Shown: one piece after another, positions 1 to 64,000 of the stretch
Numbering within the stretch: position 1 is the stretch's first letter
Layout of the letters: each line of letters begins with the position of its first letter
NCBI RefSeq assembly: GCF_020164595.1
Contig: NZ_JAIQZE010000015.1
Location: 1 to 64,000 of the forward strand
DNA: 64,000 bases
Direction of reading: 5' to 3'
From: Psychroflexus longus
GTDB taxonomy: Bacteria; Bacteroidota; Bacteroidia; Flavobacteriales; Flavobacteriaceae
The notes under the pieces: generated by a model
Database searches by the model: none
Told to the model about the DNA's origin: nothing
What the model saw: only the letters and a program-made list of their open reading frames with translations
Translations under genes and position numbers: made by a program

Positions 1-64
1 AGTGATAATTTTAAAAAAAATAAAAACTTTTTTAATGAACGAAAACTAATTAATTTCAGGAGGG

Positions 65-95
65 CAAAACTACAACTTATCTGACATCCTCACAA
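65..95 (-). promoter_or_regulatory. Left-facing promoter 1
   Basis: Read on the minus strand this shows TTG (95-93), a 20-base gap and TAGTTTTG (72-65), an exact match to the Bacteroidetes -7 consensus TAnnTTTG with good spacing to the -33 element. It points off the left edge, so its gene is not visible. Confidence 0.5.
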
Positions 96-165
96 GCAAA
101 AATAAATAAACATTATCTCAACTCTATAATTGTGTTATCCTCTCAGTACCTCAATTAGCGGGGCG

Positions 166-198
166 CAAAACTACAACTCTTTTCAATAACCAACCAAA
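166..198 (-). promoter_or_regulatory. Left-facing promoter 2
   Basis: Minus-strand TTTG (198-195), 21 bases, TAGTTTTG (173-166). The core GTTGTAGTTTTGC is repeated exactly in promoter 1 about 100 bases further on, so the pair looks like tandem promoters for one strongly expressed gene or RNA left of base 1. The rest of 1-262 holds no gene that I can see. Confidence 0.5.
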
Positions 199-262
199 CT
201 TTTGCGAAGGTTTTTTTTAAAGGTTTTTGTTTAACAAACATAACCGGCTGAAATACCACTGC

Positions 263-1075
263 TTAACCGAAAAAATATTTTGTAAGAAACCACAATATTG
301 GCACTCCTTCTACCCATAGAGAAGTGTAGTAAAACGAGTTTTGGCGATTTGCCTTCAACACAAGTACTATGATGATGAAATGCATTAATATATATATGTA
401 TGAATCCAACATCAAACAACTAAATAAAAACATTGAAAGCAAAAGGAAACTTAATGCAAGGATTTTAGACCTAAATACTCCTAAAACCTGTGGTAAGGTT
501 TTGAGATATATTTGATCTAATCTTAAATCCCTTATTTCAAAAGGAATGATAAGCGCTACAACAATCAAGAATCTACTACATATATATAGTAACTCTTCAG
601 TAGAAAATGAATTCAAAATAATTTCAGAAGAAATCAATGGCAGAATAGCTGTTGTACCTGACCAAACTATTGCGATTATAAATATTTTTAAACCACTTAC
701 GTCTCTCAAGTTTTTTGCACTAGGTGAAAATGGAAGTACATATAATAATGTAAGCGTAGTTAATCCAATAATGAATAAAAAAGCATTGATATCAAAATAC
801 AATAAGAAGAAGATGACAGGAATAACAGAGAAAGCAGCTAAAGTATATATAAGTTTTAGGCTATTACTTATTTTATAATTTGGACTTACAAGTAATGGAA
901 TGTACTTCACGAATGTATAAGCTACAATCGTTGAAAAGAAAACAAAAGCAAGTACATGATATTGAATATCTAAATCAAAATCCAAATAAGTGATACAGGT
1001 GAAGGCAAGAACTGCAAAGGCAACGTGAATGCTTGAGTTGATATAAAGCCTTAAGAGTTTTGATAAAAAAATCAC
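263..1075 (-). CDS. UbiA-like polytopic membrane protein
   Basis: A 270-residue, almost entirely hydrophobic protein with about eight membrane segments. The layout and the motif PFEIRDLRLDQ near residue 180 resemble the second aspartate-rich loop of UbiA prenyltransferases. The first NDxxDxxxD loop expected between helices 2 and 3 is not evident, so catalytic activity is doubtful. The start is a GTG at 1075; no internal Met precedes the first helices, and a -7 box lies only a few bases upstream, so the mRNA would have almost no leader. It stands alone, divergent from gcvP. Role unknown; the UbiA link is an inference from fold-like features. Confidence 0.65.
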   Translation of the reverse strand: MIFLSKLLRLYINSSIHVAFAVLAFTCITYLDFDLDIQYHVLAFVFFSTIVAYTFVKYIPLLVSPNYKISNSLKLIYTLAAFSVIPVIFFLLYFDINAFLFIIGLTTLTLLYVLPFSPSAKNLRDVSGLKIFIIAIVWSGTTAILPLISSEIILNSFSTEELLYICSRFLIVVALIIPFEIRDLRLDQIYLKTLPQVLGVFRSKILALSFLLLSMFLFSCLMLDSYIYILMHFIIIVLVLKANRQNSFYYTSLWVEGVPILWFLTKYFFG

Positions 1076-1080
1076 ATCGA

Positions 1081-1088
1081 CAAAAATA
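1081..1088 (-). promoter_or_regulatory. -7 box of UbiA-like gene
   Basis: Minus-strand TATTTTTG matches the TAnnTTTG consensus exactly. No clear TTG at -33 was found. It sits 5 bases before the GTG start, implying a leaderless or nearly leaderless transcript. Confidence 0.35.
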
Positions 1089-1148
1089 GAGATTTTATGG
1101 AATATATTTTTATTGAAAAGTTAACTATAGTGAATGCGTCTTAAACTA

Positions 1149-1176
1149 TTGTTTCATTATAAATAATGTATTTTTG
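1149..1176 (+). promoter_or_regulatory. gcvP promoter
   Basis: TTG (1149-1151), 17 bases, TATTTTTG (1169-1176). An upstream in-frame ATG at 1174 overlaps this box, so the protein must start further down at 1201. Confidence 0.55.
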
Positions 1177-1200
1177 TGTGCAAATTTTAAAAATCTTTCA

Positions 1201-4044
1201 ATGAATACAGAATCATTTTCATCAAGACACATAGGTCCTAGAGGTGAGAGGATAAAAGAGATGCTTAACGAAGTAGGCGCAGAGTCCCTAGGTGAACTTA
1301 TCTATGAGACCATACCGAATGATATTAAGTTGGAAAGGAAATTGAATTTGCCAGAGCCACTAACTGAATTTGAATTCTCAAATCACGTACAAGCTTTAGC
1401 CAGTCAAAATAAGGTATACAAATCCTACATTGGCTTAGGTTACCACCAAGCAATCCTTCCAGCAGTTATTCAAAGAAATGTATTTGAAAATCCAGGCTGG
1501 TATACTGCTTATACTCCTTATCAGGCTGAGATCGCTCAAGGTAGACTTGAGGCTTTATTGAATTTCCAAACCATGGTTTCTGATTTAACAGGTATGGAAT
1601 TGGCTAATGCTTCATTACTCGATGAATCCACGTCTGCTGCAGAAGCAATGACTTTATTATTTGCAGTGCGTTCGCGAGAGCAAAAGAAAAATAACATTGT
1701 CAAGTTTTTTGTTGGAGATAATGTGCTACCACAAACCTTAGCATTGCTCAAAACAAGATCTGAACCTTTGGAAATCGAATTAGTAGTGGGCAATCCAGAT
1801 AAATTTGATTTTGATGAAAGCTATTTTGGAGCATTGATACAATATTCTGGAAAACATGGAGAGATTCACGATTACCATGAGTTCACAAGAAAAGCACAAG
1901 CCAATCATATAAAGGTAGCAGTTGCTGCAGATTTACTGAGTTTAACACTCTTAGAAGCACCAGGAGACTGGGGTGTAGATGTTGTGGTAGGGACTACACA
2001 GCGTTTTGGAATACCACTAGGTTACGGTGGACCACATGCTGCCTATTTTGCTACTAAAGAAGAATATAAAAGAAACATTCCTGGAAGAATCATTGGTGTC
2101 ACCAAAGATATGGATGACAATACTTCACTTAGAATGGCTCTTCAAACTAGAGAACAGCATATAAAGAGAGACAAAGCGACTTCCAATATCTGTACCGCTC
2201 AAGTTTTACTTGCGGTAATGGCTGGAATGTACGCTGTCTATCACGGACCAAAAGGTCTAAAGTTTATCGCCAATAAAATCCATAAGAACACTGTAAGCTT
2301 AAGTGAAGGATTAGAAAAACTAGGGTTTTATCAAGTCAATGAATTGTACTTTGATACCATTTTCATTAAAGCTGATGCCAAAAAGATAAAAGACATTGCT
2401 GAAAGAAAAGAAGTGAATTTCTATTATCCTGATGCTGAAAGTGTATGTATTTCTATCAATGAAACAACGTCTATTCAAGATTTAAATGAGATCCTGGATA
2501 TTTTTGAAGAGGCTTCAGAAAAAGATAAAGAAGCAATCAAAGATTTATCAGATAGCATTATTGATGTAAGCGAGTTGAAAAGAGAAAGTGAGTTTTTAAC
2601 TCATGATGTCTTCAACAGCTATCACTCAGAAACTGAATTGATGCGTTACATTAAAAGACTGGAAAGAAAAGACTTGGCATTAAATCATTCTATGATTTCT
2701 TTAGGATCCTGCACTATGAAGCTAAATGCTGCTTCGGAAATGCTACCGCTTTCCAATCCACAATGGGGAAATATCCACCCCTTCGTGCCAAAAAATCAAG
2801 CTGCAGGATACCACGAAATACTTTCAAAATTAGAAGATTATTTAACTGAAATCACCGGATTTGCTGCTACTTCCTTACAACCAAATTCTGGTGCACAAGG
2901 AGAATATGCCGGCTTAATGGTCATTCGTGCATATCACAAATCCAGAAATGAGTCCCATAGAAATATTTGCTTAGTTCCCTCCTCTGCGCATGGTACTAAC
3001 CCTGCAAGTGCAGTGATGGCTGGAATGAAAGTCGTTGTGATTAAAGCCACGGACAAAGGAAATATTGACATTGACGATTTAACGGCAAAGGCTGAAAAAC
3101 ATAGCGATAATTTAGCTGCATTGATGGTCACTTATCCTTCTACTCACGGAGTGTTTGAGTCTGACATCAGAAAAATTACGGCTTTGATTCACGAACACGG
3201 TGGACAAGTTTACATGGATGGTGCCAATATGAATGCCCAAGTTGGATTGACCAGCCCTGGCAGAATAGGTGCAGATGTTTGTCATTTGAACTTACATAAA
3301 ACTTTCGCTATTCCTCATGGAGGTGGTGGACCGGGTGTCGGACCTATATGTGTGGCCAAGCAACTAGCTCCATTCTTGCCAAATAATCCTTTGATTGAAA
3401 CTGGTGGAACAGAAGCTATTTCTTCAATTTCTGCTGCACCTTTCGGATCTGCATTTGTTTGCTTAATTTCTTACGCATACATAAGAATGCTGGGGGAAGA
3501 AGGACTAAGAGAATCCACCGAGTATGCTATTCTTAATGCAAATTATGTTCAGGCAAAATTAAAAGGTCATTACAAAACCTTATATTCTGGAGAAAAAGGA
3601 AGAGCTGCTCACGAAATGATTATTGATTGTAGAGATTTTAAAGACTTTGGTATTGAAGTAAAAGATATTGCTAAAAGGCTTATTGATTACGGGTTCCACT
3701 CACCTACTGTATCTTTCCCTGTTGCTGGAACGATGATGATCGAACCTACAGAAAGCGAAAGTAAAGCTGAACTTGACAGATTTTGTGAAGCGATGATTTC
3801 AATAAAACAAGAAGTGGAAACATGTGATAAGGATAATCCTAACAATGTTCTTAAAAATGCTCCTCATACTATTGCAATGCTAACAGCTGAGAACTGGGAA
3901 TTTGACTACAGCAGACAAACTGCTGCCTTCCCACTTCCCTTTGTAGCCGAGAATAAATTCTGGCCTTCGACAAGAAGAGTCGATGAAGCCTATGGTGACA
4001 GAAACTTAACCTGCACTTGTGCTCCAATTGAAGCTTATATCTAA
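1201..4044 (+). CDS. gcvP: Glycine dehydrogenase (decarboxylating), P-protein
   Basis: 947 residues, the full length of the fused single-chain P-protein of the glycine cleavage system. It decarboxylates glycine with pyridoxal phosphate and passes the aminomethyl group to the lipoylated H-protein in the cytoplasm. Visible marks: N-terminal SFSSRHIG typical of the family, and the PLP site NLHKTFAIPHGGGGPG with the Schiff-base lysine near residue 700, followed by the glycine-rich loop. Start chosen at ATG 1201 rather than 1174 because the earlier codon overlaps the promoter and MNTESFSSRHIG fits the family. Monocistronic: its own promoter and a strong terminator follow. No gcvT or gcvH is nearby. 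Confidence 0.97.
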   Translation: MNTESFSSRHIGPRGERIKEMLNEVGAESLGELIYETIPNDIKLERKLNLPEPLTEFEFSNHVQALASQNKVYKSYIGLGYHQAILPAVIQRNVFENPGWYTAYTPYQAEIAQGRLEALLNFQTMVSDLTGMELANASLLDESTSAAEAMTLLFAVRSREQKKNNIVKFFVGDNVLPQTLALLKTRSEPLEIELVVGNPDKFDFDESYFGALIQYSGKHGEIHDYHEFTRKAQANHIKVAVAADLLSLTLLEAPGDWGVDVVVGTTQRFGIPLGYGGPHAAYFATKEEYKRNIPGRIIGVTKDMDDNTSLRMALQTREQHIKRDKATSNICTAQVLLAVMAGMYAVYHGPKGLKFIANKIHKNTVSLSEGLEKLGFYQVNELYFDTIFIKADAKKIKDIAERKEVNFYYPDAESVCISINETTSIQDLNEILDIFEEASEKDKEAIKDLSDSIIDVSELKRESEFLTHDVFNSYHSETELMRYIKRLERKDLALNHSMISLGSCTMKLNAASEMLPLSNPQWGNIHPFVPKNQAAGYHEILSKLEDYLTEITGFAATSLQPNSGAQGEYAGLMVIRAYHKSRNESHRNICLVPSSAHGTNPASAVMAGMKVVVIKATDKGNIDIDDLTAKAEKHSDNLAALMVTYPSTHGVFESDIRKITALIHEHGGQVYMDGANMNAQVGLTSPGRIGADVCHLNLHKTFAIPHGGGGPGVGPICVAKQLAPFLPNNPLIETGGTEAISSISAAPFGSAFVCLISYAYIRMLGEEGLRESTEYAILNANYVQAKLKGHYKTLYSGEKGRAAHEMIIDCRDFKDFGIEVKDIAKRLIDYGFHSPTVSFPVAGTMMIEPTESESKAELDRFCEAMISIKQEVETCDKDNPNNVLKNAPHTIAMLTAENWEFDYSRQTAAFPLPFVAENKFWPSTRRVDEAYGDRNLTCTCAPIEAYI

Positions 4045-4069
4045 ATAGCTCAATTATTTTTATAAATTA

Positions 4070-4102
4070 TAGCCTCAAGTTATTTAATTTGAGGCTATTT
4101 TT
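4070..4102 (+). terminator. gcvP terminator
   Basis: Perfect 9-bp stem TAGCCTCAA/TTGAGGCTA (4070-4078 with 4089-4097) with a 10-base loop, followed by a T-rich run. Confidence 0.8.
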
Positions 4103-4127
4103 ATATCAACCCAACTCTTGTAAGATT

Positions 4128-4835
4128 ATGACTTTATCTGAAACTGAGAAAGGACAACTTTTAGATTTCATCAAATCGCATTATGTCGATTACCATGATG
4201 TAAGACTTCTTATAGCAAGAGACCTTGAAGATGATATCGTTAAACGAATGCGAGAAGATGAAGAACTTACATTTGAAAATGCAGTTAAAGAAGCCTATAA
4301 AGTATACGGCGTTATTGGTTTTTCTGATGCATCTGAAGATTACATGAAAAGAATAGATAAGTACTTCTACAAAAAAGTAATCCTAAACATATTAAAAGAT
4401 GAAGCGTCGACACCAAAATTTTGGCTCTTATTGATTCTAAGTTTTGCTGTCATACAGACTATGTTAATGTCACTTATCGATTCGCCTTTTATCTTGGCTG
4501 GAGGTTTTTTAGTACTGGTCATTGTAGCTTTGATTGTCTTTTTTAGGAAGTTCCATCTCGAAATGAAAGCTTTGAAAGAAAATAATGACTTTTATTATGT
4601 GCATCAGCTTTTGGCCTCAGGTAATTCTATCATCTTTCCTATTTCATATATGCCACTTTTAATTGCTCCTCACGTTGGTAGACTGGCTGAAGATGAATTC
4701 TGGTCAATGGCTATATTATCTGTTTTCGCAACAATTTCAGTGATAGGATTTTATCTATTGTATCTTAGACTCTATAAAGAACGTCATAGTATTTTAGAGA
4801 ATTATAAAGATGACTTCCTCACTAAAAAAATATGA
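4128..4835 (+). CDS. Hypothetical four-helix membrane protein
   Basis: 235 residues, not recognised. The first ~95 residues are charged and helical, soluble in appearance. Four hydrophobic segments follow: roughly residues 97-116, 118-138, 165-185 and 193-217. The last ~15 residues are charged. Start taken at ATG 4128; the frame is open upstream but runs back into the gcvP terminator. It lies between gcvP and a FabH-like gene with 128 bases to the latter, so it is probably a single-gene unit. No catalytic motif is visible. Confidence 0.75.
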   Translation: MTLSETEKGQLLDFIKSHYVDYHDVRLLIARDLEDDIVKRMREDEELTFENAVKEAYKVYGVIGFSDASEDYMKRIDKYFYKKVILNILKDEASTPKFWLLLILSFAVIQTMLMSLIDSPFILAGGFLVLVIVALIVFFRKFHLEMKALKENNDFYYVHQLLASGNSIIFPISYMPLLIAPHVGRLAEDEFWSMAILSVFATISVIGFYLLYLRLYKERHSILENYKDDFLTKKI

Positions 4836-4963
4836 CAACAAACCTCAAGTTGCCTAAATCAAATTCAGAATAAATTTTGAAAGCGTTTAAAAACAATTAA
4901 TTTTGACTCTTACTTTACAATTTAATTACATTAAATGTACCTTGCAAAAAATTTATATTGAAC

Positions 4964-6025
4964 ATGAATGCTATAAAAATCGTTGGTGTAGGGAGTTATA
5001 TTCCAGAATTGATTAAGAAAAATGAGGATTTTTTAAAAAATAAATTCTTCAACCAGGATGAGACTGCTTTTGATGCTGAGCCTGAAGTGATCATCAAAAA
5101 ATTTAAGGCCATTACAGGAATTGAAGAGAGAAGATATGTAGACGAAAAATTGAAAACTTCTGATATTGCTACGTTTGCGGCAGAAACAGCCATCAAGGAT
5201 GCAGATATCGACCCCGAAACTTTAGACTACATTATTGTAGCGCATAACTTTGGAGATGTAGCTCATAATAAACAACAAGCGGATACTGTTCCTAGTTTAG
5301 CTTCGAGAGTAAAAGAAAAGTTACAAATCAATAATCCAAACTGCGTCGCTTACGACCTTTTGTTTGGCTGTCCAGGATGGATAGAAGGCTGTATTCATTC
5401 CTACGCATTCATGAAAGCTGGCATGGCCAAACGCTGTTTAATTATTGGAGCCGAAACACTTTCTAGAGTTGTAGATCCCAATGACAGAGACAGTATGATC
5501 TACGCAGATGGTGCCGGCGCTACCATTTTCGAACAAAAAGAAGGAAATGGTGGTATTTTGGCTCACAAGACGGCGACCTACGCCAAAACTGAAGCTAACT
5601 ATATCTATTTTGATAAATCCTTTTCTCCAGAAAGAGAAGACGATAGAGCATATATTAAAATGTATGGTCGCAAGATTTATAACTTTGCCTTGTCAAAGGT
5701 TCCGGAAGCTATGAAGTCCTGCCTGGAGGAAAGTGGAAAATCTATAGACGATTTGAAAAAAATCTTCATCCATCAAGCTAACGAAAAAATGGACGAAGCC
5801 ATCGTCCAAAGGTTTTATAAACTCTTTGATAGAGAGACTCCTAAAGATATCATGCCAATGAGCATCGATAAGCTAGGCAATAGTAGTGTCGCTACCATAC
5901 CTACGCTTTATGACATGTTTTTGAAAGGAGAATTTGAACATGATAGTTTAAAGCCCGGAGATACAGTTATGTTCACGAGTGTTGGTGCAGGAATGAACAT
6001 CAACGCGATAGTCTACGAAATCTAG
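4964..6025 (+). CDS. 3-oxoacyl-ACP synthase III (FabH-like) family protein
   Basis: 353 residues, thiolase fold of the KAS III group. The catalytic triad is present: Cys in LLFGCPGWIEG, His in IHQANEKM and Asn in KLGNSSVATIPT. It should condense an acyl-thioester starter with a malonyl unit. It differs from housekeeping FabH (about 320-335 residues) by an N-terminal insertion around residues 15-45 and by lacking an adjacent fab/plsX cluster. It is followed after 7 bases by a methyltransferase and then a glycosyltransferase, suggesting a lipid or glycolipid product rather than bulk fatty acid. Start at ATG 4964; a TTG two codons earlier is less likely. Primary FabH versus specialised role is unresolved. 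Confidence 0.85.
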   Translation: MNAIKIVGVGSYIPELIKKNEDFLKNKFFNQDETAFDAEPEVIIKKFKAITGIEERRYVDEKLKTSDIATFAAETAIKDADIDPETLDYIIVAHNFGDVAHNKQQADTVPSLASRVKEKLQINNPNCVAYDLLFGCPGWIEGCIHSYAFMKAGMAKRCLIIGAETLSRVVDPNDRDSMIYADGAGATIFEQKEGNGGILAHKTATYAKTEANYIYFDKSFSPEREDDRAYIKMYGRKIYNFALSKVPEAMKSCLEESGKSIDDLKKIFIHQANEKMDEAIVQRFYKLFDRETPKDIMPMSIDKLGNSSVATIPTLYDMFLKGEFEHDSLKPGDTVMFTSVGAGMNINAIVYEI

Positions 6026-6032
6026 TCTATTG

Positions 6033-6557
6033 ATGTACGAAAACACTTATCCTGAAAAGCGATTCAATATAACTTTAGAGTTTTTGAAAAAACATGCTCC
6101 ACCTCCATCTAGGATTTTAGATTTGGGTGTGGCCAATCCTTTTTCTGAAATGATGACTTCGGAAGGATATGATATTAAAAACACTAAAGGTCAGGATCTG
6201 GATGTTGATCAAAGTCAGCTCAAAGACTCTTCAGCTGAAATCACAACGGCATTTGAAATTTTTGAGCATTTATTATCGCCCTTGGAGGTATTAAAAAGTC
6301 TGCAAAGCGAGTATTTATTTGCCAGTGTTCCACTGAAACTCTGGTTTGCGAAAGCTTACCAAAGCAAAACAGACCCTTGGGATAGACATTACCATGAGTT
6401 TGAGCAATGGCAATTTAATTGGTTGCTTGATAAGGGAGGCTGGGAAATTATAGATTCTAAAAGTTTTACCCATCCCATAAAAAAAATTGGGATTAGACCC
6501 ATATTGAGATATTTTACGCCAAGGTATTATCTTGTCTTCTGTAAAAGAAAACCCTAA
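6033..6557 (+). CDS. SAM-dependent methyltransferase-like protein
   Basis: 174 residues. A class I methyltransferase fold is suggested by RILDLGVANPF (motif I position, residues ~26-36) and FEIFEHLLSPLEVL, the usual post-II element. Motif I lacks the normal GxGxG spacing and reads DLGVANP, so SAM binding is less certain than usual. The C-terminal half has an aromatic stretch with HYHEFEQWQ. It sits 7 bases after the FabH-like gene and 3 before the glycosyltransferase, clearly one operon. Start at ATG 6033. Substrate unknown; probably the same lipid or glycan as its neighbours. Confidence 0.75.
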   Translation: MYENTYPEKRFNITLEFLKKHAPPPSRILDLGVANPFSEMMTSEGYDIKNTKGQDLDVDQSQLKDSSAEITTAFEIFEHLLSPLEVLKSLQSEYLFASVPLKLWFAKAYQSKTDPWDRHYHEFEQWQFNWLLDKGGWEIIDSKSFTHPIKKIGIRPILRYFTPRYYLVFCKRKP

Positions 6558-6560
6558 ACT

Positions 6561-7409
6561 TTGGATATCGCGATCATCATACCTGCTTACAATGAGGAGA
6601 AGTTTATAGAAGAGTGCCTTGATTCTCTTTTGAATCAGACACACTCAGCAAAACAAATCCTTGTCGTTGATGATGGCTCAACCGATAAGACTTCAGAAAT
6701 ACTTGATCTCCTTTCTGAAAATCACACCAATGTCAGCTATGTTAAAAGAGACGATAGCCTGAAGCATAGCCCTGGAAGTAAAATTGTAGACGCCTTTAAT
6801 TTTGGCCTAAAACATTTGAGTATTGATTATGATGTCATCTGCAAATTTGATGCAGATTTAATTTTTCCAAGGGATTACCTTGAAGTATTAGCCAAAGCCT
6901 TCCAAGAAAACCTAAAGCTAGGCATGTATGGAGGATTTTGCACAGTAGAAAAAAATGGAGATTGGAAAATTGAGCAACTTACCAACTCCGACCATTTACG
7001 TGGAGCGCTAAAGTCCTACCGCAAAGCATGTTTTGAAAGGATAGTTGGGTTAGTTCCGGCTATGGGTTGGGACACTATCGATGAAATGAAGGCTAGGTTT
7101 TACGGATGGGAGGTCAGGACCAATCCAGGCCTGTTGGTCAAACACCTTAAACCGACCGGCCAACATTATAAAAAAGATTTGCCCAAATTATTCGGTATTT
7201 CTTTATTCAGAATGAGATATAGTTGGTCTTTAGCTTTTTTGACTTGCTTAAAAATGGCTAAAAATAAATCGGATTTTACTTTTTTTCTGAAATCTATGAG
7301 ATCGTATCTTGAAAGTAATCCCAAAAAAAACACCTTCCTAGTCAGTGACGAAGAAGGTGAATTTATTAGAAACTATAGATGGAGAAAGATTAAGGAGCGC
7401 TTAATCTAA
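6561..7409 (+). CDS. Family 2 glycosyltransferase
   Basis: 282 residues. The GT-A nucleotide-binding start IAIIIPAYNEEKFIEECLDSL occupies the first ~23 residues, followed by VVDDGSTDKT and a metal-binding DAD motif in KFDADLIFPRDYL. The start must be the TTG at 6561 or very close, because the family's first beta strand begins at residue 2. There is no long hydrophobic tail, so it is likely cytoplasmic or peripheral. Third gene of the FabH-like/methyltransferase run. Its last 9 bases overlap the end of the convergent phosphatase gene. Confidence 0.88.
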   Translation: MDIAIIIPAYNEEKFIEECLDSLLNQTHSAKQILVVDDGSTDKTSEILDLLSENHTNVSYVKRDDSLKHSPGSKIVDAFNFGLKHLSIDYDVICKFDADLIFPRDYLEVLAKAFQENLKLGMYGGFCTVEKNGDWKIEQLTNSDHLRGALKSYRKACFERIVGLVPAMGWDTIDEMKARFYGWEVRTNPGLLVKHLKPTGQHYKKDLPKLFGISLFRMRYSWSLAFLTCLKMAKNKSDFTFFLKSMRSYLESNPKKNTFLVSDEEGEFIRNYRWRKIKERLI

Positions 7410-9032
7410 AACTTCAGTAATTACAGTTCCTGTAGCTCCGTTGGGTAATTCTATTCCAAGTAGAGCAGAAATGGTTGGTGCAATATCTGGAATATAGTAT
7501 CTATTGTAAGTTTTACCGGATTTGATTCCATTTCCATACATCAACAATGGTGCTTGTGTATCATAACTGTTCCCACTTCCATGAGTTGAACCTTTTTTAG
7601 AATAAGAAATAAAGGAAGGATCTAAAGCGAAAACTACATCTCCACTTCTTTTCTGATGAAATCCATTCGCGATTAACTCTGCAGAATTTCCGCTAAAATC
7701 ACTATTTTCCAAAGTTTCTCTAGTGTAGACTTTGTCTATATTTTTGTATTGAATCAAAAAGTGCTTCACCTCATTTTGAGCAGTCACAAATTCAGCATAG
7801 GTTTTAAACTTAGAGTAATCTAAAAATATTTGGTTGTTGTAAATACTTTCAATAACATTATCTAATCCAAAATTTGAGCTTAAGTAACTCTCGAGAGCAT
7901 CACGCATTTCTCCAAACTCAAAATAACCCGCAGGGATTTTTTCATCTTTTAAAAACTGTGGAACATGAACCGCTCCATGATCTGCGGTTAAGAACAATGT
8001 ATAATTTCCTTTTCCTACTTTTTCGTCAAGGAATTTCAACAGTTCTGCTACACTTTGATCCAACCGTACATAAGTATCTTGGATTTCTTTAGAATTAACA
8101 CCAAAATTATGACCCACATAATCAGTACTAGAGAAACTCAAAGTAAGAACATCTGTAAACTCGTCCTTGCCTAATTCTTCATTAATGATAACTTCTTTTG
8201 CAAAGTCTAATAACAAGTCGTTCCCGAATGGGGTTGGTCTTATAATGCTATAATCATCATTATCCTTGGCTAATTTTTTAAGATCGTAAGGAAAAGTAGC
8301 CTCATCTTTAGCCTTGAAACCATTTTCATAATTATTCAGATCTGATCCACTTTCTATATAAGTAGATATGTCATTATATGTATCCCACTCTTTGAGGTAA
8401 CTCTTAGCAACATCAGAAGAATTGAATTTATCAACCCAATTTGGCAGCTTATCCATATAGAAATCTGAGCTGATAAAATGTCCTAAATCTCCTCCAACAA
8501 ACCAATACGCAGCATTAGCGGTATGTCCGGCAGGCAGGATTGCACCTCTATCTTTTATAGAAACCCCTATCGTTTTGCCTTTAAACTGAGTATGAAGACG
8601 GTTTTGATCTGCAAAACTTGTTGTCAACATTCTATTGGGTGACATCTTACCATCTCTATCATCAGGATCTATACCAATTCCTGAAGCATTTGGATCTGAG
8701 GCGCAATACACCCTTGTTTTATCAACTTTATTATACCAATTATTGGCAACAATCCCATGATTCATTGGACTTGTCCCTGTAAAAATAGAAGCATGGCCGG
8801 GTCCGGTATAGGTAGGAACATAATCAAAATGAAAGTTTTTCATTTCGAAACCTTCTCTCTGCAGACGTTTGAAACCGTCTTTGGAATAATGTTTTTCAAA
8901 TTTTGTTAAATAATCGTACCTCATCTGGTCAACAACTACTCCAACCACAAGTTTTGTAGAATTTTTGTCTTCTTGTGCAAGCACTTGAACTTGCGCTAAT
9001 AATAAGAACAGAATAATGATTTTGAATTTCAT
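7401..9032 (-). CDS. pafA: PafA-type alkaline phosphatase, exported
   Basis: 543 residues with a clear signal peptide (hydrophobic 5-18, cleavage after VLAQ). Alkaline phosphatase superfamily: the metal-binding DQ near residue 35, nucleophile Thr76 in YTGPGH followed by ASIFTG, a nearby NNWY Asn, TADHGA with metal-ligand Asp/His around residue 350, and a late STHGSGN ligand. Thr rather than Ser as nucleophile marks the PafA group, periplasmic phosphate-scavenging phosphomonoesterases known in Bacteroidetes. It has its own promoter. No Pho-box could be judged. The stop overlaps the convergent glycosyltransferase by 9 bases. Confidence 0.9.
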   Translation of the reverse strand: MKFKIIILFLLLAQVQVLAQEDKNSTKLVVGVVVDQMRYDYLTKFEKHYSKDGFKRLQREGFEMKNFHFDYVPTYTGPGHASIFTGTSPMNHGIVANNWYNKVDKTRVYCASDPNASGIGIDPDDRDGKMSPNRMLTTSFADQNRLHTQFKGKTIGVSIKDRGAILPAGHTANAAYWFVGGDLGHFISSDFYMDKLPNWVDKFNSSDVAKSYLKEWDTYNDISTYIESGSDLNNYENGFKAKDEATFPYDLKKLAKDNDDYSIIRPTPFGNDLLLDFAKEVIINEELGKDEFTDVLTLSFSSTDYVGHNFGVNSKEIQDTYVRLDQSVAELLKFLDEKVGKGNYTLFLTADHGAVHVPQFLKDEKIPAGYFEFGEMRDALESYLSSNFGLDNVIESIYNNQIFLDYSKFKTYAEFVTAQNEVKHFLIQYKNIDKVYTRETLENSDFSGNSAELIANGFHQKRSGDVVFALDPSFISYSKKGSTHGSGNSYDTQAPLLMYGNGIKSGKTYNRYYIPDIAPTISALLGIELPNGATGTVITEVLD

Positions 9033-9050
9033 ATAATTTATAATTTTTTA

Positions 9051-9078
9051 CAAAGATAAGGTGTTATGTTAGTTTCAA
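9051..9078 (-). promoter_or_regulatory. Phosphatase promoter
   Basis: Minus-strand TTG (9078-9076), 17 bases, TATCTTTG (9058-9051); exact -7 consensus, 18 bases before the ATG at 9032. Confidence 0.5.
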
Positions 9079-9153
9079 GTTTATGCTTGGGTTAAATCAT
9101 ATCTTCAAGTTTTTATTCTATTTTTATCAAAATTTCAAAAAGGCTTAAAGCAA

Positions 9154-9897
9154 ATGCTAATAAATTACATAAAAAGTATTGGTCAATACTTCATCATGAT
9201 TTATGAAACTTTCAAAAGGATGACCAAAACTTCCGAATTGAGAAGACTTATTCTGCAAGAACTTGATGACCTTATCGTTAGTTCACTGGGTATTGTAGTC
9301 TTTATTTCATTTTTTATTGGGGCAGTAATTGCCATACAAACTGCTTTAAACTTTTCAAATCCATTTGTCCCAAAATCTCTGATTGGTTTTGCAGCCAGAC
9401 AATCTATCATATTGGAATTTGCCCCTACTTTTGTTGCGATAATCATGGCAGGTAAAGTAGGTTCTTATATCACTTCAAGCATTGGAACTATGCGAGTTTC
9501 AGAACAAATTGATGCTTTGGAAGTGATGGGAATCAACTCTTTGAACTATCTCGTATTCCCAAAGATTGTTGCCATGTGTATGTTCCCTTTCGTCATCGGT
9601 ATTTCAATGTTCGTCGGAATAATTGGTGCTTATTTCGCAGGAGTTTATGGAGGTTTTCTAAGCGCTGAGGAGTTTTTAACTGGTTTACAGGAGGATTTTA
9701 TTCCTTTCCAGGTGTTCTATGCATTCCTTAAAAGTTTCATATTTGCTTTCATTCTGGCAACCGTTCCATCATTTCATGGATACTACATGAGGGGTGGTTC
9801 TCTGGAAGTAGGTCACGCAGCTACAACCTCTTTTGTATGGACTAGCGTTATTATCATTTTTATGAATTATTTCATCACCCAATTATTACTCAGTTAA
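9154..9897 (+). CDS. mlaE: MlaE-type ABC transporter permease
   Basis: 247 residues, MlaE/YrbE family inner-membrane permease of the MCE phospholipid transport system. An amphipathic N-terminus (FKRMTKTSELRRLILQEL) precedes five or six membrane segments; the conserved EFAPTFVAIIMAGKVGSYITSSIGTMRVSEQIDALEVMG core is split across the second helix and coupling region. The ATPase gene follows after one base. No MCE-domain substrate-binding gene (mlaD type) is next to the pair, so it must be encoded elsewhere. Confidence 0.93.
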   Translation: MLINYIKSIGQYFIMIYETFKRMTKTSELRRLILQELDDLIVSSLGIVVFISFFIGAVIAIQTALNFSNPFVPKSLIGFAARQSIILEFAPTFVAIIMAGKVGSYITSSIGTMRVSEQIDALEVMGINSLNYLVFPKIVAMCMFPFVIGISMFVGIIGAYFAGVYGGFLSAEEFLTGLQEDFIPFQVFYAFLKSFIFAFILATVPSFHGYYMRGGSLEVGHAATTSFVWTSVIIIFMNYFITQLLLS

Positions 9898-9898
9898 T

Positions 9899-10663
9899 AT
9901 GATTAAAGTTAAAGATTTATGCAAATCCTTCGGAGACCTAGACGTGTTAAAAGGGGTGAATGCTGAATTCGAAAAAGGAAAAACCAATTTAATAATCGGT
10001 CAGTCGGGTTCTGGAAAGACTGTATTTTTAAAATGCTTACTAGGGCTAATTAAGCCAAATTCTGGAGCCATAGAATACAACGGTAAAGCTTATAAAAGTT
10101 TAACCAAGGAAGAGAAAAGAGAAATTAGTACTCAAATGGGTATGGTCTTTCAGGGTGGAGCTTTGTTTGACTCTATGACAGTTGGAGAAAACGTGGTTTT
10201 CCCTCTGAAAATGCTGACAAAAATGAGCAGGAAGGATAGAGAAAAACGTGTGGATGAAGTTTTGGACAGAGTAAATCTTGGAGATATTCATGATAAACTA
10301 CCTTCTGAAATAAGTGGAGGTATGCAGAAAAGAGTATCGATTGCCAGAGCTATTGTCAATAGACCTAATTTTTTATTTTGCGATGAACCAAATTCTGGTC
10401 TGGATCCCAGAACAGCTTCTGTTATTGATAACCTTATCCAGGAAATCACTCATGAATATGACATCACAACCGTTATCAATACTCACGATATGAACTCTGT
10501 GTTCGAAATTGGTGAAAAAATAATTTATCTTGAGAATGGTATTAAAGCATGGGAAGGCAATAAAGACAATATATACAAGACAGATAATGAAAAACTTACA
10601 GATTTTGTATACGCATCAAATTTATTCCAGAAAGTTAGAATTGCTCAGAGAAGAGGTCTTTAA
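9899..10663 (+). CDS. mlaF: MlaF-type ABC transporter ATP-binding protein
   Basis: 254 residues. Walker A GQSGSGKT (34-41), Q-loop MVFQGGALFDSMTV, signature SGGMQKR around residue 140, Walker B FLFCDEPNSGLDP and switch His in NTHDM. The SGGMQKR signature and the GALFDSMTV element are typical of the Mla/Ttg2 lipid transporter subgroup. Cytoplasmic partner of the MlaE-like permease directly upstream. Its end overlaps the convergent DUF389 gene by 4 bases. Confidence 0.93.
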   Translation: MIKVKDLCKSFGDLDVLKGVNAEFEKGKTNLIIGQSGSGKTVFLKCLLGLIKPNSGAIEYNGKAYKSLTKEEKREISTQMGMVFQGGALFDSMTVGENVVFPLKMLTKMSRKDREKRVDEVLDRVNLGDIHDKLPSEISGGMQKRVSIARAIVNRPNFLFCDEPNSGLDPRTASVIDNLIQEITHEYDITTVINTHDMNSVFEIGEKIIYLENGIKAWEGNKDNIYKTDNEKLTDFVYASNLFQKVRIAQRRGL

Positions 10664-12102
10664 TTTATCGACTGGACACTTATATTGTCAAGATTAAGCT
10701 TGTAGGATAACCAATCTTCGAGTTGTTTAAGTTTCTTTTGCTTTTCTTCTGAATTGATCTCAGGCTTCCACTTTATACTAAATGTTGGTATCGTATCCAG
10801 ATTTTCAAAGTTGGATTTTATGACATCAGCAAAACTCACTTCAGCTACTTTTTCATAATTCAACTGAATCTCCTGAGCCAAACGATCAAATCTCACGATT
10901 CTATTGCTTTTCTGCATAGATCTCAACTCGTATTGAAGATTTTCAATCTCAGCTTTAGACTCGGCAAGCTCAAGAGAATCCCGTTTTTTCAGCTCAGACA
11001 TAAACTGCAATTGATTGAAATTTTCGGAATTTTCATTCTGAAGAACCCTAAGCTCGGTATCCTCTAAATATTCATAGTTGTTCATCTTGTCCTTCCAAAG
11101 TGTGATCACTTCTTTAGGAATTTCTTTACCTAAAAAAGAAACATCAATAGTTGGTGAAAGTCCGGAGTTGTAGGTGATGACAGTTGAATTCTTTTGAAGA
11201 AAAGATTGCTTATAATTCATCAATTCTTCCTGTATAAATTTATTAGCATCATTAATAAAGTAAGACTCCTTCAGTAGATTATAAAATAAATATACACTTG
11301 GGATCATGACAATTATAGCAATGGAAGAAGCGATTTGAGCAATCCTTCTTCGTCTCAAAGAATTTGCATATTTCACTAGTGGAAATCTCAAAAACTTAGA
11401 AACCACAAAAGTAGATAAGGCTATAAATATGGTATTGATGGTGAACAAATACATCGCTCCACCAAAAATGCTCATATCCCAAACAGCTAATCCGTAGCCA
11501 GCAGTGCACAATGGAGGCATTAAAGCTGTAGCGATAGCAACACCCGAAATTACGGTGATAATTGTTCCTTTTTTGGCTTTAGCAATGATAAGCGCTAAAC
11601 CACCAAAAATAGCGACTAAAACATCAAGTATAGTCGGATACGTTCTTGCTTCGAGTTCTGGAGTAAGCTGTGTGAGTGGGGACAATTGAAAATATAGAAA
11701 TGCAGTCACTAGACTAAGTCCAACCATCACACCAAGATTGATTAATGACCTTCTCAGCGCATCCACATCATTGATGGCTACAGAAAAGCCAAGTCCTACT
11801 ATCGGTCCCATAAGAGGTGAGATAAGCATAGCGCCAATAACAACTGCCGTACTACTTACATTAAGCCCAACGGAAGCCACGATTATTGAAAAAATTAAAA
11901 TCCAAGCATTATGTCCTTTGAAAGGGATATCCTTTATGATAGCTTCTGTAGTAGCTTCTCTATCGGTATCATGTGTGATATCCAAAAGCTCGTAAAGAAA
12001 TTCTTTTATATTAAAAAAGGAATGCTTTAGGCTAGTTTTTACCTGTTTTGAGGATTCAGAATTTGAATCATTGCCAGAAGGATTGGTAGTATTTTCAGTC
12101 AT
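10660..12102 (-). CDS. DUF389 (TIGR00341-type) membrane protein
   Basis: 480 residues. The middle (about 60-260) has six or so membrane segments containing the conserved pattern SSTAVVIGAMLISPLMGPI, then GLALIIAKAKKG and ATALMPPLCTAGYGLA, which mark DUF389. A membrane helix near 262-278 leads into a ~200-residue C-terminal soluble part with a predicted coiled coil (LAESKAEIENLQYELRSMQ) that is additional to the core domain. The N-terminal 25 residues are Ser/Asn rich. Function of the family is not known to me. It is 3 bases downstream of the GDP-mannose gene, same strand. Confidence 0.85.
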   Translation of the reverse strand: MTENTTNPSGNDSNSESSKQVKTSLKHSFFNIKEFLYELLDITHDTDREATTEAIIKDIPFKGHNAWILIFSIIVASVGLNVSSTAVVIGAMLISPLMGPIVGLGFSVAINDVDALRRSLINLGVMVGLSLVTAFLYFQLSPLTQLTPELEARTYPTILDVLVAIFGGLALIIAKAKKGTIITVISGVAIATALMPPLCTAGYGLAVWDMSIFGGAMYLFTINTIFIALSTFVVSKFLRFPLVKYANSLRRRRIAQIASSIAIIVMIPSVYLFYNLLKESYFINDANKFIQEELMNYKQSFLQKNSTVITYNSGLSPTIDVSFLGKEIPKEVITLWKDKMNNYEYLEDTELRVLQNENSENFNQLQFMSELKKRDSLELAESKAEIENLQYELRSMQKSNRIVRFDRLAQEIQLNYEKVAEVSFADVIKSNFENLDTIPTFSIKWKPEINSEEKQKKLKQLEDWLSYKLNLDNISVQSIN

Positions 12103-12105
12103 CTT

Positions 12106-13188
12106 TTAGCCGTAATGTTTACCAAATTTGTCCATTACTAAGTTACGTATTGTTTTGATTTCCTGCTCATCTTGCTTTGGTAGAATCACAAGTGAATCTT
12201 CATCTTCAACAATTATATAATTATCCAAACCTTTGATAACAGCAACTTTATCTTTGGAAGTCCTCAAAATGGTGTTGGAAGTCTCTATAAAAATAGATTG
12301 GGCATTGATACTCACATTTTCATGTTCATCTTTGGGAAGCTGATTGTGCAAAGAGCCCCAGGTTCCAAGATCACTCCAATCAAAAGAAGCCTCAATGACA
12401 CCCACATTTGTAGCCTTTTCCAAAATTCCGTAATCGATAGATATGTTTTCAAAGCTTGGATAATGTTCTTCTAGAAATGAAATTTCAGCCTTAGTGTTTA
12501 ATTTAAACAGTGATTTTTCAAAGATTGTAAACATCTCTGGTAAATAAGCCTGGTATTGATCTATAATGTAAGAGGATTTCCAGATAAAAATCCCAGCATT
12601 CCATAAGTAGTTTCCGGATTTTAGAAACGATTTTGCAGTAGGATAGTCTGGTTTTTCCGTAAACGTTTCAACCATTTTCACATGGGCAGACTCTTCATTT
12701 TTGAATCTTATGTAACCATAACCTGTATTTGGAAATGTAGGTTTGACTCCAAGTGTCATTAATAAATCTTCGCTGGAACAGGCTTCAAATGCTTGGTTTA
12801 CGTCTTTTGTGAAAGCCTCTTCATCTTCAATCCAGTGATCGCTTGGTGCGACGATCATTCTGGCCTTAGGATTTTCCTTATAAATTTTTAATGCCGAAAG
12901 CAAAATACAGGGAGCTGTGTTTCGCATAGCAGGTTCAGCAATGACTTGATCTTTGTTAATTTTTGGTAACTGTTCGTTGACTAAATCAACATATTCTGAA
13001 TTTGTTAAAATCAAAATTTGAGTAGAAGGAACTATCTTACTGAGCCTTAAAAAGGTTTGCTGAAGCAGAGATTTTCCTGCCCCCAGCATATCATGAAACT
13101 GCTTAGGATAGGAAGTTTTGCTGACAGGCCAAAACCTTGAGCCAACTCCTCCTGCCATAATCACAGCATAATTGTCCTTCTTGTTCAT
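12106..13188 (-). CDS. manC: Mannose-1-phosphate guanylyltransferase
   Basis: 360 residues. Nucleotidyltransferase start MAGGVGSRFWPVSKTSYPKQ at residues ~11-30, FTEKPDYPTA sugar-binding element, GNYLWNAGIFIWK, and IDYGILEKA. This is the short, single-domain GMP form without a fused isomerase. It makes GDP-mannose from mannose-1-phosphate and GTP, the donor for surface glycans and possibly for the mannosyltransferase-like genes at 48-51 kb. It lies 5 bases downstream of the SprT-like gene. Confidence 0.94.
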   Translation of the reverse strand: MNKKDNYAVIMAGGVGSRFWPVSKTSYPKQFHDMLGAGKSLLQQTFLRLSKIVPSTQILILTNSEYVDLVNEQLPKINKDQVIAEPAMRNTAPCILLSALKIYKENPKARMIVAPSDHWIEDEEAFTKDVNQAFEACSSEDLLMTLGVKPTFPNTGYGYIRFKNEESAHVKMVETFTEKPDYPTAKSFLKSGNYLWNAGIFIWKSSYIIDQYQAYLPEMFTIFEKSLFKLNTKAEISFLEEHYPSFENISIDYGILEKATNVGVIEASFDWSDLGTWGSLHNQLPKDEHENVSINAQSIFIETSNTILRTSKDKVAVIKGLDNYIIVEDEDSLVILPKQDEQEIKTIRNLVMDKFGKHYG

Positions 13189-13193
13189 ATCAT

Positions 13194-13790
13194 TTATTTT
13201 AAAAGATCAACCTCTGCATTGGGTTGAAAAACATAAACTTTTCCAGTATTGATTTCTTGGCACTCGTACCTTTTGCGAATTCTTTTTCCTTTCTTGAATT
13301 TCCTTCCATTAGGGATTTGAAAGATACTGCCAAAAGGGATTTCAAATATAAAATTTTTCTCATTAGGTCTATCGTATTGCTTCAATGCAACTGATAGTCT
13401 AGCATCCGTATCACTACTGGCAGTTGGATTTTTAAAATGTCTGGCCAACTCTGGTAATACATCATTGGGAAATATCTCGGGGTTTAAAAAAGGCAACATC
13501 AGTTTCTGAAATGTATGCTTCCATTCTGTACCGTGAGGAAGAATAGAAAATCCATAGGTCTTAAATGCCAATAAATGCGCCACTTCATGAACAATCGTCA
13601 ATAAAAATCTATATTTATTTAAATTGGAATTAACCGTTATTTGATGGAAACCATCGGGTTTCAATCTATAATCTCCATGTTTGCTTTGTCTTTGGTTTAC
13701 AATCTTCAGTTGAATTTGATAAGCTTTGATCATTCCCATGATAGGAACAACCGCACGCTCGGGCAAATATTTATGAAGAGTGTCTTTCAT
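13194..13790 (-). CDS. SprT-like zinc-binding domain protein
   Basis: 198 residues. The N-terminal ~120 residues form an SprT-like domain with the metal site HEVAHLLAF around residue 88 and a following His in PHGTEWKHTF. The C-terminal part carries a lysine/arginine-rich strand segment (NGRKFKKGKRIRKRYECQE) that could bind nucleic acid; the four-Cys zinc finger of full SprT proteins is not obvious (one Cys is seen here). Probable cytoplasmic metalloprotease-like protein; target unknown. Seven bases downstream of the SDR start's stop region, same strand. Confidence 0.85.
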   Translation of the reverse strand: MKDTLHKYLPERAVVPIMGMIKAYQIQLKIVNQRQSKHGDYRLKPDGFHQITVNSNLNKYRFLLTIVHEVAHLLAFKTYGFSILPHGTEWKHTFQKLMLPFLNPEIFPNDVLPELARHFKNPTASSDTDARLSVALKQYDRPNEKNFIFEIPFGSIFQIPNGRKFKKGKRIRKRYECQEINTGKVYVFQPNAEVDLLK

Positions 13791-13796
13791 TAAAAT

Positions 13797-14480
13797 TTAT
13801 GGAGTTGAACTAGAGACCTGCAATAGCTTACCATTATAAAATTTCTGTCCATTGACAGAGAAATCCTTGATATATTGAGCCATTCCCAAAGCTGAATTGG
13901 GTGCTTGCAAACCTGGAAAAGCTTCTTCAAGCATTTCAGTCTGTACGGCTCCGAGTGCCAAAACATTAAAAGAAGGTCCGCTTTCTTTATATTCTTCAGC
14001 AAGTAATTCAGTTAATGTAATCACTGCTGCTTTACTTGAACTGTAAGCTGCTAAGCCTGGAAATTTCATGCTACCCTGCACACCACCCATGCTACTGATG
14101 GTAACTACATGTGTTGATTCTGTCATCAAAGTCATCAGCTTGTGTGTCAAATCAAAGACAGCAAAAACGTTGGTTTCATACACACTTTTTACATCTTGCA
14201 TGTTTGTGTCCTTGAAGTCTTGCTTCAAAAATTGACCAGCGTTGTTAATTAGAATATCAACAGATTTTACTTTCGATTTAATATTTTCAGTGACATCAGC
14301 AACATCAGAAGAATTATTTAAGTCACAGGAAAAAGCAAAAACATTCTCTAAGTTCAAACTTTTTACCGGCTTGTCATTTCTTGACAGTGCGAAAACGGTA
14401 TGTCCTTCAGATGCAAAAAGTTTTACCAGTTCAAATCCAATACCTCGGCTTGTTCCAGTGATAACAATAGTTTTTGACAT
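13797..14480 (-). CDS. SDR family oxidoreductase
   Basis: 227 residues, classical short-chain dehydrogenase. Rossmann motif TGTSRGIGFE (7-16), NNAG near residue 82, the catalytic Ser in VVTISSMGG and Tyr/Lys in AAYSSSKAAV. NAD(P)-dependent; substrate not predictable. The missing C-terminal extension makes it slightly shorter than the usual ~250 residues. The ATG shares a base with the stop of the upstream M28 peptidase gene, so the two are translationally coupled. Confidence 0.9.
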   Translation of the reverse strand: MSKTIVITGTSRGIGFELVKLFASEGHTVFALSRNDKPVKSLNLENVFAFSCDLNNSSDVADVTENIKSKVKSVDILINNAGQFLKQDFKDTNMQDVKSVYETNVFAVFDLTHKLMTLMTESTHVVTISSMGGVQGSMKFPGLAAYSSSKAAVITLTELLAEEYKESGPSFNVLALGAVQTEMLEEAFPGLQAPNSALGMAQYIKDFSVNGQKFYNGKLLQVSSSTP

Positions 14481-15448
14481 TAGTTAAGATTTACTGTAGT
14501 TTCAGTTGAATTAATAAGTTGTAAAACACCAGGCTTTAAGTCATCTATTAACTTAAGGTAAGCTTCTACATCTAGTTCCCCAAACTCATCGTTTACATGA
14601 TGGTAGTATTCATAGTTGGTGAAATCGAATGTACAAATGGTATGAGAAGGCACACCAAAGACTTCAAAGAATGGGTAATTATCACTCCTTTTAAAAAGCC
14701 CATATTGAGCAGCTTCAGGTAAAAAACCTAAAAATTGCTCTTCACCATCATAAAACGCATTAAAAACTTCTGCCAAGTTTGAGATTTCGTATCCTGTAAC
14801 ATAAGCACGGTAATCTTTACCTTCCATTTGAACACCAAGCATCTCAATATTGAACACTACGTAAGGTTCAACATCCATATCTTTCATTTTGTTCGCCAAA
14901 TGTTTTGACCCAACAAGACCTTTTTCCTCTGCAGAAAACAATGCAAATATGACATCTCTCTTTAATTGCTTATCTGCTAAAAATTGGGCTAGCTCCAAAA
15001 CAGCAACAGTTCCAGAAGCATTATCATTGGCTCCATTTGCAATGCTATCTTGATCTATCGCTTCAATATGTCCAATGTGATCGAAGTGAGCACCAATAAT
15101 AAGTGGTTTCAGGTCCGATTGTTCTTTTGATTTAACAACTCCTACCACATTGTAACCATCAACACCTTTAAGATCAAAAGAATCTCTATAAGTTTCAAAG
15201 TAAGGGTTGATATTGAAATCTTTAAATGCATTTTCAATATAAACTGCAGCTTTTTCAATTCCTTCTGAACCTGTATCTCGTCCACTTAATTCATCTGAAG
15301 ACAAATATTTTAAAGCAGACGTCGCAGAGTAATCAAATTGTGTATTTTCTGGCGTATTGGAGATTTCTTTTTTTTCTCCTTGTGGTGAATTCTTACAGGA
15401 GAAGGCTAAAAGTGAACCTATACAAAGGGTTAAAATAATTTTTTTCAT
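14480..15448 (-). CDS. M28 family metallopeptidase, lipoprotein
   Basis: 322 residues. Lipoprotein signal: MKKIILTLCIGSLLAFSC with the acylated Cys at 18. Zinc ligands of the M28 aminopeptidase-like family are present: His/Asp in GAHFDHIG, Asp in NGANDNASGT, Glu-Glu in SAEEKGLVGS, and a late His in the YYHHVNDEF segment. It would release amino acids from peptides at the periplasmic face or outer membrane. First gene of the leftward run M28-SDR-SprT-manC-DUF389. A minus-strand terminator just upstream separates it from the PDH genes. Confidence 0.92.
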   Translation of the reverse strand: MKKIILTLCIGSLLAFSCKNSPQGEKKEISNTPENTQFDYSATSALKYLSSDELSGRDTGSEGIEKAAVYIENAFKDFNINPYFETYRDSFDLKGVDGYNVVGVVKSKEQSDLKPLIIGAHFDHIGHIEAIDQDSIANGANDNASGTVAVLELAQFLADKQLKRDVIFALFSAEEKGLVGSKHLANKMKDMDVEPYVVFNIEMLGVQMEGKDYRAYVTGYEISNLAEVFNAFYDGEEQFLGFLPEAAQYGLFKRSDNYPFFEVFGVPSHTICTFDFTNYEYYHHVNDEFGELDVEAYLKLIDDLKPGVLQLINSTETTVNLN

Positions 15449-15460
15449 AAAGTGAATATA

Positions 15461-15506
15461 TAAAAAACTGCCTTTACAGACATCTTAATAGTCTAAAAAG
15501 GCAGTT
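15461..15506 (-). terminator. PDH E2 terminator
   Basis: Long hairpin: AACTGCCTTT paired with AAAGGCAGTT plus a further AGAC/GTCT, followed on the minus strand by TTTTTT. Placed 22 bases after the E2 stop codon. Confidence 0.75.
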
Positions 15507-15528
15507 GATTAATTTATTGTAAGTAAGT

Positions 15529-17295
15529 CTATGCAAGCATAGTTACTGGATTTTCTAAATAAGTTTTCAAAGTTTGTAAAAACTTAGCTCCAGTTGCTCC
15601 GTCTACAGTTCTATGGTCACAAGCTAAAGTAAGTGTCATCGTATGACCTACGACTATCTCTCCTTTTTTGACCACAGGCTTTTCAACTATAGTTCCTACA
15701 GAAAGTATGGCTGAATTCGGTTGATTGATGATACTTGTAAATTCAGTAATTCCGAACATTCCAAGATTAGATACTGTAAATGTGCTTCCTTCCATTTCGT
15801 TAGGCTGTAGTTTTTTGTTTTTAGCTTTACCAGCTAAATTCTTTACATTACTGCCGATTTGTGTTAAGCTTTGCTGATCTGCAAACTCAAGAACTGGAAC
15901 CAAAAGGCCTTCTTCAACAGCAACAGCAACCCCTACATGAATATGTTTTGCAATTTTAGTTGCATCACCATCCCAGGATGAATTAACTTGTGGATGCTTT
16001 CTTAGCGCCATTGCAGAAGCTTTGATCACTAGATCATTAAAAGAAACCTTGACGTCTGGCATTTCATTGATATAAGATCTCGATGCCATAGCATTCTCCA
16101 TATCTACTTCAATATTGAGATAATAATGAGGAGCAGAATTTTTGGATTCTAATAAACGCTTAGCAATTGTTTTTCTCATTTGAGAGTTCTTAACCTCTTC
16201 AAATGATTTTTCACCAGCTGGTGTATAAATTTCTGCTACAGGCTGAGGAGCAGCCTCTTCCTTCTTAGGCTGCTCTTTTTTGGTTTCAGTAGCTTTTTCT
16301 TCAGCGGGTTTTTCAGATGGTTTGTAATCTTCAACGTCTTTTTTGACGATGCGACCATTATCACCAGATCCACTTACTTTTCTTAAATCTATACCTTTAT
16401 CTTCTGCTATTTTCTTAGCCAATGGAGACGCTAGTATTCTTCCGTCTGCGTCAGTATTATCTGCATCTTCATCGCCGGAAAGGTCTTGAACACTTGATTC
16501 ACTTGAAGAACCTTCAGATTTAGTTTCTTCAGACTTATCGTCCTTTGAAGATTTATCTTTTGGCTTTTTCTCTGAATCCTTTGATGAAGACTTCCCACCG
16601 GACTTTAAGGATGCTAATACTTTATCCACATCTGTTCCATCTGGACCGATAATCGCTAATACATCATCTACTGGAGCAGAATCACCTTCGTCGATACCTA
16701 TATAAAGTAACTTCCCAGAATAGAAAGATTCAAATTCCATTGTCGCTTTATCAGTTTCTATTTCAGCTAGAATTTCACCTTCCTCTACATCATCACCAAC
16801 AGATTTTAACCAAGTCGCTACGGTTCCTTCTTCCATAGTGTCGCTTAAACGCGGCATAGTGACTACCTCAACATCATCAGGAATTCCATCACCACTTTCT
16901 GTATCTTCATCTGGCTTTTCTCCATCAGAATTGTCTTCGCCGTTTCCATCTTCTTCCTTAGACTTTTTGTCATCTTTGGATTCAGACTTCTCATCTTCAC
17001 CTTCTTTGGAAGGATTATTATCTTTAGCTCCTTTGATAAGATCGTCAATATCCTCACCTTCTTCGCCAATAATAGCTAAAAGTGTATCTACAGGAGCACC
17101 TTCACCTTCTTCTACACCTATGTGTAATAAAACACCATCGTGGAATGATTCAAATTCCATGGTAGCTTTATCGGTTTCAATTTCAGCTAAAATATCACCT
17201 TCTTCTACCTTGTCTCCTTTTTGCTTTAACCATTTTGCAACGACACCTTCTTCCATGGTATCGCTCAATCTCGGCATATTTACTACTTCAGCCAT
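15529..17295 (-). CDS. Pyruvate dehydrogenase E2, dihydrolipoyl acetyltransferase
   Basis: 588 residues. Two lipoyl domains in tandem (about 1-80 and 145-222), each with the lipoylation lysine in EIETDKATMEFES. Both are followed by long linkers rich in Asp, Glu, Ser and Lys. Then the peripheral-subunit-binding domain (ASPLAKKIAEDKGIDLRKVSGSGDNGRI, split around residue 290) and the catalytic acyltransferase domain ending with the active site DHRTVDGATGAKF. It transfers the acetyl group to CoA. The E1-alpha gene is 4 bases upstream in the same operon. No E1-beta is between them, as expected for Flavobacteriaceae. Confidence 0.96.
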   Translation of the reverse strand: MAEVVNMPRLSDTMEEGVVAKWLKQKGDKVEEGDILAEIETDKATMEFESFHDGVLLHIGVEEGEGAPVDTLLAIIGEEGEDIDDLIKGAKDNNPSKEGEDEKSESKDDKKSKEEDGNGEDNSDGEKPDEDTESGDGIPDDVEVVTMPRLSDTMEEGTVATWLKSVGDDVEEGEILAEIETDKATMEFESFYSGKLLYIGIDEGDSAPVDDVLAIIGPDGTDVDKVLASLKSGGKSSSKDSEKKPKDKSSKDDKSEETKSEGSSSESSVQDLSGDEDADNTDADGRILASPLAKKIAEDKGIDLRKVSGSGDNGRIVKKDVEDYKPSEKPAEEKATETKKEQPKKEEAAPQPVAEIYTPAGEKSFEEVKNSQMRKTIAKRLLESKNSAPHYYLNIEVDMENAMASRSYINEMPDVKVSFNDLVIKASAMALRKHPQVNSSWDGDATKIAKHIHVGVAVAVEEGLLVPVLEFADQQSLTQIGSNVKNLAGKAKNKKLQPNEMEGSTFTVSNLGMFGITEFTSIINQPNSAILSVGTIVEKPVVKKGEIVVGHTMTLTLACDHRTVDGATGAKFLQTLKTYLENPVTMLA

Positions 17296-17299
17296 CTAT

Positions 17300-18298
17300 T
17301 TATAATTTGTGGGGAATGAAAGGATAATCTTCTTGTTCATACACAACGTCATACATGACGTTTTTATCTGGAAAATCAGACTCATCAGCAAACTTTTCGC
17401 ATTCGCTAACCTTTTCTTTAACGCTCTTATCAATTTTCTTGATATCGTCTTCAGTAGCGTATTTTTTATCTAGCAATATTTTCTTAACCTGAGAAATTGG
17501 ATCTATTTTTTGGTATTCTTCGACCTCATCTTTCGTTCTGTATTTTTGCGCGTCACTCATAGAGTGGCCTCTATATCTGTAGGTTTTAAGATCTAAGAAT
17601 GTAGGACCCTTACCTGCTCTTGCTCTAGTAATAGCTTCGTCTAATGCCTCTGCAACTTTAGTAGGATTCATAGCGTCAACTGGACCACAAGGCATTTCAT
17701 AACCTAGACCAAGTCTCCAGATATCTTCGTGACTAGAGGTTCTTTTTACAGAAGTTCCCATCGCATAGCCGTTGTTTTCAACACAGAATACAACTGGAAG
17801 ATTCCAATTTACTGCCATGTTTAAGGTTTCATGAAGAGAACCTTGTCTTGCAGCACCATCACCTAAAAAGCATAAAGTCACCGCGTTGGTATTGAAGTAT
17901 TTATCAGCGAAAGCTAAACCTGCACCCAAAGGAATCTGTCCTCCAACAATACCGTGACCTCCAAAAAATCTGTGTTCTTTCGAAAAAATATGCATCGAAC
18001 CACCCAGACCTTGAGATGTACCTGTCTTTTTTCCGTAAAGTTCGGCCATTACTCGTTTAGGGTCTACACCCATTCCTATAGGCTGTACGTGATTTCTATA
18101 GGCAGTGATCATCTTGTCTTTTTCCAAATCCATCACATGCAAAGCTCCAGCTAAAATCGCCTCTTGCCCATTATATAAATGAAGGAAACCTCTTACTTTT
18201 TGTTGAATATATACTTGAGCCAACTTATCCTCAAACTTTCTCCAAAACAGCATGTCTTCATACCATTTTAAATAGGTTTTTTTCGTTATTTTTTTCAT
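17300..18298 (-). CDS. pdhA: Pyruvate dehydrogenase E1 component, alpha subunit
   Basis: 332 residues. Thiamine diphosphate-binding motif GDGAARQGSLHE, later completed by VENNGYAMGT; GGSMHIFSKEHRFFGGHGIVG loop and YRYRGHSMSDAQKYR loop are those of PDH E1-alpha. Works as an alpha2beta2 heterotetramer, so the beta subunit must lie elsewhere. Decarboxylates pyruvate and acetylates E2. Followed after 4 bases by E2. A -7 box lies upstream. Confidence 0.96.
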   Translation of the reverse strand: MKKITKKTYLKWYEDMLFWRKFEDKLAQVYIQQKVRGFLHLYNGQEAILAGALHVMDLEKDKMITAYRNHVQPIGMGVDPKRVMAELYGKKTGTSQGLGGSMHIFSKEHRFFGGHGIVGGQIPLGAGLAFADKYFNTNAVTLCFLGDGAARQGSLHETLNMAVNWNLPVVFCVENNGYAMGTSVKRTSSHEDIWRLGLGYEMPCGPVDAMNPTKVAEALDEAITRARAGKGPTFLDLKTYRYRGHSMSDAQKYRTKDEVEEYQKIDPISQVKKILLDKKYATEDDIKKIDKSVKEKVSECEKFADESDFPDKNVMYDVVYEQEDYPFIPHKL

Positions 18299-18341
18299 GT
18301 ACAGCTTAATTTTATTGCTCTTCTTTATAAAAATAGAATTA

Positions 18342-18349
18342 CAAAAGTA
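18342..18349 (-). promoter_or_regulatory. -7 box of the PDH operon
   Basis: Minus-strand TACTTTTG fits TAnnTTTG exactly; no convincing -33 TTG was found. Leader would be about 40 bases. Confidence 0.35.
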
Positions 18350-18392
18350 ATACTTTATGTAGGAATTGAAAATACTTTAGTGAGTATTAACT

Positions 18393-18875
18393 CTAAAGAA
18401 ATTTATTATCGAAAGCTAGTGGTAAAATATCCAGTAAGGCCCTGACGTGTATAACTTTACCTTTTGTACCTGTGAAGTAAATCTCAATAGGTTCATCTTG
18501 TTTTTGTTCATATTCCGCTATGGCTTGTCGACATGCGCCACAAGGAGCTATCGGTTCCAGCACATCGTGTTTTTCTGATGTTGCAGTTATTGCTATAGCC
18601 TTAATTTTCTGGTTTGGATAATTTGCTCCAGAGGCATAAATAGCAGTACGTTCTGCACACAAACCAGAAGGATATGATGCATTCTCTTGGTTGCTTCCTT
18701 TCACAACTTCTCCATTATCTAAAATAAGCGCGGCCCCAACCATAAATTTTGAATAAGGCGCATAAGCAGAATCCCTTGCATTCACTGCGCTTTTCATTAA
18801 TTTTTGAATGTCATCTGGAAGTTCTGTTACAGAATCGTAAATTTCTATTGTTGTGTTTATCTGCTTTTGTATCAT
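18393..18875 (-). CDS. cdd: Cytidine deaminase
   Basis: 160 residues, homotetrameric zinc-type cytidine deaminase. Catalytic zinc site: Cys and Glu in GLCAERTAIY and the pair in PCGACRQAI; substrate loop YAPYSKFMVGAAL. Deaminates cytidine and deoxycytidine to uridine forms in pyrimidine salvage. Slightly longer than the ~130-residue core because of an N-terminal helix. Between a porV terminator and the PDH operon; likely transcribed alone. Confidence 0.95.
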   Translation of the reverse strand: MIQKQINTTIEIYDSVTELPDDIQKLMKSAVNARDSAYAPYSKFMVGAALILDNGEVVKGSNQENASYPSGLCAERTAIYASGANYPNQKIKAIAITATSEKHDVLEPIAPCGACRQAIAEYEQKQDEPIEIYFTGTKGKVIHVRALLDILPLAFDNKFL

Positions 18876-18895
18876 GAACCAATTTTCTTGGAGAC

Positions 18896-18929
18896 AAAAA
18901 AAGCATCAATGGAATTGATACTTTTTTTG
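18896..18929 (-). terminator. Terminator after porV
   Basis: Stem AGCATCAAT/ATTGATACT (one wobble) flanked by A and T runs on both sides, so it could work in either direction. It sits between the porV stop and the cdd start, both on the minus strand. Confidence 0.6.
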
Positions 18930-18950
18930 AGATTTATCACAAATATAGAG

Positions 18951-20120
18951 TTAATATTCAATATAAGCTTTATCACCAATATTAAAGGTAACACCAAATC
19001 TTAAAGTCCCTTCCAAAGGATTTTGAACGGTTGAAGTTGAAAACAAATAGGAAGCGTCAATATTTATGGTGGAGTATTTAAATCCTGCTCCCATCGTAAC
19101 AAATTTTCTGAAACCTTTATCCTTAGATTCATTGAAGTAACCTAACCTTAACGCAAAACTGTCCTCGAACCAATATTCTGCACCAAGGGCCCAGGTGATC
19201 TCTTTAAGTTCTTCAGAAATACCATCTGGAGCATCTCCCCAGGAGGAAAAAATTGCACCAAATTCATTTTCTCTTGTATAATCTAAAAACGCTTGCTGTC
19301 CTTCTGGAGTTAAGTTTCCACTACCATCTGTATCAAATGCAGGTGGCGTTGGAACTAATAATTTATTGACTTCTAAATGCACACCTATAGTGTTGGAAGC
19401 ATCTAAAATAAAATCAAAACCAGCTCCAGCTCTAAAGTTGGTAGGCAGGAAGTTTTCCTGCCCTACGTCATCATATTTTATTTTAGGGCCAATGTTGCTA
19501 ATGGATAATCCACCTCTCCAGCGTCCATTGAAGTCTTTATAAAATTTCTCTTCACTTCTGTAAAACATGGAAATATCTGCACCAAAACTACTCGCTGCAG
19601 AAGCATCTGCAATACCAGTAGGAATTCTCAGGTTAGAATTGATATATCGTCCTGTGACAGCCATAGAAAATACCTCACTTAAACGCAGGGAATAACTTAA
19701 ATCCACAGCAAATTCATTTGGACTGGCAATTCTTGGCACCTGCTGAGCTGTTGATCTAAGCTCTACTTCACCAAGTGCAAAATATCGAATGCTGGCAGCA
19801 AAAGCACTTCGTTCATCAATTCTGTTGAAATAAGCAAGGTTTCCTATATTAATGTCGTTTACAAGCTCTCTTAAATAAGGAGTATATGATAAACCTATTC
19901 CAGATTTGGTTTCAGAAAAAGCATACTTAGCCGGATTCCATTGTTGAGAAAAGGCATCTACTCTCGTAGCTACGCCCTGATCGCCCATACCCGAAGATCT
20001 TGCATCTGCAGCTATCAATAAGAAAGGAATACCTGTGGTAATAACACGACGATTGTCTTGTGAGAACGAATTTTTAGAACAGAGTAAACTAAGTAAAAGG
20101 ATTAGTATGTATGGTTTCAT
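18951..20120 (-). CDS. porV: Type IX secretion outer-membrane protein PorV
   Basis: 389 residues. Signal peptide MKPYILILLLSLLCSKNSFSQ, then a FadL-like beta-barrel with alternating hydrophobic strands and final GVTFNIGDKAYIEY. Motifs ITTGIPFLLIAADARSSGMGDQGVAT and SFGADISMFYR are typical of PorV/LptO. It carries T9SS cargo to the attachment complex with PorU. The start is taken at ATG 20120: this Met directly heads the signal peptide, while the frame's upstream 18 codons overlap the intergenic gap to porU. It is 31 bases downstream of porU. Confidence 0.94.
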   Translation of the reverse strand: MKPYILILLLSLLCSKNSFSQDNRRVITTGIPFLLIAADARSSGMGDQGVATRVDAFSQQWNPAKYAFSETKSGIGLSYTPYLRELVNDINIGNLAYFNRIDERSAFAASIRYFALGEVELRSTAQQVPRIASPNEFAVDLSYSLRLSEVFSMAVTGRYINSNLRIPTGIADASAASSFGADISMFYRSEEKFYKDFNGRWRGGLSISNIGPKIKYDDVGQENFLPTNFRAGAGFDFILDASNTIGVHLEVNKLLVPTPPAFDTDGSGNLTPEGQQAFLDYTRENEFGAIFSSWGDAPDGISEELKEITWALGAEYWFEDSFALRLGYFNESKDKGFRKFVTMGAGFKYSTINIDASYLFSTSTVQNPLEGTLRFGVTFNIGDKAYIEY

Positions 20121-20151
20121 GTTAAAATTTGAATTAGCAAATATATGTAAT

Positions 20152-23100
20152 TTATAAAATGACGAGCTTTTCATATTTTTCGGCTTTTTGATTAGTTAAC
20201 GTGGATTTTACAGTAAGCTTGTATACATAAACCCCTTTTCCAATTTTATCTCCAAAATCATCCCTACCATCCCAACTCATATCTCTAAATAAAAACCCAT
20301 TTGTGTTGGCGATTTGGTTTTTGGTCCATACCAACTTACCAGAGACTGTAAACACCTGTACCATGACTTCTAAGGGTTCAAAAGGACGGTTATGATTAAA
20401 CCAAAACTCAGTATAATCAATAAACGGATTCGGGTAATTTAGAACTCTTGTTATTTTGAGTTCGTCATCCCCTGCAACAATAAAACTGATTTCCTGTGTT
20501 TGCGAATTGTTGTAAACATCCCATGCTTTAATGCTTAAAGTATGTTCACCTTCTTCTAGATCTCTGAGTCTATAAAATACTTCACCTTTTCTAAAATCAT
20601 CTTTGTTGGCTTCGTAGTATTCGTTTAAAATTATCGGATTAGCCTCATCACCGTCCAATATTGCTACAATATCGTGACCTATACCTCCCGCAGTATTAAT
20701 TCCGTTTTCGTCTTCAAGTAAAGCTAATATGTAAGGCTGGTTATCTGTAATACCACCATTCACAAAGTTCTCATCATTCATATATAAGTTAATGAGTGGT
20801 CCTTCGTTATCTTCTGGCGCATTTTCATTAAGACCACCAACTAGTATTGAGGTGTTGAAACCACTATATTCTTCAAAGCCTGAGAGGCTCGACGAATAGA
20901 AGCTCACCCTTCCAAAATCTACAGGAAGACGAGTGTCTTTAGGTAAAACAAATTCAAAATCAAATCTTCCATTTTCAACACTAGCTTGACCTCTAAATAA
21001 ATTTTCACCCAAAGTGGTAAAATCTAGGATTGCCAACTGCCCATTTATTCTTGTGCCATCATTTCCAAGCGTTTGCCTTTCTATTCTTTTATCAAAAATC
21101 GTGACGGATAAATCTCCGTTGAAATCTTGAAGCCTCTGGTTATTAGCATCAACAATTTGTCCTTCAAATTTATATTTACCAAGCGCCTGTAAAGTATCAG
21201 AAAATTGATTGATAGAAGTTTCGTTTATGGTTGTTAATTCAATTCTTGATTTTGGTAATGGTAGTCTCATAACCGGGTCACCTATAAAAAACACAATCCT
21301 TTTACCATTTCCAGAAAGTTCTTTTTTAGCTCTTGCTACAGATTGAGCAATTGTCTCATCGTTGTTTACAAAATCAAAAAGATAGGGAGCGAATGCCTGG
21401 TTAAAGTTAACCCCAGCAGTCACTGTTATAGCTCGTGTAGTTGTGACCAATGAGGACGCTCCTCCATTTTCATTCCAAAAGGTAAGTTCCCCTCCTGTCA
21501 TTCTCAATGGATTATCAAACTTTGTGAATTCACAAGTCACCGTCACAAAACAGGTATATCTATCTGGATTTCTCCAATTTTGAACATTGGTTTGAGTAAC
21601 AATTCGTTCCTGCGCCAGTCCGTCTTCACCTCCATGGCCAAAATAATTGACCACCGAGGCTCCTAATTCTATAGCATCCGAAATAGCGTTGTTGACATCG
21701 GGATAACGATCTCCTCCAGCACCTGTAATCTGCTGAAATGCATCTGAATGAATTTTTTTGACATTGACCGTTGGTTTTTTTTCTGAAATTTCATCCCCCA
21801 ATTCATCAAGTCTTTCCTGATTTCTAAAATCACTAACAGTGTTAGCATCATCGGAGATCAGTACAAAATTATTCCTCCATTGTGCGTACGATTCTTTTTG
21901 CTCTGAGGATATGATTTTGTCTACCATAGCATTAGCCCGCTGTGGAGTGTCTGCCAAAATTCTACCAACAGCTAAGTCCATTGAATTAGCTGGCCCCATA
22001 TTACCTTCATCCGGTTCCATCATAGTGTAAAAATCATCTGACATAAAAGAGGACACTGTTGTAGAAAAACTTCCTAAACTTTGGAATGTTGGAACAATAT
22101 TGGTGTTCCCTTGCAATCTGTTTTTATAATCTACAGAAGCATCACCAATCAATCCCAAAAACTTTATCCGTTTATCTGTAGACGAAGCATTGTCATAAAT
22201 ATATTTAACCAGATTTCTTATAGCACCGATATCTTGTTTTCCAGAATTAAACTCCTCGTATATGTCTTCAACAGCGAGGGTTTTTACAACGAGTCCATCA
22301 TTATCTCTCCTGTATTGAGCCAGACGATTTGCTGCCGAAAGAAAACTAGATTGGGTAATAATTAAATAATCTAAATCCTGAAATTGACCTTGAGTGTTTC
22401 TTAATATAGTTCCCTTGATATTTTTATTGGCCACTGAAGTATTGCCAGGCTCAACTTGAGGTTGTAGTAATGAAGAAGTGACTACCTGAAATTTTCTTTC
22501 AGAACCTAGTGGGCTTTTGAAAGAAAAAACAGAAGCTTGATCTTGGTTTGATACAAAAGTTGGATTGATAGGATCTGTGATTTCCCAAATTTGAGTGACT
22601 TCCAATGCATTTTGAATAACATATTCACCAATTCCAGGTAAAGTCGCTACCTCGTTATTTTTAAATTGAAATTGCTCCTCATTTGCAATCAATTCTCGCC
22701 TAGCTTCAACAGAAACAAAGTCAAGAAAACCAGTCGCTCCTGGGTTTCCATTTTTGTTATATGTCAATGTAATTGCAACCTCATCTGAATTTGAAGGAAC
22801 CTGGAATTGACGACTATTACCTCTTGAAGGTAAATTTGCAGAAGTTTCAAGAATTAAAATATTGTTGACTAAGTTATCATTTACAGATATATCAAAAGAA
22901 CTCCTAACGGGAGAAATTGCTCCAACTCTGACATCTAATTGAACCGGTTGATTTTGAACTAAATTTGGAAAATTGAATTCATAGGTTCTTTCGGTCTCAA
23001 TATCGAACCTATCACCAAACCAACGTCTGCCCACTAAAGACAAGCTGGTTTCATCGATCTCATAAAATTGATAATCATCAAACTCAGTTATTGTAGTTGA

Positions 23101-23979
23101 GGGGTTACCCGCAGGCTGATTTAACGCCATTATTCTTTTGCCTCCTCCAGATTCGACGGACAAATAATAATAAGACCTATCTGCATAGAGATTTAGGTTG
23201 GTTTCATTTTCTTCACTCCAGGCCTCTGTACTCGTCGCATAAAACAATGCATAATCTCCAGGGTCGAAAGTGCCATCACCCCCATCAAAAACCTGAATAG
23301 ATATCTCTGGCGGATCATAATATTGATTGTCTTGATTTACAAGAGGAAGCATACCACCACCATGACCAAATATTTTCAAGTTACCAGTAGGAATGGATGA
23401 CGCATTTATACCAAGAGTTTTCAAAAATGAAAAATTCAGGCGATGAACTCCGGTTTCTTCAACATAGAATTTTTTGATTTCACCAGAAGCGAAAATTGAA
23501 TTGGTTATTGCAATTGTATTTTTATTCAAATCAGAGTTCTGTTCAAAAGAAGTTTCTGAATTTCGATCGGAGACTACATCAAAAGAAATAATTTTCTGTA
23601 AGCTATTGTTTTTAAAGAAAAAGGGGTTGAGTTGAATAAGAGTTTTTTGACCTTTATCTCCTGCAACCCTGGAAAAAGAATACTCTACCTTATTTGGGAT
23701 ATTCTGAATATCATCTTGAATATCTTCAGAAACAGCTTCTGTGATTATATTTTTGAGGGTCAAGGAGTTGGAGCTAACATCAATAAAGTGAGTATATACT
23801 AAAAAAGCTTCATTTGGGTAATAGTTGAAATGAGATATATCTAATTGATTGAAATCGATTTCACTTGTGTTTTTTTTAGCAATATTATTGTCATTACCCC
23901 AATTTATATTAACTTTACCAACCTGTGCTGGACTTATTACGTAAGTAAATACAAATATCAGAAAGAGTAGAATTCTCAT
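20152..23979 (-). CDS. porU: Type IX secretion sortase PorU
   Basis: 1275 residues, signal peptide at 1-18. The centre holds a gingipain-like C25 cysteine peptidase domain: catalytic His in VVNYFGHGGEDG and Cys in VTVTCEFTKF. The C-terminus (about residues 1180-1275) is an Ig-like, T9SS-type tail with NYPNPF, WDGRDDFGDKIGKGVYVYKL and a final KLVIL. PorU removes the sorting domain of cargo and attaches it to the surface. It pairs with porV and lies divergent to gldJ, the arrangement I remember from Flavobacterium johnsoniae. Confidence 0.93.
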   Translation of the reverse strand: MRILLFLIFVFTYVISPAQVGKVNINWGNDNNIAKKNTSEIDFNQLDISHFNYYPNEAFLVYTHFIDVSSNSLTLKNIITEAVSEDIQDDIQNIPNKVEYSFSRVAGDKGQKTLIQLNPFFFKNNSLQKIISFDVVSDRNSETSFEQNSDLNKNTIAITNSIFASGEIKKFYVEETGVHRLNFSFLKTLGINASSIPTGNLKIFGHGGGMLPLVNQDNQYYDPPEISIQVFDGGDGTFDPGDYALFYATSTEAWSEENETNLNLYADRSYYYLSVESGGGKRIMALNQPAGNPSTTITEFDDYQFYEIDETSLSLVGRRWFGDRFDIETERTYEFNFPNLVQNQPVQLDVRVGAISPVRSSFDISVNDNLVNNILILETSANLPSRGNSRQFQVPSNSDEVAITLTYNKNGNPGATGFLDFVSVEARRELIANEEQFQFKNNEVATLPGIGEYVIQNALEVTQIWEITDPINPTFVSNQDQASVFSFKSPLGSERKFQVVTSSLLQPQVEPGNTSVANKNIKGTILRNTQGQFQDLDYLIITQSSFLSAANRLAQYRRDNDGLVVKTLAVEDIYEEFNSGKQDIGAIRNLVKYIYDNASSTDKRIKFLGLIGDASVDYKNRLQGNTNIVPTFQSLGSFSTTVSSFMSDDFYTMMEPDEGNMGPANSMDLAVGRILADTPQRANAMVDKIISSEQKESYAQWRNNFVLISDDANTVSDFRNQERLDELGDEISEKKPTVNVKKIHSDAFQQITGAGGDRYPDVNNAISDAIELGASVVNYFGHGGEDGLAQERIVTQTNVQNWRNPDRYTCFVTVTCEFTKFDNPLRMTGGELTFWNENGGASSLVTTTRAITVTAGVNFNQAFAPYLFDFVNNDETIAQSVARAKKELSGNGKRIVFFIGDPVMRLPLPKSRIELTTINETSINQFSDTLQALGKYKFEGQIVDANNQRLQDFNGDLSVTIFDKRIERQTLGNDGTRINGQLAILDFTTLGENLFRGQASVENGRFDFEFVLPKDTRLPVDFGRVSFYSSSLSGFEEYSGFNTSILVGGLNENAPEDNEGPLINLYMNDENFVNGGITDNQPYILALLEDENGINTAGGIGHDIVAILDGDEANPIILNEYYEANKDDFRKGEVFYRLRDLEEGEHTLSIKAWDVYNNSQTQEISFIVAGDDELKITRVLNYPNPFIDYTEFWFNHNRPFEPLEVMVQVFTVSGKLVWTKNQIANTNGFLFRDMSWDGRDDFGDKIGKGVYVYKLTVKSTLTNQKAEKYEKLVIL

Positions 23980-24144
23980 TTAAATACAATTGAATACAAA
24001 CTATAACGTTGACTAAACAATGATAGTATATTAAAAATAGAATTGAATCATGTCAGAAAAATAAATTTTCGGAATTGAAAATATTCTTGTTAATACAGCG
24101 TTAATCATTATATTGCACACAAATTTTGGATTAAAATCGAAATT

Positions 24145-25797
24145 ATGATTATGAAAAACTTCGTTAAATCATGTATGCTTGCATCCTTAGCTATTGCTAT
24201 GACAAGCTGTAATAACTCGAGGGATTACAAAAGTAATTCAAGAGCTACCGGTTGGGATTTAAGCGGTAGAGATGGAGGGGTAAGCTACAAAACTGACTAC
24301 GAAGGTCAGGAAGCTGGTCCAGGATTGCTTTTTGTAGAAGGTGGCACATTTACAATGGGTAGAGTTCAAGATGATGTGATGCACGATTGGAATAATACAC
24401 CAACTCAACAACACGTTCAATCTTTCTACATAGACGAAACAGAAGTCACCAATGTAATGTACTTAGAGTATTTGGACTGGTTAAAACAAGTATTTCCACC
24501 AACTGAAGAACGTTATAAAAATATTTATACTGGCGCATTGCCAGATACTTTGGTCTGGAGAAATCCGTTAGGATTTAACGAAAACATGGTAAATAATTAT
24601 TTAAGACATCCTGCTTTTCATAATTATCCTGTTGTTGGGGTAAACTGGATTCAAGCTACTGAATTTAGCCAATGGAGAACAGACCGTGTCAATGAGAAAA
24701 GGCTTGCAGACAAAGGTTATACATCCAGAGATGCTTATAAAAACTCAACTGCTGAAAGTGTGTTTAATACAGAAACTTACCTTAATGCTCCAAATCAAGT
24801 CTATGGAGGAAGTGATTCAATTACTAGAGGAGGAAGAGAAACCGATAGGAAATTAAGAAATAATCCAGACAGTACAAATGTTTATGTTCAAAGAAAAGAT
24901 GGAGAGCTGCTTCCTGCTTACAGACTTCCAACTGAAGCAGAATGGGAATATGCTGCTTTAGGACAAAGTTCTTTAAGAGATTATAATTCTTACAGAGGTA
25001 GAAAAAAATACCCATGGGATGGACAATATACAAGATCTGGAGACAGAAAAACCATTGGCGATCAACGTGCTAATTTCAAGCAGGGTCAGGGTGATTATGG
25101 TGGTATAGCTGGCTGGAGTGATGATGGTGCAGATATTACTGCTGAAGTAAAATCATATGAACCTAATGATTATGGTTTATATGATATGGCAGGAAACGTT
25201 TCAGAATGGGTAGCAGATGTTTACAGACCTAGAGTTGACAATGAATACAATGACTTCAATTACTTTAGAGGTAACGTTTATACTAAAAATGCAATTACTG
25301 AAGATGGTAAAGTAAAAGTACTTACTGCAGATGAAGTTATTTATGACACCTTAAGCAACGGAAGAATTGTGGCAAGAAATACGCCAGGTGAAATTGCACA
25401 AGTCAGTATTGGTGATCAAGAAACATATTTGAGAACTCAATTCTCAAAAAGTGATAACGTTAACTTCAGAGATGGAGATAAGTCTTCATCAAGATATTAC
25501 GAAAAACGTTCAGGAGATAACGAAGTCAAAAAGATGTATAATTCTCCAGACAATAAGGTAACACTAAAAGATGGTGAAATAAACAGACGTTATGATGGTT
25601 CATCTGACAGAACAACGCTTATCGATGACAATGTGAGAGTCTATAAAGGTGGATCCTGGAGAGATAGAGCATATTGGATGGATCCAGCTCAAAGGAGATA
25701 TTTCCCACAAGATATGGCAACAGATGATATTGGTTTTAGAAATGCAATGTCAAAAGTTGGATCAAAATCCAATAAAGGCAGAAGAACAAGAAATTAA
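24145..25797 (+). CDS. gldJ: Gliding motility lipoprotein GldJ
   Basis: 550 residues. Lipoprotein signal with lipobox ending in TSC near residue 22. The body is an FGE/sulfatase-modifying-factor fold: FVEGGTFTMGRVQDD, YIDETEVTNVMYLEYLDW, YRLPTEAEWEYAA, LYDMAGNVSEWVADVY and GGSWRDRAYWMDP. The FGE catalytic cysteines are not evident in this stretch, consistent with a structural role. GldJ is an outer-membrane-associated part of the gliding/T9SS machinery. ATG 24145 or 24151 are both possible starts. Followed by a terminator. Confidence 0.95.
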   Translation: MIMKNFVKSCMLASLAIAMTSCNNSRDYKSNSRATGWDLSGRDGGVSYKTDYEGQEAGPGLLFVEGGTFTMGRVQDDVMHDWNNTPTQQHVQSFYIDETEVTNVMYLEYLDWLKQVFPPTEERYKNIYTGALPDTLVWRNPLGFNENMVNNYLRHPAFHNYPVVGVNWIQATEFSQWRTDRVNEKRLADKGYTSRDAYKNSTAESVFNTETYLNAPNQVYGGSDSITRGGRETDRKLRNNPDSTNVYVQRKDGELLPAYRLPTEAEWEYAALGQSSLRDYNSYRGRKKYPWDGQYTRSGDRKTIGDQRANFKQGQGDYGGIAGWSDDGADITAEVKSYEPNDYGLYDMAGNVSEWVADVYRPRVDNEYNDFNYFRGNVYTKNAITEDGKVKVLTADEVIYDTLSNGRIVARNTPGEIAQVSIGDQETYLRTQFSKSDNVNFRDGDKSSSRYYEKRSGDNEVKKMYNSPDNKVTLKDGEINRRYDGSSDRTTLIDDNVRVYKGGSWRDRAYWMDPAQRRYFPQDMATDDIGFRNAMSKVGSKSNKGRRTRN

Positions 25798-25821
25798 ATT
25801 ATAACCAACTAACTCTTTTAA

Positions 25822-25853
25822 AAAAGCTCTAATTTTGTATTAGAGCTTTTTTT
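25822..25853 (+). terminator. gldJ terminator
   Basis: Stem AAAAAGCTCTAA/TTAGAGCTTTTT with a short loop and long T run, ending 11 bases before murF. Confidence 0.8.
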
Positions 25854-25863
25854 ATATCCACTT

Positions 25864-27147
25864 ATGAAAAATATATCAGATCTGTATTCAAAATTTCTAG
25901 AAAGCAGCGGGATTTGTACTGACACTAGAAAACTTCAGAAAAATTCAATTTATTTTGCTTTAAGAGGTGATAACTTCGATGGAAATGAATACGCCGATCA
26001 AGCATTAGAAAAAGGAGCATTACTTGCAGTTGTTGATGATGAAAATCAAAAAGGGAGTTCCAAAGTCATCGTTAAAGATGTTTTGCTCACTCTACAAGAA
26101 CTGGCTAATTTTCATAGAAAACAAATCGATATACCCATACTGGCGATTACTGGAAGTAACGGGAAAACCACTACCAAGAAGCTAGTCCTAGAGGTACTTT
26201 CAAAAGAATTTAAAGTAAAAGCCACTGAAGGCAATCTTAACAATCATATTGGAGTTCCTCTCACCTTGTTATCCTTTACGGCCGAATTGGATTTTGGAAT
26301 CGTTGAAATGGGTGCAAACCACCAAAAAGAAATTGAATCCTTATGCAATATCGCAGAACCTAATTACGGTTACATAACCAATTTTGGCAAAGCCCATTTG
26401 GAAGGATTTGGAGGCATAGAAGGTGTCATAAAGGGAAAATCTGAATTATATGATTACCTGATTGAAAACGATGGACTCATTTTCTTTAATAGAGATGATG
26501 AAATTCAGGTAGAAAAAGCAATACAACATAAAAATTATAGCATAGGTGAAAAACCGCTTTCAGACTGTCAGGTAGTCTTAATTGATGCTCAGCCGAATGT
26601 AAAGGTTGAATACTCAAACTTATGTATACAAAGTAAACTGATTGGCAGCTACAACTTCAAAAATATTTCTGCAGCAATTGGCATCGGTCGATATTTTAGT
26701 GTTGATAAAGACAAAATAAAAGACGCCATAGAAGATTTCAAACCCGAGGAAATGAGGTCTCAGATCATCAAAAAAAATGGAAAAGAAATCTTACTCGATG
26801 CTTACAATGCAAATCCCACGAGCATGAAAGCTGCTTTAGAAAGCTTCAAACAAATAGAAGGAGAACACAAGACTGTGATATTGGGCGATATGTTTGAAAT
26901 TGGCGAAGATTCTATTAAAGAACATCTTCATATTTTAGACACTTGCCAGCATCTGGGATTTGAAAATATTCTAGTCTGTGGAGAACAGTTCTATAAGGTA
27001 TCTTCAGAATTTGAGAATGTGATTGGTTTTGAAAAGACAAATGACCTTCAAAAGTTCATTGAAGAAGACAACTCTAAAATTTCTTCAACAATATTAGTCA
27101 AAGGCTCACGAGGAATGAAATTGGAAAGTATCATGGATGCCCTCTAA
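25864..27147 (+). CDS. murF: UDP-N-acetylmuramoyl-tripeptide--D-Ala-D-Ala ligase
   Basis: 427 residues. Mur-ligase P-loop ITGSNGKTTTK near residue 98, conserved EMGANHQKEIE, TNFGKAHLEGFGG and DAYNANPTSMKAAL. N-terminal substrate domain contains DTRKLQKNSIYFALRGDNFDGN. Adds D-Ala-D-Ala to the UDP-MurNAc tripeptide in peptidoglycan synthesis, cytoplasmic. Not in a mur/dcw cluster here. The next gene overlaps by 11 bases, implying coupling. Confidence 0.95.
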   Translation: MKNISDLYSKFLESSGICTDTRKLQKNSIYFALRGDNFDGNEYADQALEKGALLAVVDDENQKGSSKVIVKDVLLTLQELANFHRKQIDIPILAITGSNGKTTTKKLVLEVLSKEFKVKATEGNLNNHIGVPLTLLSFTAELDFGIVEMGANHQKEIESLCNIAEPNYGYITNFGKAHLEGFGGIEGVIKGKSELYDYLIENDGLIFFNRDDEIQVEKAIQHKNYSIGEKPLSDCQVVLIDAQPNVKVEYSNLCIQSKLIGSYNFKNISAAIGIGRYFSVDKDKIKDAIEDFKPEEMRSQIIKKNGKEILLDAYNANPTSMKAALESFKQIEGEHKTVILGDMFEIGEDSIKEHLHILDTCQHLGFENILVCGEQFYKVSSEFENVIGFEKTNDLQKFIEEDNSKISSTILVKGSRGMKLESIMDAL

Positions 27148-28483
27148 ATCTCATATAAAAGCACCTAAAGTATCTTTTAAAGAGATAAATACTATTGCAA
27201 TTCCTGCAATCATTGCTGGAATAGCGGAACCCCTCATATCATTAAGCGATATTGCTATAATTGGTAATGTTGAGAACAATGCCGTTGAAGCTCTAGCTGC
27301 CGCAGGCATCGTTGGTTCCTTTTTATCGGCCATTATTTGGATACTGGCTCAAACCAAGACTGCTATTTCTGCTTTAGTTTCACAACACTTAGGTTCCAAC
27401 AGACTTCACGCTGTTAAAACCCTAGTTCCACAAACCATATTACTGAACTTTCTACTGAGTTTACTTATTTATTTCATCACCGCATTTTTTGCTGAATTGA
27501 TCTTCAGCGCCTATAATGCTGAAGGCTTGATTCTTGACTATACCAAAAGTTACTACAGGATAAGAGCTTTAGGCTACCCCTTTACACTTGTCACTTTTGC
27601 CATCTTCGGAGTTTTCCGAGGTCTGCAAAATACATTATGGGCTATGAAATGTAGCCTCGTTGGTGGTGCTGTGAATATAGGTCTGGATTTTCTATTGGTT
27701 TATGGAGTTGAAGGATTTATACCTGCCATGCATCTTGAAGGTGCGGCGATTGCAAGTGTAATTGCACAAGGGGTAATGCTAGCTATGGCTCTGTATTTTT
27801 TTATTAAAAAGACTCCCTTTCATCTAAAACTTAGCTTGAATCTTAACCCAAATTTGAAGCCTCTTATCTCAATGGCCTCCAATTTATTTTTGAGAACGCT
27901 CGCACTCAATTTCGCCATTTACCTGGCAAACTCTTATGCTACAGATTATGGTAAAAATTATATAGCTGCACAAAGTATTCTGATGAATATTTGGTTGTTT
28001 TTTTCATTCTTTATTGATGGTTATGCCAATGCGGGCAATGCTATTGGGGGCAAACTTCTTGGAGCAAAAGCCTATAAAAAGCTTTGGAACTTGAGCAAAG
28101 ACATCAGTAAATATGCAGTAATCATAGCACTAATATTAATGGGGATCTGTGCATTATTTTATGATGAAATAGGTCTTATCTTTAATAAAGATGAACAAGT
28201 CTTGCTCCTATTTTCTTCCGTTTTCTGGCTTGTATTGTTGATGCAACCTATAAACTCCATTGCATTTATGTTTGATGGAATTTTCAAAGGTCTTGGAGAA
28301 GCAAAATACTTAAGAAATGTATTGCTCATTGCTACTTTTCTTGGCTTCTGGCCCACTCTACTCATACTGGATTACGTAGGCTTAAAACTTTACGCAATCT
28401 GGATTGCCTTCTTTGTCTGGATGCTCATCAGAAGTATCGCACTTGTTGTCAAATTCAGAAGGAAATATCTAGCTGCTACTTAG
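27137..28483 (+). CDS. MATE family efflux transporter
   Basis: 448 residues with twelve predicted helices in two related halves. Marks of the DinF-like MATE group: AIPAIIAGIAEPLISLSDIA in helix 1, AALAAAGIVGSFL, SALVSQHLG and the second-half FIDGYANAGNAIGGKLLGAK. Cation-driven export of drugs or metabolites across the inner membrane; substrate not predictable. It begins inside the end of murF. Confidence 0.92.
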   Translation: MPSKSHIKAPKVSFKEINTIAIPAIIAGIAEPLISLSDIAIIGNVENNAVEALAAAGIVGSFLSAIIWILAQTKTAISALVSQHLGSNRLHAVKTLVPQTILLNFLLSLLIYFITAFFAELIFSAYNAEGLILDYTKSYYRIRALGYPFTLVTFAIFGVFRGLQNTLWAMKCSLVGGAVNIGLDFLLVYGVEGFIPAMHLEGAAIASVIAQGVMLAMALYFFIKKTPFHLKLSLNLNPNLKPLISMASNLFLRTLALNFAIYLANSYATDYGKNYIAAQSILMNIWLFFSFFIDGYANAGNAIGGKLLGAKAYKKLWNLSKDISKYAVIIALILMGICALFYDEIGLIFNKDEQVLLLFSSVFWLVLLMQPINSIAFMFDGIFKGLGEAKYLRNVLLIATFLGFWPTLLILDYVGLKLYAIWIAFFVWMLIRSIALVVKFRRKYLAAT

Positions 28484-28563
28484 AGAATTAAGGCTATTAC
28501 TTTTAAAAACAGTTTAACACAAACTTATTCCTTACCTCCTCTTATTTCTACTACTTTTAAAGT

Positions 28564-29673
28564 ATGGCAAATTATAGAAAAGGAATAGTCTTTAAAACTT
28601 ATGAAGAGACCACAAGTTTATTCGATAAGCTTCTGGATATTTTCATGGAATTAATAACACATACTTCAGGAGATTTTGATGAAGCGATAGATTGGTTAAG
28701 AGAACTTGATAAAGCATACGAAATCACTAATGAAGATTACACGATCGACGATTTTATTGAGGATCTAAAAAGTAAAGGATATATCCGTGAAGAAATCAAA
28801 CCAGATGGGAATTCTGGCGTGAAGATTACCAATAAAACAGAACAGGCGATTAGAAAACATGCCTTGGAGCAGATTTTTGGTAAACTCAAAAGAAGTGGAT
28901 CAGGCAAACACAAAACTAAGCACACTGGACTTGGTGAAGATAAAACAGGGGATTTAAGAGATTTCCAGTTTGGTGATGGATTTGATCAAGTTTCCATGAC
29001 CGAAAGTTTTAAAAATGCACAAATCAACCATGGAATTGATGAGTTCATGATGTCAGAAAACGATTTGGTCGTTAATGATACTCATCACCAAACACAGATG
29101 AGCACTGTTCTTATGATCGACATCAGTCATAGTATGATTTTATATGGAGAAGACAGAATTACTCCTGCAAAAAAAGTAGCTATGGCACTTGCAGAAATGA
29201 TCACGACAAAATATGCCAAAGACACTTTAGACATCATCGTATTTGGCAACGATTCCTGGCCTGTGAAAATTGGTGATCTGCCTTATTTGCAGGTTGGTCC
29301 ATATCATACCAACACAGTTGCTGGTTTACAGCTAGCCATGAAGATTTTAGGTAGAAAAAGAAATGCCAACAAGCAGATCTTCATGATTACTGATGGAAAA
29401 CCAAGTTGTTTAAAACTCTCTGATGGAAGTTATTACAAAAACAGCGCGGGTCTCGATGAAACTATTACCAAGAAGTGTTACAACATGGCTGCTCAAGCCA
29501 GGAAATTAAACATTCCCATTACCACGTTCATGATTGCGTCTGACCCTTACCTACAAAAATTTGTAAGGGAGTTCACAAAATCTAACCAAGGAAGAGCTTA
29601 CTTCTCCGGACTAAAAGGTCTTGGCGAAATGATATTTGAAGATTACGAAAACAACAAACGAAAAAAATTATAA
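28564..29673 (+). CDS. VWA domain protein
   Basis: 369 residues. The N-terminal ~170 residues are mainly helical and charged, with a Lys/Gly linker (SGSGKHKTKH). A von Willebrand A domain starts near residue 180 with an intact MIDAS: Asp186, Ser188 and Ser190 in VLMIDISHSM, Thr in PYHTNTVAGL and Asp in FMITDGKPS. No signal peptide or membrane helix, so cytoplasmic. One base separates its stop from the AAA+ ATPase, the standard MoxR/VWA pairing in which the VWA protein acts as adaptor for a remodelling ATPase. The client is unknown; two tiny membrane proteins follow the pair. Confidence 0.88.
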   Translation: MANYRKGIVFKTYEETTSLFDKLLDIFMELITHTSGDFDEAIDWLRELDKAYEITNEDYTIDDFIEDLKSKGYIREEIKPDGNSGVKITNKTEQAIRKHALEQIFGKLKRSGSGKHKTKHTGLGEDKTGDLRDFQFGDGFDQVSMTESFKNAQINHGIDEFMMSENDLVVNDTHHQTQMSTVLMIDISHSMILYGEDRITPAKKVAMALAEMITTKYAKDTLDIIVFGNDSWPVKIGDLPYLQVGPYHTNTVAGLQLAMKILGRKRNANKQIFMITDGKPSCLKLSDGSYYKNSAGLDETITKKCYNMAAQARKLNIPITTFMIASDPYLQKFVREFTKSNQGRAYFSGLKGLGEMIFEDYENNKRKKL

Positions 29674-29674
29674 C

Positions 29675-31138
29675 ATGCAATTAACTGCTCTCAAGACACT
29701 TGGGGAATTAAAAGATAACAACTACACATCTAGATCTATAAAAGATGAGTTAAGAAACAACCTGATTTTCAATTTAAAGAATGATAAAAATTCGTTTGAA
29801 GGTATTTATGGTTATGAACATACAGTCATACCACAACTGGAGCAAGCGATTTTATCAAAACATAATATAAATCTTTTAGGTCTGAGAGGTCAGGCTAAAA
29901 CAAGAATCGCTAGACAACTCCTTAATCTACTCGATGAATATATACCAATTGTAAAAGGATCTGAAATTAATGATGATCCCTTTCACCCCATTTCTATATA
30001 TGCTAAAGAACTTATAGAAGAGAAAGGAAATGATACTCCTATCAACTGGCTACACAGAAGCGAGCGTTTTGCTGAAAAATTAGCCACTCCAGATGTTACT
30101 GTAGCTGATTTGATCGGTGATATTGATCCAATAAAGGCTGCAAACTTAAAGCTTAGCTATGCCGACCAAAGAGTGATACATTATGGAATGATTCCCAGGG
30201 CTAACCGATGCATTTTTGTTATCAACGAGTTACCAGATTTACAAGCCAGAATTCAAGTTGCTCTGTTTAATATTCTACAGGAAGGTGATGTTCAGATTAG
30301 AGGATTTAACTTAAGACTGGCGTTAGATCTTCAGTTTGTATTTACAGCAAACCCTGAAGATTACACCAATCGTGGCAGCATTGTAACTCCTTTGAAAGAC
30401 AGGATTGGCTCACAAATCTTAACCCATTATCCTAAAGATATTGAGATTGCAAAGCAAATCACTAAGCAAGAAGCTAAACTTTCTCAATTTAAAGAAGATA
30501 ACATAATTGTCCCAGATTTAGCCAGGACTTTATTGGAGCAAATTTCAATTGAGGCTAGAAAAAGTCATTATGTAGATGCCAAAAGTGGAGTAAGTGCAAG
30601 ACTTAGCATTACAGCCTTTGAAAATTTAATGAGTACAGCAGAACGCAGAGCGCTCGTCAATGGTGATGAAAAAACATGCTTAAGATTAAGCGATTTCAAT
30701 GGTATAGTTCCAGCTATAACTGGTAAAGTAGAATTGGTTTATGAAGGCGAAGAAGAAGGAGCTGAATTTGTAGCACAACAACTCATTGAAGCAGCTATTC
30801 TGGAATTATATCCTAATTTTTTCCCTGAAATAAAGAAGCTAGAGAAGCAAGATGAAGTTCAGTCGTATGACGAGATTCTAAAATGGTTTCTGGACAACGA
30901 CGACATTCAATTTTTTGAAGATGACTCTAATGCTGAGTATGAATCAGCACTTTCGAAAATTAAACCTTTAGCGAAAATGCTCGATAAGTACGTCTCAAAT
31001 TATGAGCCTGACGAAAAATTCTTTTGGATGGAATTCATTTTATGGGGATTGTCAGTTCATAAAAAGCTAGATAGAAATCAAGTCGATACACAACTTAATT
31101 TTGGAGATTCTCTTGGAAATTTCATCAAGGGACTTTGA
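29675..31138 (+). CDS. MoxR/Mg-chelatase-like AAA+ ATPase
   Basis: 487 residues. Walker A GLRGQAKT (69-76), Walker B-like CIFVINELPDL, sensor region VFTANPEDYTNRGSIVTPLKDRIGSQ with the arginine finger. The sequence resembles the ChlI/MoxR clade. C-terminal ~120 residues are acidic and helical. Start at ATG 29675, one base after the VWA stop; the frame extends upstream inside that gene but this Met fits the spacing. Often named magnesium chelatase, but no chlorophyll pathway is visible, so a general remodelling role with the VWA partner is more likely. Confidence 0.88.
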   Translation: MQLTALKTLGELKDNNYTSRSIKDELRNNLIFNLKNDKNSFEGIYGYEHTVIPQLEQAILSKHNINLLGLRGQAKTRIARQLLNLLDEYIPIVKGSEINDDPFHPISIYAKELIEEKGNDTPINWLHRSERFAEKLATPDVTVADLIGDIDPIKAANLKLSYADQRVIHYGMIPRANRCIFVINELPDLQARIQVALFNILQEGDVQIRGFNLRLALDLQFVFTANPEDYTNRGSIVTPLKDRIGSQILTHYPKDIEIAKQITKQEAKLSQFKEDNIIVPDLARTLLEQISIEARKSHYVDAKSGVSARLSITAFENLMSTAERRALVNGDEKTCLRLSDFNGIVPAITGKVELVYEGEEEGAEFVAQQLIEAAILELYPNFFPEIKKLEKQDEVQSYDEILKWFLDNDDIQFFEDDSNAEYESALSKIKPLAKMLDKYVSNYEPDEKFFWMEFILWGLSVHKKLDRNQVDTQLNFGDSLGNFIKGL

Positions 31139-31160
31139 ATTTTAGATTAAAATTAAACCC

Positions 31161-31328
31161 ATGCAGACAACAGTAACTAAACCGGAAAGTAGCAATAGCG
31201 AATCTTACAGTCCATTTGAATTTACTGAGTTTCTACAGGAAAACTGGTTCTATATTGCTTTATTAATAATTGCAATTGTATTGATCATAAAATATTCTAA
31301 GTCTTCAAAAAACAAGGAAAAAGATTAA
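31161..31328 (+). CDS. Small single-helix membrane protein A
   Basis: 55 residues, too short for ordinary gene calling. Residues 1-28 are polar: the stretch SSNSESYSPFEFTEFLQENW leads into one hydrophobic helix (about 30-43, YIALLIIAIVLIIKY) and a lysine-rich end. It starts 22 bases after the AAA+ stop. A second copy of the same design follows at 31421, with SNSESY, EF.EF.QENW and the helix position conserved, which strongly argues both are real proteins. No function known. Confidence 0.7.
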   Translation: MQTTVTKPESSNSESYSPFEFTEFLQENWFYIALLIIAIVLIIKYSKSSKNKEKD

Positions 31329-31420
31329 GGTAATCTTTGATAGCTAGCTTAGGCTTAGATACATTTCCATTTTGTTATATTTAATGATTCTGAAAAGAGT
31401 AATAGTTAAAAATCATATTT

Positions 31421-31597
31421 ATGTATCAAAGTGAATTACCTAAGCCTTCAGGTAGCAATAGTGAATCTTATAAACCTTCAGAATTCTCTGAGTTCTTTCA
31501 GGAAAACTGGATTTATCTGGCTATACTAGCGGTTATCATCTATATTGTCGTGATGTATGCTAAAATTTTGAAAGATCGAAAACAAAATAAGGAGTGA
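31421..31597 (+). CDS. Small single-helix membrane protein B, paralogue of A
   Basis: 58 residues. Polar N-terminus with GSNSESYKPSEFSEFFQENW, then helix YLAILAVIIYIVVMYA and basic tail KILKDRKQNKE. It shares with the preceding protein the elements KP..SNSESY, EF.EF.QENW and the Trp immediately before the helix, while codons and the intergenic region differ. It lies 92 bases after protein A and just before a strong terminator, so it closes the VWA/AAA+ operon. Confidence 0.7.
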   Translation: MYQSELPKPSGSNSESYKPSEFSEFFQENWIYLAILAVIIYIVVMYAKILKDRKQNKE

Positions 31598-31620
31598 TGA
31601 TTTATAAAAATCTTTAATTA

Positions 31621-31653
31621 AAAAAGTCTGTGTAGAAGTACACAGACTTTTTT
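31621..31653 (+). terminator. Terminator of the VWA/AAA+ group
   Basis: Stem AAAAAGTCTGTGT/ACACAGACTTTTTT with a 6-base loop; A and T runs on both sides make it usable from both directions, so it may also serve the leftward amidohydrolase gene. Confidence 0.8.
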
Positions 31654-31698
31654 GTTATCGACCTTTATACTGAAGAATTGTTCAGAATAAGATCACAA

Positions 31699-32973
31699 TT
31701 ATTGCTTTACAACATCCCCGTGTTTCATGACAAAAATTACATTTTCCAATGTTGAAATATCGTCCAATGGATTTTTATCAACTGCAATGATGTCGGCCTT
31801 TTTACCTTTATCAATAGATCCATAGTGCTTATCTACCTTTAGTAACTTTGCGGATACAAGTGTAGCAGACTGTATAGCTTCCATAGCTGGCATACCTACC
31901 TCAACCATATACCCGAATTCTTTAGCATTCAATCCGTGTTTAAACACTCCTGCATCCGTTCCAAAAGCAATTTTAACTCCCTTTTTGTAGGCTTTCTCGA
32001 AGGTACCCTGAAGTTTTGGTCCAATCGCTATAGCTTTGGGCACGACAAGATCTGGATAGTAACCTTCAATTTTAGCCATTTCGGCAACGCTCTTACCTGC
32101 TGTAATTGTTGGGACGAGATAGGCGTCATATTGCTTCATTAATTCCATAGTTTCCTCAGACATCAAGGTACCGTGTTCTATAGTTTTAATACCGGCTTTA
32201 ATAGCACGTTGCATCCCTTCATCTCCATGAGCATGGGCGGCAGTCAGCATCCCATAGTCATTTGCTGTTTCTACAATGGCTTTGATCTCATCTTCAAAAA
32301 ACTGTGGGTTAGATCCGCTCTTAGCGACACTTAACACACCTCCAGTTGCAGTTATTTTAATGACGTCAGAACCGTTTTTATATCTCTGTCTTACAGCTTT
32401 CCTAGCCTCTGAAGTTCCGTTGACAACTCCTTTTGATGGACCAGGGCTTCCCATTAAAGTTGCTTTATAGCCATTGGTAGGGTCGGCATGACCTCCGGTA
32501 GTCGCTATGGACTTACCAGCAGAATAGATGGTTGGCCCTACCACAAATCCTTTATTTATTGCGTCCCTTAAACTTGTATTCACTCCAGTTCCACCAAGAT
32601 CTCTTACCGAAGTAAAACCGGCCATCAAAGTAGTTTTAGCGTGAACCTGGGCTTCATAGGCAACATCTGCTTCGTTCAACTTGAACGGTTTTATGTAATT
32701 GTCTTTTGATGTTTCAGACTCAAGATGCACGTGCATATCAAACAATCCAGGAAGTACCGTTGAAGAGCTTAAATCGATTAATTTTGAACCCTCTGGAACA
32801 TTAGTAAAGCCGTTTTTGATCTCTTTTATGAGGTCATTTTCAACAATTATTGTTTTTTCTGACAACACTTTTCCTTTTTCCACATCAACTATGTTCCCGC
32901 AATAGATATAAGTTTGCTGAGCTGAGAGCAAAAAACTGAAAAATAGAAGACTAAATGTGAATATTGATTTCAT
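31699..32973 (-). CDS. Amidohydrolase family protein, exported
   Basis: 424 residues with signal peptide (MKSIFTFSLLFFSFLLSAQQ). Metal site HxH in FDMHVHLES, two further His in AAHAHGDEG and EHGTLMSEE, and the catalytic Asp in AFGTDAGVFKHG; the carboxylated Lys is likely in VIKITATGG. This is the secreted Xaa-Pro dipeptidase/imidazolonepropionase-like subgroup common in Bacteroidetes. Probable periplasmic dipeptidase or cyclic amide hydrolase; exact substrate unknown. Single-gene unit. Confidence 0.9.
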   Translation of the reverse strand: MKSIFTFSLLFFSFLLSAQQTYIYCGNIVDVEKGKVLSEKTIIVENDLIKEIKNGFTNVPEGSKLIDLSSSTVLPGLFDMHVHLESETSKDNYIKPFKLNEADVAYEAQVHAKTTLMAGFTSVRDLGGTGVNTSLRDAINKGFVVGPTIYSAGKSIATTGGHADPTNGYKATLMGSPGPSKGVVNGTSEARKAVRQRYKNGSDVIKITATGGVLSVAKSGSNPQFFEDEIKAIVETANDYGMLTAAHAHGDEGMQRAIKAGIKTIEHGTLMSEETMELMKQYDAYLVPTITAGKSVAEMAKIEGYYPDLVVPKAIAIGPKLQGTFEKAYKKGVKIAFGTDAGVFKHGLNAKEFGYMVEVGMPAMEAIQSATLVSAKLLKVDKHYGSIDKGKKADIIAVDKNPLDDISTLENVIFVMKHGDVVKQ

Positions 32974-33071
32974 ATGATTTTGTTTTCAATAAAAATAGGG
33001 AAATAATTCAGTCTAAAATTATTACGCTCAACAAGTTTGTGAGCTTTGTCTATTTTATACCATTTACACAT

Positions 33072-33100
33072 AAAAAAAGACTACTAAAAAGTAGTCTTTT
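33072..33100 (-). terminator. Terminator after the four-helix-bundle gene
   Basis: Stem AAAAGACTAC/GTAGTCTTTT with 6-base loop; on the minus strand it is followed by seven Ts. Confidence 0.75.
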
Positions 33101-33130
33101 AAAATTTATAAAATAAAACGCTATTAAAAA

Positions 33131-33568
33131 TTATTTCATAGTTTTCACTTGATCGAGTGCCGATTGAACTTTTTTTCTGTGATTTTCTAGCACTGTCTTT
33201 GTAGAGATTGGGAGATCTGCTTCTTTTAGGATTTCATTGTAATCTTCCAAAGCTTTTTTCTCACCTCTAATAGCTTCTTCTAAAATCGCTTGATCGCTGT
33301 TACTCGCAAACGTGGATTTTAAATTCATCCATACCCGGTGAGCGTCGCCTTTTACACTTGTACCCTTATCAGGTTTTGAGCCGAAAGATCTTATCTCTTC
33401 TTTTATTTCATGACCAAAATCGTATCTATCTGTCGCTCTATCTTTAAAGAATTCTTTAAGATGACTACTTTCTACATTGTCTTTGGCAGCAACATATCCA
33501 GCTTCCGCATCATAGTTCTTCTCTAATAAATCATTAAGTAAATTTGATATCTTATCTGTATACTTCAT
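33131..33568 (-). CDS. PA2169/DUF2383-type four-helix-bundle protein
   Basis: 145 residues, all-helical and charged. NLLNDLLEKNYDAEAGY, the GHEIKEEIRSFG segment, the WMNLKST segment and EEAIRGEKKALEDYNEILK fit the DUF2383 ferritin-like family. Glu and His are suitably placed for metal binding, but activity is unproven. Often stress-induced in other bacteria. Cytoplasmic, single gene with its own terminator. Confidence 0.85.
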   Translation of the reverse strand: MKYTDKISNLLNDLLEKNYDAEAGYVAAKDNVESSHLKEFFKDRATDRYDFGHEIKEEIRSFGSKPDKGTSVKGDAHRVWMNLKSTFASNSDQAILEEAIRGEKKALEDYNEILKEADLPISTKTVLENHRKKVQSALDQVKTMK

Positions 33569-33707
33569 ATTAAAATAATATTTTTTATTTCCTATAATAT
33601 AAATATATAATAGAAGATGTTTAAATATTATTTAGTGTTTAACACTCGGATTAACAGGTTTTTATAGTTGAAAGATTTGAAAAATTGTAAATGAATTTTG
33701 ATTTTCA

Positions 33708-33923
33708 TTACTTTCTTAGAGTTCTAATTCCTAAATAACCTCCGACGACAAGTCCTACTGCTATGAGGCCGTTTATTGGTGCTGCTGCTCCACTATCATC
33801 AACATCAGTACCTCCGGTGTCTTCAAAGCCTATATCCCCGAATTGGGCATAATTAAGTTTGGGTGTTAATAAAAGTATTATGACTGACACTAAAGCTATA
33901 AAGCGTGAAAAATTGAATTTCAT
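33708..33923 (-). CDS. Small exported protein with PID-CTERM-like tail
   Basis: 71 residues. Signal peptide about 1-26 (ending LNYAQ), a short acidic Gly/Asp region (GFEDTGGTDVDDSG), then AAPINGLIAVGLVVGGYLGIRTLRK: a PIN/PID motif, a glycine-rich hydrophobic helix and a basic end. This three-part tail resembles the exosortase-type sorting signals described in Bacteroidetes (name recalled from memory). It starts 4 bases after the stop of the large surface protein, same strand. Another protein of the same design is at 51618-51827. Confidence 0.7.
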   Translation of the reverse strand: MKFNFSRFIALVSVIILLLTPKLNYAQFGDIGFEDTGGTDVDDSGAAAPINGLIAVGLVVGGYLGIRTLRK

Positions 33924-33927
33924 ATAT

Positions 33928-36900
33928 TTATTCTTTAACCAATTTGAGAGTTGTTTTCCCTTTATTTGTTTCTATTTTGATTAGATAAATTCCTGTATTA
34001 GAATTAAAGTCATTAATCTCTATTGTAGACTGACCTTTAAAATCCCTTTTATAAACTTGCTGACCAAGTATATTATAAATTTCTACACCTGCTCCCTGGG
34101 CCAGGTCCTGACCGCTTATCTGAAAGCTGCCTTTAGTTGGGTTAGGATAAACATTTAAGCGTATTAATTCTTCATCTACAGTAGATAAGTTAATAGGATC
34201 AAGCACTAAACTAAACCGATTTGAAGCTAAAGATTCTGGAACGGATTGATCAATCATAAAGTTATAGGTATCGTTAGCCTTTGTGATCTCAATCATCTCA
34301 TTCAAGTACTTGTCTTCTATAAACAATTTAGTGTTTAAGTTGCTCGTCAAATCAAACTTCAACACATAAGATTCCTTTGTATATTGATTGATGAATAATT
34401 GCAACTTCTCCTCACCCACAGGAAAAGGTCGTCTTTCAATAGCTGAATACTGATTCCCTTCTACTCTCACTAAATTTTCGTCAAGGTTGCCAAGTTTTGG
34501 AGAGTCATCTTTAGCAGTTACACTATAAGAATCATTAAAATTGATACGAAGCCCATCTGACGGTGTATTCCCTTCAGCAAAAGAATCGGCATCAAACAAC
34601 ATCACATTGATATATTCTTTTTCAGAGAATGATTTGGTGGTTGTCTGAGCTGGATTTACATTTTTATCAGTTTCCTGAAAATTAATTGATGCCCCTCCTT
34701 CAGCTACAGTTCTGACAAAAGCTGCCTGCATAGGCTGTATGTATTGATTTGCATCTGAAAATTTATCACCTGGATTAACTGTATTGGGGCTAAGAGCATT
34801 ATCTCCAGTTGCTGGATCTATGGTCACATAAGCCCCTCTACCCGTTGAACCGCCTAAAGTGGGATCCCAGATATAATATTCTGTAGTTGAAAGGTTTGTA
34901 GAATTTGTTAATACAGAATACATATCAACTTGAGCCTGATAAGGATTACCTATAATACTTAGTTTATCTATATCTCCAGATAAATTTGATTCTAAATTAC
35001 TTCCTATCAATAACTCACCAGTTGTTCTTAAACGAGTATCAGTAGGAGTTGATTCATTACTAATTACATCTATGTCTCTACCACCTCTTATCATCAAACG
35101 GTAAGGAACTCCTGCCACTAACGTTTGAGGTTCTGTTTCGGCTACAGAATTCCATTGCCTGTTTATATTGTCAAATTGAAACATCGAAGGGTTGCCTGAG
35201 GGCGTGTAGTCAAAACCATTATTATGGGAATTATCGGTTTCACTTACCTTGCTACCAGTTATATGAGTCCCGTATCCAGGACTCGGGTCGGCTAAATAGT
35301 TGCTAGCACCTTCCTGCCAGTTTGCCCGAATGGATGATGAAGTATTAACTGAAGAGGAAATCAATCTAAAAGCTCTTCTTGCCGGATAGCACTGCTCTAC
35401 TACGACATCTCCACTAATGCTTCCGTTAACAACCTCAGCAACCTGAGCAGTTTTTGGAGGTGTTCCAAAATCACAAAGCAGCTTTAAATTTCCATTAGAT
35501 TGAATAGTACCAGAACTCACTTCTACCAAGTCTGTAATATTGAGTTCACTATTTAGGTTTGGTCCACCTGTTCCTGAATTCTTAACGTGACTAACTGTAT
35601 TATCAATAAAAGCACCGGAAGCTACAGACTGACTTCCTGCTCCGGTAAATTCTATAACTGCAGCACTTGCATCGATGATACCGTTTGTTTTGGTAAGGTG
35701 ACCACCAACCTTTAAAGTTTGTGTGCCAAGTGGCACATCACCTTCAGTTAGATTGAGGTCTCCTTTTACTTCAAATCCGTCAACAATAGTAAAGTCTGCA
35801 TTTGCTACATTGAGTGTTAAGTTACCCTGGTGAACATCATTCAGAAAAAGTCCAGATCCTATTGTAGTTGTAGTAGGACCTCCAGCCAGCTCAATTGTGC
35901 CGCTTCCTCCCAGACGTCCGTTGGTTCTATTTAATAAGCTGCTTAAGATTAAATCTGCTCCGGAAGCCACTTTAAAACCACCATTAGTCAGATTCAAATC
36001 ACTCACCTCCAGACTTGCAATAGTTGATGTTACCGCATCTGTATTGTCAACGGTTACAGTTCCTAAAGACAGACTTGATAGCAACCCTGACTCAATATTC
36101 TGAGTACTGCCTAAAAAATTGAGGACAACTGGTTCCAAATCCAGTCCTGTAGATTGATTGACCAGTAAATCACCGTAGATGTCTAGAGTAGCTGGCAAGA
36201 CCGTAGTTCCAGTTGAGGATAAATCTAAAGTATGATAACCACCAATTTCCGTTATAGTCTGGTCAGTTCCAGCATACCGAATCGTATTTGGCTGGGTAAT
36301 CGCATCTACACTTGCTCCTGTATTAAGTGAGAAACTATTAAGAATTTCTATTTCAGCATTAGATAAAACATCAAGGTTGGCGTTATCTGAAACGACTAAA
36401 TTATAAAAAGCAGCCGTACCAGAAATCGTCGCTGTGGATGCAGTTGCATCATCCAGCAAATGCACTGTACTTTCACCTGGATTTATCGTGCCGTTTGCGG
36501 AAATCGTACTAAAATTGATTCCACCACCACCTTCGTTAGGTCCACCATAAAGATAAATATTTGGAGCTCCTGTTATGTTAAGCACACCTGTACTGGCAAT
36601 TTCTATTGTCCGCATTCTTACTTCACCAGTGGTAACTTCTGTGGATGATGGCTGAGAATATCCACTAGTGGAATTTATAGTTGGATTATAGGCTGCAACT
36701 GAAGGCTCAGGTATAGTTACATCTGCTGTTTCATCCGGCACACGACTTCCGTTCCAATTGGACAAAACATTCCAGTTGGTGCCAGAAGGTGTATTATCAA
36801 CTGCTCCTATCCATACATAATCTCCTTCGCTTTCTTTTTCTGAAAGCATCCAGTACTTAGTGAAAGTAGTATCATCTTTTTCAGCCAGATAGAAGACAGA

Positions 36901-37758
36901 ATGATTACTCAATTCTACATAATTTTCAGTACTGTTGAAACTCGTTCTGCCATGCTCGTGAGGGGTAACCCCATTATACGGCAAATGGTGATCCCAGGTG
37001 ATGAGATCTGCTTCTGGATTTTCATTTAACTCCCCATCCTGGTAGGCAAAGCGCACAGTAAATCTAGACTGAGGTGAACCACCTTCTCGTCGTATTTGAT
37101 ATAGCCGCTTTACTGTATTACGACTGGCTGTAGTCCCATTGATCTCTACAGTTCCACTATTATCAACATGCTCACCATAATCACCTCTGGACACAAGCAT
37201 GGTTACAGCCGTTGGAATAGCACTGCCCCCTACAGAACTGAAGGAGAGCCTGGTGTTATTATGTCCGAAATCGTAAGTTGTGTTTTCTACAAGACTTGTA
37301 CGCCTTATTTTGCCAGTCACATCCCCAATACCTACTGTAGAAGCTGAAGCACCCATGGTCAAAATATAGGAATCCAAATCATTGAACGGCTGTGTGCTGT
37401 TTTCGAAATTAGCACTGCCGTATGGAGTTTGAGCATAGCCCGTATAATCTCTCACCAATTCCAGCAAACCATTAGTCGCATTTGGATTGGCTACTTCTAA
37501 ATTGAGTATTCCATTAATTGTAAAATCACGGTCTGCAACAATACCAATAGGATTTGAGATGGTAAAATTCTCTATAATATCTACAGTCGGCACTTCATTT
37601 GCCATAGTCACTGCACTGGTATGGTCACTGTAAAGCAAGTTGACGCTAGTACCAAAGGAAGTAGGAGCTGCATTTAAAGTTCCGCCTGTACGTTCTATAG
37701 TTGCTCCTGTAGCAATATTCAGTGCATTTGTTCCTTTATTTAAAGTACCACCCAGCAA
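33928..37758 (-). CDS. C-terminal portion of the T9SS surface protein
   Basis: The 1276-codon reading frame downstream of the in-frame TGA; the nominal start is a TTG. It has no signal peptide of its own but ends in a full T9SS sorting domain, which would be useless without export. The sequence is made of repeats rich in Gly, Asn, Thr and Ser, with recurring NLT/GDL strand patterns typical of parallel beta-helices. Gene callers may list it as a separate protein. Confidence 0.6.
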   Translation of the reverse strand: MLGGTLNKGTNALNIATGATIERTGGTLNAAPTSFGTSVNLLYSDHTSAVTMANEVPTVDIIENFTISNPIGIVADRDFTINGILNLEVANPNATNGLLELVRDYTGYAQTPYGSANFENSTQPFNDLDSYILTMGASASTVGIGDVTGKIRRTSLVENTTYDFGHNNTRLSFSSVGGSAIPTAVTMLVSRGDYGEHVDNSGTVEINGTTASRNTVKRLYQIRREGGSPQSRFTVRFAYQDGELNENPEADLITWDHHLPYNGVTPHEHGRTSFNSTENYVELSNHSVFYLAEKDDTTFTKYWMLSEKESEGDYVWIGAVDNTPSGTNWNVLSNWNGSRVPDETADVTIPEPSVAAYNPTINSTSGYSQPSSTEVTTGEVRMRTIEIASTGVLNITGAPNIYLYGGPNEGGGGINFSTISANGTINPGESTVHLLDDATASTATISGTAAFYNLVVSDNANLDVLSNAEIEILNSFSLNTGASVDAITQPNTIRYAGTDQTITEIGGYHTLDLSSTGTTVLPATLDIYGDLLVNQSTGLDLEPVVLNFLGSTQNIESGLLSSLSLGTVTVDNTDAVTSTIASLEVSDLNLTNGGFKVASGADLILSSLLNRTNGRLGGSGTIELAGGPTTTTIGSGLFLNDVHQGNLTLNVANADFTIVDGFEVKGDLNLTEGDVPLGTQTLKVGGHLTKTNGIIDASAAVIEFTGAGSQSVASGAFIDNTVSHVKNSGTGGPNLNSELNITDLVEVSSGTIQSNGNLKLLCDFGTPPKTAQVAEVVNGSISGDVVVEQCYPARRAFRLISSSVNTSSSIRANWQEGASNYLADPSPGYGTHITGSKVSETDNSHNNGFDYTPSGNPSMFQFDNINRQWNSVAETEPQTLVAGVPYRLMIRGGRDIDVISNESTPTDTRLRTTGELLIGSNLESNLSGDIDKLSIIGNPYQAQVDMYSVLTNSTNLSTTEYYIWDPTLGGSTGRGAYVTIDPATGDNALSPNTVNPGDKFSDANQYIQPMQAAFVRTVAEGGASINFQETDKNVNPAQTTTKSFSEKEYINVMLFDADSFAEGNTPSDGLRINFNDSYSVTAKDDSPKLGNLDENLVRVEGNQYSAIERRPFPVGEEKLQLFINQYTKESYVLKFDLTSNLNTKLFIEDKYLNEMIEITKANDTYNFMIDQSVPESLASNRFSLVLDPINLSTVDEELIRLNVYPNPTKGSFQISGQDLAQGAGVEIYNILGQQVYKRDFKGQSTIEINDFNSNTGIYLIKIETNKGKTTLKLVKE

Positions 37759-37800
37759 TCTAAGCCTGTCAGTTACGGTCTTATTTGTACTTAAATTTAC

Positions 37801-38643
37801 TCAATTCGTACTTGAATTATTTATAGTTAACACATTTCCTTTGTTCTGCAAACCAACATAGCCAGACCTGGGATCAGCTATTTCACCTGAGACTGTATTT
37901 TGCTCTATACTTCCAGCATATTCTTCTACGATGTAAGTGCTACTGGTTGCAAAAAAGAGCTTTCTGGCAAGAGTTGATACATTTGAAGTTATCTTAAGAT
38001 GTTGAGGGTTTGCCTGAGTTCCATTTCCACTCATATACAATCCAGAATCGTTCAATCCGCTATTAGTGTCATTTATCACTAGCCCTCCATTGACTTCCAC
38101 ATCACCTTTGCACTCAATATAAAGTGCAGAATTATTTTTGCCATCCTGATACCTCAACTCCCCTCCGTTTATTCTGAAAAGTTCATTTATACGGACTTCA
38201 AGTTGTGGGTTGTTTGAAAAAGTTGTTCTAAAAACGCCTCCAGCATTTAACTCAAATACATCAATATCACCAGCAAAAGTTGTATTTGAATTTTCTGGGA
38301 TATTGACTAAGAAGTTACCGTGGATTATTATGGCTCCAGCCAAATTAAAACCATTGGTTTGGCTTGTTACATTATATACAACAAACGTATTAGGCTGTAT
38401 AAAAACAGTACCAGAAAATGTAGCTGACAAAGGATAATCTGTTGCAGTGTTCCAAGTGGTTCCATCGTATTTTTCCCAGGTACCTGCATCTAGCCAGGGC
38501 TTTGGATTTTGTGAAGTACCACCTACCGACCTATAATCACCTGCTTGCTGGGCATAACCATTAAAGCCCATCAAAAAGATAAGTGAAATTAATGTGAAGG
38601 CCTTCATGTGTATTTGTATAATCTGGAGTAAATGTTTTTTCAT
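37801..38643 (-). CDS. N-terminal portion of the T9SS surface protein
   Basis: 280 codons up to the TGA. Signal peptide, then PKPWLDAGTWEKYDGTTWN and beta-helix-like strands. It lacks a sorting domain, so if translated alone it would be released into the periplasm. It shares frame and style with the following ORF. Confidence 0.6.
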   Translation of the reverse strand: MKKHLLQIIQIHMKAFTLISLIFLMGFNGYAQQAGDYRSVGGTSQNPKPWLDAGTWEKYDGTTWNTATDYPLSATFSGTVFIQPNTFVVYNVTSQTNGFNLAGAIIIHGNFLVNIPENSNTTFAGDIDVFELNAGGVFRTTFSNNPQLEVRINELFRINGGELRYQDGKNNSALYIECKGDVEVNGGLVINDTNSGLNDSGLYMSGNGTQANPQHLKITSNVSTLARKLFFATSSTYIVEEYAGSIEQNTVSGEIADPRSGYVGLQNKGNVLTINNSSTN

Positions 38644-38693
38644 AGACTATTATTTAGGTAAACTTTTTAATTGCGCTATAAGCAATTTAATTG

Positions 38694-38717
38694 CAAAAAT
38701 AACAAAATACAAATATA
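38694..38717 (-). promoter_or_regulatory. -7 boxes upstream of the surface-protein gene
   Basis: Two exact TAnnTTTG matches on the minus strand, TATTTTTG (38701-38694) and TATATTTG (38717-38710). No well-spaced TTG was found for either. Leader of 50-90 bases to the start codon. Confidence 0.3.
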
Positions 38718-38962
38718 TAATTCACTGAAAGTCAATAATTTTTATAAATATTGCCTATTGATTAAAAATAAATTGAATCTCAGTTTAACAAGAAGACAAA
38801 GTTTATAGCTGAAGTTACAAAGGCTGAATTCAGCAATTAAAAAATAATTTAAAGCAGAGCTTCTCCAAAACTAAAAACAGACAGTTTGACGCTTAAATAG
38901 TTTAGTGTATTTAAGAAGGTTTCATTAGAAGCTCACTAGAAGTCATCTTCACCATTTAGTAA

Positions 38963-39019
38963 AATAAAGTACATTAAATATTAAAATAATGTACTTTATT
39001 TATTTAATTAATGTACATT
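38963..39019 (+). promoter_or_regulatory. Inverted repeats upstream of HU-like gene, possible operator
   Basis: A perfect 14-bp inverted repeat AATAAAGTACATTA (38963-38976) with TAATGTACTTTATT (38987-39000), 10-base loop, followed by a third half-site in the palindrome AATGTACATT (39010-39019). The shared core is TAATGTAC. Three sites in 57 bases, 85 bases before a DNA-binding protein gene, suggest a binding site for a regulator, possibly that protein. Confidence 0.45.
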
Positions 39020-39103
39020 ATTTGCATTAAACCTCAAGAGCTTTTTATATTTACCTCAACACTAAATGAGGAGTTTCTCAGGTGAATTAATAACTAAGTG
39101 CTT

Positions 39104-39523
39104 ATGAATGATTTTATAACCTGTACCATCTCCAAACGAGGGAATGGAGTGAAAGCTGATCCTTCTGCAAACTACCATTTAAAGGCAGTTTACAACAGAT
39201 CGATAGGTATGGATGAACTGGCAAGGCGCATCAGTAATAAATGCACCCTAAATACCTCTGATGTAATAGGATGCTTAAATGCGCTTAATGAGGAAATCCT
39301 CTTTCAGTTGAAAGATGGAAATAAAGTTGACTTAGGCTGGCTGGGGTCATTGAAAATAGGCCTTGAAGCCAAAGCCCATTCTTCTCCAATCGACTGTAAA
39401 GTGAGTGACATCAAACGCGTAAAAATCAATTACCAGCCCAACAAAAATTTAAAACGAGAGCTTAAGCATACGACAAATTTCAAGATTGATCCCAAGGCTA
39501 AATTAAAGTATATAGAACCTTAG
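39104..39523 (+). CDS. HU-like DNA-binding protein
   Basis: 139 residues. The layout matches the HU-related proteins of Bacteroidetes: YHLKAVYNRSIGMDELARRIS, CTLNTSDVIGCLNALNEEILFQLKDGNKVDLGWLGSLKIGL, then the segment VKINYQPNKNLKRELK. It has the helix-helix-strand core of HU with a longer beta part and basic C-terminus. Start at ATG 39104; GTG two codons earlier is less likely. A string of inverted repeats lies upstream, hinting at autoregulation. Nucleoid-associated or locus-specific role not known. Confidence 0.75.
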   Translation: MNDFITCTISKRGNGVKADPSANYHLKAVYNRSIGMDELARRISNKCTLNTSDVIGCLNALNEEILFQLKDGNKVDLGWLGSLKIGLEAKAHSSPIDCKVSDIKRVKINYQPNKNLKRELKHTTNFKIDPKAKLKYIEP

Positions 39524-39558
39524 GGTCAAAGTTACTTTATCGATTGAGCTGCTGTACA

Positions 39559-39610
39559 TATCAGGCTTTGTTTGCTCCTCCTCAACTCCGATAGTTATCG
39601 GGGCGAACCT
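39559..39610 (-). repeat. Degenerate tRNA-Asn 3' fragment (third copy)
   Basis: On the minus strand GGTTCG, then CCCCGATAACTATCGG, then AGTTGAGGAGGAGCAAACAAAGCCTGATA. Without the inserted palindrome (core CCGATA-AC-TATCGG, 39588-39601) it aligns with the end of the tRNA-Asn gene plus the start of its terminator. It overlaps the 3' end of the first GIY-YIG gene. Confidence 0.5.
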
Positions 39611-39894
39611 TGGTTGTATTTATATAGTAATTTTATTCTCATCTCAGGATAGATTTTTAAATTCTGAATATAGAGTTTGCTTTTCATCTTTTTGATATGC
39701 TTCTCAACAGCTAAAGCTTGCATTTTAGATGCACATTCTATCTTTAAAAACAATTCCCAATCCTTAGCATTTGAGGTGAATTTATGTGATTCTGCTTGTT
39801 CATGAAACGCCATCCGCTGCTCAATATTTGAAGTATAACCAATGTAGAACCTATTTAATTTTTTAGAAAATAAAATATAAACAAGGTGCTTCAT
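39595..39894 (-). CDS. GIY-YIG nuclease family protein 1
   Basis: 99 residues, single GIY-YIG domain. VYIL near residue 5 and YIGYTSN near 17 form the name-giving motif; the catalytic Arg is in EQRMAFH and the Glu in AVEKHIKKMKS. Length is normal for the YhbQ/UPF0213-like group. The last residues (QGSPR) come from the degenerate tRNA segment at 39559-39610. Start at ATG 39894, 20 bases after a copy of the tRNA terminator. Probably a stand-alone endonuclease; its target is unknown. Confidence 0.85.
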   Translation of the reverse strand: MKHLVYILFSKKLNRFYIGYTSNIEQRMAFHEQAESHKFTSNAKDWELFLKIECASKMQALAVEKHIKKMKSKLYIQNLKIYPEMRIKLLYKYNQGSPR

Positions 39895-39914
39895 CCTAAA
39901 GGTTTATGTAAAAC

Positions 39915-39943
39915 AAAAAAGCCCGATACTTTCGTATCAGGCT
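39915..39943 (-). terminator. Duplicate tRNA terminator
   Basis: Minus-strand hairpin AGCCTGATAC-GAAA-GTATCGGGCT followed by TTTTTT, identical to the one after the intact tRNA-Asn. Confidence 0.7.
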
Positions 39944-39950
39944 TTATTTG

Positions 39951-40024
39951 CTCCCCCTCAAAGACTCGAACTTTGGACCCTCTGATCAATCCCGCACGTG
40001 CGGGACTCTAACCAACTGAGCTAA
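39951..40024 (-). pseudogene. tRNA-Asn pseudogene with palindrome in the anticodon arm
   Basis: Retains the D arm (TTAGCTCAGTTGGTTAGAG), the variable region, T arm and the 3' acceptor strand identical to the intact tRNA-Asn at 40341-40414. The 5' acceptor strand is gone and the anticodon stem-loop is replaced by 19 bases containing the perfect 16-bp palindrome TCCCGCACGTGCGGGA (39990-40005). It cannot fold as a tRNA. It is read as protein by the end of GIY-YIG gene 2. Confidence 0.75.
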
Positions 40025-40297
40025 CTTACCGGTAGGAATGAATTCAGGCTCTAAAAGCTTTAGAAGTAATTGTCTACTCTTTTGCTTTTTAATAAATTTT
40101 TCGACAGACTCTGCTTCGTTTCGTGAAGATCCTGCTTCAAAGACAGCTTTTAAAACCCAAGGTCTGTATTTTGACGTAAATGTATGGAATGAAGAGCTGT
40201 TGTGTTTCTCTAATCGTTTCCAAGGGTCAATTGAAGATCCTGTGTAGTATTTATCAAACTTTTCTGAGTATATGATATAGAAATAAAACATTGGCAT
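39986..40297 (-). CDS. GIY-YIG nuclease family protein 2
   Basis: 103 residues from ATG 40297. GIY-YIG marks: FYIIYS near residue 6 and YYTGSS near 18, Arg in PWKRLEKH, Glu in VEKFIKKQKS. The domain ends at about residue 85; the rest (GKLAQLVRVPHVRD) is the translation of the tRNA pseudogene, stopping at a TGA inside it. The start is only 8 bases beyond the tRNA terminator's T run, so expression probably depends on read-through. A distant paralogue of protein 1. Confidence 0.8.
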   Translation of the reverse strand: MPMFYFYIIYSEKFDKYYTGSSIDPWKRLEKHNSSSFHTFTSKYRPWVLKAVFEAGSSRNEAESVEKFIKKQKSRQLLLKLLEPEFIPTGKLAQLVRVPHVRD

Positions 40298-40304
40298 CGA
40301 TAAC

Positions 40305-40333
40305 AAAAAAGCCCGATACTTTCGTATCAGGCT
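40305..40333 (-). terminator. tRNA-Asn terminator
   Basis: Minus-strand stem AGCCTGATAC/GTATCGGGCT (one mismatch) with GAAA loop and T6 run, 7 bases after the tRNA. Confidence 0.8.
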
Positions 40334-40340
40334 TTATTTG

Positions 40341-40414
40341 CTCCCCCTCAAAGACTCGAACTTTGGACCCTCTGATTAACAGTCAGATGCTCTAACCAAC
40401 TGAGCTAAGGGGGA
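40341..40414 (-). tRNA. tRNA-Asn (GTT)
   Basis: 74 nt. Minus strand: acceptor TCCCCCT/AGGGGGA with discriminator G, D arm GCTC/GAGC, anticodon stem TCTGA/TCAGA with loop CTGTTAA (anticodon GTT), T arm CAAAG-TTCGAGT-CTTTG. CCA is not encoded. Followed by a terminator and the GIY-YIG modules. Confidence 0.95.
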
Positions 40415-40510
40415 ATTTATATGATGTAATGAACTGTTGTGTTTTGCGGTTGCAAATATAAACCAATATTTAGTTTCACAAAACGTTTTTTTAAAAAAAT
40501 GTTGAAATAA

Positions 40511-41875
40511 TTACTCTCCTGTCAGCCAGCGATAGACGTCGTTTCCATTGGCAAACAAGACCAAAGCTATAAGTATAAAGAAACCAATCATTTGGGCATA
40601 TTCCATCACTTTTTCATTAGGCTTACGCCCGGAGATCATCTCATAAAGCAGGAACATGACATGCCCACCATCCAAAGCTGGAATAGGTAAAATGTTCATG
40701 AATGCAAGAATAATCGAGATAAACGCTGTAGTGGTCCAGAAGGCTTTCCAGTCCCAAGCATCAGGAAACAAACTTCCTATGGCTCCGAAACCTCCTACTT
40801 GTGTAGCTCCTTTCTTAGTAAATACATATTTGAATTGTGCGACGTAATCATGGAGTGTCCAGTAAGCAAAATCAAATCCAGCACCTATGCTTTCTCCGAA
40901 GCTGTAAGACTTAGTTAAAATGTCATCTGCGCTTATAGCTGAAGTAATGACTCCTATAAGACCATCTTCATCTGCTGTAACGTTTACTTTACCTAGTCCT
41001 TCTGTAGCCAATTCTCTATCCAGTCCAGGATTTTCCTGAGGGGCACTCGTATAAGTTACCTCAACAGGAACACCTTTATTATCTTGTATTTTTTTTCTGA
41101 ATTCATGCCAGTAATTGATCTTTTCACCATTAACGGAGGTAATCATATCTCCTTTTTTAAGCCCGGCCTTATCTGCAGGAGAATCTGCCAATACGCTATC
41201 AATCATAGGTTTTTTAATCGGAGAAAATGGCTGAAAACTACCGGATTGGAACAACTGCTGACCCATATCCTCAGGAATCGATAAGGTTTCTGAATTACCA
41301 GTTGGGTGCTCAACTTCTACTGTACTCACATCTCTGAGCAATAAATACTTATTGATGTCGATCTGACTTTGCAGAGGTTCTCCATTAACGCTTAAAATTT
41401 TGTCACCATCCATAAAACCGTAATCTTTCATAATTTCGGCGCTTTCAAGACCGTTATCAAAAACTTTTGGAGACAAATAGTTTTCACCATAAACGAAAAG
41501 AACCATCATATAAATGAGGAATCCTAATACGATGTTGACAGTCACACCGCCCAACATAATGATGAGTCGTTGCCAAGCTGGCTTACTACGAAATTCCCAA
41601 GGCTCAGGCGGCTTCGCCATTTGCTCTCTGTCCATACTCTCGTCGATCATCCCAGATATTTTCACATAACCACCAAGTGGTAACCAGCCAATACCATAAA
41701 CCGTATCACCAATTTTCTTTTTGAAGAGTGAGAACTTCACATCAAAAAACAAATAGAATTTCTCTACTCGGGTTTTAAAGAGTTTTGCCGGGATAAAATG
41801 ACCTAACTCGTGTAATACAATAAGTATAGATAAACTCAAAAGGAGTTGAACTGCTTTGATAAAAAATGGATCCAT
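40511..41875 (-). CDS. rseP: RseP-type site-2 protease
   Basis: 454 residues. Zinc site HELGHF at residues ~22-27 in the first membrane helix; conserved GYVKISGM; two PDZ-like regions (about 135-200 and 215-265, with SPADKAGLKKGDMI); LDGGHVMFLLYE third ligand near the C-terminal helices. Intramembrane protease that cuts anti-sigma factors or leftover signal peptides. It is about the usual length. A -7 box lies upstream. Its neighbour on the left is the tRNA-Asn. Confidence 0.94.
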   Translation of the reverse strand: MDPFFIKAVQLLLSLSILIVLHELGHFIPAKLFKTRVEKFYLFFDVKFSLFKKKIGDTVYGIGWLPLGGYVKISGMIDESMDREQMAKPPEPWEFRSKPAWQRLIIMLGGVTVNIVLGFLIYMMVLFVYGENYLSPKVFDNGLESAEIMKDYGFMDGDKILSVNGEPLQSQIDINKYLLLRDVSTVEVEHPTGNSETLSIPEDMGQQLFQSGSFQPFSPIKKPMIDSVLADSPADKAGLKKGDMITSVNGEKINYWHEFRKKIQDNKGVPVEVTYTSAPQENPGLDRELATEGLGKVNVTADEDGLIGVITSAISADDILTKSYSFGESIGAGFDFAYWTLHDYVAQFKYVFTKKGATQVGGFGAIGSLFPDAWDWKAFWTTTAFISIILAFMNILPIPALDGGHVMFLLYEMISGRKPNEKVMEYAQMIGFFILIALVLFANGNDVYRWLTGE

Positions 41876-41895
41876 TAATTAGAAATTTTCAATCG

Positions 41896-41903
41896 CAAAA
41901 GTA
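41896..41903 (-). promoter_or_regulatory. -7 box of rseP
   Basis: Minus-strand TACTTTTG, exact TAnnTTTG; -33 element not clear. About 20 bases before the start codon. Confidence 0.35.
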
Positions 41904-41999
41904 ATCTTTTATCGGTGCATAAAAAATTTTTGGCCCCCTACCCCGCATAGTTAACAAATAATTGTAACCAATGACACATCACAGGAGGAGCATTCGAGT

Positions 42000-42007
42000 T
42001 ATTTTTG
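42000..42007 (+). promoter_or_regulatory. -7 box of the SCO1 gene
   Basis: TATTTTTG, exact consensus. It places the transcript start near 42014, which rules out the longer reading frame that begins at 41971. Confidence 0.4.
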
Positions 42008-42024
42008 CAAAACATTACACAACT

Positions 42025-42708
42025 ATGCTTAAGTTTTTTGCTAAATACAAGTTTTTCTTTGTGGTGATGCTCATCCTTTCAGCGATCATCATTTCCTTCA
42101 TATACAACCAGTTAAAACCTACTCCCAAACTTCCTGTTTTTCAGCCAAGCATGGTGACTGCAGATCTTGTGGATACGACGGTCCAGTACATTCGCAAATA
42201 CCATAAAGTCAAAGATTTTAAGCTGGTGAACCAAAATGGAGATACTATCACTCAGGAAGATTATGAAGACAAAATCTATGTCGCTGACTTCTTTTTTACC
42301 ACCTGCCAGAGTATTTGTATAGACATGGCTAAGAGCATGCAAACACTCCAGAAGGAGTTCAAAAATGACGGTGACATCAGGTTGCTTTCCCACTCGGTAA
42401 CGCCTGAAATTGATGACGTTCCCCAGCTAAAAAAATATGCAAAAGAAAAAGGAGTTATCGACAGTAAGTGGAACCTAGTGACTGGTGACAAAAAACAAAT
42501 CTACAATCTGGCGAGAAAAGAATATCTGGCTTCCAAAACCGAAGGCGATGGAGGACCTTACGACCTTGTGCACACAGAAAATTTTGTACTGGTGGATAAG
42601 GAAAAACGCATCCGCGGATTCTACGATGGCACCAACCCTGAAGAGATAGAGAAACTCATCGAGGATATCGATATCCTAAGGTTGGAATATCTGCCTGAGG
42701 AAAAGTAA
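42025..42708 (+). CDS. SCO1/SenC family protein
   Basis: 227 residues. One N-terminal membrane anchor (FFVVMLILSAIIISFIY) then a thioredoxin-like domain with the copper-binding CxxxC in FFFTTCQSICIDM and the distant His in DLVHTENFVLVDK. It delivers copper to the CuA site of cytochrome c oxidase at the periplasmic face. Start at ATG 42025 from the promoter position and the membrane-anchor layout. The ~245 bases after it hold no gene. Confidence 0.93.
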   Translation: MLKFFAKYKFFFVVMLILSAIIISFIYNQLKPTPKLPVFQPSMVTADLVDTTVQYIRKYHKVKDFKLVNQNGDTITQEDYEDKIYVADFFFTTCQSICIDMAKSMQTLQKEFKNDGDIRLLSHSVTPEIDDVPQLKKYAKEKGVIDSKWNLVTGDKKQIYNLARKEYLASKTEGDGGPYDLVHTENFVLVDKEKRIRGFYDGTNPEEIEKLIEDIDILRLEYLPEEK

Positions 42709-42954
42709 TTTTTCTTCGGAATTTACCTCTGCAGAACTCTATATTTTTCGACAATAAGCTTTCTTGGCGTAGTAAACTTAGAAGTAAGCGCCTGTTGTCG
42801 ATAAGTCTTCAATACTTACGTTTTCACTGATGAAAACCATTCACCTGAAGTCTTGTCTTTACGCTCTAGAATATTAACCTAAAACTATCTTCACAAATTA
42901 AGCTGGTTATCACAAAACTTTAAGTCCAACGGATACAAATTCAGAATAAATCCT

Positions 42955-43857
42955 CTAGAAGATTCTTTTTAAAACCTCTTCGATATCGATAAGCATAATA
43001 CTGAAAACACCTAAGACGATGACAAATTTGAGAAGGTTGTGTAAGACCAGATAGTGGATTTTCTGCTCCGACCGCCACAACTGAAATAGAAAGATGATGA
43101 GCAGCACCACACACAAGAGGAAGTAATAATCCATGTAACCTGAGTCGAAGTATAGTACGAGGATAAGCGCTGGAATGATGGTGGAAATCACCAAAATGGA
43201 AATAAGTCGCTTTGTGAAGGTCACATTATATTTCACCGGAATTGTCGAGTAATCTAAAGTGAAATCACCCTTTAGATTTTCCAGGTCTTTGACGAGTTCT
43301 CTTATGAGGATGATAAAAAATAGGAAAACCGCATGAACGATAATTACTTCTTCAAAATTTCTGTAGTACACAAAAATGATGAAAAACGGCAATATGGCTA
43401 CTACTCCGGCAGTGAGTGTTCCTAAAAATGGATAGCGTTTGAGCTTATGGGAATACAGCCATAAGATGAAAATATAAATAGAGTAAAACAAAACAGCTTT
43501 GAAACTTACGTAGCTGGCGATGATGACACTGAGAAAGTTGAGTGTAAAGTAAACGCCCAGTTTTGTCTTCTGACTAACGTAGTTGTCAAGTAGTGTTTTT
43601 TGAGGTCGATTGATCAAATCCTTTTCGGAATCGTAAAAATTATTGATTAAGTATCCCGAAGCGATGGCTAATGCTGTTGATATTACGATTAAAAAAAGAT
43701 TGACATCCAATACAACTTGCCTGATAGGAAGATGATGTGCCATAATGAATATGGAAGCCAGGTACTGGGCAATAATAATGATAAGAATGTTATAACCGCG
43801 AATAACGGAGAACAAACTCAAAAATTTGAGCCAAAGGCGTTTGTTCTCTCGAGACAT
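42955..43857 (-). CDS. UbiA family prenyltransferase
   Basis: 300 residues, about nine helices. First motif LINNFYDSEKDLINRPQKT matches NDxxDxxxDxxNRP with Asn in place of the first Asp, and the second aspartate-rich loop is RELVKDLENLKGD. It transfers an isoprenyl chain to an acceptor; the group includes geranylgeranylglycerol-phosphate and menaquinone-type enzymes. It is 14 bases downstream of a mevalonate kinase-like gene, which links it to isoprenoid supply. Acceptor unresolved. Confidence 0.88.
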   Translation of the reverse strand: MSRENKRLWLKFLSLFSVIRGYNILIIIIAQYLASIFIMAHHLPIRQVVLDVNLFLIVISTALAIASGYLINNFYDSEKDLINRPQKTLLDNYVSQKTKLGVYFTLNFLSVIIASYVSFKAVLFYSIYIFILWLYSHKLKRYPFLGTLTAGVVAILPFFIIFVYYRNFEEVIIVHAVFLFFIILIRELVKDLENLKGDFTLDYSTIPVKYNVTFTKRLISILVISTIIPALILVLYFDSGYMDYYFLLCVVLLIIFLFQLWRSEQKIHYLVLHNLLKFVIVLGVFSIMLIDIEEVLKRIF

Positions 43858-43871
43858 GAATCAAAGGGTTT

Positions 43872-44810
43872 TTAGAACGTATAAACCACTTCTAGCTTGT
43901 GATCTTTCAGGGCTTTTTTGGCTTTTTCAAAATCTTGAGTGAAACCCAAAATATAACCGCCACCACCAGAGCCACAAAGTTTTAGGTAGTAATCGTTTGT
44001 TTCGATACCTTTCTTCCACAATTCATGAAATTGCTTAGGTATCATAGGTTTGAAATTGTCTAAAACAACATTGGAAAGATGCTTTATATTTCCAAATAGC
44101 GACTTGAAATCGCCTTCCAGAAAGTTGTCTACGCAGGCGTCTGTGTGTCTTACAAATTTATCTTTCATGATATTTCTGAAACCCTCCTGCTTCATATTGT
44201 CCATGAAAATCTGAACCATTGGAGCCGTTTCTCCCACTATGCCACTGTCTAATAAAAAGACAGCACCATTCCCGTTTTGAGTTTGAGATGGAATTCCTGC
44301 AGGTTCAATATTATCTTTGGAATTGATAAGTATGGGTAAGCTTAAATAGCTATTGAGTGGATCCAAACCTGACGATTTCCCATGGAAAAAAGATTCCATT
44401 TTAGAAAAAATAGTTTTAAGCTTCAGAAGTTTATCCTTGGATAGGTTTTCAAGAACTGTGATTTTATCAAACGCATATTTATCATAGATAGCGGCTACCA
44501 GTGCTCCACTACTTCCAACTCCGTAACCTTGTGGGATACTGCTATCGAAGTACATCCCTTTGTCAAGATCCATATTCAATGAATCTAAATCAAAACGAAC
44601 GGGTGTGCTTCTTTCTGTATTCAATCCCTTCAGATAAGAAGAAAAACGCTTTAATTCTTTATTGGACTTAAGAGCCTTTTCATCTGGATTCTCGTCAACC
44701 TTTAAAGCTCCGTTGTAGAAGTTGTAAGGGATAGACAAGCCTTTGGAATCTTTAATAATACCATATTCTCCAAATAATAAGATCTTGGAATAAAATAAGG
44801 GTCCTTTCAT
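43872..44810 (-). CDS. GHMP kinase, mevalonate kinase-like
   Basis: 312 residues. N-terminal KILLFGEYGIIKDSKGLSIP, ATP-binding GYGVGSSGALVAAIYDKY around residue 95, KSSGLDPLNSYLSLP and the C-terminal LCGSGGGGYILGFT. These are the three GHMP motifs; the first resembles mevalonate kinase. Together with the decarboxylase at 44967-46034 it belongs to the mevalonate route to isopentenyl diphosphate. Mevalonate versus phosphomevalonate specificity cannot be told from motifs. Confidence 0.85.
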   Translation of the reverse strand: MKGPLFYSKILLFGEYGIIKDSKGLSIPYNFYNGALKVDENPDEKALKSNKELKRFSSYLKGLNTERSTPVRFDLDSLNMDLDKGMYFDSSIPQGYGVGSSGALVAAIYDKYAFDKITVLENLSKDKLLKLKTIFSKMESFFHGKSSGLDPLNSYLSLPILINSKDNIEPAGIPSQTQNGNGAVFLLDSGIVGETAPMVQIFMDNMKQEGFRNIMKDKFVRHTDACVDNFLEGDFKSLFGNIKHLSNVVLDNFKPMIPKQFHELWKKGIETNDYYLKLCGSGGGGYILGFTQDFEKAKKALKDHKLEVVYTF

Positions 44811-44966
44811 AGATGTTTCTTTAGGATAAAATCAATCTGTTCTGCAAATATTAATGATTATTAAGAGATAAATAATGACAATTATGAAAAAATATCTCTT
44901 CTATAAATTAATACTTACAAATTTAATTTATTTTGTTGAACTTTAATTCAAAACTTTCAAACAAAG

Positions 44967-46034
44967 TTAAAACTGAATTTGATCATGAATTACTTTCTCT
45001 CCCTGGCAAAATTGAATTAAATCTTCATTGATAAATTTTCTGACCCTGGCAGATGAAGCATTAGGATAGAGCAAATGAACGTTAGCTCCAGCGTCGAGCG
45101 TAAACCCGACCTGGACTCCTTCAGATTTTCTAAGTTCCCAGATTTTATTGATGACTTCTAAAGTATTTGGTTTCATCAGGATGAAATAAGGAGAGCTTGT
45201 CATCATCATCGCATGAAGTGACAACGCCTCAGATTCTACCAAAGCAAAAAACTCGTCAAAATTACCTGAGGACAAAATAGATTTCAACTTTGAAATATTA
45301 TCATCTGCTTGTTGAAAACGTTGTTCTGCAAAAGGATGTCCATGCATCAAGTCATGGCCTATGCTACTGCTGACTTGTTTTTGACCTTCATCAATGAGTA
45401 AAATTGAATCCTGAAACGCTCTGAAATTAGCATGTACCTCATACGGATAATCAATTCCAAAAAAGCTGGAGCTACCTTCTATGTCTTGGTGCTTACCCCA
45501 AACGACTAATTTACCACCTGTGCTTCTGCAGGCGCTACCCGATCCAAGTCTTGCTAAAAACGATGTTTTTTTCGAAATAAATTCATCTGTAAGTTCGGGT
45601 TTCACTGAATTTTCCATCGCCATAAAACATTTTGAAAGAGCAGCCATTCCGCTGGCAGATGAAGCTATCCCGCTACTGTGTGGAAAGGTATTTTTCGTAT
45701 GAATCTCAAATTCAAAAGACTTCAAAAAAGGCGTGTAGGTTTCTATGCGCTTTAGAAAAGTTTCAATTTTAGATTTGAATGCCGGCTTTAATTCACCATC
45801 CAAATACACCTCAAAATGAAACTGGTCATCTGCCTCAATTCGTTTCTTTAAAACAACCTCAGTTTTGGTTTTACAATTGTCGAGTGTATAACTTATAGAT
45901 GTATTTTTGGGAAGTTGCTCACCATATTTTCCCCAGTATTTCACGAGTGCAATATTGCTCGGTGCTTCAGCTCTATAGGAACCTAAGTCTGGCAATAGTT
46001 GAGGTGTTTTATAAATAAAGTCTTGAGTATTCAT
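44967..46034 (-). CDS. mvaD: Diphosphomevalonate decarboxylase
   Basis: 355 residues. APSNIALVKYWGKYGEQLPKNTSIS near residue 25, HSSGIASSASGMAALSKCF, SGSACRSTGGKLVVWGK and LDAGANVHLLYP are the GHMP/MDD signature elements, including the catalytic Asp. It makes isopentenyl diphosphate with ATP. The open frame runs upstream to 46232 through a TTG/GTG-type extension containing a false membrane helix; the ATG at 46034 gives the family start. On the minus strand CAAATATA (46053-46060) is a -7 match, TATATTTG. Confidence 0.94.
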   Translation of the reverse strand: MNTQDFIYKTPQLLPDLGSYRAEAPSNIALVKYWGKYGEQLPKNTSISYTLDNCKTKTEVVLKKRIEADDQFHFEVYLDGELKPAFKSKIETFLKRIETYTPFLKSFEFEIHTKNTFPHSSGIASSASGMAALSKCFMAMENSVKPELTDEFISKKTSFLARLGSGSACRSTGGKLVVWGKHQDIEGSSSFFGIDYPYEVHANFRAFQDSILLIDEGQKQVSSSIGHDLMHGHPFAEQRFQQADDNISKLKSILSSGNFDEFFALVESEALSLHAMMMTSSPYFILMKPNTLEVINKIWELRKSEGVQVGFTLDAGANVHLLYPNASSARVRKFINEDLIQFCQGEKVIHDQIQF

Positions 46035-46134
46035 TTTTTTTGATGTTTGAGACAAATATAAGTAAGCGAGATGTTCTGGAATAGATTGTAGATCTTGAAA
46101 AAAAAATAATATTTTGCTTATTAGAAAAATACCC

Positions 46135-46611
46135 ATGAAAATAAATACAGTAGTAAAGATCTTAATTGGAGTTGTAGTCTGTTTAGGCATTGGTTTTTTA
46201 GGCTCAATTGCCACACAAACCAGCGTTAACACTTGGTTTACAACTTTGGAAAAGCCTTTTTTTAATCCACCAAGTTGGCTTTTTGCCCCAGTGTGGACGA
46301 CGCTTTATATATTGATGGGTGTAGCGGCCGGACTCGTTTGGAATAAAGGATTTCATCACCTATGGGTAAAAACTGCGTTATACCATTTTGGCTTTCAGCT
46401 TGTTTTGAACGCCTCTTGGTCTGTTGCATTTTTTGGGTACCAGTCACCACTTGTAGCTCTTTTTATCATTATAGCACTTATCGTCCTGGTTTTAATCACC
46501 TTCAAGTGGTTTAAGATTGTAAGTAATACCGCTGCTTATTTACTTATCCCATACATCCTTTGGATCGTTTTTGCGGCAGCCCTCAATTTTGAAATTTGGA
46601 GGCTAAATTAA
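46135..46611 (+). CDS. tspO: TspO/MBR family protein
   Basis: 158 residues, five membrane helices. Family marks: WFTTLEKPFFNPPSWLFAPVWTTLYILMGVAAGLVW split over helices 1-2, then LNASWSVAFF and the final WIVFAAALNFEIWRLN. It binds porphyrins or sterols in other organisms; function here unproven. Start at ATG 46135; a TTG seven codons earlier is unlikely. Its stop overlaps the convergent anti-sigma gene by 4 bases. Confidence 0.93.
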   Translation: MKINTVVKILIGVVVCLGIGFLGSIATQTSVNTWFTTLEKPFFNPPSWLFAPVWTTLYILMGVAAGLVWNKGFHHLWVKTALYHFGFQLVLNASWSVAFFGYQSPLVALFIIIALIVLVLITFKWFKIVSNTAAYLLIPYILWIVFAAALNFEIWRLN

Positions 46612-47405
46612 GATGAAACTGTTCCTAAGGCAAAAAATTGATTTAGATTGGGTTGGTCGCTTCCGCCTGCTGGCTCTAAAGTGATTCCAAAGCCCTCAGA
46701 TTCTGGAATGTTATTCAACTTAAAAATTTTGTTACCTGAAGCATTTGCTTCAGCCAGGAGCCCGATACTACTAGGAGTCAATGGCTCAAATTTAAGTGAC
46801 CAGGCTTGATAAACCATGCCTTCCGGCGCTTCTGGCAAACGACTAATATCAAGAATTAATTCCCCTGATTTTTTATCATAAAATGCTGCAACTGCAGAAT
46901 TAGGAGCGTTAAGCTCATTTCCAGGCAACGTCAATTTACGGGTTCCAGGCTGCGTCATTTGTATAAGCAAGTCCTCGAGTTTCTGAACGTTTTGATTGGA
47001 GTTTGCTACCTGAATCTCTTTGGTTTCTAGTTGTTCATTAACAAAATTAATTTGCTCTTCGAGGTCTTGATTCAATTTCATCATCCATAAAATACCACCT
47101 AAAAGCAATATGGCAGCAGCCCAGCCAAAGTAGGAATAATTGGACGTTATGATTTTCACCTTAGGTTTTAGAATTGTAGATTTATCTGTAATTCTTCTCA
47201 GAATCTCTTTCTTAATGGAAGGATTAACACCCGAAGAAGTCGCCTTAGAAAGTTCTATCAAGGTTTTTTCAATAGCTTTTACCTCGGCTTGCAATTCCGG
47301 ATCTTGAGCAACATCTCTGGCAACTTGAGCTTGTTCTTTTCCAGAAAGCGTTCCGTAAACGTAAAGTTCAAGTAATCCGGATTCTATATATTCTTTTGTA
47401 GTCAT
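46608..47405 (-). CDS. Anti-sigma factor, RskA-like
   Basis: 265 residues. N-terminal ~80 residues form the sigma-binding domain (LLELYVYGTLSGKEQAQVAR), without the zinc His-Cys motif. One membrane helix (YFGWAAAILLLGGILWMM, about residue 98-115), a coiled segment (EQINFVNEQLETKEIQ), then a periplasmic RskA C-terminal domain ending with GFGITLEPAGGSDQP. It would hold the ECF sigma factor encoded directly upstream, 2 bases away. Start set at ATG 47405; the frame extends 12 codons earlier. Signal and protease unknown, though rseP is 5 kb away. Confidence 0.9.
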   Translation of the reverse strand: MTTKEYIESGLLELYVYGTLSGKEQAQVARDVAQDPELQAEVKAIEKTLIELSKATSSGVNPSIKKEILRRITDKSTILKPKVKIITSNYSYFGWAAAILLLGGILWMMKLNQDLEEQINFVNEQLETKEIQVANSNQNVQKLEDLLIQMTQPGTRKLTLPGNELNAPNSAVAAFYDKKSGELILDISRLPEAPEGMVYQAWSLKFEPLTPSSIGLLAEANASGNKIFKLNNIPESEGFGITLEPAGGSDQPNLNQFFALGTVSS

Positions 47406-47407
47406 AA

Positions 47408-47935
47408 TTATTGTAATGTATCTCTTAATGAATTCAAGCAAGTTCTATTCCTAGATTTTACAGTTCCCAATGGAATTTCTAAAGTTTCTGAAGCTTCCTT
47501 TTGAGTATATCCTTTAAAGAACAACAAGTCGATCAATTTCACGCATATAGGCTTCAATTTATCTACAAATTTTTTGATTCCATATGCATCGCTTATACTA
47601 TCTAAATCCATATCGTCCTTTATAAAAAACGAAAAATCATCAAAATCTGAATTTTTACGTTTATTCTTATAGGCTTTAGACCTTATTTTATCTATTGCAG
47701 CATTCCTGGAAATATTCAAAAGCCATGTAAAAAAGCGACCCTTTTCACTGGAATACGAGTCTGATTTCTCCCAGACTTTGATAAACACATCCTGTAGCAC
47801 TTCCTCTGCTATCTCAGCATCTTTTACTATAGTATTGATAATTCCGAAAATATTTTCAGAATACATATCGTAAATCTGGGAAAAAGCGACTTCATTTTTT
47901 TGCTTTAACTGTAAAATAAGCTCATCTGGTTGCAT
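47408..47935 (-). CDS. ECF RNA polymerase sigma factor
   Basis: 175 residues. Region 2 (FSQIYDMYSENIFGIINTIVKDAEIAEEVLQDVFIKVW..FTWLLNISRNAAIDK, around residues 15-80) and region 4 (KGYTQKEASETLEIPLGTVKSRNRTCLNSLRD, about 140-172). Typical sigma-70 type group 4. It directs transcription with its anti-sigma partner downstream. A minus-strand TAGGTTTG (47983-47976), exact -7 consensus, lies 40 bases upstream; its own target promoter is not identified. Confidence 0.92.
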   Translation of the reverse strand: MQPDELILQLKQKNEVAFSQIYDMYSENIFGIINTIVKDAEIAEEVLQDVFIKVWEKSDSYSSEKGRFFTWLLNISRNAAIDKIRSKAYKNKRKNSDFDDFSFFIKDDMDLDSISDAYGIKKFVDKLKPICVKLIDLLFFKGYTQKEASETLEIPLGTVKSRNRTCLNSLRDTLQ

Positions 47936-48113
47936 CCGAAATTTTTTCTAAATCTACCTTTTTTAATTTATTATGCAAACCTAGTTTAATCCTCAATTTT
48001 ATAAAAATCTAGCTTACAGATATTTACGAAAATAAGTTAATTAAGGTTTAATTGCTTATGAAATAAAGCCGAATATAAAACGACTAACCTTTAAAAATGT
48101 ATTTTCGCGACCT

Positions 48114-48803
48114 ATGAATAAAGTCCGTGTTATCATCCCAGCCTACAATGAAGAAAGCTCTATAGCTAAGGTCATAAAAGATATACCTTCACATATTTCT
48201 GAAGTTATTGTCGTTGATAATAAGTCAACAGACCTGACGTCAAAAAATGCGAAAGAAGCTGGGGCAACTGTTCTATACGAACCGCATATGGGCTATGGAT
48301 ATGCCTGCTTAAATGGACTTTCCTATTTGGAAAATCTGGAAGATATCACCGATATTGTAGTTTTTCTTGATGGAGACTACAGCGATTATCCCGATGAGAT
48401 GGATAAAATCCTCAAACCAATTATTGAAGAGGATATAGACTTAGTGATAGGTGCCAGAGTAAAGTCAAAGCGTGAAAAAGGTTCCATGACATTTCCTCAA
48501 ATTTTTGGTAATTGGTTAGCTACAAGTTTGATGCGCTTATTTTTTAATTCGAAATTTACAGATCTAGGACCTTTTCGAGCCATTAACTATCAAAAGCTTT
48601 TAGATTTGAACATGGAAGATAAAACTTATGGCTGGACCGTGGAAATGCAACTAAAAGCTTTGAAGCAAAATTTTAGCTACACTGAGGTTGAAATGAATTA
48701 TAGAAACAGGATTGGAACATCCAAAGTTTCCGGAACCATGAAAGGAGCCGTTATGGCAGGAGTAAAAATACTAGGTTGGATTTTTAAATACACTTTCAAA
48801 TGA
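48114..48803 (+). CDS. Family 2 glycosyltransferase, DPM1-like
   Basis: 229 residues. VIIPAYNEESSIAKVI (5-20), VVDNKSTDLTSKNA, metal motif FLDGDYSDYPDE, and LGPFRAINYQKLLDL. This pattern is the polyprenyl-phosphate mannosyl/glucosyl group. Membrane segments are not prominent; C-terminus KILGWIFKYTF is mildly hydrophobic. First gene of a three-gene rightward operon; the next ATG overlaps its stop by 4 bases. A near-consensus -7 box (TATTTTCG, 48100-48107) lies 6 bases before the ATG. Confidence 0.9.
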   Translation: MNKVRVIIPAYNEESSIAKVIKDIPSHISEVIVVDNKSTDLTSKNAKEAGATVLYEPHMGYGYACLNGLSYLENLEDITDIVVFLDGDYSDYPDEMDKILKPIIEEDIDLVIGARVKSKREKGSMTFPQIFGNWLATSLMRLFFNSKFTDLGPFRAINYQKLLDLNMEDKTYGWTVEMQLKALKQNFSYTEVEMNYRNRIGTSKVSGTMKGAVMAGVKILGWIFKYTFK

Positions 48804-50266
48804 TTTTAGATTACATCATCGTTGGACTTTACAGTTTTGCACTTCTGGTGATTCTTATCTACAGCTTATTACAACTTCAGCTTGTAGTTAACTACAAGAA
48901 AGCGAAAAAACAAAAGGTGAAACCTGTTGCTTATCCAACTCAATGGCCAAAAGTGACAGTCCAACTACCCCTTTACAACGAAAAATATGTAGTAAAACGC
49001 TTACTTGAAAACATTTCAAAACTGGATTATCCTTCATCAAAACTCGAAATTCAAGTTCTTGATGACTCTACAGATTCTTCCAAAGCTTATACCGAACAAC
49101 TCACTAAAGAGCTAGTAGAAAAAGGGATCAATGCAAAATATATCCATAGAGCTAACCGTAAAAACTTTAAAGCTGGTGCACTCAAAGAAGGTCTGAAAAT
49201 CGCTGAAGGCGATTTTATCGCTATTTTTGACGCTGACTTTTTACCTCAACGCGATTGGTTAAAGAAAACCATACCTCACTTTAACAAGCCTAATGTAGGC
49301 GTCGTGCAAACGCGCTGGGGTCATGTTAATAGAACCTATAGCATTCTCACCAAAATCCAGGCGTTCGCCTTGGATTTTCATTTTCTTATTGAACAAGTTG
49401 GACGATCCTTTGGTGGTCATTTCATCAACTTCAACGGAACAGCGGGGGTTTGGAGAAAAACTTGCATTGCAGATGCGGGAGATTGGCAGGGTGACACTTT
49501 AACGGAAGATCTGGATTTAAGTTACAGAGCTCAGCTCAAAGGTTGGAAGTTCACCTACCTTAAAGATGTCGTGACCCCCGCAGAGCTTCCTGTGGTTTTG
49601 AGTGCCGCAAGGTCACAGCAATTTCGCTGGAATAAAGGAGCTGCGGAAAATTTTAGAAAAAACTTCAAATCAGTGCTTCAAAGCAAAGACTTGAGTTTTT
49701 TATCCAAACTGCATAGCTGTTTTCATTTGCTCAATTCGAGTATGTTCTTATTGATTTTACTTGTCGCCATCCTAAGCATTCCCATCTTATACATCAAATT
49801 CCAGCAAGGGTCTTGGGATGTCGTTTTTTATATTTTGGCAGCTATGGGGATCAGTACTGTGTTTTTTATTTACGGCTACTGGACGAGCTACAAAGAGATT
49901 CACAACCGAAGTTCATTATCAATCTTAAAATTTATAGGTTTGTTTATTACCTTTTTTTCAATCGCGATGGGGCTTTCTGTTCATAATACAGTAGCGATTC
50001 TGGAAGGACATTTCAATAAAAAGTCAGCTTTCATCCGTACCCCAAAATTTGATATTTCTTCGGATACCGACACGTGGAAGGGCAAAACCTACATCAATAA
50101 AAAACTCTCCATCCTTAATGGTATTGAAGTTTTATTATTTGGCTATTTCATTTACGGACTTTATAGCGCTTATTTAACTCAGGATTTTGGATTAGTCATA
50201 TTTCACCTAATGCTTGTGTTTGGTTTTGGATTCATATCCTTCAAAACCATTTTCTCTAATGCTTGA
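48800..50266 (+). CDS. Processive-type family 2 glycosyltransferase, membrane
   Basis: 488 residues. One N-terminal helix (5-30), a GT-A domain with VLDDSTDSS, FDADF, TEDLDLSYRAQ and the QQFRWNKGAAENF motif (Q-x-x-R-W) that marks cellulose-synthase/mannan-synthase-like enzymes, then four or five C-terminal helices (about 310-400 and 440-485). It would build or extend a polymer from sugar nucleotide at the inner membrane. Same operon as the DPM1-like gene and the next membrane transferase. Sugar and acceptor unknown. Confidence 0.92.
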   Translation: MILDYIIVGLYSFALLVILIYSLLQLQLVVNYKKAKKQKVKPVAYPTQWPKVTVQLPLYNEKYVVKRLLENISKLDYPSSKLEIQVLDDSTDSSKAYTEQLTKELVEKGINAKYIHRANRKNFKAGALKEGLKIAEGDFIAIFDADFLPQRDWLKKTIPHFNKPNVGVVQTRWGHVNRTYSILTKIQAFALDFHFLIEQVGRSFGGHFINFNGTAGVWRKTCIADAGDWQGDTLTEDLDLSYRAQLKGWKFTYLKDVVTPAELPVVLSAARSQQFRWNKGAAENFRKNFKSVLQSKDLSFLSKLHSCFHLLNSSMFLLILLVAILSIPILYIKFQQGSWDVVFYILAAMGISTVFFIYGYWTSYKEIHNRSSLSILKFIGLFITFFSIAMGLSVHNTVAILEGHFNKKSAFIRTPKFDISSDTDTWKGKTYINKKLSILNGIEVLLFGYFIYGLYSAYLTQDFGLVIFHLMLVFGFGFISFKTIFSNA

Positions 50267-51633
50267 TGAGATCTGAAGCTATGCATACTTGGATAAAGAT
50301 TTTAAGCTTCATTTTGCTCTGCTTAGTCTATTACTGGATAGGTTATGAATTGGAAAGATCTCAATTCTGGTTACTCTTTTTCTCGTATACGTTAGCCTTT
50401 GGTCTTTCCTTCTATCTCTACAGAAGTGGGATAAGACTAAGCTATATGATTTTATTAAGTTTTCTATTGAAGTTCATTTTCCTCTTTTCAATCCCGGAAT
50501 TATCTCAGGATTTCTATAGATTCATTTGGGATGGAATGCTCAACAACCAGGGTATCAATCCTTATTTACATCTGCCTAAAGAACTTATGGAAAGCCATAC
50601 AATCGAGAAGGAAGACTTTCAAAGACTTCTTTATGATAGAATGGGAGAGCTAAACGCATCAAATTACTCTACTTATCCGCCTATTGCACAAATGGTTTAC
50701 ACATTAAGTTATGCTATAGGACAGTCCAATCTTCTCCTAAATATTATTGTCCTAAGACTTTTTAATATCGCTGCAGAAATTGGCATCGTTTTGTTTGGAC
50801 TTAAGCTATTAGCGCATTTGAAGTTACCCAAATCTCAAATTTTATTTTTTATTCTCAATCCTTTGGTGATTTTAGAATCCACATTCAATTTGCATTTTGA
50901 AGTGGTGATGTTATTTTTTCTGGCTTTAAGTTTTTACTATCTATATACTTCAAAAGTATATTTATCGGCTCTGGGGCTTGCAGGAGCCATCGCTTCTAAA
51001 ATGCTTCCACTGATGTTTCTTCCGCTTCTTTTCCCTTATTTCAATAAGAAGTTGAAGGTTTTTAATCGGGAACAAATTTTAAATTATCTGAAATATATAG
51101 CCATACTGGTGATCTGCCTTATCATTACTTATAGCTTTTTCTGGACTCCTGAAATCCTTTCCAAAAGCTTTAAGACCTTGAGCTTATATTTTACTTCTTT
51201 TGAATTTAATGCAAGTATCTATTACGCATTGAGAGGGATTGGCTATTGGTGGACGGGTTATAATCAAATTGAAATTATTGGAACCTCATTAACCATAGTA
51301 ACTCTACTCATGATACTTTTTCTTTGCTTTATACATAAAAGAATTGATCTCCAAAAACTAATGAATTATATGCTTTTTGCAGCAACTGCTTACTATTTAC
51401 TGTCAACAACTGTACACCCCTGGTATCTCATGTTGCCCTTGTTTTTAAGCCTTTTTACAACATATAAATATATGCTAATCTGGAGTTGGCTGGTATTTTT
51501 AAGTTACTCAGGCTATAAAATACATGGAGTGGAAGAAAATCATCTATTGATCACAATAGAATATGTAGTTGTTATTGGTGTGATGTTTTTAGAGTTCAGG
51601 AAAAGAGATAAAGTCAACTACTTGGAAGTTTGA
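50266..51633 (+). CDS. Polytopic mannosyltransferase-like membrane protein
   Basis: 455 residues with 10-12 helices. The periplasmic loop YRFIWDGMLNNQGINPYLH and the helix-flanking YSTYPPIAQMVYTLSYAIG fit the GT-C polyprenyl-phosphate-dependent transferases (GT87/DUF2029 type). It could use the lipid-linked sugar made by the DPM1-like gene. Start at ATG 50266 (TGATG overlap with the previous stop). Last of the three-gene run; its end overlaps the convergent small gene by 16 bases. Confidence 0.85.
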   Translation: MRSEAMHTWIKILSFILLCLVYYWIGYELERSQFWLLFFSYTLAFGLSFYLYRSGIRLSYMILLSFLLKFIFLFSIPELSQDFYRFIWDGMLNNQGINPYLHLPKELMESHTIEKEDFQRLLYDRMGELNASNYSTYPPIAQMVYTLSYAIGQSNLLLNIIVLRLFNIAAEIGIVLFGLKLLAHLKLPKSQILFFILNPLVILESTFNLHFEVVMLFFLALSFYYLYTSKVYLSALGLAGAIASKMLPLMFLPLLFPYFNKKLKVFNREQILNYLKYIAILVICLIITYSFFWTPEILSKSFKTLSLYFTSFEFNASIYYALRGIGYWWTGYNQIEIIGTSLTIVTLLMILFLCFIHKRIDLQKLMNYMLFAATAYYLLSTTVHPWYLMLPLFLSLFTTYKYMLIWSWLVFLSYSGYKIHGVEENHLLITIEYVVVIGVMFLEFRKRDKVNYLEV

Positions 51634-51827
51634 GCTTTCTTAGATTTCAAAATAAAAATTCCGAAAGCGATTGCAAACAAAATCAATATATAAATATGAT
51701 CGTCTATTGGAGTGGGAATATCACTGACATTACCTCCTGGACCTCCTGGATTGGGTGGTTGAGCGATTGCTGCAACCGCACCTAACAGGAAAAAAAGTAT
51801 AGATAAGATTGATTTTTTTATTCTCAT
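51618..51827 (-). CDS. Small exported protein with PID-CTERM-like tail
   Basis: 69 residues. Signal peptide MRIKKSILSILFFLLGAVAAIAQ, short Pro/Gly linker (PPNPGGPGGNVSD), then IPTPIDDHIYILILFAIAFGIFILKSKK. The TPID motif, single helix and basic end mirror the protein at 33708-33923. Convergent with the glycosyltransferase operon. Possible substrate of an exosortase-like sorting enzyme encoded elsewhere; not demonstrated. Confidence 0.72.
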   Translation of the reverse strand: MRIKKSILSILFFLLGAVAAIAQPPNPGGPGGNVSDIPTPIDDHIYILILFAIAFGIFILKSKKAQTSK

Positions 51828-52005
51828 AAATGCACTCTGGTAGAGTTCAATTAATTAGCAAATTTAAGTCATTGAAATTTAGCAACTCTGTTTTTCTGAA
51901 AAAAATTTAAACTAAAGCAACTAAACGATATAATTTCATGTATCTACGGCATATACATCAGAATGGTTTAAATTGAAATTAGTTATTTTTGTTTAAAAGT
52001 TAATT

Positions 52006-52716
52006 ATGAAATACTATATCCTCGCCTTTCTGTTTTTGAATATCAACTTCAAATCAATTGCTCAAGATAACAATAAAATTGAAATTATTGCAATTATCGA
52101 GATACTAAATGATAGTTATGCGGTTATTGATACAGATACAATCCCATTAAATTCTACACTAAAAAAAGTAAGTCAACTTTTCAATGAATCTAATCTCAAG
52201 CAGAATGATATTCCTAGTATTACTTTAGTTGTAAATCCTTCTGTTTCCGAAAATAGTATAGAAAATATCAAATACCAGATCAGGTCTACTCCTATTCAGC
52301 TAATCAACCTTCAGCGAAAGATAATTACCAATTACGATGGTATTGAGATCAATCAAAATGTATTGGATCAATACAATTCTCTTATATCCTATTGGAATGA
52401 TTTGCAGCCCGAAGACAGATTTTACAGAGATAACGACTTAAAATTTGTTGAATCTGTAGCTTTAAACATGACTATGGACCAACGCATCAGAAACGAAAAA
52501 CTACCAGGCTATTTGCCTTTTGTGAAAGAGGAATCAAAAACCTCACATTTATCTATGCTTGATGAAGATCCAAGGCAAGCTTACATTTATGTATATAAAA
52601 ATGACACCTTGGATAAAGACACAGCTCACAGTAATTATAACGACATTCCCTATGTTCTAAAAAGGAGAATCCTCAACGAAGAAAATGTTAATGTAATTGA
52701 ACTTATTGAAGATTAA
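52006..52716 (+). CDS. Hypothetical exported protein
   Basis: 236 residues, not recognised. Signal peptide 1-19 (MKYYILAFLFLNINFKSIAQ). The body is acidic, rich in Asn, Asp and Ile, with no Cys after the signal and no known motif. TATTTTTG (51984-51991), exact -7 consensus, ends 14 bases before the ATG. The stop overlaps the convergent YdjM-like gene by 4 bases. Periplasmic or surface location is likely. Confidence 0.7.
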   Translation: MKYYILAFLFLNINFKSIAQDNNKIEIIAIIEILNDSYAVIDTDTIPLNSTLKKVSQLFNESNLKQNDIPSITLVVNPSVSENSIENIKYQIRSTPIQLINLQRKIITNYDGIEINQNVLDQYNSLISYWNDLQPEDRFYRDNDLKFVESVALNMTMDQRIRNEKLPGYLPFVKEESKTSHLSMLDEDPRQAYIYVYKNDTLDKDTAHSNYNDIPYVLKRRILNEENVNVIELIED

Positions 52717-53711
52717 TTACCCTTTAATCTAGTCCATAGCTCAGAGAAAAGTTCTTTGGCATCTCCCCTGTTTTTAGGTTCTTCTGTGATATTTAACTGA
52801 TTCCCATTTACCTCTTCTAATTTATAGGTAAACGCAAATCGTTTAGATCTTGGATTTAGACTCAATAGTCCAAACCGGAGGTCATTCAGAAATAAATCGC
52901 CTTCATTTTCAGAAATAGTATACCAACCCTGAGTTACATTAATCAACCTTTCTAAGTTTTCATACTCACGTAAATGATCAATTTTTTCATGACGTTTAGG
53001 ATAAACTCTAAACTCAATAGATTTTGTATCAAAAATAGAATATTCACCTATAAGAAAGTTGTTTTCGGTTTTTACGTTGGCTGACCAAAGTAAAGTATTG
53101 AATGGAGTTGGTTTAGTTTCTATTTTGGAATATGAAATGTTTTGATTTTGAAGGGCGTCCTCAAATTTTGAAAACGTAATGCCTTTCATGACTAAAGTGA
53201 CCAGCAAATAACTTGTACTTAAAATTAAGCCCAATCTGTTAAGCTTCATTCGCTTTACTGAAGTTCTATTCAATCGAGAGGCGGCAATAAGACACACTAA
53301 AAACGGAAGTGTATACAAAGGATCTATCACAAAAACTGACTTAAAGGCAATTCTGAGATCCAAAGGCCAGAATAATTGCGTACCCCAAGTGGTGAAGCAA
53401 TCCAAAAGCGGATGCGTAAACAAGCCCCAGAACATAAGTAAGGACCAACCTTTCCAAGTGGCCTGGCTATGGATTTTGGAAATGATAAATCCAAAAATTG
53501 GTGCTGCCAAAAGTGAAAAGACCAAGGAGTGAGAAAATCCTCTATGTATTTCCAGCGCCGTGACTGTATCGTAAAAGTTGCCTACAAAAACGTCCAAGTC
53601 CGGTATGGTGCCAGCTATAGCCCCATAAACCATGGCTTTATTACCAACCTTTCGCCCAAGAACAACTTCTCCAACCGCAGCTCCAAGAACTATTTGCGTA
53701 AGAGAATCCAC
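52713..53711 (-). CDS. YdjM/DUF457-type membrane metal-dependent hydrolase
   Basis: 332 residues. N-terminal MDSLTQIVLGAAVGEVVLGRKVGNKAMVYGAIAGTIPDLDVFVG, HRGFSHSLVFSLL and HPLLDCFTTWGTQLFWP carry the expected His/Asp metal ligands. About five helices in the first 200 residues and a periplasmic C-terminal part. Proposed function is inferred from the family only. It shares its start region with the upstream aspartate kinase (stop/start overlap), so they are co-transcribed. Confidence 0.9.
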   Translation of the reverse strand: MDSLTQIVLGAAVGEVVLGRKVGNKAMVYGAIAGTIPDLDVFVGNFYDTVTALEIHRGFSHSLVFSLLAAPIFGFIISKIHSQATWKGWSLLMFWGLFTHPLLDCFTTWGTQLFWPLDLRIAFKSVFVIDPLYTLPFLVCLIAASRLNRTSVKRMKLNRLGLILSTSYLLVTLVMKGITFSKFEDALQNQNISYSKIETKPTPFNTLLWSANVKTENNFLIGEYSIFDTKSIEFRVYPKRHEKIDHLREYENLERLINVTQGWYTISENEGDLFLNDLRFGLLSLNPRSKRFAFTYKLEEVNGNQLNITEEPKNRGDAKELFSELWTRLKGN

Positions 53712-54961
53712 TAGGCCGTCACAAATTGTATGGTTTCTTTATGCAATTGTTTTAATAAAACGGTTTTGTCTTGTTCGATGCGTTGTATCGCCACATCATC
53801 ATAATGCCTTATTGTGAAAAGGGATACTCCCTTTTGGTGATCAACTTTAAATTTGGCTTTGAGAATCTCAATCAATTTATCTACGTTTTTGAATTTGTTA
53901 TCCACACAAACTGAAAAACTAATCGCCGAGTTCTGAATCAAGTCCACCTTAATTTGATGTTTATGAAACAAGGCAAAGACTTCACTTATATTTTCTTCCA
54001 CAAAGAATGAAAAATCCAAAGTGGATAGTGATAAGAACACTAAATCTTTTTTAACGATATAACAGGGTAATAACGGATTGAGCAATTTGCCCTTCCCGAC
54101 TTTAGTACCTTGGTCTTTTGGATTGTAAAAAGACTTTACAAAAAGTGGAATTTCTTTCTGCTGTAGAGGTTGCAAAGTTTTAGGGTGAATGACAGAAGCT
54201 CCGTAGAAAGCTAGTTCAATCGCCTCTTCGTAAGAAATTTGCTCTAAAAGACTGGTGTCATCAAAAACATTTGGATCACCATTTAGAACACCGGGGACAT
54301 CTTTCCAAATGGTCACATTCTCAGCATTGAGGCAGTAAGCGAAAATTCCTGCAGTATAATCGGATCCTTCACGACCTAAAGTAGTAGTAAAATTATTGGA
54401 ATCAGAACCTATAAATCCCTGAGTGATGCTTAACTCATCTTCGTTAATATGATTCAATATTTTTTGCTGAGTATTTTCCCAGTTGACGTCTGCATCTCTG
54501 TAAGTACTATCGGTATCAATTAGATTTCTGCAATCGTGCCAGACATTTTCAATGCCTACAGATTTCAGGTAATAACTCACAATACTTGTACTTATCAATT
54601 CTCCAAATCCAACCACTTGATCGTAAACAAAATCATAGTTAGGTGATTTATTTCTATCGAAAAAGATTGAGAGCTCATCAAAAAAATAATTGGTCTTAGT
54701 ATAAGCAGGATGTGAAATCGATTCAAAGAGGTCCTCCAATATATCGTAGTGATCCTGTTTCAAAGACGATATAGCTTCAGGCAATTCTTTGCTTTTCTCA
54801 AAATATAATGAAATAATATGCTCCAGCTTATTGGTTGTCTTACCCATTGCTGAAATAACAACAACTTTTTGTTTTGGATTTGTAGTTTCCAGAACTTTCG
54901 CCACATTTCTTACTCCCTTTGCATCTTTCACAGAAGCGCCTCCAAACTTATATACTTGCAT
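53711..54961 (-). CDS. Aspartate kinase
   Basis: 416 residues. Start MQVYKFGGASVKDAKGVRNVAKVLE, GEGR-type loop TLGREGSDYTAG, DVPGVLNGDP and YGASVIHPKTLQPLQQK, all of aspartokinase. The C-terminal ~130 residues hold two ACT-like folds of low conservation. It phosphorylates aspartate in lysine, methionine and threonine synthesis. Monofunctional, no homoserine dehydrogenase part. Downstream gene overlaps by one base; the GNAT gene is 11 bases upstream. Confidence 0.94.
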   Translation of the reverse strand: MQVYKFGGASVKDAKGVRNVAKVLETTNPKQKVVVISAMGKTTNKLEHIISLYFEKSKELPEAISSLKQDHYDILEDLFESISHPAYTKTNYFFDELSIFFDRNKSPNYDFVYDQVVGFGELISTSIVSYYLKSVGIENVWHDCRNLIDTDSTYRDADVNWENTQQKILNHINEDELSITQGFIGSDSNNFTTTLGREGSDYTAGIFAYCLNAENVTIWKDVPGVLNGDPNVFDDTSLLEQISYEEAIELAFYGASVIHPKTLQPLQQKEIPLFVKSFYNPKDQGTKVGKGKLLNPLLPCYIVKKDLVFLSLSTLDFSFFVEENISEVFALFHKHQIKVDLIQNSAISFSVCVDNKFKNVDKLIEILKAKFKVDHQKGVSLFTIRHYDDVAIQRIEQDKTVLLKQLHKETIQFVTA

Positions 54962-54972
54962 TTTTACGCTTA

Positions 54973-55443
54973 TTAATTTAAATTATTGATTTGATCTTCT
55001 CCTAATTGAACAGTTCTCCATTCCTTAAAAACCGTTGCTCCATACTTTTCATAAAAGTCAATAGCATTGGTATTCCAGTCGAGAACCACCCATTCCACTC
55101 GCTTTATTTTTCGGGTTTTGGCATACATAATTACAGATTCGAATAAAGCTTTACCCAACGATTTACCACGCATAGGTTTTGTAACGATGAGATCTTCCAA
55201 ATGAACGGTTTCTCCCTTCCAGGTAGAAAATCTTGAATAGAATAAAGCCATACCCATGACTTTAGAATCTACTTCTGCAACGAAACATTTATAAATAGCT
55301 TCCTCACCAAATCCATAACGGTACAAATCCTCTAGAGTAACCTGTACAGCGTCGGGTTCATTTTCGTAAACTGCCAGTTCCTGGATGAGTTCCAGCATAT
55401 CTTCCAAGTCCTCTGATGTTGCAAATCTGATTTTAAAATCCAT
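54973..55443 (-). CDS. GNAT family N-acetyltransferase
   Basis: 156 residues, GCN5-type fold. Acetyl-CoA-binding motif A around VHLEDLIVTKPMRGKSLGKALF with the Q/RxxGxG/A-like RGKSLGK. Conserved WVVLDWNTNAIDFYEKYGA at the C-terminus. It resembles the diamine/thialysine acetyltransferase subgroup. First gene of the leftward run GNAT-aspartate kinase-YdjM. Substrate unproven. Confidence 0.88.
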   Translation of the reverse strand: MDFKIRFATSEDLEDMLELIQELAVYENEPDAVQVTLEDLYRYGFGEEAIYKCFVAEVDSKVMGMALFYSRFSTWKGETVHLEDLIVTKPMRGKSLGKALFESVIMYAKTRKIKRVEWVVLDWNTNAIDFYEKYGATVFKEWRTVQLGEDQINNLN

Positions 55444-55494
55444 AACTCAGTATTTTGGAGTAAAAATAATCAAGTAGTAACAATAATGACGGTA

Positions 55495-55528
55495 TTTGAC
55501 AACCACTTTACGATTTTTTCTATTTTTG
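55495..55528 (+). promoter_or_regulatory. fbp promoter
   Basis: TTTG (55495-55498), 22 bases, TATTTTTG (55521-55528); exact -7 consensus. 22 bases before the ATG. Confidence 0.55.
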
Positions 55529-55550
55529 CCAAAACTACAACGTTTTCGTT

Positions 55551-56567
55551 ATGAGAAATACCAATCAAACTCTAGGTGAGTTTATTATTGAAAATCAAAA
55601 ATCCTTTAAATATACCTCTGGCGAACTTTCCAGACTGATCAACTCCATAAGACTAGCTGCCAAAGTGGTCAACCATGAAGTCAACAAAGCTGGGCTTGTA
55701 GATATAGTCGGAGATTACGGTGGTAAAAACGTTCAGGGTGAAGACCAAAAAAAGCTGGATGTTTATGCGAACGAAACCTTTATACAAACCCTCATCAATC
55801 GAGAAATTGTTTGTGGAATCGCTTCAGAAGAAAATGATAATTATATCACTATACAGGGAAATAACAAAGATCACAAGAACAAATATGTCGTATTAATGGA
55901 CCCTCTGGATGGGAGTTCAAATATAGACGTCAATGTTTCTGTGGGAACCATTTTTTCAATTTATCGAAGGGTGACGCCTGTAGGTCAACCTGTAGAAATG
56001 GAAGATTTTTTGCAACCTGGCAACCAACAAGTCGCCGCAGGCTATATCATTTACGGAACGTCTACTATGCTGGTTTACACGACTGGTCATGGCGTCAATG
56101 GGTTTACACTCAACCCTGCAATAGGTACCTATTATTTATCACATCCGGATATGAAATTTCCTGATGATGGGAGAATATATTCGATCAATGAAGGAAATTA
56201 CATTCACTTTCCGCAGGGAGTAAAAGACTATATTAAATACTGTCAAAACCAGCGTGATGAGGATCCTTACACTTCAAGGTATATCGGTTCTTTGGTGTCC
56301 GATTTTCACAGAAACATGATTAAAGGAGGAATTTATATGTATCCAAAAAGCTCAAGTGCAGAGAAAGGAAAATTGAGGTTACTTTATGAGTGTAATCCTA
56401 TCGCATTTATTGCAGAACAGGCCAATGGAAAGGCTTCTGACGGGTTCCAGAGAATTATGGACATCAAGCCAACAGAGCTACATGAACGAGTACCTTTCTT
56501 TTGTGGGAGCAAAAAAATGGTTGAACAAGCTGAATCCTTTATGAAAGCAGCTCATCCAACTCAATAG
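55551..56567 (+). CDS. fbp: Fructose-1,6-bisphosphatase class I
   Basis: 338 residues. Catalytic metal site [22 protein letters not shown] near residue 116, SEEND, then KGGIYMYP and [18 protein letters not shown]. It hydrolyses fructose-1,6-bisphosphate in gluconeogenesis; cytoplasmic. Full length. Own promoter; the next gene is convergent. Confidence 0.97.
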
Positions 56568-56578
56568 ATTATAATGCT

Positions 56579-57010
56579 TTAGTAATCTTCAGATTCTATG
56601 TAATGAAGGTAAAGGTCAAATGAAAAATTATTTGAAAATAATTTCTTAGACTTTTCTAAAATAGCCTCTGCTTGTTCATCAGAATAGCCAAGTCCTACTG
56701 CGTACTTAGAAATCAGGAATTCTTCAGCTTCGTCCATTACATTATCAACGTAAATAATGCGAAGAAGATCGAATAAGAATTCCAGGCGTTGGTTTTTAGA
56801 ATTGATGGCATGAACAGGAAATGAAGCCGGGTTTTCTAATATTCGTTCGTAATCTTCTTTGGACACATCAAATTTCTTTGAAAAACGTTTTAAGAGTTTT
56901 TCTTCTATGGGCTTGATGTCACCATCGATGGCTGCAAGGTTGACAAGATTTGCGAAATGATTTAATTTCGTTGAGTTCCTTATGTTTTCGTAAAAATCTT
57001 CTTTGGACAT
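56579..57010 (-). CDS. TerB-like helical protein
   Basis: 143 residues, all-helical. LVNLAAIDGDIKPIEEKLLKRFSKKF and FLFDLLRIIYVDNVMDEAEEFLISKYAVGLGYSDEQ fit the two acidic repeats of the TerB/co-chaperone fold. No membrane helix. Convergent with fbp (12 bases). Role not known; tellurite resistance genes are absent nearby. Confidence 0.8.
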   Translation of the reverse strand: MSKEDFYENIRNSTKLNHFANLVNLAAIDGDIKPIEEKLLKRFSKKFDVSKEDYERILENPASFPVHAINSKNQRLEFLFDLLRIIYVDNVMDEAEEFLISKYAVGLGYSDEQAEAILEKSKKLFSNNFSFDLYLHYIESEDY

Positions 57011-57093
57011 TTTCTAATTGTTTATAATTATAAATATAATATTAATTTCGCGAGAAAATTCTGGATACATTCATTTTTGTAATTTGCATAAAT

Positions 57094-57525
57094 ATGAAGA
57101 AAAAAATTATTGGCAGGCTGGATAAGGCTAACTTTCCTGAGTTAAATCTGAAAGACATTTCTATCAAAATTGACACAGGCGCTTATACATCTTCTATCCA
57201 CTGCGAAAATATCGAAGAAAAAGGAGATGGTTTACATTGCATTTTTCTAGACCAAGAACATCCAGAATACGATCATAAAGCCTTTGTCTTCAAAACTTAT
57301 AATAAGATAAGAGTAAAGAGTAGCAACGGTATTGCCCAAAGTAGATATGAAATAAAGTCTAGCATTGAAATTTTTGGTAAAGTTTATAAAATTTCACTTT
57401 CTTTGAGCAATAGAAAAGAAATGAAACACCCGGTTCTTCTAGGCCGTAAATTTTTAAATAAAAAATTTATTGTAGACCCAGAATTACAAAATCTATCTCA
57501 TAACACTCATCACCATGAACATTAA
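57094..57525 (+). CDS. RimK-associated retropepsin-like protease
   Basis: 143 residues. Aspartic-protease motif [11 protein letters not shown] near residue 26, later strand [10 protein letters not shown]; this small single-domain fold (DUF785/RimB-like) normally sits beside RimK. It lacks a signal peptide. Overlaps the rimK gene by 11 bases. It likely cleaves or trims the glutamate tails added by RimK, by analogy to the family. Confidence 0.85.
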
Positions 57526-58387
57526 AATTTTATCGAGAAATCCAAATCTCTATTCTACAAAACGCCTAGTTGAAGCTGCTAAAAAAAGAAAGCATGATGT
57601 ACAAGTTATTGATCCACTTAAATGTGACTTGGTAATTGAAAAGCGTAACCCCAACATTTACTACAAAGGTGAATACATTCTAGACACAGATGCTATTATA
57701 CCTCGTATTGGTGCTTCTGTAACCTTTTATGGTACTGCAGTGGTAAGACAGTTTGAAATGATGGGAGCATTTAGTACCATAGACTCCGAAGCTTTGGTAA
57801 GAAGTAGAGATAAATTAAGAAGCTTGCAAGTGCTTTCCAGAGCTAAAATTGGATTGCCTAAAACAGTTTTCACCAACTACTCCAGAGATGTAAATGGTGT
57901 CATACAACAAGTTGGTGGAACCCCCTTAGTCATTAAACTTTTGGAAGGAACTCAGGGATTGGGAGTTGTGTTGGCAGAAACAAAAAATGCTGCAAAATCA
58001 GTTATTGAAGCGTTTAATGGATTGCAGGCAAGAGTCATTGTACAGGAATTTATCAAGGAAGCTAAAGGTGCAGATATACGTGTTTTCGTAGTTGATGGGC
58101 ATGTAGTTGGAGCGATGAAGAGACAAGGAAAAGAAGGAGAATTCCGTTCAAATTTACACCAAGGTGGATCTGCCGAAGTTATTGAACTTTCTGACGAAGA
58201 GGAAATAGCCGCTATAAAAGCTGCAAAAGCCATGCGACTTGGTGTTGCAGGTGTTGACCTTCTACAAAGTTCCAGAGGTCCATTAATTTTGGAAGTTAAC
58301 TCTTCACCAGGTCTTGAGGGTATTGAAAAAGCTACTGGAAAAGACATTGCCAGAAGCATTATTCAATACATAGAAAAAAATGTCTAA
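57515..58387 (+). CDS. rimK: RimK-type alpha-L-glutamate ligase
   Basis: 290 residues, ATP-grasp fold. [66 protein letters not shown], and [27 protein letters not shown] contain the metal and ATP sites. It adds glutamate to a protein C-terminus (ribosomal protein S6 in E. coli). Stop/start junction with the aspartoacylase gene. Target here may differ. Confidence 0.93.
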
Positions 58388-59367
58388 TGCCTCATATAGA
58401 TTCTAAAAATGTCCTTCACATCTTGGACAGGAAAGTCTATCCTGGTGAAAAAGCAAGAATAAATTTCAATACAGCCAAGCTCTACACGACTACTTCTGTG
58501 GAAGTTCCTGTGATTATACAGCGAGCAAAAAAATCTGGTCCTGTTCTACTCATAACGGCAGGTATCCATGGAGATGAAGTGAATGGAGTGGAAACCGTAA
58601 GACAATTTATTTCCAAAGGGATCAACAAGCCAACAAGAGGAACTGTTATTTGCGTGCCAGTGTTAAATGTATTTGGATTTCTCAACATGACCCGTGAGTT
58701 TCCAGATGGAAGAGATCTTAACAGAATGTTTCCCGGATCCAAAACGGGCGCTTTGGCCAGTAGATTTGCTTACCAATTTGCTTCTGAAATATTACCCGCT
58801 GCAGACTACTGCTTCGACTTCCATACAGGTGGTGCAAGCCGGTTTAACGCCGCGCAAATTCGAATCGATAAAACAGATGAAAGGGGGGAAGAGTTGGCTA
58901 AAGTCTTCAATGCGCCATTTACTGTTTATTCTTCAACAATTAAAAATTCATACAGGATGACTTGTGTGAAACACGGGAAAACAGTCTTATTGTTTGAGGG
59001 AGGTAAATCTAAAGACAACAATAAAGAGATTTCAAAACATGGGGTGGATGGGTTAAAACGCATTATGAAGCATTTTGATATGCTAAAATCAAATTTTGAA
59101 GTTGAAGATCCCGAAGAAGATACCAAATTTATATCCAGCACATACTGGATGAGAGCAAAATACAGTGGATTGCTTCATATTAAGATTCCAATTGGTAAAC
59201 TCGTTGAAAAAGGTGAATTTATTGCTACAATTACAGATCCTTACGGGAGCTTCAGGCATAAAGTAAAAGCCAGTAATAACGGGTATATTATCAATGCTAA
59301 CCAATCTCCTATCGTTTATCAGGGAGACGCTATTTTCCACATTTCCAAGGAAATTAAAAATGAATAA
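58387..59367 (+). CDS. Succinylglutamate desuccinylase/aspartoacylase family protein
   Basis: 326 residues. Zinc carboxypeptidase-like fold: His and Glu in TAGIHGDEVNG, Arg in FPDGRDLNRMFPG, His in FDFHTGG. The C-terminal ~90 residues form a beta domain. It removes an acyl or amino-acid group. It shares one base with rimK and overlaps the next gene by 8. The protease-RimK-aspartoacylase trio is a known grouping, but the combined product is unclear. Confidence 0.88.
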   Translation: MPHIDSKNVLHILDRKVYPGEKARINFNTAKLYTTTSVEVPVIIQRAKKSGPVLLITAGIHGDEVNGVETVRQFISKGINKPTRGTVICVPVLNVFGFLNMTREFPDGRDLNRMFPGSKTGALASRFAYQFASEILPAADYCFDFHTGGASRFNAAQIRIDKTDERGEELAKVFNAPFTVYSSTIKNSYRMTCVKHGKTVLLFEGGKSKDNNKEISKHGVDGLKRIMKHFDMLKSNFEVEDPEEDTKFISSTYWMRAKYSGLLHIKIPIGKLVEKGEFIATITDPYGSFRHKVKASNNGYIINANQSPIVYQGDAIFHISKEIKNE

Positions 59368-59926
59368 AGGGGACCTAAGAAAAAAATATATCAATTTCAG
59401 AAAAAAACTTTCTCTTTCTGAAGTAGACGATATGAGCCTTAAAATAGCGAATCAGGCTTTACAGCTGGATATTTGGGATTTTGAATTTTACCACTTATTC
59501 CTAAGTATTTCCAAGCAAAAAGAAATAAATACGGAATACCTATTACAAATCATTTTTGGCAAAGATGCCAATGCTGTCGTACCTAAAGTAAGGGGAGAAA
59601 TTCTCGAGCATTTTTTACTCACAGACACTACAAAACTGAGACTGAGTAAATGGGATATTCCTGAACCTGTAAATGGAATTAAAATTGAACCCAGTCAAAT
59701 TGACGTTGTATTTTTACCATTATTGGCCTACGATAAACAAGGCCATAGAATTGGATACGGTAAAGGTTTTTATGACAAGTTTCTTTCGAACTGCCGGCCT
59801 GAAAGTTTAAAAATTGGCTTGTCTTTTTTTGAACCTGAAGCAGAAGACATAGAAGTTTCAGACCACGACATAGCACTTGACTATTGCATCACACCAGAAA
59901 GTATACACAAATTCAAATCAAACTAA
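59360..59926 (+). CDS. 5-formyltetrahydrofolate cyclo-ligase
   Basis: 188 residues. N-terminal MNKGDLRKKYINFRKKLS, and the signature DKQGHRIGYGKGFYDKFL with the ATP-binding element. Converts 5-formyl-THF to 5,10-methenyl-THF. The start is ATG 59360; a longer upstream frame overlaps the aspartoacylase gene and is rejected. Four bases overlap the convergent small feo-linked gene. Confidence 0.92.
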   Translation: MNKGDLRKKYINFRKKLSLSEVDDMSLKIANQALQLDIWDFEFYHLFLSISKQKEINTEYLLQIIFGKDANAVVPKVRGEILEHFLLTDTTKLRLSKWDIPEPVNGIKIEPSQIDVVFLPLLAYDKQGHRIGYGKGFYDKFLSNCRPESLKIGLSFFEPEAEDIEVSDHDIALDYCITPESIHKFKSN

Positions 59927-60048
59927 TCACACCCACATTGACCAGAGCCGCAAGCTGTGCTTTTACTTTTTGACTTGAAAAAGAATTTCTTTACCAGATA
60001 GCTCACCGCCAATAAAAATATAATAAGTACAAATATCTCCTGTAACAT
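59923..60048 (-). CDS. FeoB-associated Cys-rich membrane protein
   Basis: 41 residues, below usual gene-call limits. One membrane helix (IFVLIIFLLAVSYLVKKFFF) then a Ser/Lys stretch and STACGSGQCGCD, three Cys. The design, size and place (4 bases downstream of feoB) match the FeoB-associated Cys-rich protein (FeoC-like in position) of Bacteroidetes. Probably helps ferrous iron transport or binds iron. Confidence 0.85.
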   Translation of the reverse strand: MLQEIFVLIIFLLAVSYLVKKFFFKSKSKSTACGSGQCGCD

Positions 60049-60052
60049 AGTT

Positions 60053-62155
60053 TTATTTTAAAATTTGAAAAGCAATTAAAGCGACCACATAAGCAAAGCC
60101 GGACATACCAAACAGTTGTATCATAGGCCATTTCCAGGTTCCCGTCTCCCTTTTCACAATAGCCAAAGTACTCATGCACTGCATGGCAAAGGCGTAAAAC
60201 AACAACAAGCTAATTCCACTTGCAAAAGTAAATAATGGTCCACCAAGTATAGGATTGGTTTCTGCAGCCATTCGACTTTTTATGGTTTGCTCATCTTCAT
60301 TCCCAACACTGTAAATAGTCGCTAGAGTTCCTACAAAAACTTCCCGTGCTGCAAATGAACTTATAATCGCTATGCCAATTTTCCAGTCGTAGCCAAGAGG
60401 AGTTACAGCGGGCTCTATGGCTCTACCGGCATATCCAATGTAAGAATTCTTGAGCTTGTAAGAGGAAATTTCTGTTTCTAGCTCTTGTGCTGTCATTTCT
60501 GAATGATCGATTGTAGAGGTTACGATTTCCTCCGCATTATCGAATCTATCTGTAGGACCATAACTGGCCAAGACCCAAAGTATAATAGAAATGGCTAAAA
60601 TTATTTTTCCAGCTCCAAACACGAAAGATTTAGTCTTTTCAACTACTGTAAATGCCACATTTTTAAAAATCGGTAGTTTGTAATTTGGCATTTCTACCAC
60701 AAAATAAGATTTGAAATCTACCTTAAGCATCTTGCTCGCTAACCAGCCTGAAGCAACTGCAGTCACAAAACCAAGTAAATAAAGAAGCATCAACGTAATA
60801 GCTTGATAATTGAAAATACCCAGCCAGCGCTCATCTGGAATCACCAGACTGATGATAATTAAGTACACAGGAAGTCTTGCAGAACAGGTGGTAAAGGGAA
60901 CGACCAAAATTGTAACCAGCCTTTCTTTCCAACTTTCAATATTTCTTGCTGCCATCACAGCGGGGATAGCACAGGCCGTACCAGAAACCAGAGGCACAAC
61001 ACTTTTCCCACTCATTCCAAATTTTCGCATGATTCGATCCATAAGGAAAACGACTCGACTCATGTATCCAGTCTCTTCCAGAATAGATATGAATAAGAAC
61101 AAAAAGGCAATCTGAGGAACAAAAATGACAATTCCACCAATACCTGGAATAATACCTTCAGCAATGAGTTCGGTAAGCATTCCCGCTGGCAAATTTTGTT
61201 TTACAAATTCACTCAAAAAGAGAAAGCTCTCATCAATTAAGTCCATAGGATAAGTGGACCAGTCATAAATCGTTTGGAAAATCAAGAATAAAATTGCCAA
61301 AAAGATAACATACCCCCAGACTTTATGAATCATCAATCGATCAATTTTCGCCCTGAGTCCTGTTGCCAAAGCCAAATCCTTGGTTAAGGTTTCCTTTAGC
61401 GTATTATTGATAAACTGATACCTCTTGATGGTCTCCTTTTGCTGAAGTCGTTTTATTTCTGAATCTGATTTCGGTTTAAAGCCGCTTTCAGATGGAATCC
61501 TTTTTCTGTTGGTTTTACCAAAGTTCACATCCTGAGTGATTACCAACCATAATTTATAAAGATCTTGGTTAGGATATGCCTTTCTTAAAGAATCAAAATA
61601 GTCTTTATCTATTGCTGAAGCGTCCAAACAAGGATTCAAAGAAATTTTATTATAATCTATTATGGATTGTTTTAGACTATCAAATCCCTTATTTTTTTTC
61701 GCACTGATTAAATTGACTTTAGTATTCAGGCGCTTTTCGAGAAGGTCGATATCAAGTTCAATTCCTTTTCTATCCATCCGGTCAGCCATATTTATAGCCA
61801 AAATGGTTGGTAATCCAAGGTCTTTAATTTGTGTAAATAAGAGGAGATTTCTTTTTAAGTTTTCAATATCACTAACGACGACCACAACATCTGGATAATC
61901 TTTATCATTTTTATTCAGCAGTAATTCGACAACCACATTTTCATCCATAGAAGTCGCATTAAGGCTGTAGGTTCCTGGTAGGTCCATAATGTGGGCTTTC
62001 AAATTTCTTGAAAGCTTAATTATAGCTTCTTTTTTTTCTACAGTGATTCCCGGATAATTACCAACCTTCTGGTTTAATCCTGTAAGATTATTAAAAACTG
62101 AAGTCTTGCCTGTATTCGGATTGCCAACTAAAGCAACATTTATTTGTTTACTCAT
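60053..62155 (-). CDS. feoB: Ferrous iron transport protein FeoB
   Basis: 700 residues. N-terminal GTPase: G1 GNPNTGKTS (10-18), G3 DLPGTYSL, G4 ILAINMADRMD-like NMAD. Then GDI/linker and eight or so membrane helices with GTACAIPAVMAARNIES and FTTCSARLPVYLII (gate motifs). Start ATG 62155; it overlaps the end of feoA by 8 bases. Fe(II) uptake, inner membrane. The middle linker (residues 170-270) is long and Lys-rich. Confidence 0.97.
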   Translation of the reverse strand: MSKQINVALVGNPNTGKTSVFNNLTGLNQKVGNYPGITVEKKEAIIKLSRNLKAHIMDLPGTYSLNATSMDENVVVELLLNKNDKDYPDVVVVVSDIENLKRNLLLFTQIKDLGLPTILAINMADRMDRKGIELDIDLLEKRLNTKVNLISAKKNKGFDSLKQSIIDYNKISLNPCLDASAIDKDYFDSLRKAYPNQDLYKLWLVITQDVNFGKTNRKRIPSESGFKPKSDSEIKRLQQKETIKRYQFINNTLKETLTKDLALATGLRAKIDRLMIHKVWGYVIFLAILFLIFQTIYDWSTYPMDLIDESFLFLSEFVKQNLPAGMLTELIAEGIIPGIGGIVIFVPQIAFLFLFISILEETGYMSRVVFLMDRIMRKFGMSGKSVVPLVSGTACAIPAVMAARNIESWKERLVTILVVPFTTCSARLPVYLIIISLVIPDERWLGIFNYQAITLMLLYLLGFVTAVASGWLASKMLKVDFKSYFVVEMPNYKLPIFKNVAFTVVEKTKSFVFGAGKIILAISIILWVLASYGPTDRFDNAEEIVTSTIDHSEMTAQELETEISSYKLKNSYIGYAGRAIEPAVTPLGYDWKIGIAIISSFAAREVFVGTLATIYSVGNEDEQTIKSRMAAETNPILGGPLFTFASGISLLLFYAFAMQCMSTLAIVKRETGTWKWPMIQLFGMSGFAYVVALIAFQILK

Positions 62156-62381
62156 CCTCAATAAGTTCTACGTTGATGAGCTTGGCAGTCTCTTTTCTTA
62201 TCGATAAGTAAGTATCATTGACATTGAGATAAAGCGGATCTTTAAATGGTGCGATCTGTATAAGTTCTACATGATTTCCTGGCAAACACCCCATCTCCAA
62301 AAGCTTAAGAGGAATATCCTGAGAGGTCATTTCTCCTATAATAGCTTTCTGTCCCTTCTTTAAATTGGCTACAGTCATCAT
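62148..62381 (-). CDS. feoA: Ferrous iron transport protein FeoA
   Basis: 77 residues, SH3-like FeoA domain: LKKGQKAIIGEM, LKLLEMGCLPGNHVELIQIAPFKDPL, SIRKETAKLINVELI. Cytosolic partner that tunes FeoB. Overlap with feoB implies translational coupling. ATG 62381 or 62378. A Fur box could not be confirmed in the short upstream gap. Confidence 0.95.
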   Translation of the reverse strand: MMTVANLKKGQKAIIGEMTSQDIPLKLLEMGCLPGNHVELIQIAPFKDPLYLNVNDTYLSIRKETAKLINVELIEDE

Positions 62382-62501
62382 CTATTTAGATTAATTTTAA
62401 ACAAAAGTAAGAAGCTTTTACGTAAATCTGGAGTAATATAGAAATATTTAAAATTCACTCAACAAACCTGAATAAAATGAGATTGTATTTTTCAAAAGCT
62501 A

Positions 62502-62532
62502 TTGTAAAGCCTTAAGGAAAAAATTACCTTTG
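62502..62532 (+). promoter_or_regulatory. asnS promoter
   Basis: TTG (62502-62504), 20 bases, TACCTTTG (62525-62532); exact -7 consensus, 22 bases before the ATG. Confidence 0.6.
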
Positions 62533-62554
62533 CCGCTTACTAAAACAATTGATA

Positions 62555-63997
62555 ATGCTGACAAAAAACGTAGTTGAGCTTCTGGAAAGTGATCATATTT
62601 TACAGGAATATAAAGTAAACGGATGGGTAAGAGCGTTTAGAAGTAATCGCTTTATCGCTTTAAATGATGGGTCCTGCCTGGATAATTTGCAGTGTATTGT
62701 AGATTTTGAAAACACTGACGAAGAAATTTTGAAAAGCATAACTACTGGAGCTTCTATTTCGGTTACCGGGACATTAAAGGAAAGTGAAGGAAAAGGTCAG
62801 CGTGTTGAACTTGATGTCAAATCAATTGAAATTTTAGGAAAAGCAGATCCTGAAGATGTAAAGAAAACAATACTTCAGCCAAAAAAACACTCTTTGGAAA
62901 AACTAAGAGAGCAAGCTCATCTCAGAGTACGGACCAACACCTTTGGAGCTGTCATGAGAGTAAGGTCAAAACTGGCTTTTGCGGTTCATCAATATTTTAA
63001 TGAAAACGGATTCTATTACGTCAACACTCCAATTGTAACAGGAAGTGATGCTGAAGGCGCTGGTGAAATGTTTAAAGTTACGAGTTTAAACCTTAAGGAC
63101 ATTCCAAAAAATGATGCAGGTGAGATTGATTTCTCCAAAGATTTCTTCGGAAAGGAAACCAACCTGACGGTAAGTGGACAACTTGAAGCCGAAACTTATG
63201 CACTCGGACTTGGAAAGGTGTATACGTTTGGACCCACCTTCAGAGCAGAAAACTCCAATACTTCCAGACACCTTGCTGAATTCTGGATGATAGAACCAGA
63301 GATGGCATTTTGTGATTTGGAAGGAAATATCGATTTAGCTGAAGATTTTATTCAGTATGTGTTGAATTATATTTCAAAACATTGTCAGGCTGATTTAGAG
63401 TTTTTAGAGAACAGACTTCTTCAAGAAGAAAAGTCTAAACCAGAAAAGGATAGATCTCCAATGCCACTTAGAGAGAAGATTGATTTTGTATTAAAAAACA
63501 ATTTTAAAAGAGTCTCTTATACAGAAGCTGTTGAAATCTTGAGAAATTCAAAACCAAATAAGAAGAAGAAATTTAACTACATTATTGAAGAATGGGGCGC
63601 TGACTTACAAAGCGAACACGAGCGGTATTTGGTTGAAAAACACTTTGGTTGTCCAGTTGTTCTTTACGATTATCCAGCCGATATAAAAGCATTCTACATG
63701 CGCCTGAACGATGATGAAAAAACAGTAAGAGCAATGGATGTTCTCTTTCCAGGTATTGGAGAAATAGTAGGAGGTTCTCAAAGGGAAGAGCGTTATGATG
63801 TCTTACTTTCCAAAATGAAAGAAGGCGGTGTAGACGAAAAAGAGCTGTGGTGGTATCTGGAAACCAGAAAGCTTGGAACCTGTAAACATTCTGGCTTTGG
63901 TCTTGGGTTTGAACGTCTTGTGCTTTTTGCTACGGGAATGTCAAATATAAGAGACGTAATTCCTTATCCAAGAACTCCTCAAAATGCAGAATTTTAA
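62555..63997 (+). CDS. asnS: Asparaginyl-tRNA synthetase
   Basis: 480 residues, class II synthetase. OB-fold anticodon-binding domain at the N-terminus (VNGWVRAFRSNRFIALNDGS), motif 2 TFRAENSNTSRHLAEFWMIEPE, motif 3 GFGLGFERLVLFATGMSNIRDVIPYPR. The LAEFWMIEPE element, with the ENSNTSRHLAEF signature, points to AsnRS rather than AspRS. Start at ATG 62555; TTG two codons earlier rejected. The stop lies 3 bases before the window edge. The organism also has tRNA-Asn at 40341. Confidence 0.97.
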   Translation: MLTKNVVELLESDHILQEYKVNGWVRAFRSNRFIALNDGSCLDNLQCIVDFENTDEEILKSITTGASISVTGTLKESEGKGQRVELDVKSIEILGKADPEDVKKTILQPKKHSLEKLREQAHLRVRTNTFGAVMRVRSKLAFAVHQYFNENGFYYVNTPIVTGSDAEGAGEMFKVTSLNLKDIPKNDAGEIDFSKDFFGKETNLTVSGQLEAETYALGLGKVYTFGPTFRAENSNTSRHLAEFWMIEPEMAFCDLEGNIDLAEDFIQYVLNYISKHCQADLEFLENRLLQEEKSKPEKDRSPMPLREKIDFVLKNNFKRVSYTEAVEILRNSKPNKKKKFNYIIEEWGADLQSEHERYLVEKHFGCPVVLYDYPADIKAFYMRLNDDEKTVRAMDVLFPGIGEIVGGSQREERYDVLLSKMKEGGVDEKELWWYLETRKLGTCKHSGFGLGFERLVLFATGMSNIRDVIPYPRTPQNAEF

Positions 63998-64000
63998 ATC

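Follow-up and report, generated by a model that had tools for sequence, protein, structure and literature searches.

Evidence for mobile, end-replacing GIY-YIG nuclease cassettes at bacterial tRNA genes

Two modules of about 390 bp each lie 3′ of a tRNA-Asn gene in Psychroflexus longus, and we are highly confident that they belong to a group of mobile cassettes that replace the ends of tRNA genes. Both the mobility and the end replacement are well supported by sequence comparison, which establishes the anatomy of the cassettes, the existence of filled and empty sites, the displacement of native ends, spread between species, growth in tandem, and purifying selection on the ORFs. As a whole, the explanation that we think probable is that the cassettes are minimal selfish elements that specialise on tRNA genes and are moved by a nuclease-driven break and its repair; we are slightly less sure of nuclease-driven homing as the motor, which is inferred in the absence of cleavage data.

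Each cassette is built from a tRNA 3′ part followed by a terminator and a GIY-YIG nuclease ORF, and it ends in a hairpin. In the explanation that we favour, it would enter within a tRNA arm (the anticodon arm or the T loop), at a point that is mostly constant for each nuclease lineage. The host 5′ part and the incoming 3′ part would together form a complete working tRNA, and the native 3′ part with its native terminator would be pushed downstream, behind the hairpin. A mirror form brings a 5′ part instead.

The array beside tRNA-Asn

The window, by which we mean the whole stretch of 64,000 nucleotides that was analysed, contains a sole tRNA, tRNA-Asn(GTT), as called by ARAGORN. The order on the minus strand is an RseP-like peptidase gene (40511-41875), tRNA-Asn, a terminator, gene 2, a broken tRNA copy, a second terminator, gene 1 and a tRNA remnant, with the parts of the array as follows.

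40340..40414, minus strand: intact tRNA-Asn(GTT), the target gene (ARAGORN; Rfam RF00005, 70.5 bits)
40302..40339, minus strand: terminator of cassette 2, directly 3′ of the tRNA (stem-loop 40308-40335)
39986..40306, minus strand: GIY-YIG ORF of cassette 2 (gene 2), 106 aa (PF01541, E 1.2e-14)
40006..40024, minus strand: 5′ piece (D arm) of the displaced tRNA-Asn copy of cassette 2 (direct repeat; alignment with the copy in genome G007)
39990..40005, minus strand: junction hairpin of cassette 2, TCCCGCACGTGCGGGA, inside the anticodon arm (sequence; covariation in the cassette type; hairpin in the DNA fold)
39950..39989, minus strand: 3′ half of the displaced tRNA-Asn copy of cassette 2, tRNA positions 36-75 (repeat; G007 alignment; junction table)
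39912..39949, minus strand: second terminator, equal in sequence to 40302-40339 (direct repeat)
39595..39894, minus strand: GIY-YIG ORF of cassette 1 (gene 1), 99 aa (Pfam, E 5.6e-15)
39604..39616, minus strand: T-arm 5′ remnant of the second displaced tRNA-Asn copy (sequence; junction table)
39586..39603, minus strand: junction hairpin of cassette 1, set in the T loop (imperfect in the window, perfect in G007)
39574..39585, minus strand: 3′ end of the second displaced tRNA-Asn copy, from tRNA position 64 (direct repeat; junction table)
39559..39573, minus strand: truncated terminator (about half) at the right edge of the array (repeat; complete in the related genome G007)

The first-pass annotation had described a tRNA-Asn gene, terminators, two GIY-YIG genes and damaged tRNA pieces, and all of these elements are present. 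The repeat that it reported over the terminator and the tRNA 3′ half is 78 nt long with one mismatch (39912-39989 versus 40302-40379), and the two nuclease genes are indeed distant relatives, with 29-34% protein identity. It had also noted the lack of an integrase, and a Pfam search of the eight ORFs around the site in the window finds no integrase, recombinase or transposase, the remaining short ORFs being outside this search. The two terminators of G007, a related genome, differ from each other, and the exact repeat in the window may therefore be secondary, perhaps the result of gene conversion that homogenised the copies.

Absent from that description is a hairpin that sits exactly at the break in both damaged tRNA-Asn copies. 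In the copy at the end of gene 2 the 5′ strand of the anticodon arm and part of the loop are replaced by TCCCGCACGTGCGGGA, and at the end of gene 1 a second hairpin, CCCCGATAACTATCGG(AG), lies within the T-arm remnant (39574-39616). Both ORFs terminate within the hairpin/tRNA scar: gene 2, whose listed start is a TTG with ATG codons downstream, has its stop inside the damaged tRNA copy, and the stop codon of gene 1 is within the junction hairpin of cassette 1.

The main flanking ORFs are assigned by Pfam to HU-HIG, Por secretion tail, peptidase M50 (RseP-like), SCO1 and UbiA, and the ORF at 37801-38643 has no Pfam match. The HU-HIG type DNA-binding protein (39098-39523; PF18291, E 4.1e-25) is encoded directly beyond the array. 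A group I intron in the tRNA was considered and rejected, because a search of 39400-40600 against Rfam gave no intron match even at E values up to 1.

Occurrence, filled and empty sites, and spread

Matches to gene 2 are found in 32 of 60 genomes of relatives, and 22 of the 30 best loci among these have a same-strand tRNA, of many kinds, within 400 bp. An alignment search across the phylum (E <= 1e-6) recovers relatives of the nuclease in 256 of 392 Bacteroidota genomes, a match in this search indicating a nuclease relative and being by itself no proof of a tRNA cassette. Among the best 30 loci of the phylum search, the window's own included, a tRNA lies within 400 bp in 25, on the same strand in 25/25, and three of the five loci lacking a tRNA are no more than about 430 bases from where their stretch ends. 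In several genomes the matches form tandem rows at intervals of about 312-381 bp. Scanning named genomes yielded 244 confirmed places, of which 80 were kept; these include loci in Psychroflexus, Pedobacter, Flavobacterium, Prolixibacter, Marinifilum, Chitinophagales and Fodinibius. An intact tRNA is present within 400 bp in 64 of the 80, on the same strand in all 64 and upstream in 60. Asn accounts for 43 of these 64 tRNA-linked loci, a dominance that arises because the scan was seeded with gene-2 relatives. Loci without an adjoining tRNA, which count against the explanation, number 16 of 80 in the named genomes, 5 of 30 among the best of the phylum search and 8 of 30 among the best in relatives, and some of them are at contig ends.

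The first-pass annotation had reasoned that modules beside different tRNAs, or in variable copy number, would support mobility. Both are found: tRNAs for 15 amino acids have such a nuclease ORF no more than 400 bp away, and there are up to eight copies in tandem. Near-identical tandem units occur at loci L071 and L076 and in genomes G280 and G343. The first of these, L071:1880-4900 (genome G012), has eight GIY-YIG units spaced about 365 bp apart, with remnants resembling tRNA-Met and with second hairpins located in the T arm; its 6.5-kb stretch yields no call of an intact tRNA, making it an orphan array.

Three loci (L213, L215 and L218), from MAGs titled Patescibacteria group, Magasanikbacteria and Paceibacter, have the mirror form at tRNA-Ser(GGA) and tRNA-Thr(TGT). 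Because these three candidate-phylum (Patescibacteria-type) MAGs carry it, the element may not be confined to Bacteroidota. We also note that the ARAGORN calls of tRNA-SeC(tca) at L028:1429-1508 and tRNA-Phe(aaa) at L034:1735-1805 resemble hairpin-broken copies of the neighbouring tRNA-Val and tRNA-Arg, respectively, and are likely to be false, although L034 was judged without close inspection.

The P. longus genome has 34 tRNA matches and 10 PF01541 matches; two of the latter are in long open frames and do not match our custom profile, leaving eight small GIY-YIG genes. Three of the eight are at tRNAs, two being those of the window array and one overlapping the 5′ end of tRNA-Arg(TCG), and the other five (L001-L005) have no tRNA in their 1.5-kb flanks. 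As judged by eye, L002, L004 and L005 seem to be embedded in repeated sequence, and the link of small GIY-YIG genes to dispersed repeats may be a wider one.

Other homes for the cassette were considered. A search of 50,697 phage records gives no match to gene 2, which also has no confirmed viral contig and no PHROGs match, and gene 1 reaches E 0.0035 in PHROGs to a homing endonuclease family. Although 143 viral-contig stretches fit the pattern, none was confirmed, and a phage home was rejected. A plasmid home was likewise set aside, cassette-2 DNA being without a match in plasmids in a search at the DNA level only, as was a defence system, since PADLOC matched gene 1 at no better than E 0.005-0.006 and gene 2 not at all.

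A comparison of empty and filled sites had been proposed as a check, and both states are present at orthologous positions of two kinds. At the rseP/tRNA-Asn site 30 loci were fetched, of which 26 show tRNA-Asn and four have no tRNA. Nine are filled, with a nuclease within 1.5 kb, including L049, in which the ORF is broken, and L052, which retains just a 24-bit remnant; 17 have no nuclease, and 15 of these are informative, the exceptions being L051, in which the tRNAs lie on the opposite side, and L065, in which 99 bp remain. At the Flavobacterium tRNA-Ala(GGC), the best 30 of 141 matching genomes comprise 11 filled alleles, 18 empty ones, and one (L256) that is not comparable, its tRNA-Ala being on the opposite strand relative to the flanking gene.

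In the filled Flavobacterium alleles the cassette terminator, mostly AAATACCC...GGGTATTT, stands directly 3′ of the tRNA, and in 8 of the 11 a native-type terminator, as in the empty alleles, lies behind the displaced tRNA 3′ end. These eight terminators score 23.5-40 against the best empty allele and 9-16 against their own cassette terminator, which agrees with the earlier proposal that insertion regenerates the tRNA end. In L239 and L250 a cassette-type terminator is behind the displaced end, and no displaced tRNA end was found in L234. Three alleles (L227, L228 and L237) have the T stem ATCGG/CCGAT in the working tRNA and ACCGG/CCGGT, a compensated pair, in the displaced end, as expected of a host/cassette chimera. 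This difference alone is no proof of chimerism, since empty alleles show both T stems, and L242, L250, L251 and L255 are uninformative on the point because their two 3′ halves differ by 0-1 base.

The flanks and the cassettes have diverged to different extents. Between the genome of the window (G000) and G007 identity is 78.4% (1032/1317) upstream, 96.8% (759/784) across the two-cassette island and 42.5% beyond it, and between G015 and G025 it is 72.9% upstream and 91.5% in the island; G000 and G015 are 90.9% identical upstream, and their cassettes are unlike at 57.4%. A two-cassette island common to two species, contrary to the divergence of the flanks, supports spread between species. The orthologous filled and empty alleles, the varied tRNAs and copy numbers, and this shared island together uphold the mobility that the first-pass annotation had inferred. 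Its further suggestion, of an element moved by its own nuclease, stays an inference.

Break points, hairpins and the motor of movement

We surveyed the breaks in 158 distinct cassettes with a tRNA upstream, keeping the 132 with a tRNA 3′ homology score >= 24 and leaving out 26 for weak tRNA homology; because array copies are included, not all of these are independent. A junction hairpin, defined as perfect, with an arm of 6 or more and a loop of 8 or less, just before homology resumes, is found at 110 of the 132 breaks, versus 9.6% of 4000 random windows from the same loci; 22 of the breaks have no perfect hairpin. The breaks are mainly within tRNA arms, with the hairpin often in place of an arm, and their position mostly recurs within a lineage, with exceptions in each: tRNA position 36 for Asn/gene 2, 64 for Asn/gene 1, 62 for Phe, 45-47 for Ala, 43-47 for Val and Arg(TCT), and 41-46 for Met.

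For the gene-2 type, hairpins were selected on flanking sequence and on a length of 16-18, irrespective of palindromy, giving 30 cassettes with 17 distinct 16-mers. Among the outer five pairs four are invariant and one is kept in 15/17, and the next two pairs show three pair types each with 32 of 34 cells paired, versus a mean of 13.7 and a maximum of 26 in 2000 shuffles. By this measure the junction hairpin covaries.

The mirror form, in which the tRNA is downstream, is represented by 11 loci with the order displaced tRNA 5′ fragment, G+C-rich stretch, nuclease, intact tRNA, and a perfect hairpin is present in the G+C-rich stretch of seven of them, a count without a random control. The hairpin is at the broken side in both topologies, and no such hairpin was seen at the seamless join of the working tRNA halves.

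Upstream of tRNA-Asn at L074:1129-1455 and L089:963-1211 are tandem units of ~76-86 bp, four in L074 and three in L089, each with a tRNA-Asn 5′ part, a TCCCG hairpin and a shortened 3′ part, and no nuclease gene between them; these are possible miniature, non-autonomous relatives. That the hairpin is a general dispersed repeat was rejected, TCCCGN6CGGGA occurring at six places in G000, only one of them at a cassette.

Both nuclease genes are GIY-YIG by Pfam, with a weaker T5orf172 match for gene 1. In an alignment of 32 sequences Y21, G23, R31 and H35 are invariant and Y8, Y10 and E69 nearly so, which we take to be the hallmark catalytic residues of GIY-YIG enzymes (Tyr, Tyr-x-Gly, Arg, His and Glu). 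The median dN/dS of the domain is 0.19 for Asn/gene 2 (22 pairs), 0.089 for the Ala set (23 pairs), 0.152 for the eight-unit Met array (28 pairs) and 0.38 for the Phe set (6 pairs), and on these estimates the ORFs are under purifying selection. In an AlphaFold2 model (mean pLDDT 90.4) the predicted gene 2 protein looks like a bare GIY-YIG core. Among solved folds SLX1 comes closest, accounting for the only two matches that reach E <= 0.001 (TM-score by query length 0.56-0.57); HIGLE and UPF0213 follow, and I-TevI is a much poorer match. I-TevI has a separate DNA-binding part, and because the bare core is without it the sequence specificity of the nuclease is doubtful. SLX1 processes branched DNA, and as the core is nearest to SLX1 a structure-specific nuclease remains possible.

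The nuclease clades track tRNA isotype. A FastTree phylogeny of 197 domains (76 columns, identical proteins merged, many open forks) was labelled by the closest tRNA on the same strand up to 3 kb away. With each locus entered once there are 122 rows with 23 labels, two of which (SeC and Phe(aaa)) are the likely false calls on broken copies. There are 32 label changes for the 122 rows, versus a minimum of 63 and a mean of 66.8 in 200 shuffles, and without Asn 28 changes for 69 rows versus a shuffle minimum of 45. We count this tracking in favour of the explanation, with the reservation that it may reflect nuclease specificity or just the homology of the carried tRNA half, as recombination homology alone could produce it.

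We favour break-induced copying into tRNA genes because the anatomy is like that of the fungal mORFs, and the enzyme class and target are like those of phage SegB, both of which are compared below. The nuclease would break a tRNA allele that is empty (or unequal), and the cassette would be copied in as the break undergoes homologous repair from incoming DNA that carries it, the tRNA halves serving as arms; cuts at repeated tRNA copies would give rise to tandem arrays. Homing requires that the target be lost, and no such loss shows in the tRNA sequence. The displaced copy is hairpin-broken in 110 of the 132 cassettes, though the working tRNA can match that of empty alleles, being identical between filled L041 and empty L043 (75/75, Asn) and between filled L234 and empty L236 (Ala). 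No consistent tRNA difference was seen by eye across 37 Ala and 42 Asn loci, and target immunity through an altered tRNA sequence was therefore dropped, filled and empty tRNA genes being capable of identity. Since filled and empty alleles may have the same working tRNA, a sequence-specific nuclease should keep cutting its own host. Low expression, repair from a sister copy, recognition beyond the tRNA, or recognition of structure could each answer this difficulty, and the tandem arrays may be a product of self-cutting.

The rival that survives best, and which we regard as unlikely without dismissing it, is hairpin-directed recombination, in which an SLX1-like structure-specific nuclease would act on the TCCCG...CGGGA hairpin and folded-out tRNA arms; hairpins would be exchanged, and the cassette would move through a single-stranded or branched intermediate and not by sequence-specific homing. 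The presence of the hairpin at the broken side in both topologies, its nearly invariant outer 5 bp with two covarying pairs beyond, the concentration of breaks in tRNA arms that it often replaces, and SLX1 among the best fold relatives are all in keeping with such a process. It does not readily accommodate the hairpin-free join of the working tRNA halves or the five similar hairpins in G000 that have no cassettes, and the structural argument rests on just two fold matches reaching E 0.001, with the TM-scores given above. A broader claim, which we find less doubtful than this rival and yet put forward only tentatively, is that there is a previously undescribed, phylum-wide class of mobile element of ~310-390 bp in which a structure-specific mini-nuclease and a covarying terminal hairpin carry a cassette between tRNA genes by swapping the hairpin for a tRNA arm, many Bacteroidota having working tRNA genes that are host/cassette mosaics.

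Tandem duplication of a tRNA block followed by decay, with passive exchange by homologous recombination and the nuclease as a bystander, seems to us improbable. Native-type terminators behind the displaced ends, a cassette island far less diverged than its flank, and purifying selection on the nuclease ORFs all stand against it, even though arrays of near-identical units (L071, L076, G280 and G343), an exact repeat in the window that fits local homogenisation, the broken ORF of L049, and the two loci with nuclease-less tRNA/hairpin units speak for it. More improbable still is a host function in which the nuclease amplifies or repairs tRNA genes against tRNA-cutting toxins or phage defences, for although SegB offers a precedent in phage T6, and the tandem arrays and purifying selection would suit it, the extra tRNA copies should add no tRNA dose because they are broken by the hairpin, PADLOC matches are lacking for gene 2 and weak for gene 1 (E 0.005 or more), and presence is patchy.

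Significance and relation to known systems

If nuclease-driven movement of end-replacing cassettes is correct, these are very small bacterial mobile elements that spare an essential target by supplying a spare half, and working tRNA genes can be horizontally acquired mosaics. It would account for small GIY-YIG genes beside tRNAs and for some false tRNA calls, and would extend to bacterial chromosomes the logic of mORFs and homing that is known in fungal mitochondria and phages. Cassette movement can be tested directly with the filled/empty pairs. No title or abstract opening among the search matches listed names such bacterial tRNA cassettes, most subscription papers and preprints being outside the scope of that search.

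Integrative elements that insert at tRNA 3′ ends use a tyrosine integrase, and the gene is made whole again by a tRNA 3′ end that comes with the insert. The cassettes are similar in supplying a tRNA 3′ end with which the gene is restored, but differ in their size of about 310-390 bp, in the hairpin at the break, and in that no integrase was found at the window site. REP/RAYT systems, as presented in the portion available of one account, likewise link short palindromes to a nuclease gene (PMC3733652); the cassettes differ in using GIY-YIG and not a tyrosine (HUH) transposase, and in being tied to tRNA genes. According to the same portion, CGTC-type repeats, in a list that includes G. forsetii, are apparently without a dedicated transposase (PMC3733652).

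The SegB enzyme of phages T4 and T6 is, in the accessible sections of two papers, a free-standing GIY-YIG nuclease beside tRNAs of many isotypes that cuts within tRNA genes (PMC13096335, PMC2988022). Its cut motif is given there as RAWTSGAAC and it is needed for tandem amplification (PMC13096335), which proceeds via microhomology shared by the 5′ end of the tRNA and the 3′ end of the nuclease gene (PMC13096335, PMC2988022). By our own reading, the reverse complement of the motif, GTTCSAWTY, is the T-loop sequence, where the T-loop cassettes break. The GIY-YIG class, the inferred tRNA gene target and the tandem copies of the cassettes resemble what is described for SegB; SegB differs in being phage-borne, and those sections describe no end-replacing cassette or junction hairpin for it (PMC13096335, PMC2988022).

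The closest likeness in anatomy is to the mORFs of fungal mitochondria (Allomyces atp6; Glomus atp6, atp9, cox2 and nad3), in which, from the part of the source at hand, a foreign gene 3′ end and an endonuclease ORF are inserted together (PMC3630166). The hybrid gene is functional, the native 3′ end is displaced downstream, the elements spread horizontally, and the Glomus atp9 case is GIY-YIG, again on that partial text (PMC3630166). The cassettes similarly bring their own tRNA 3′ end with an endonuclease ORF and displace the native end. The mORFs reside in mitochondrial protein genes, whereas the cassettes reside in bacterial chromosomal tRNA genes, and the same part of the source describes no conserved junction hairpin, tandem arrays or isotype-specific lineages for mORFs (PMC3630166). 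What is new over mORF-like end replacement is therefore the tRNA gene target, the conserved junction hairpin and the isotype-bound lineages.
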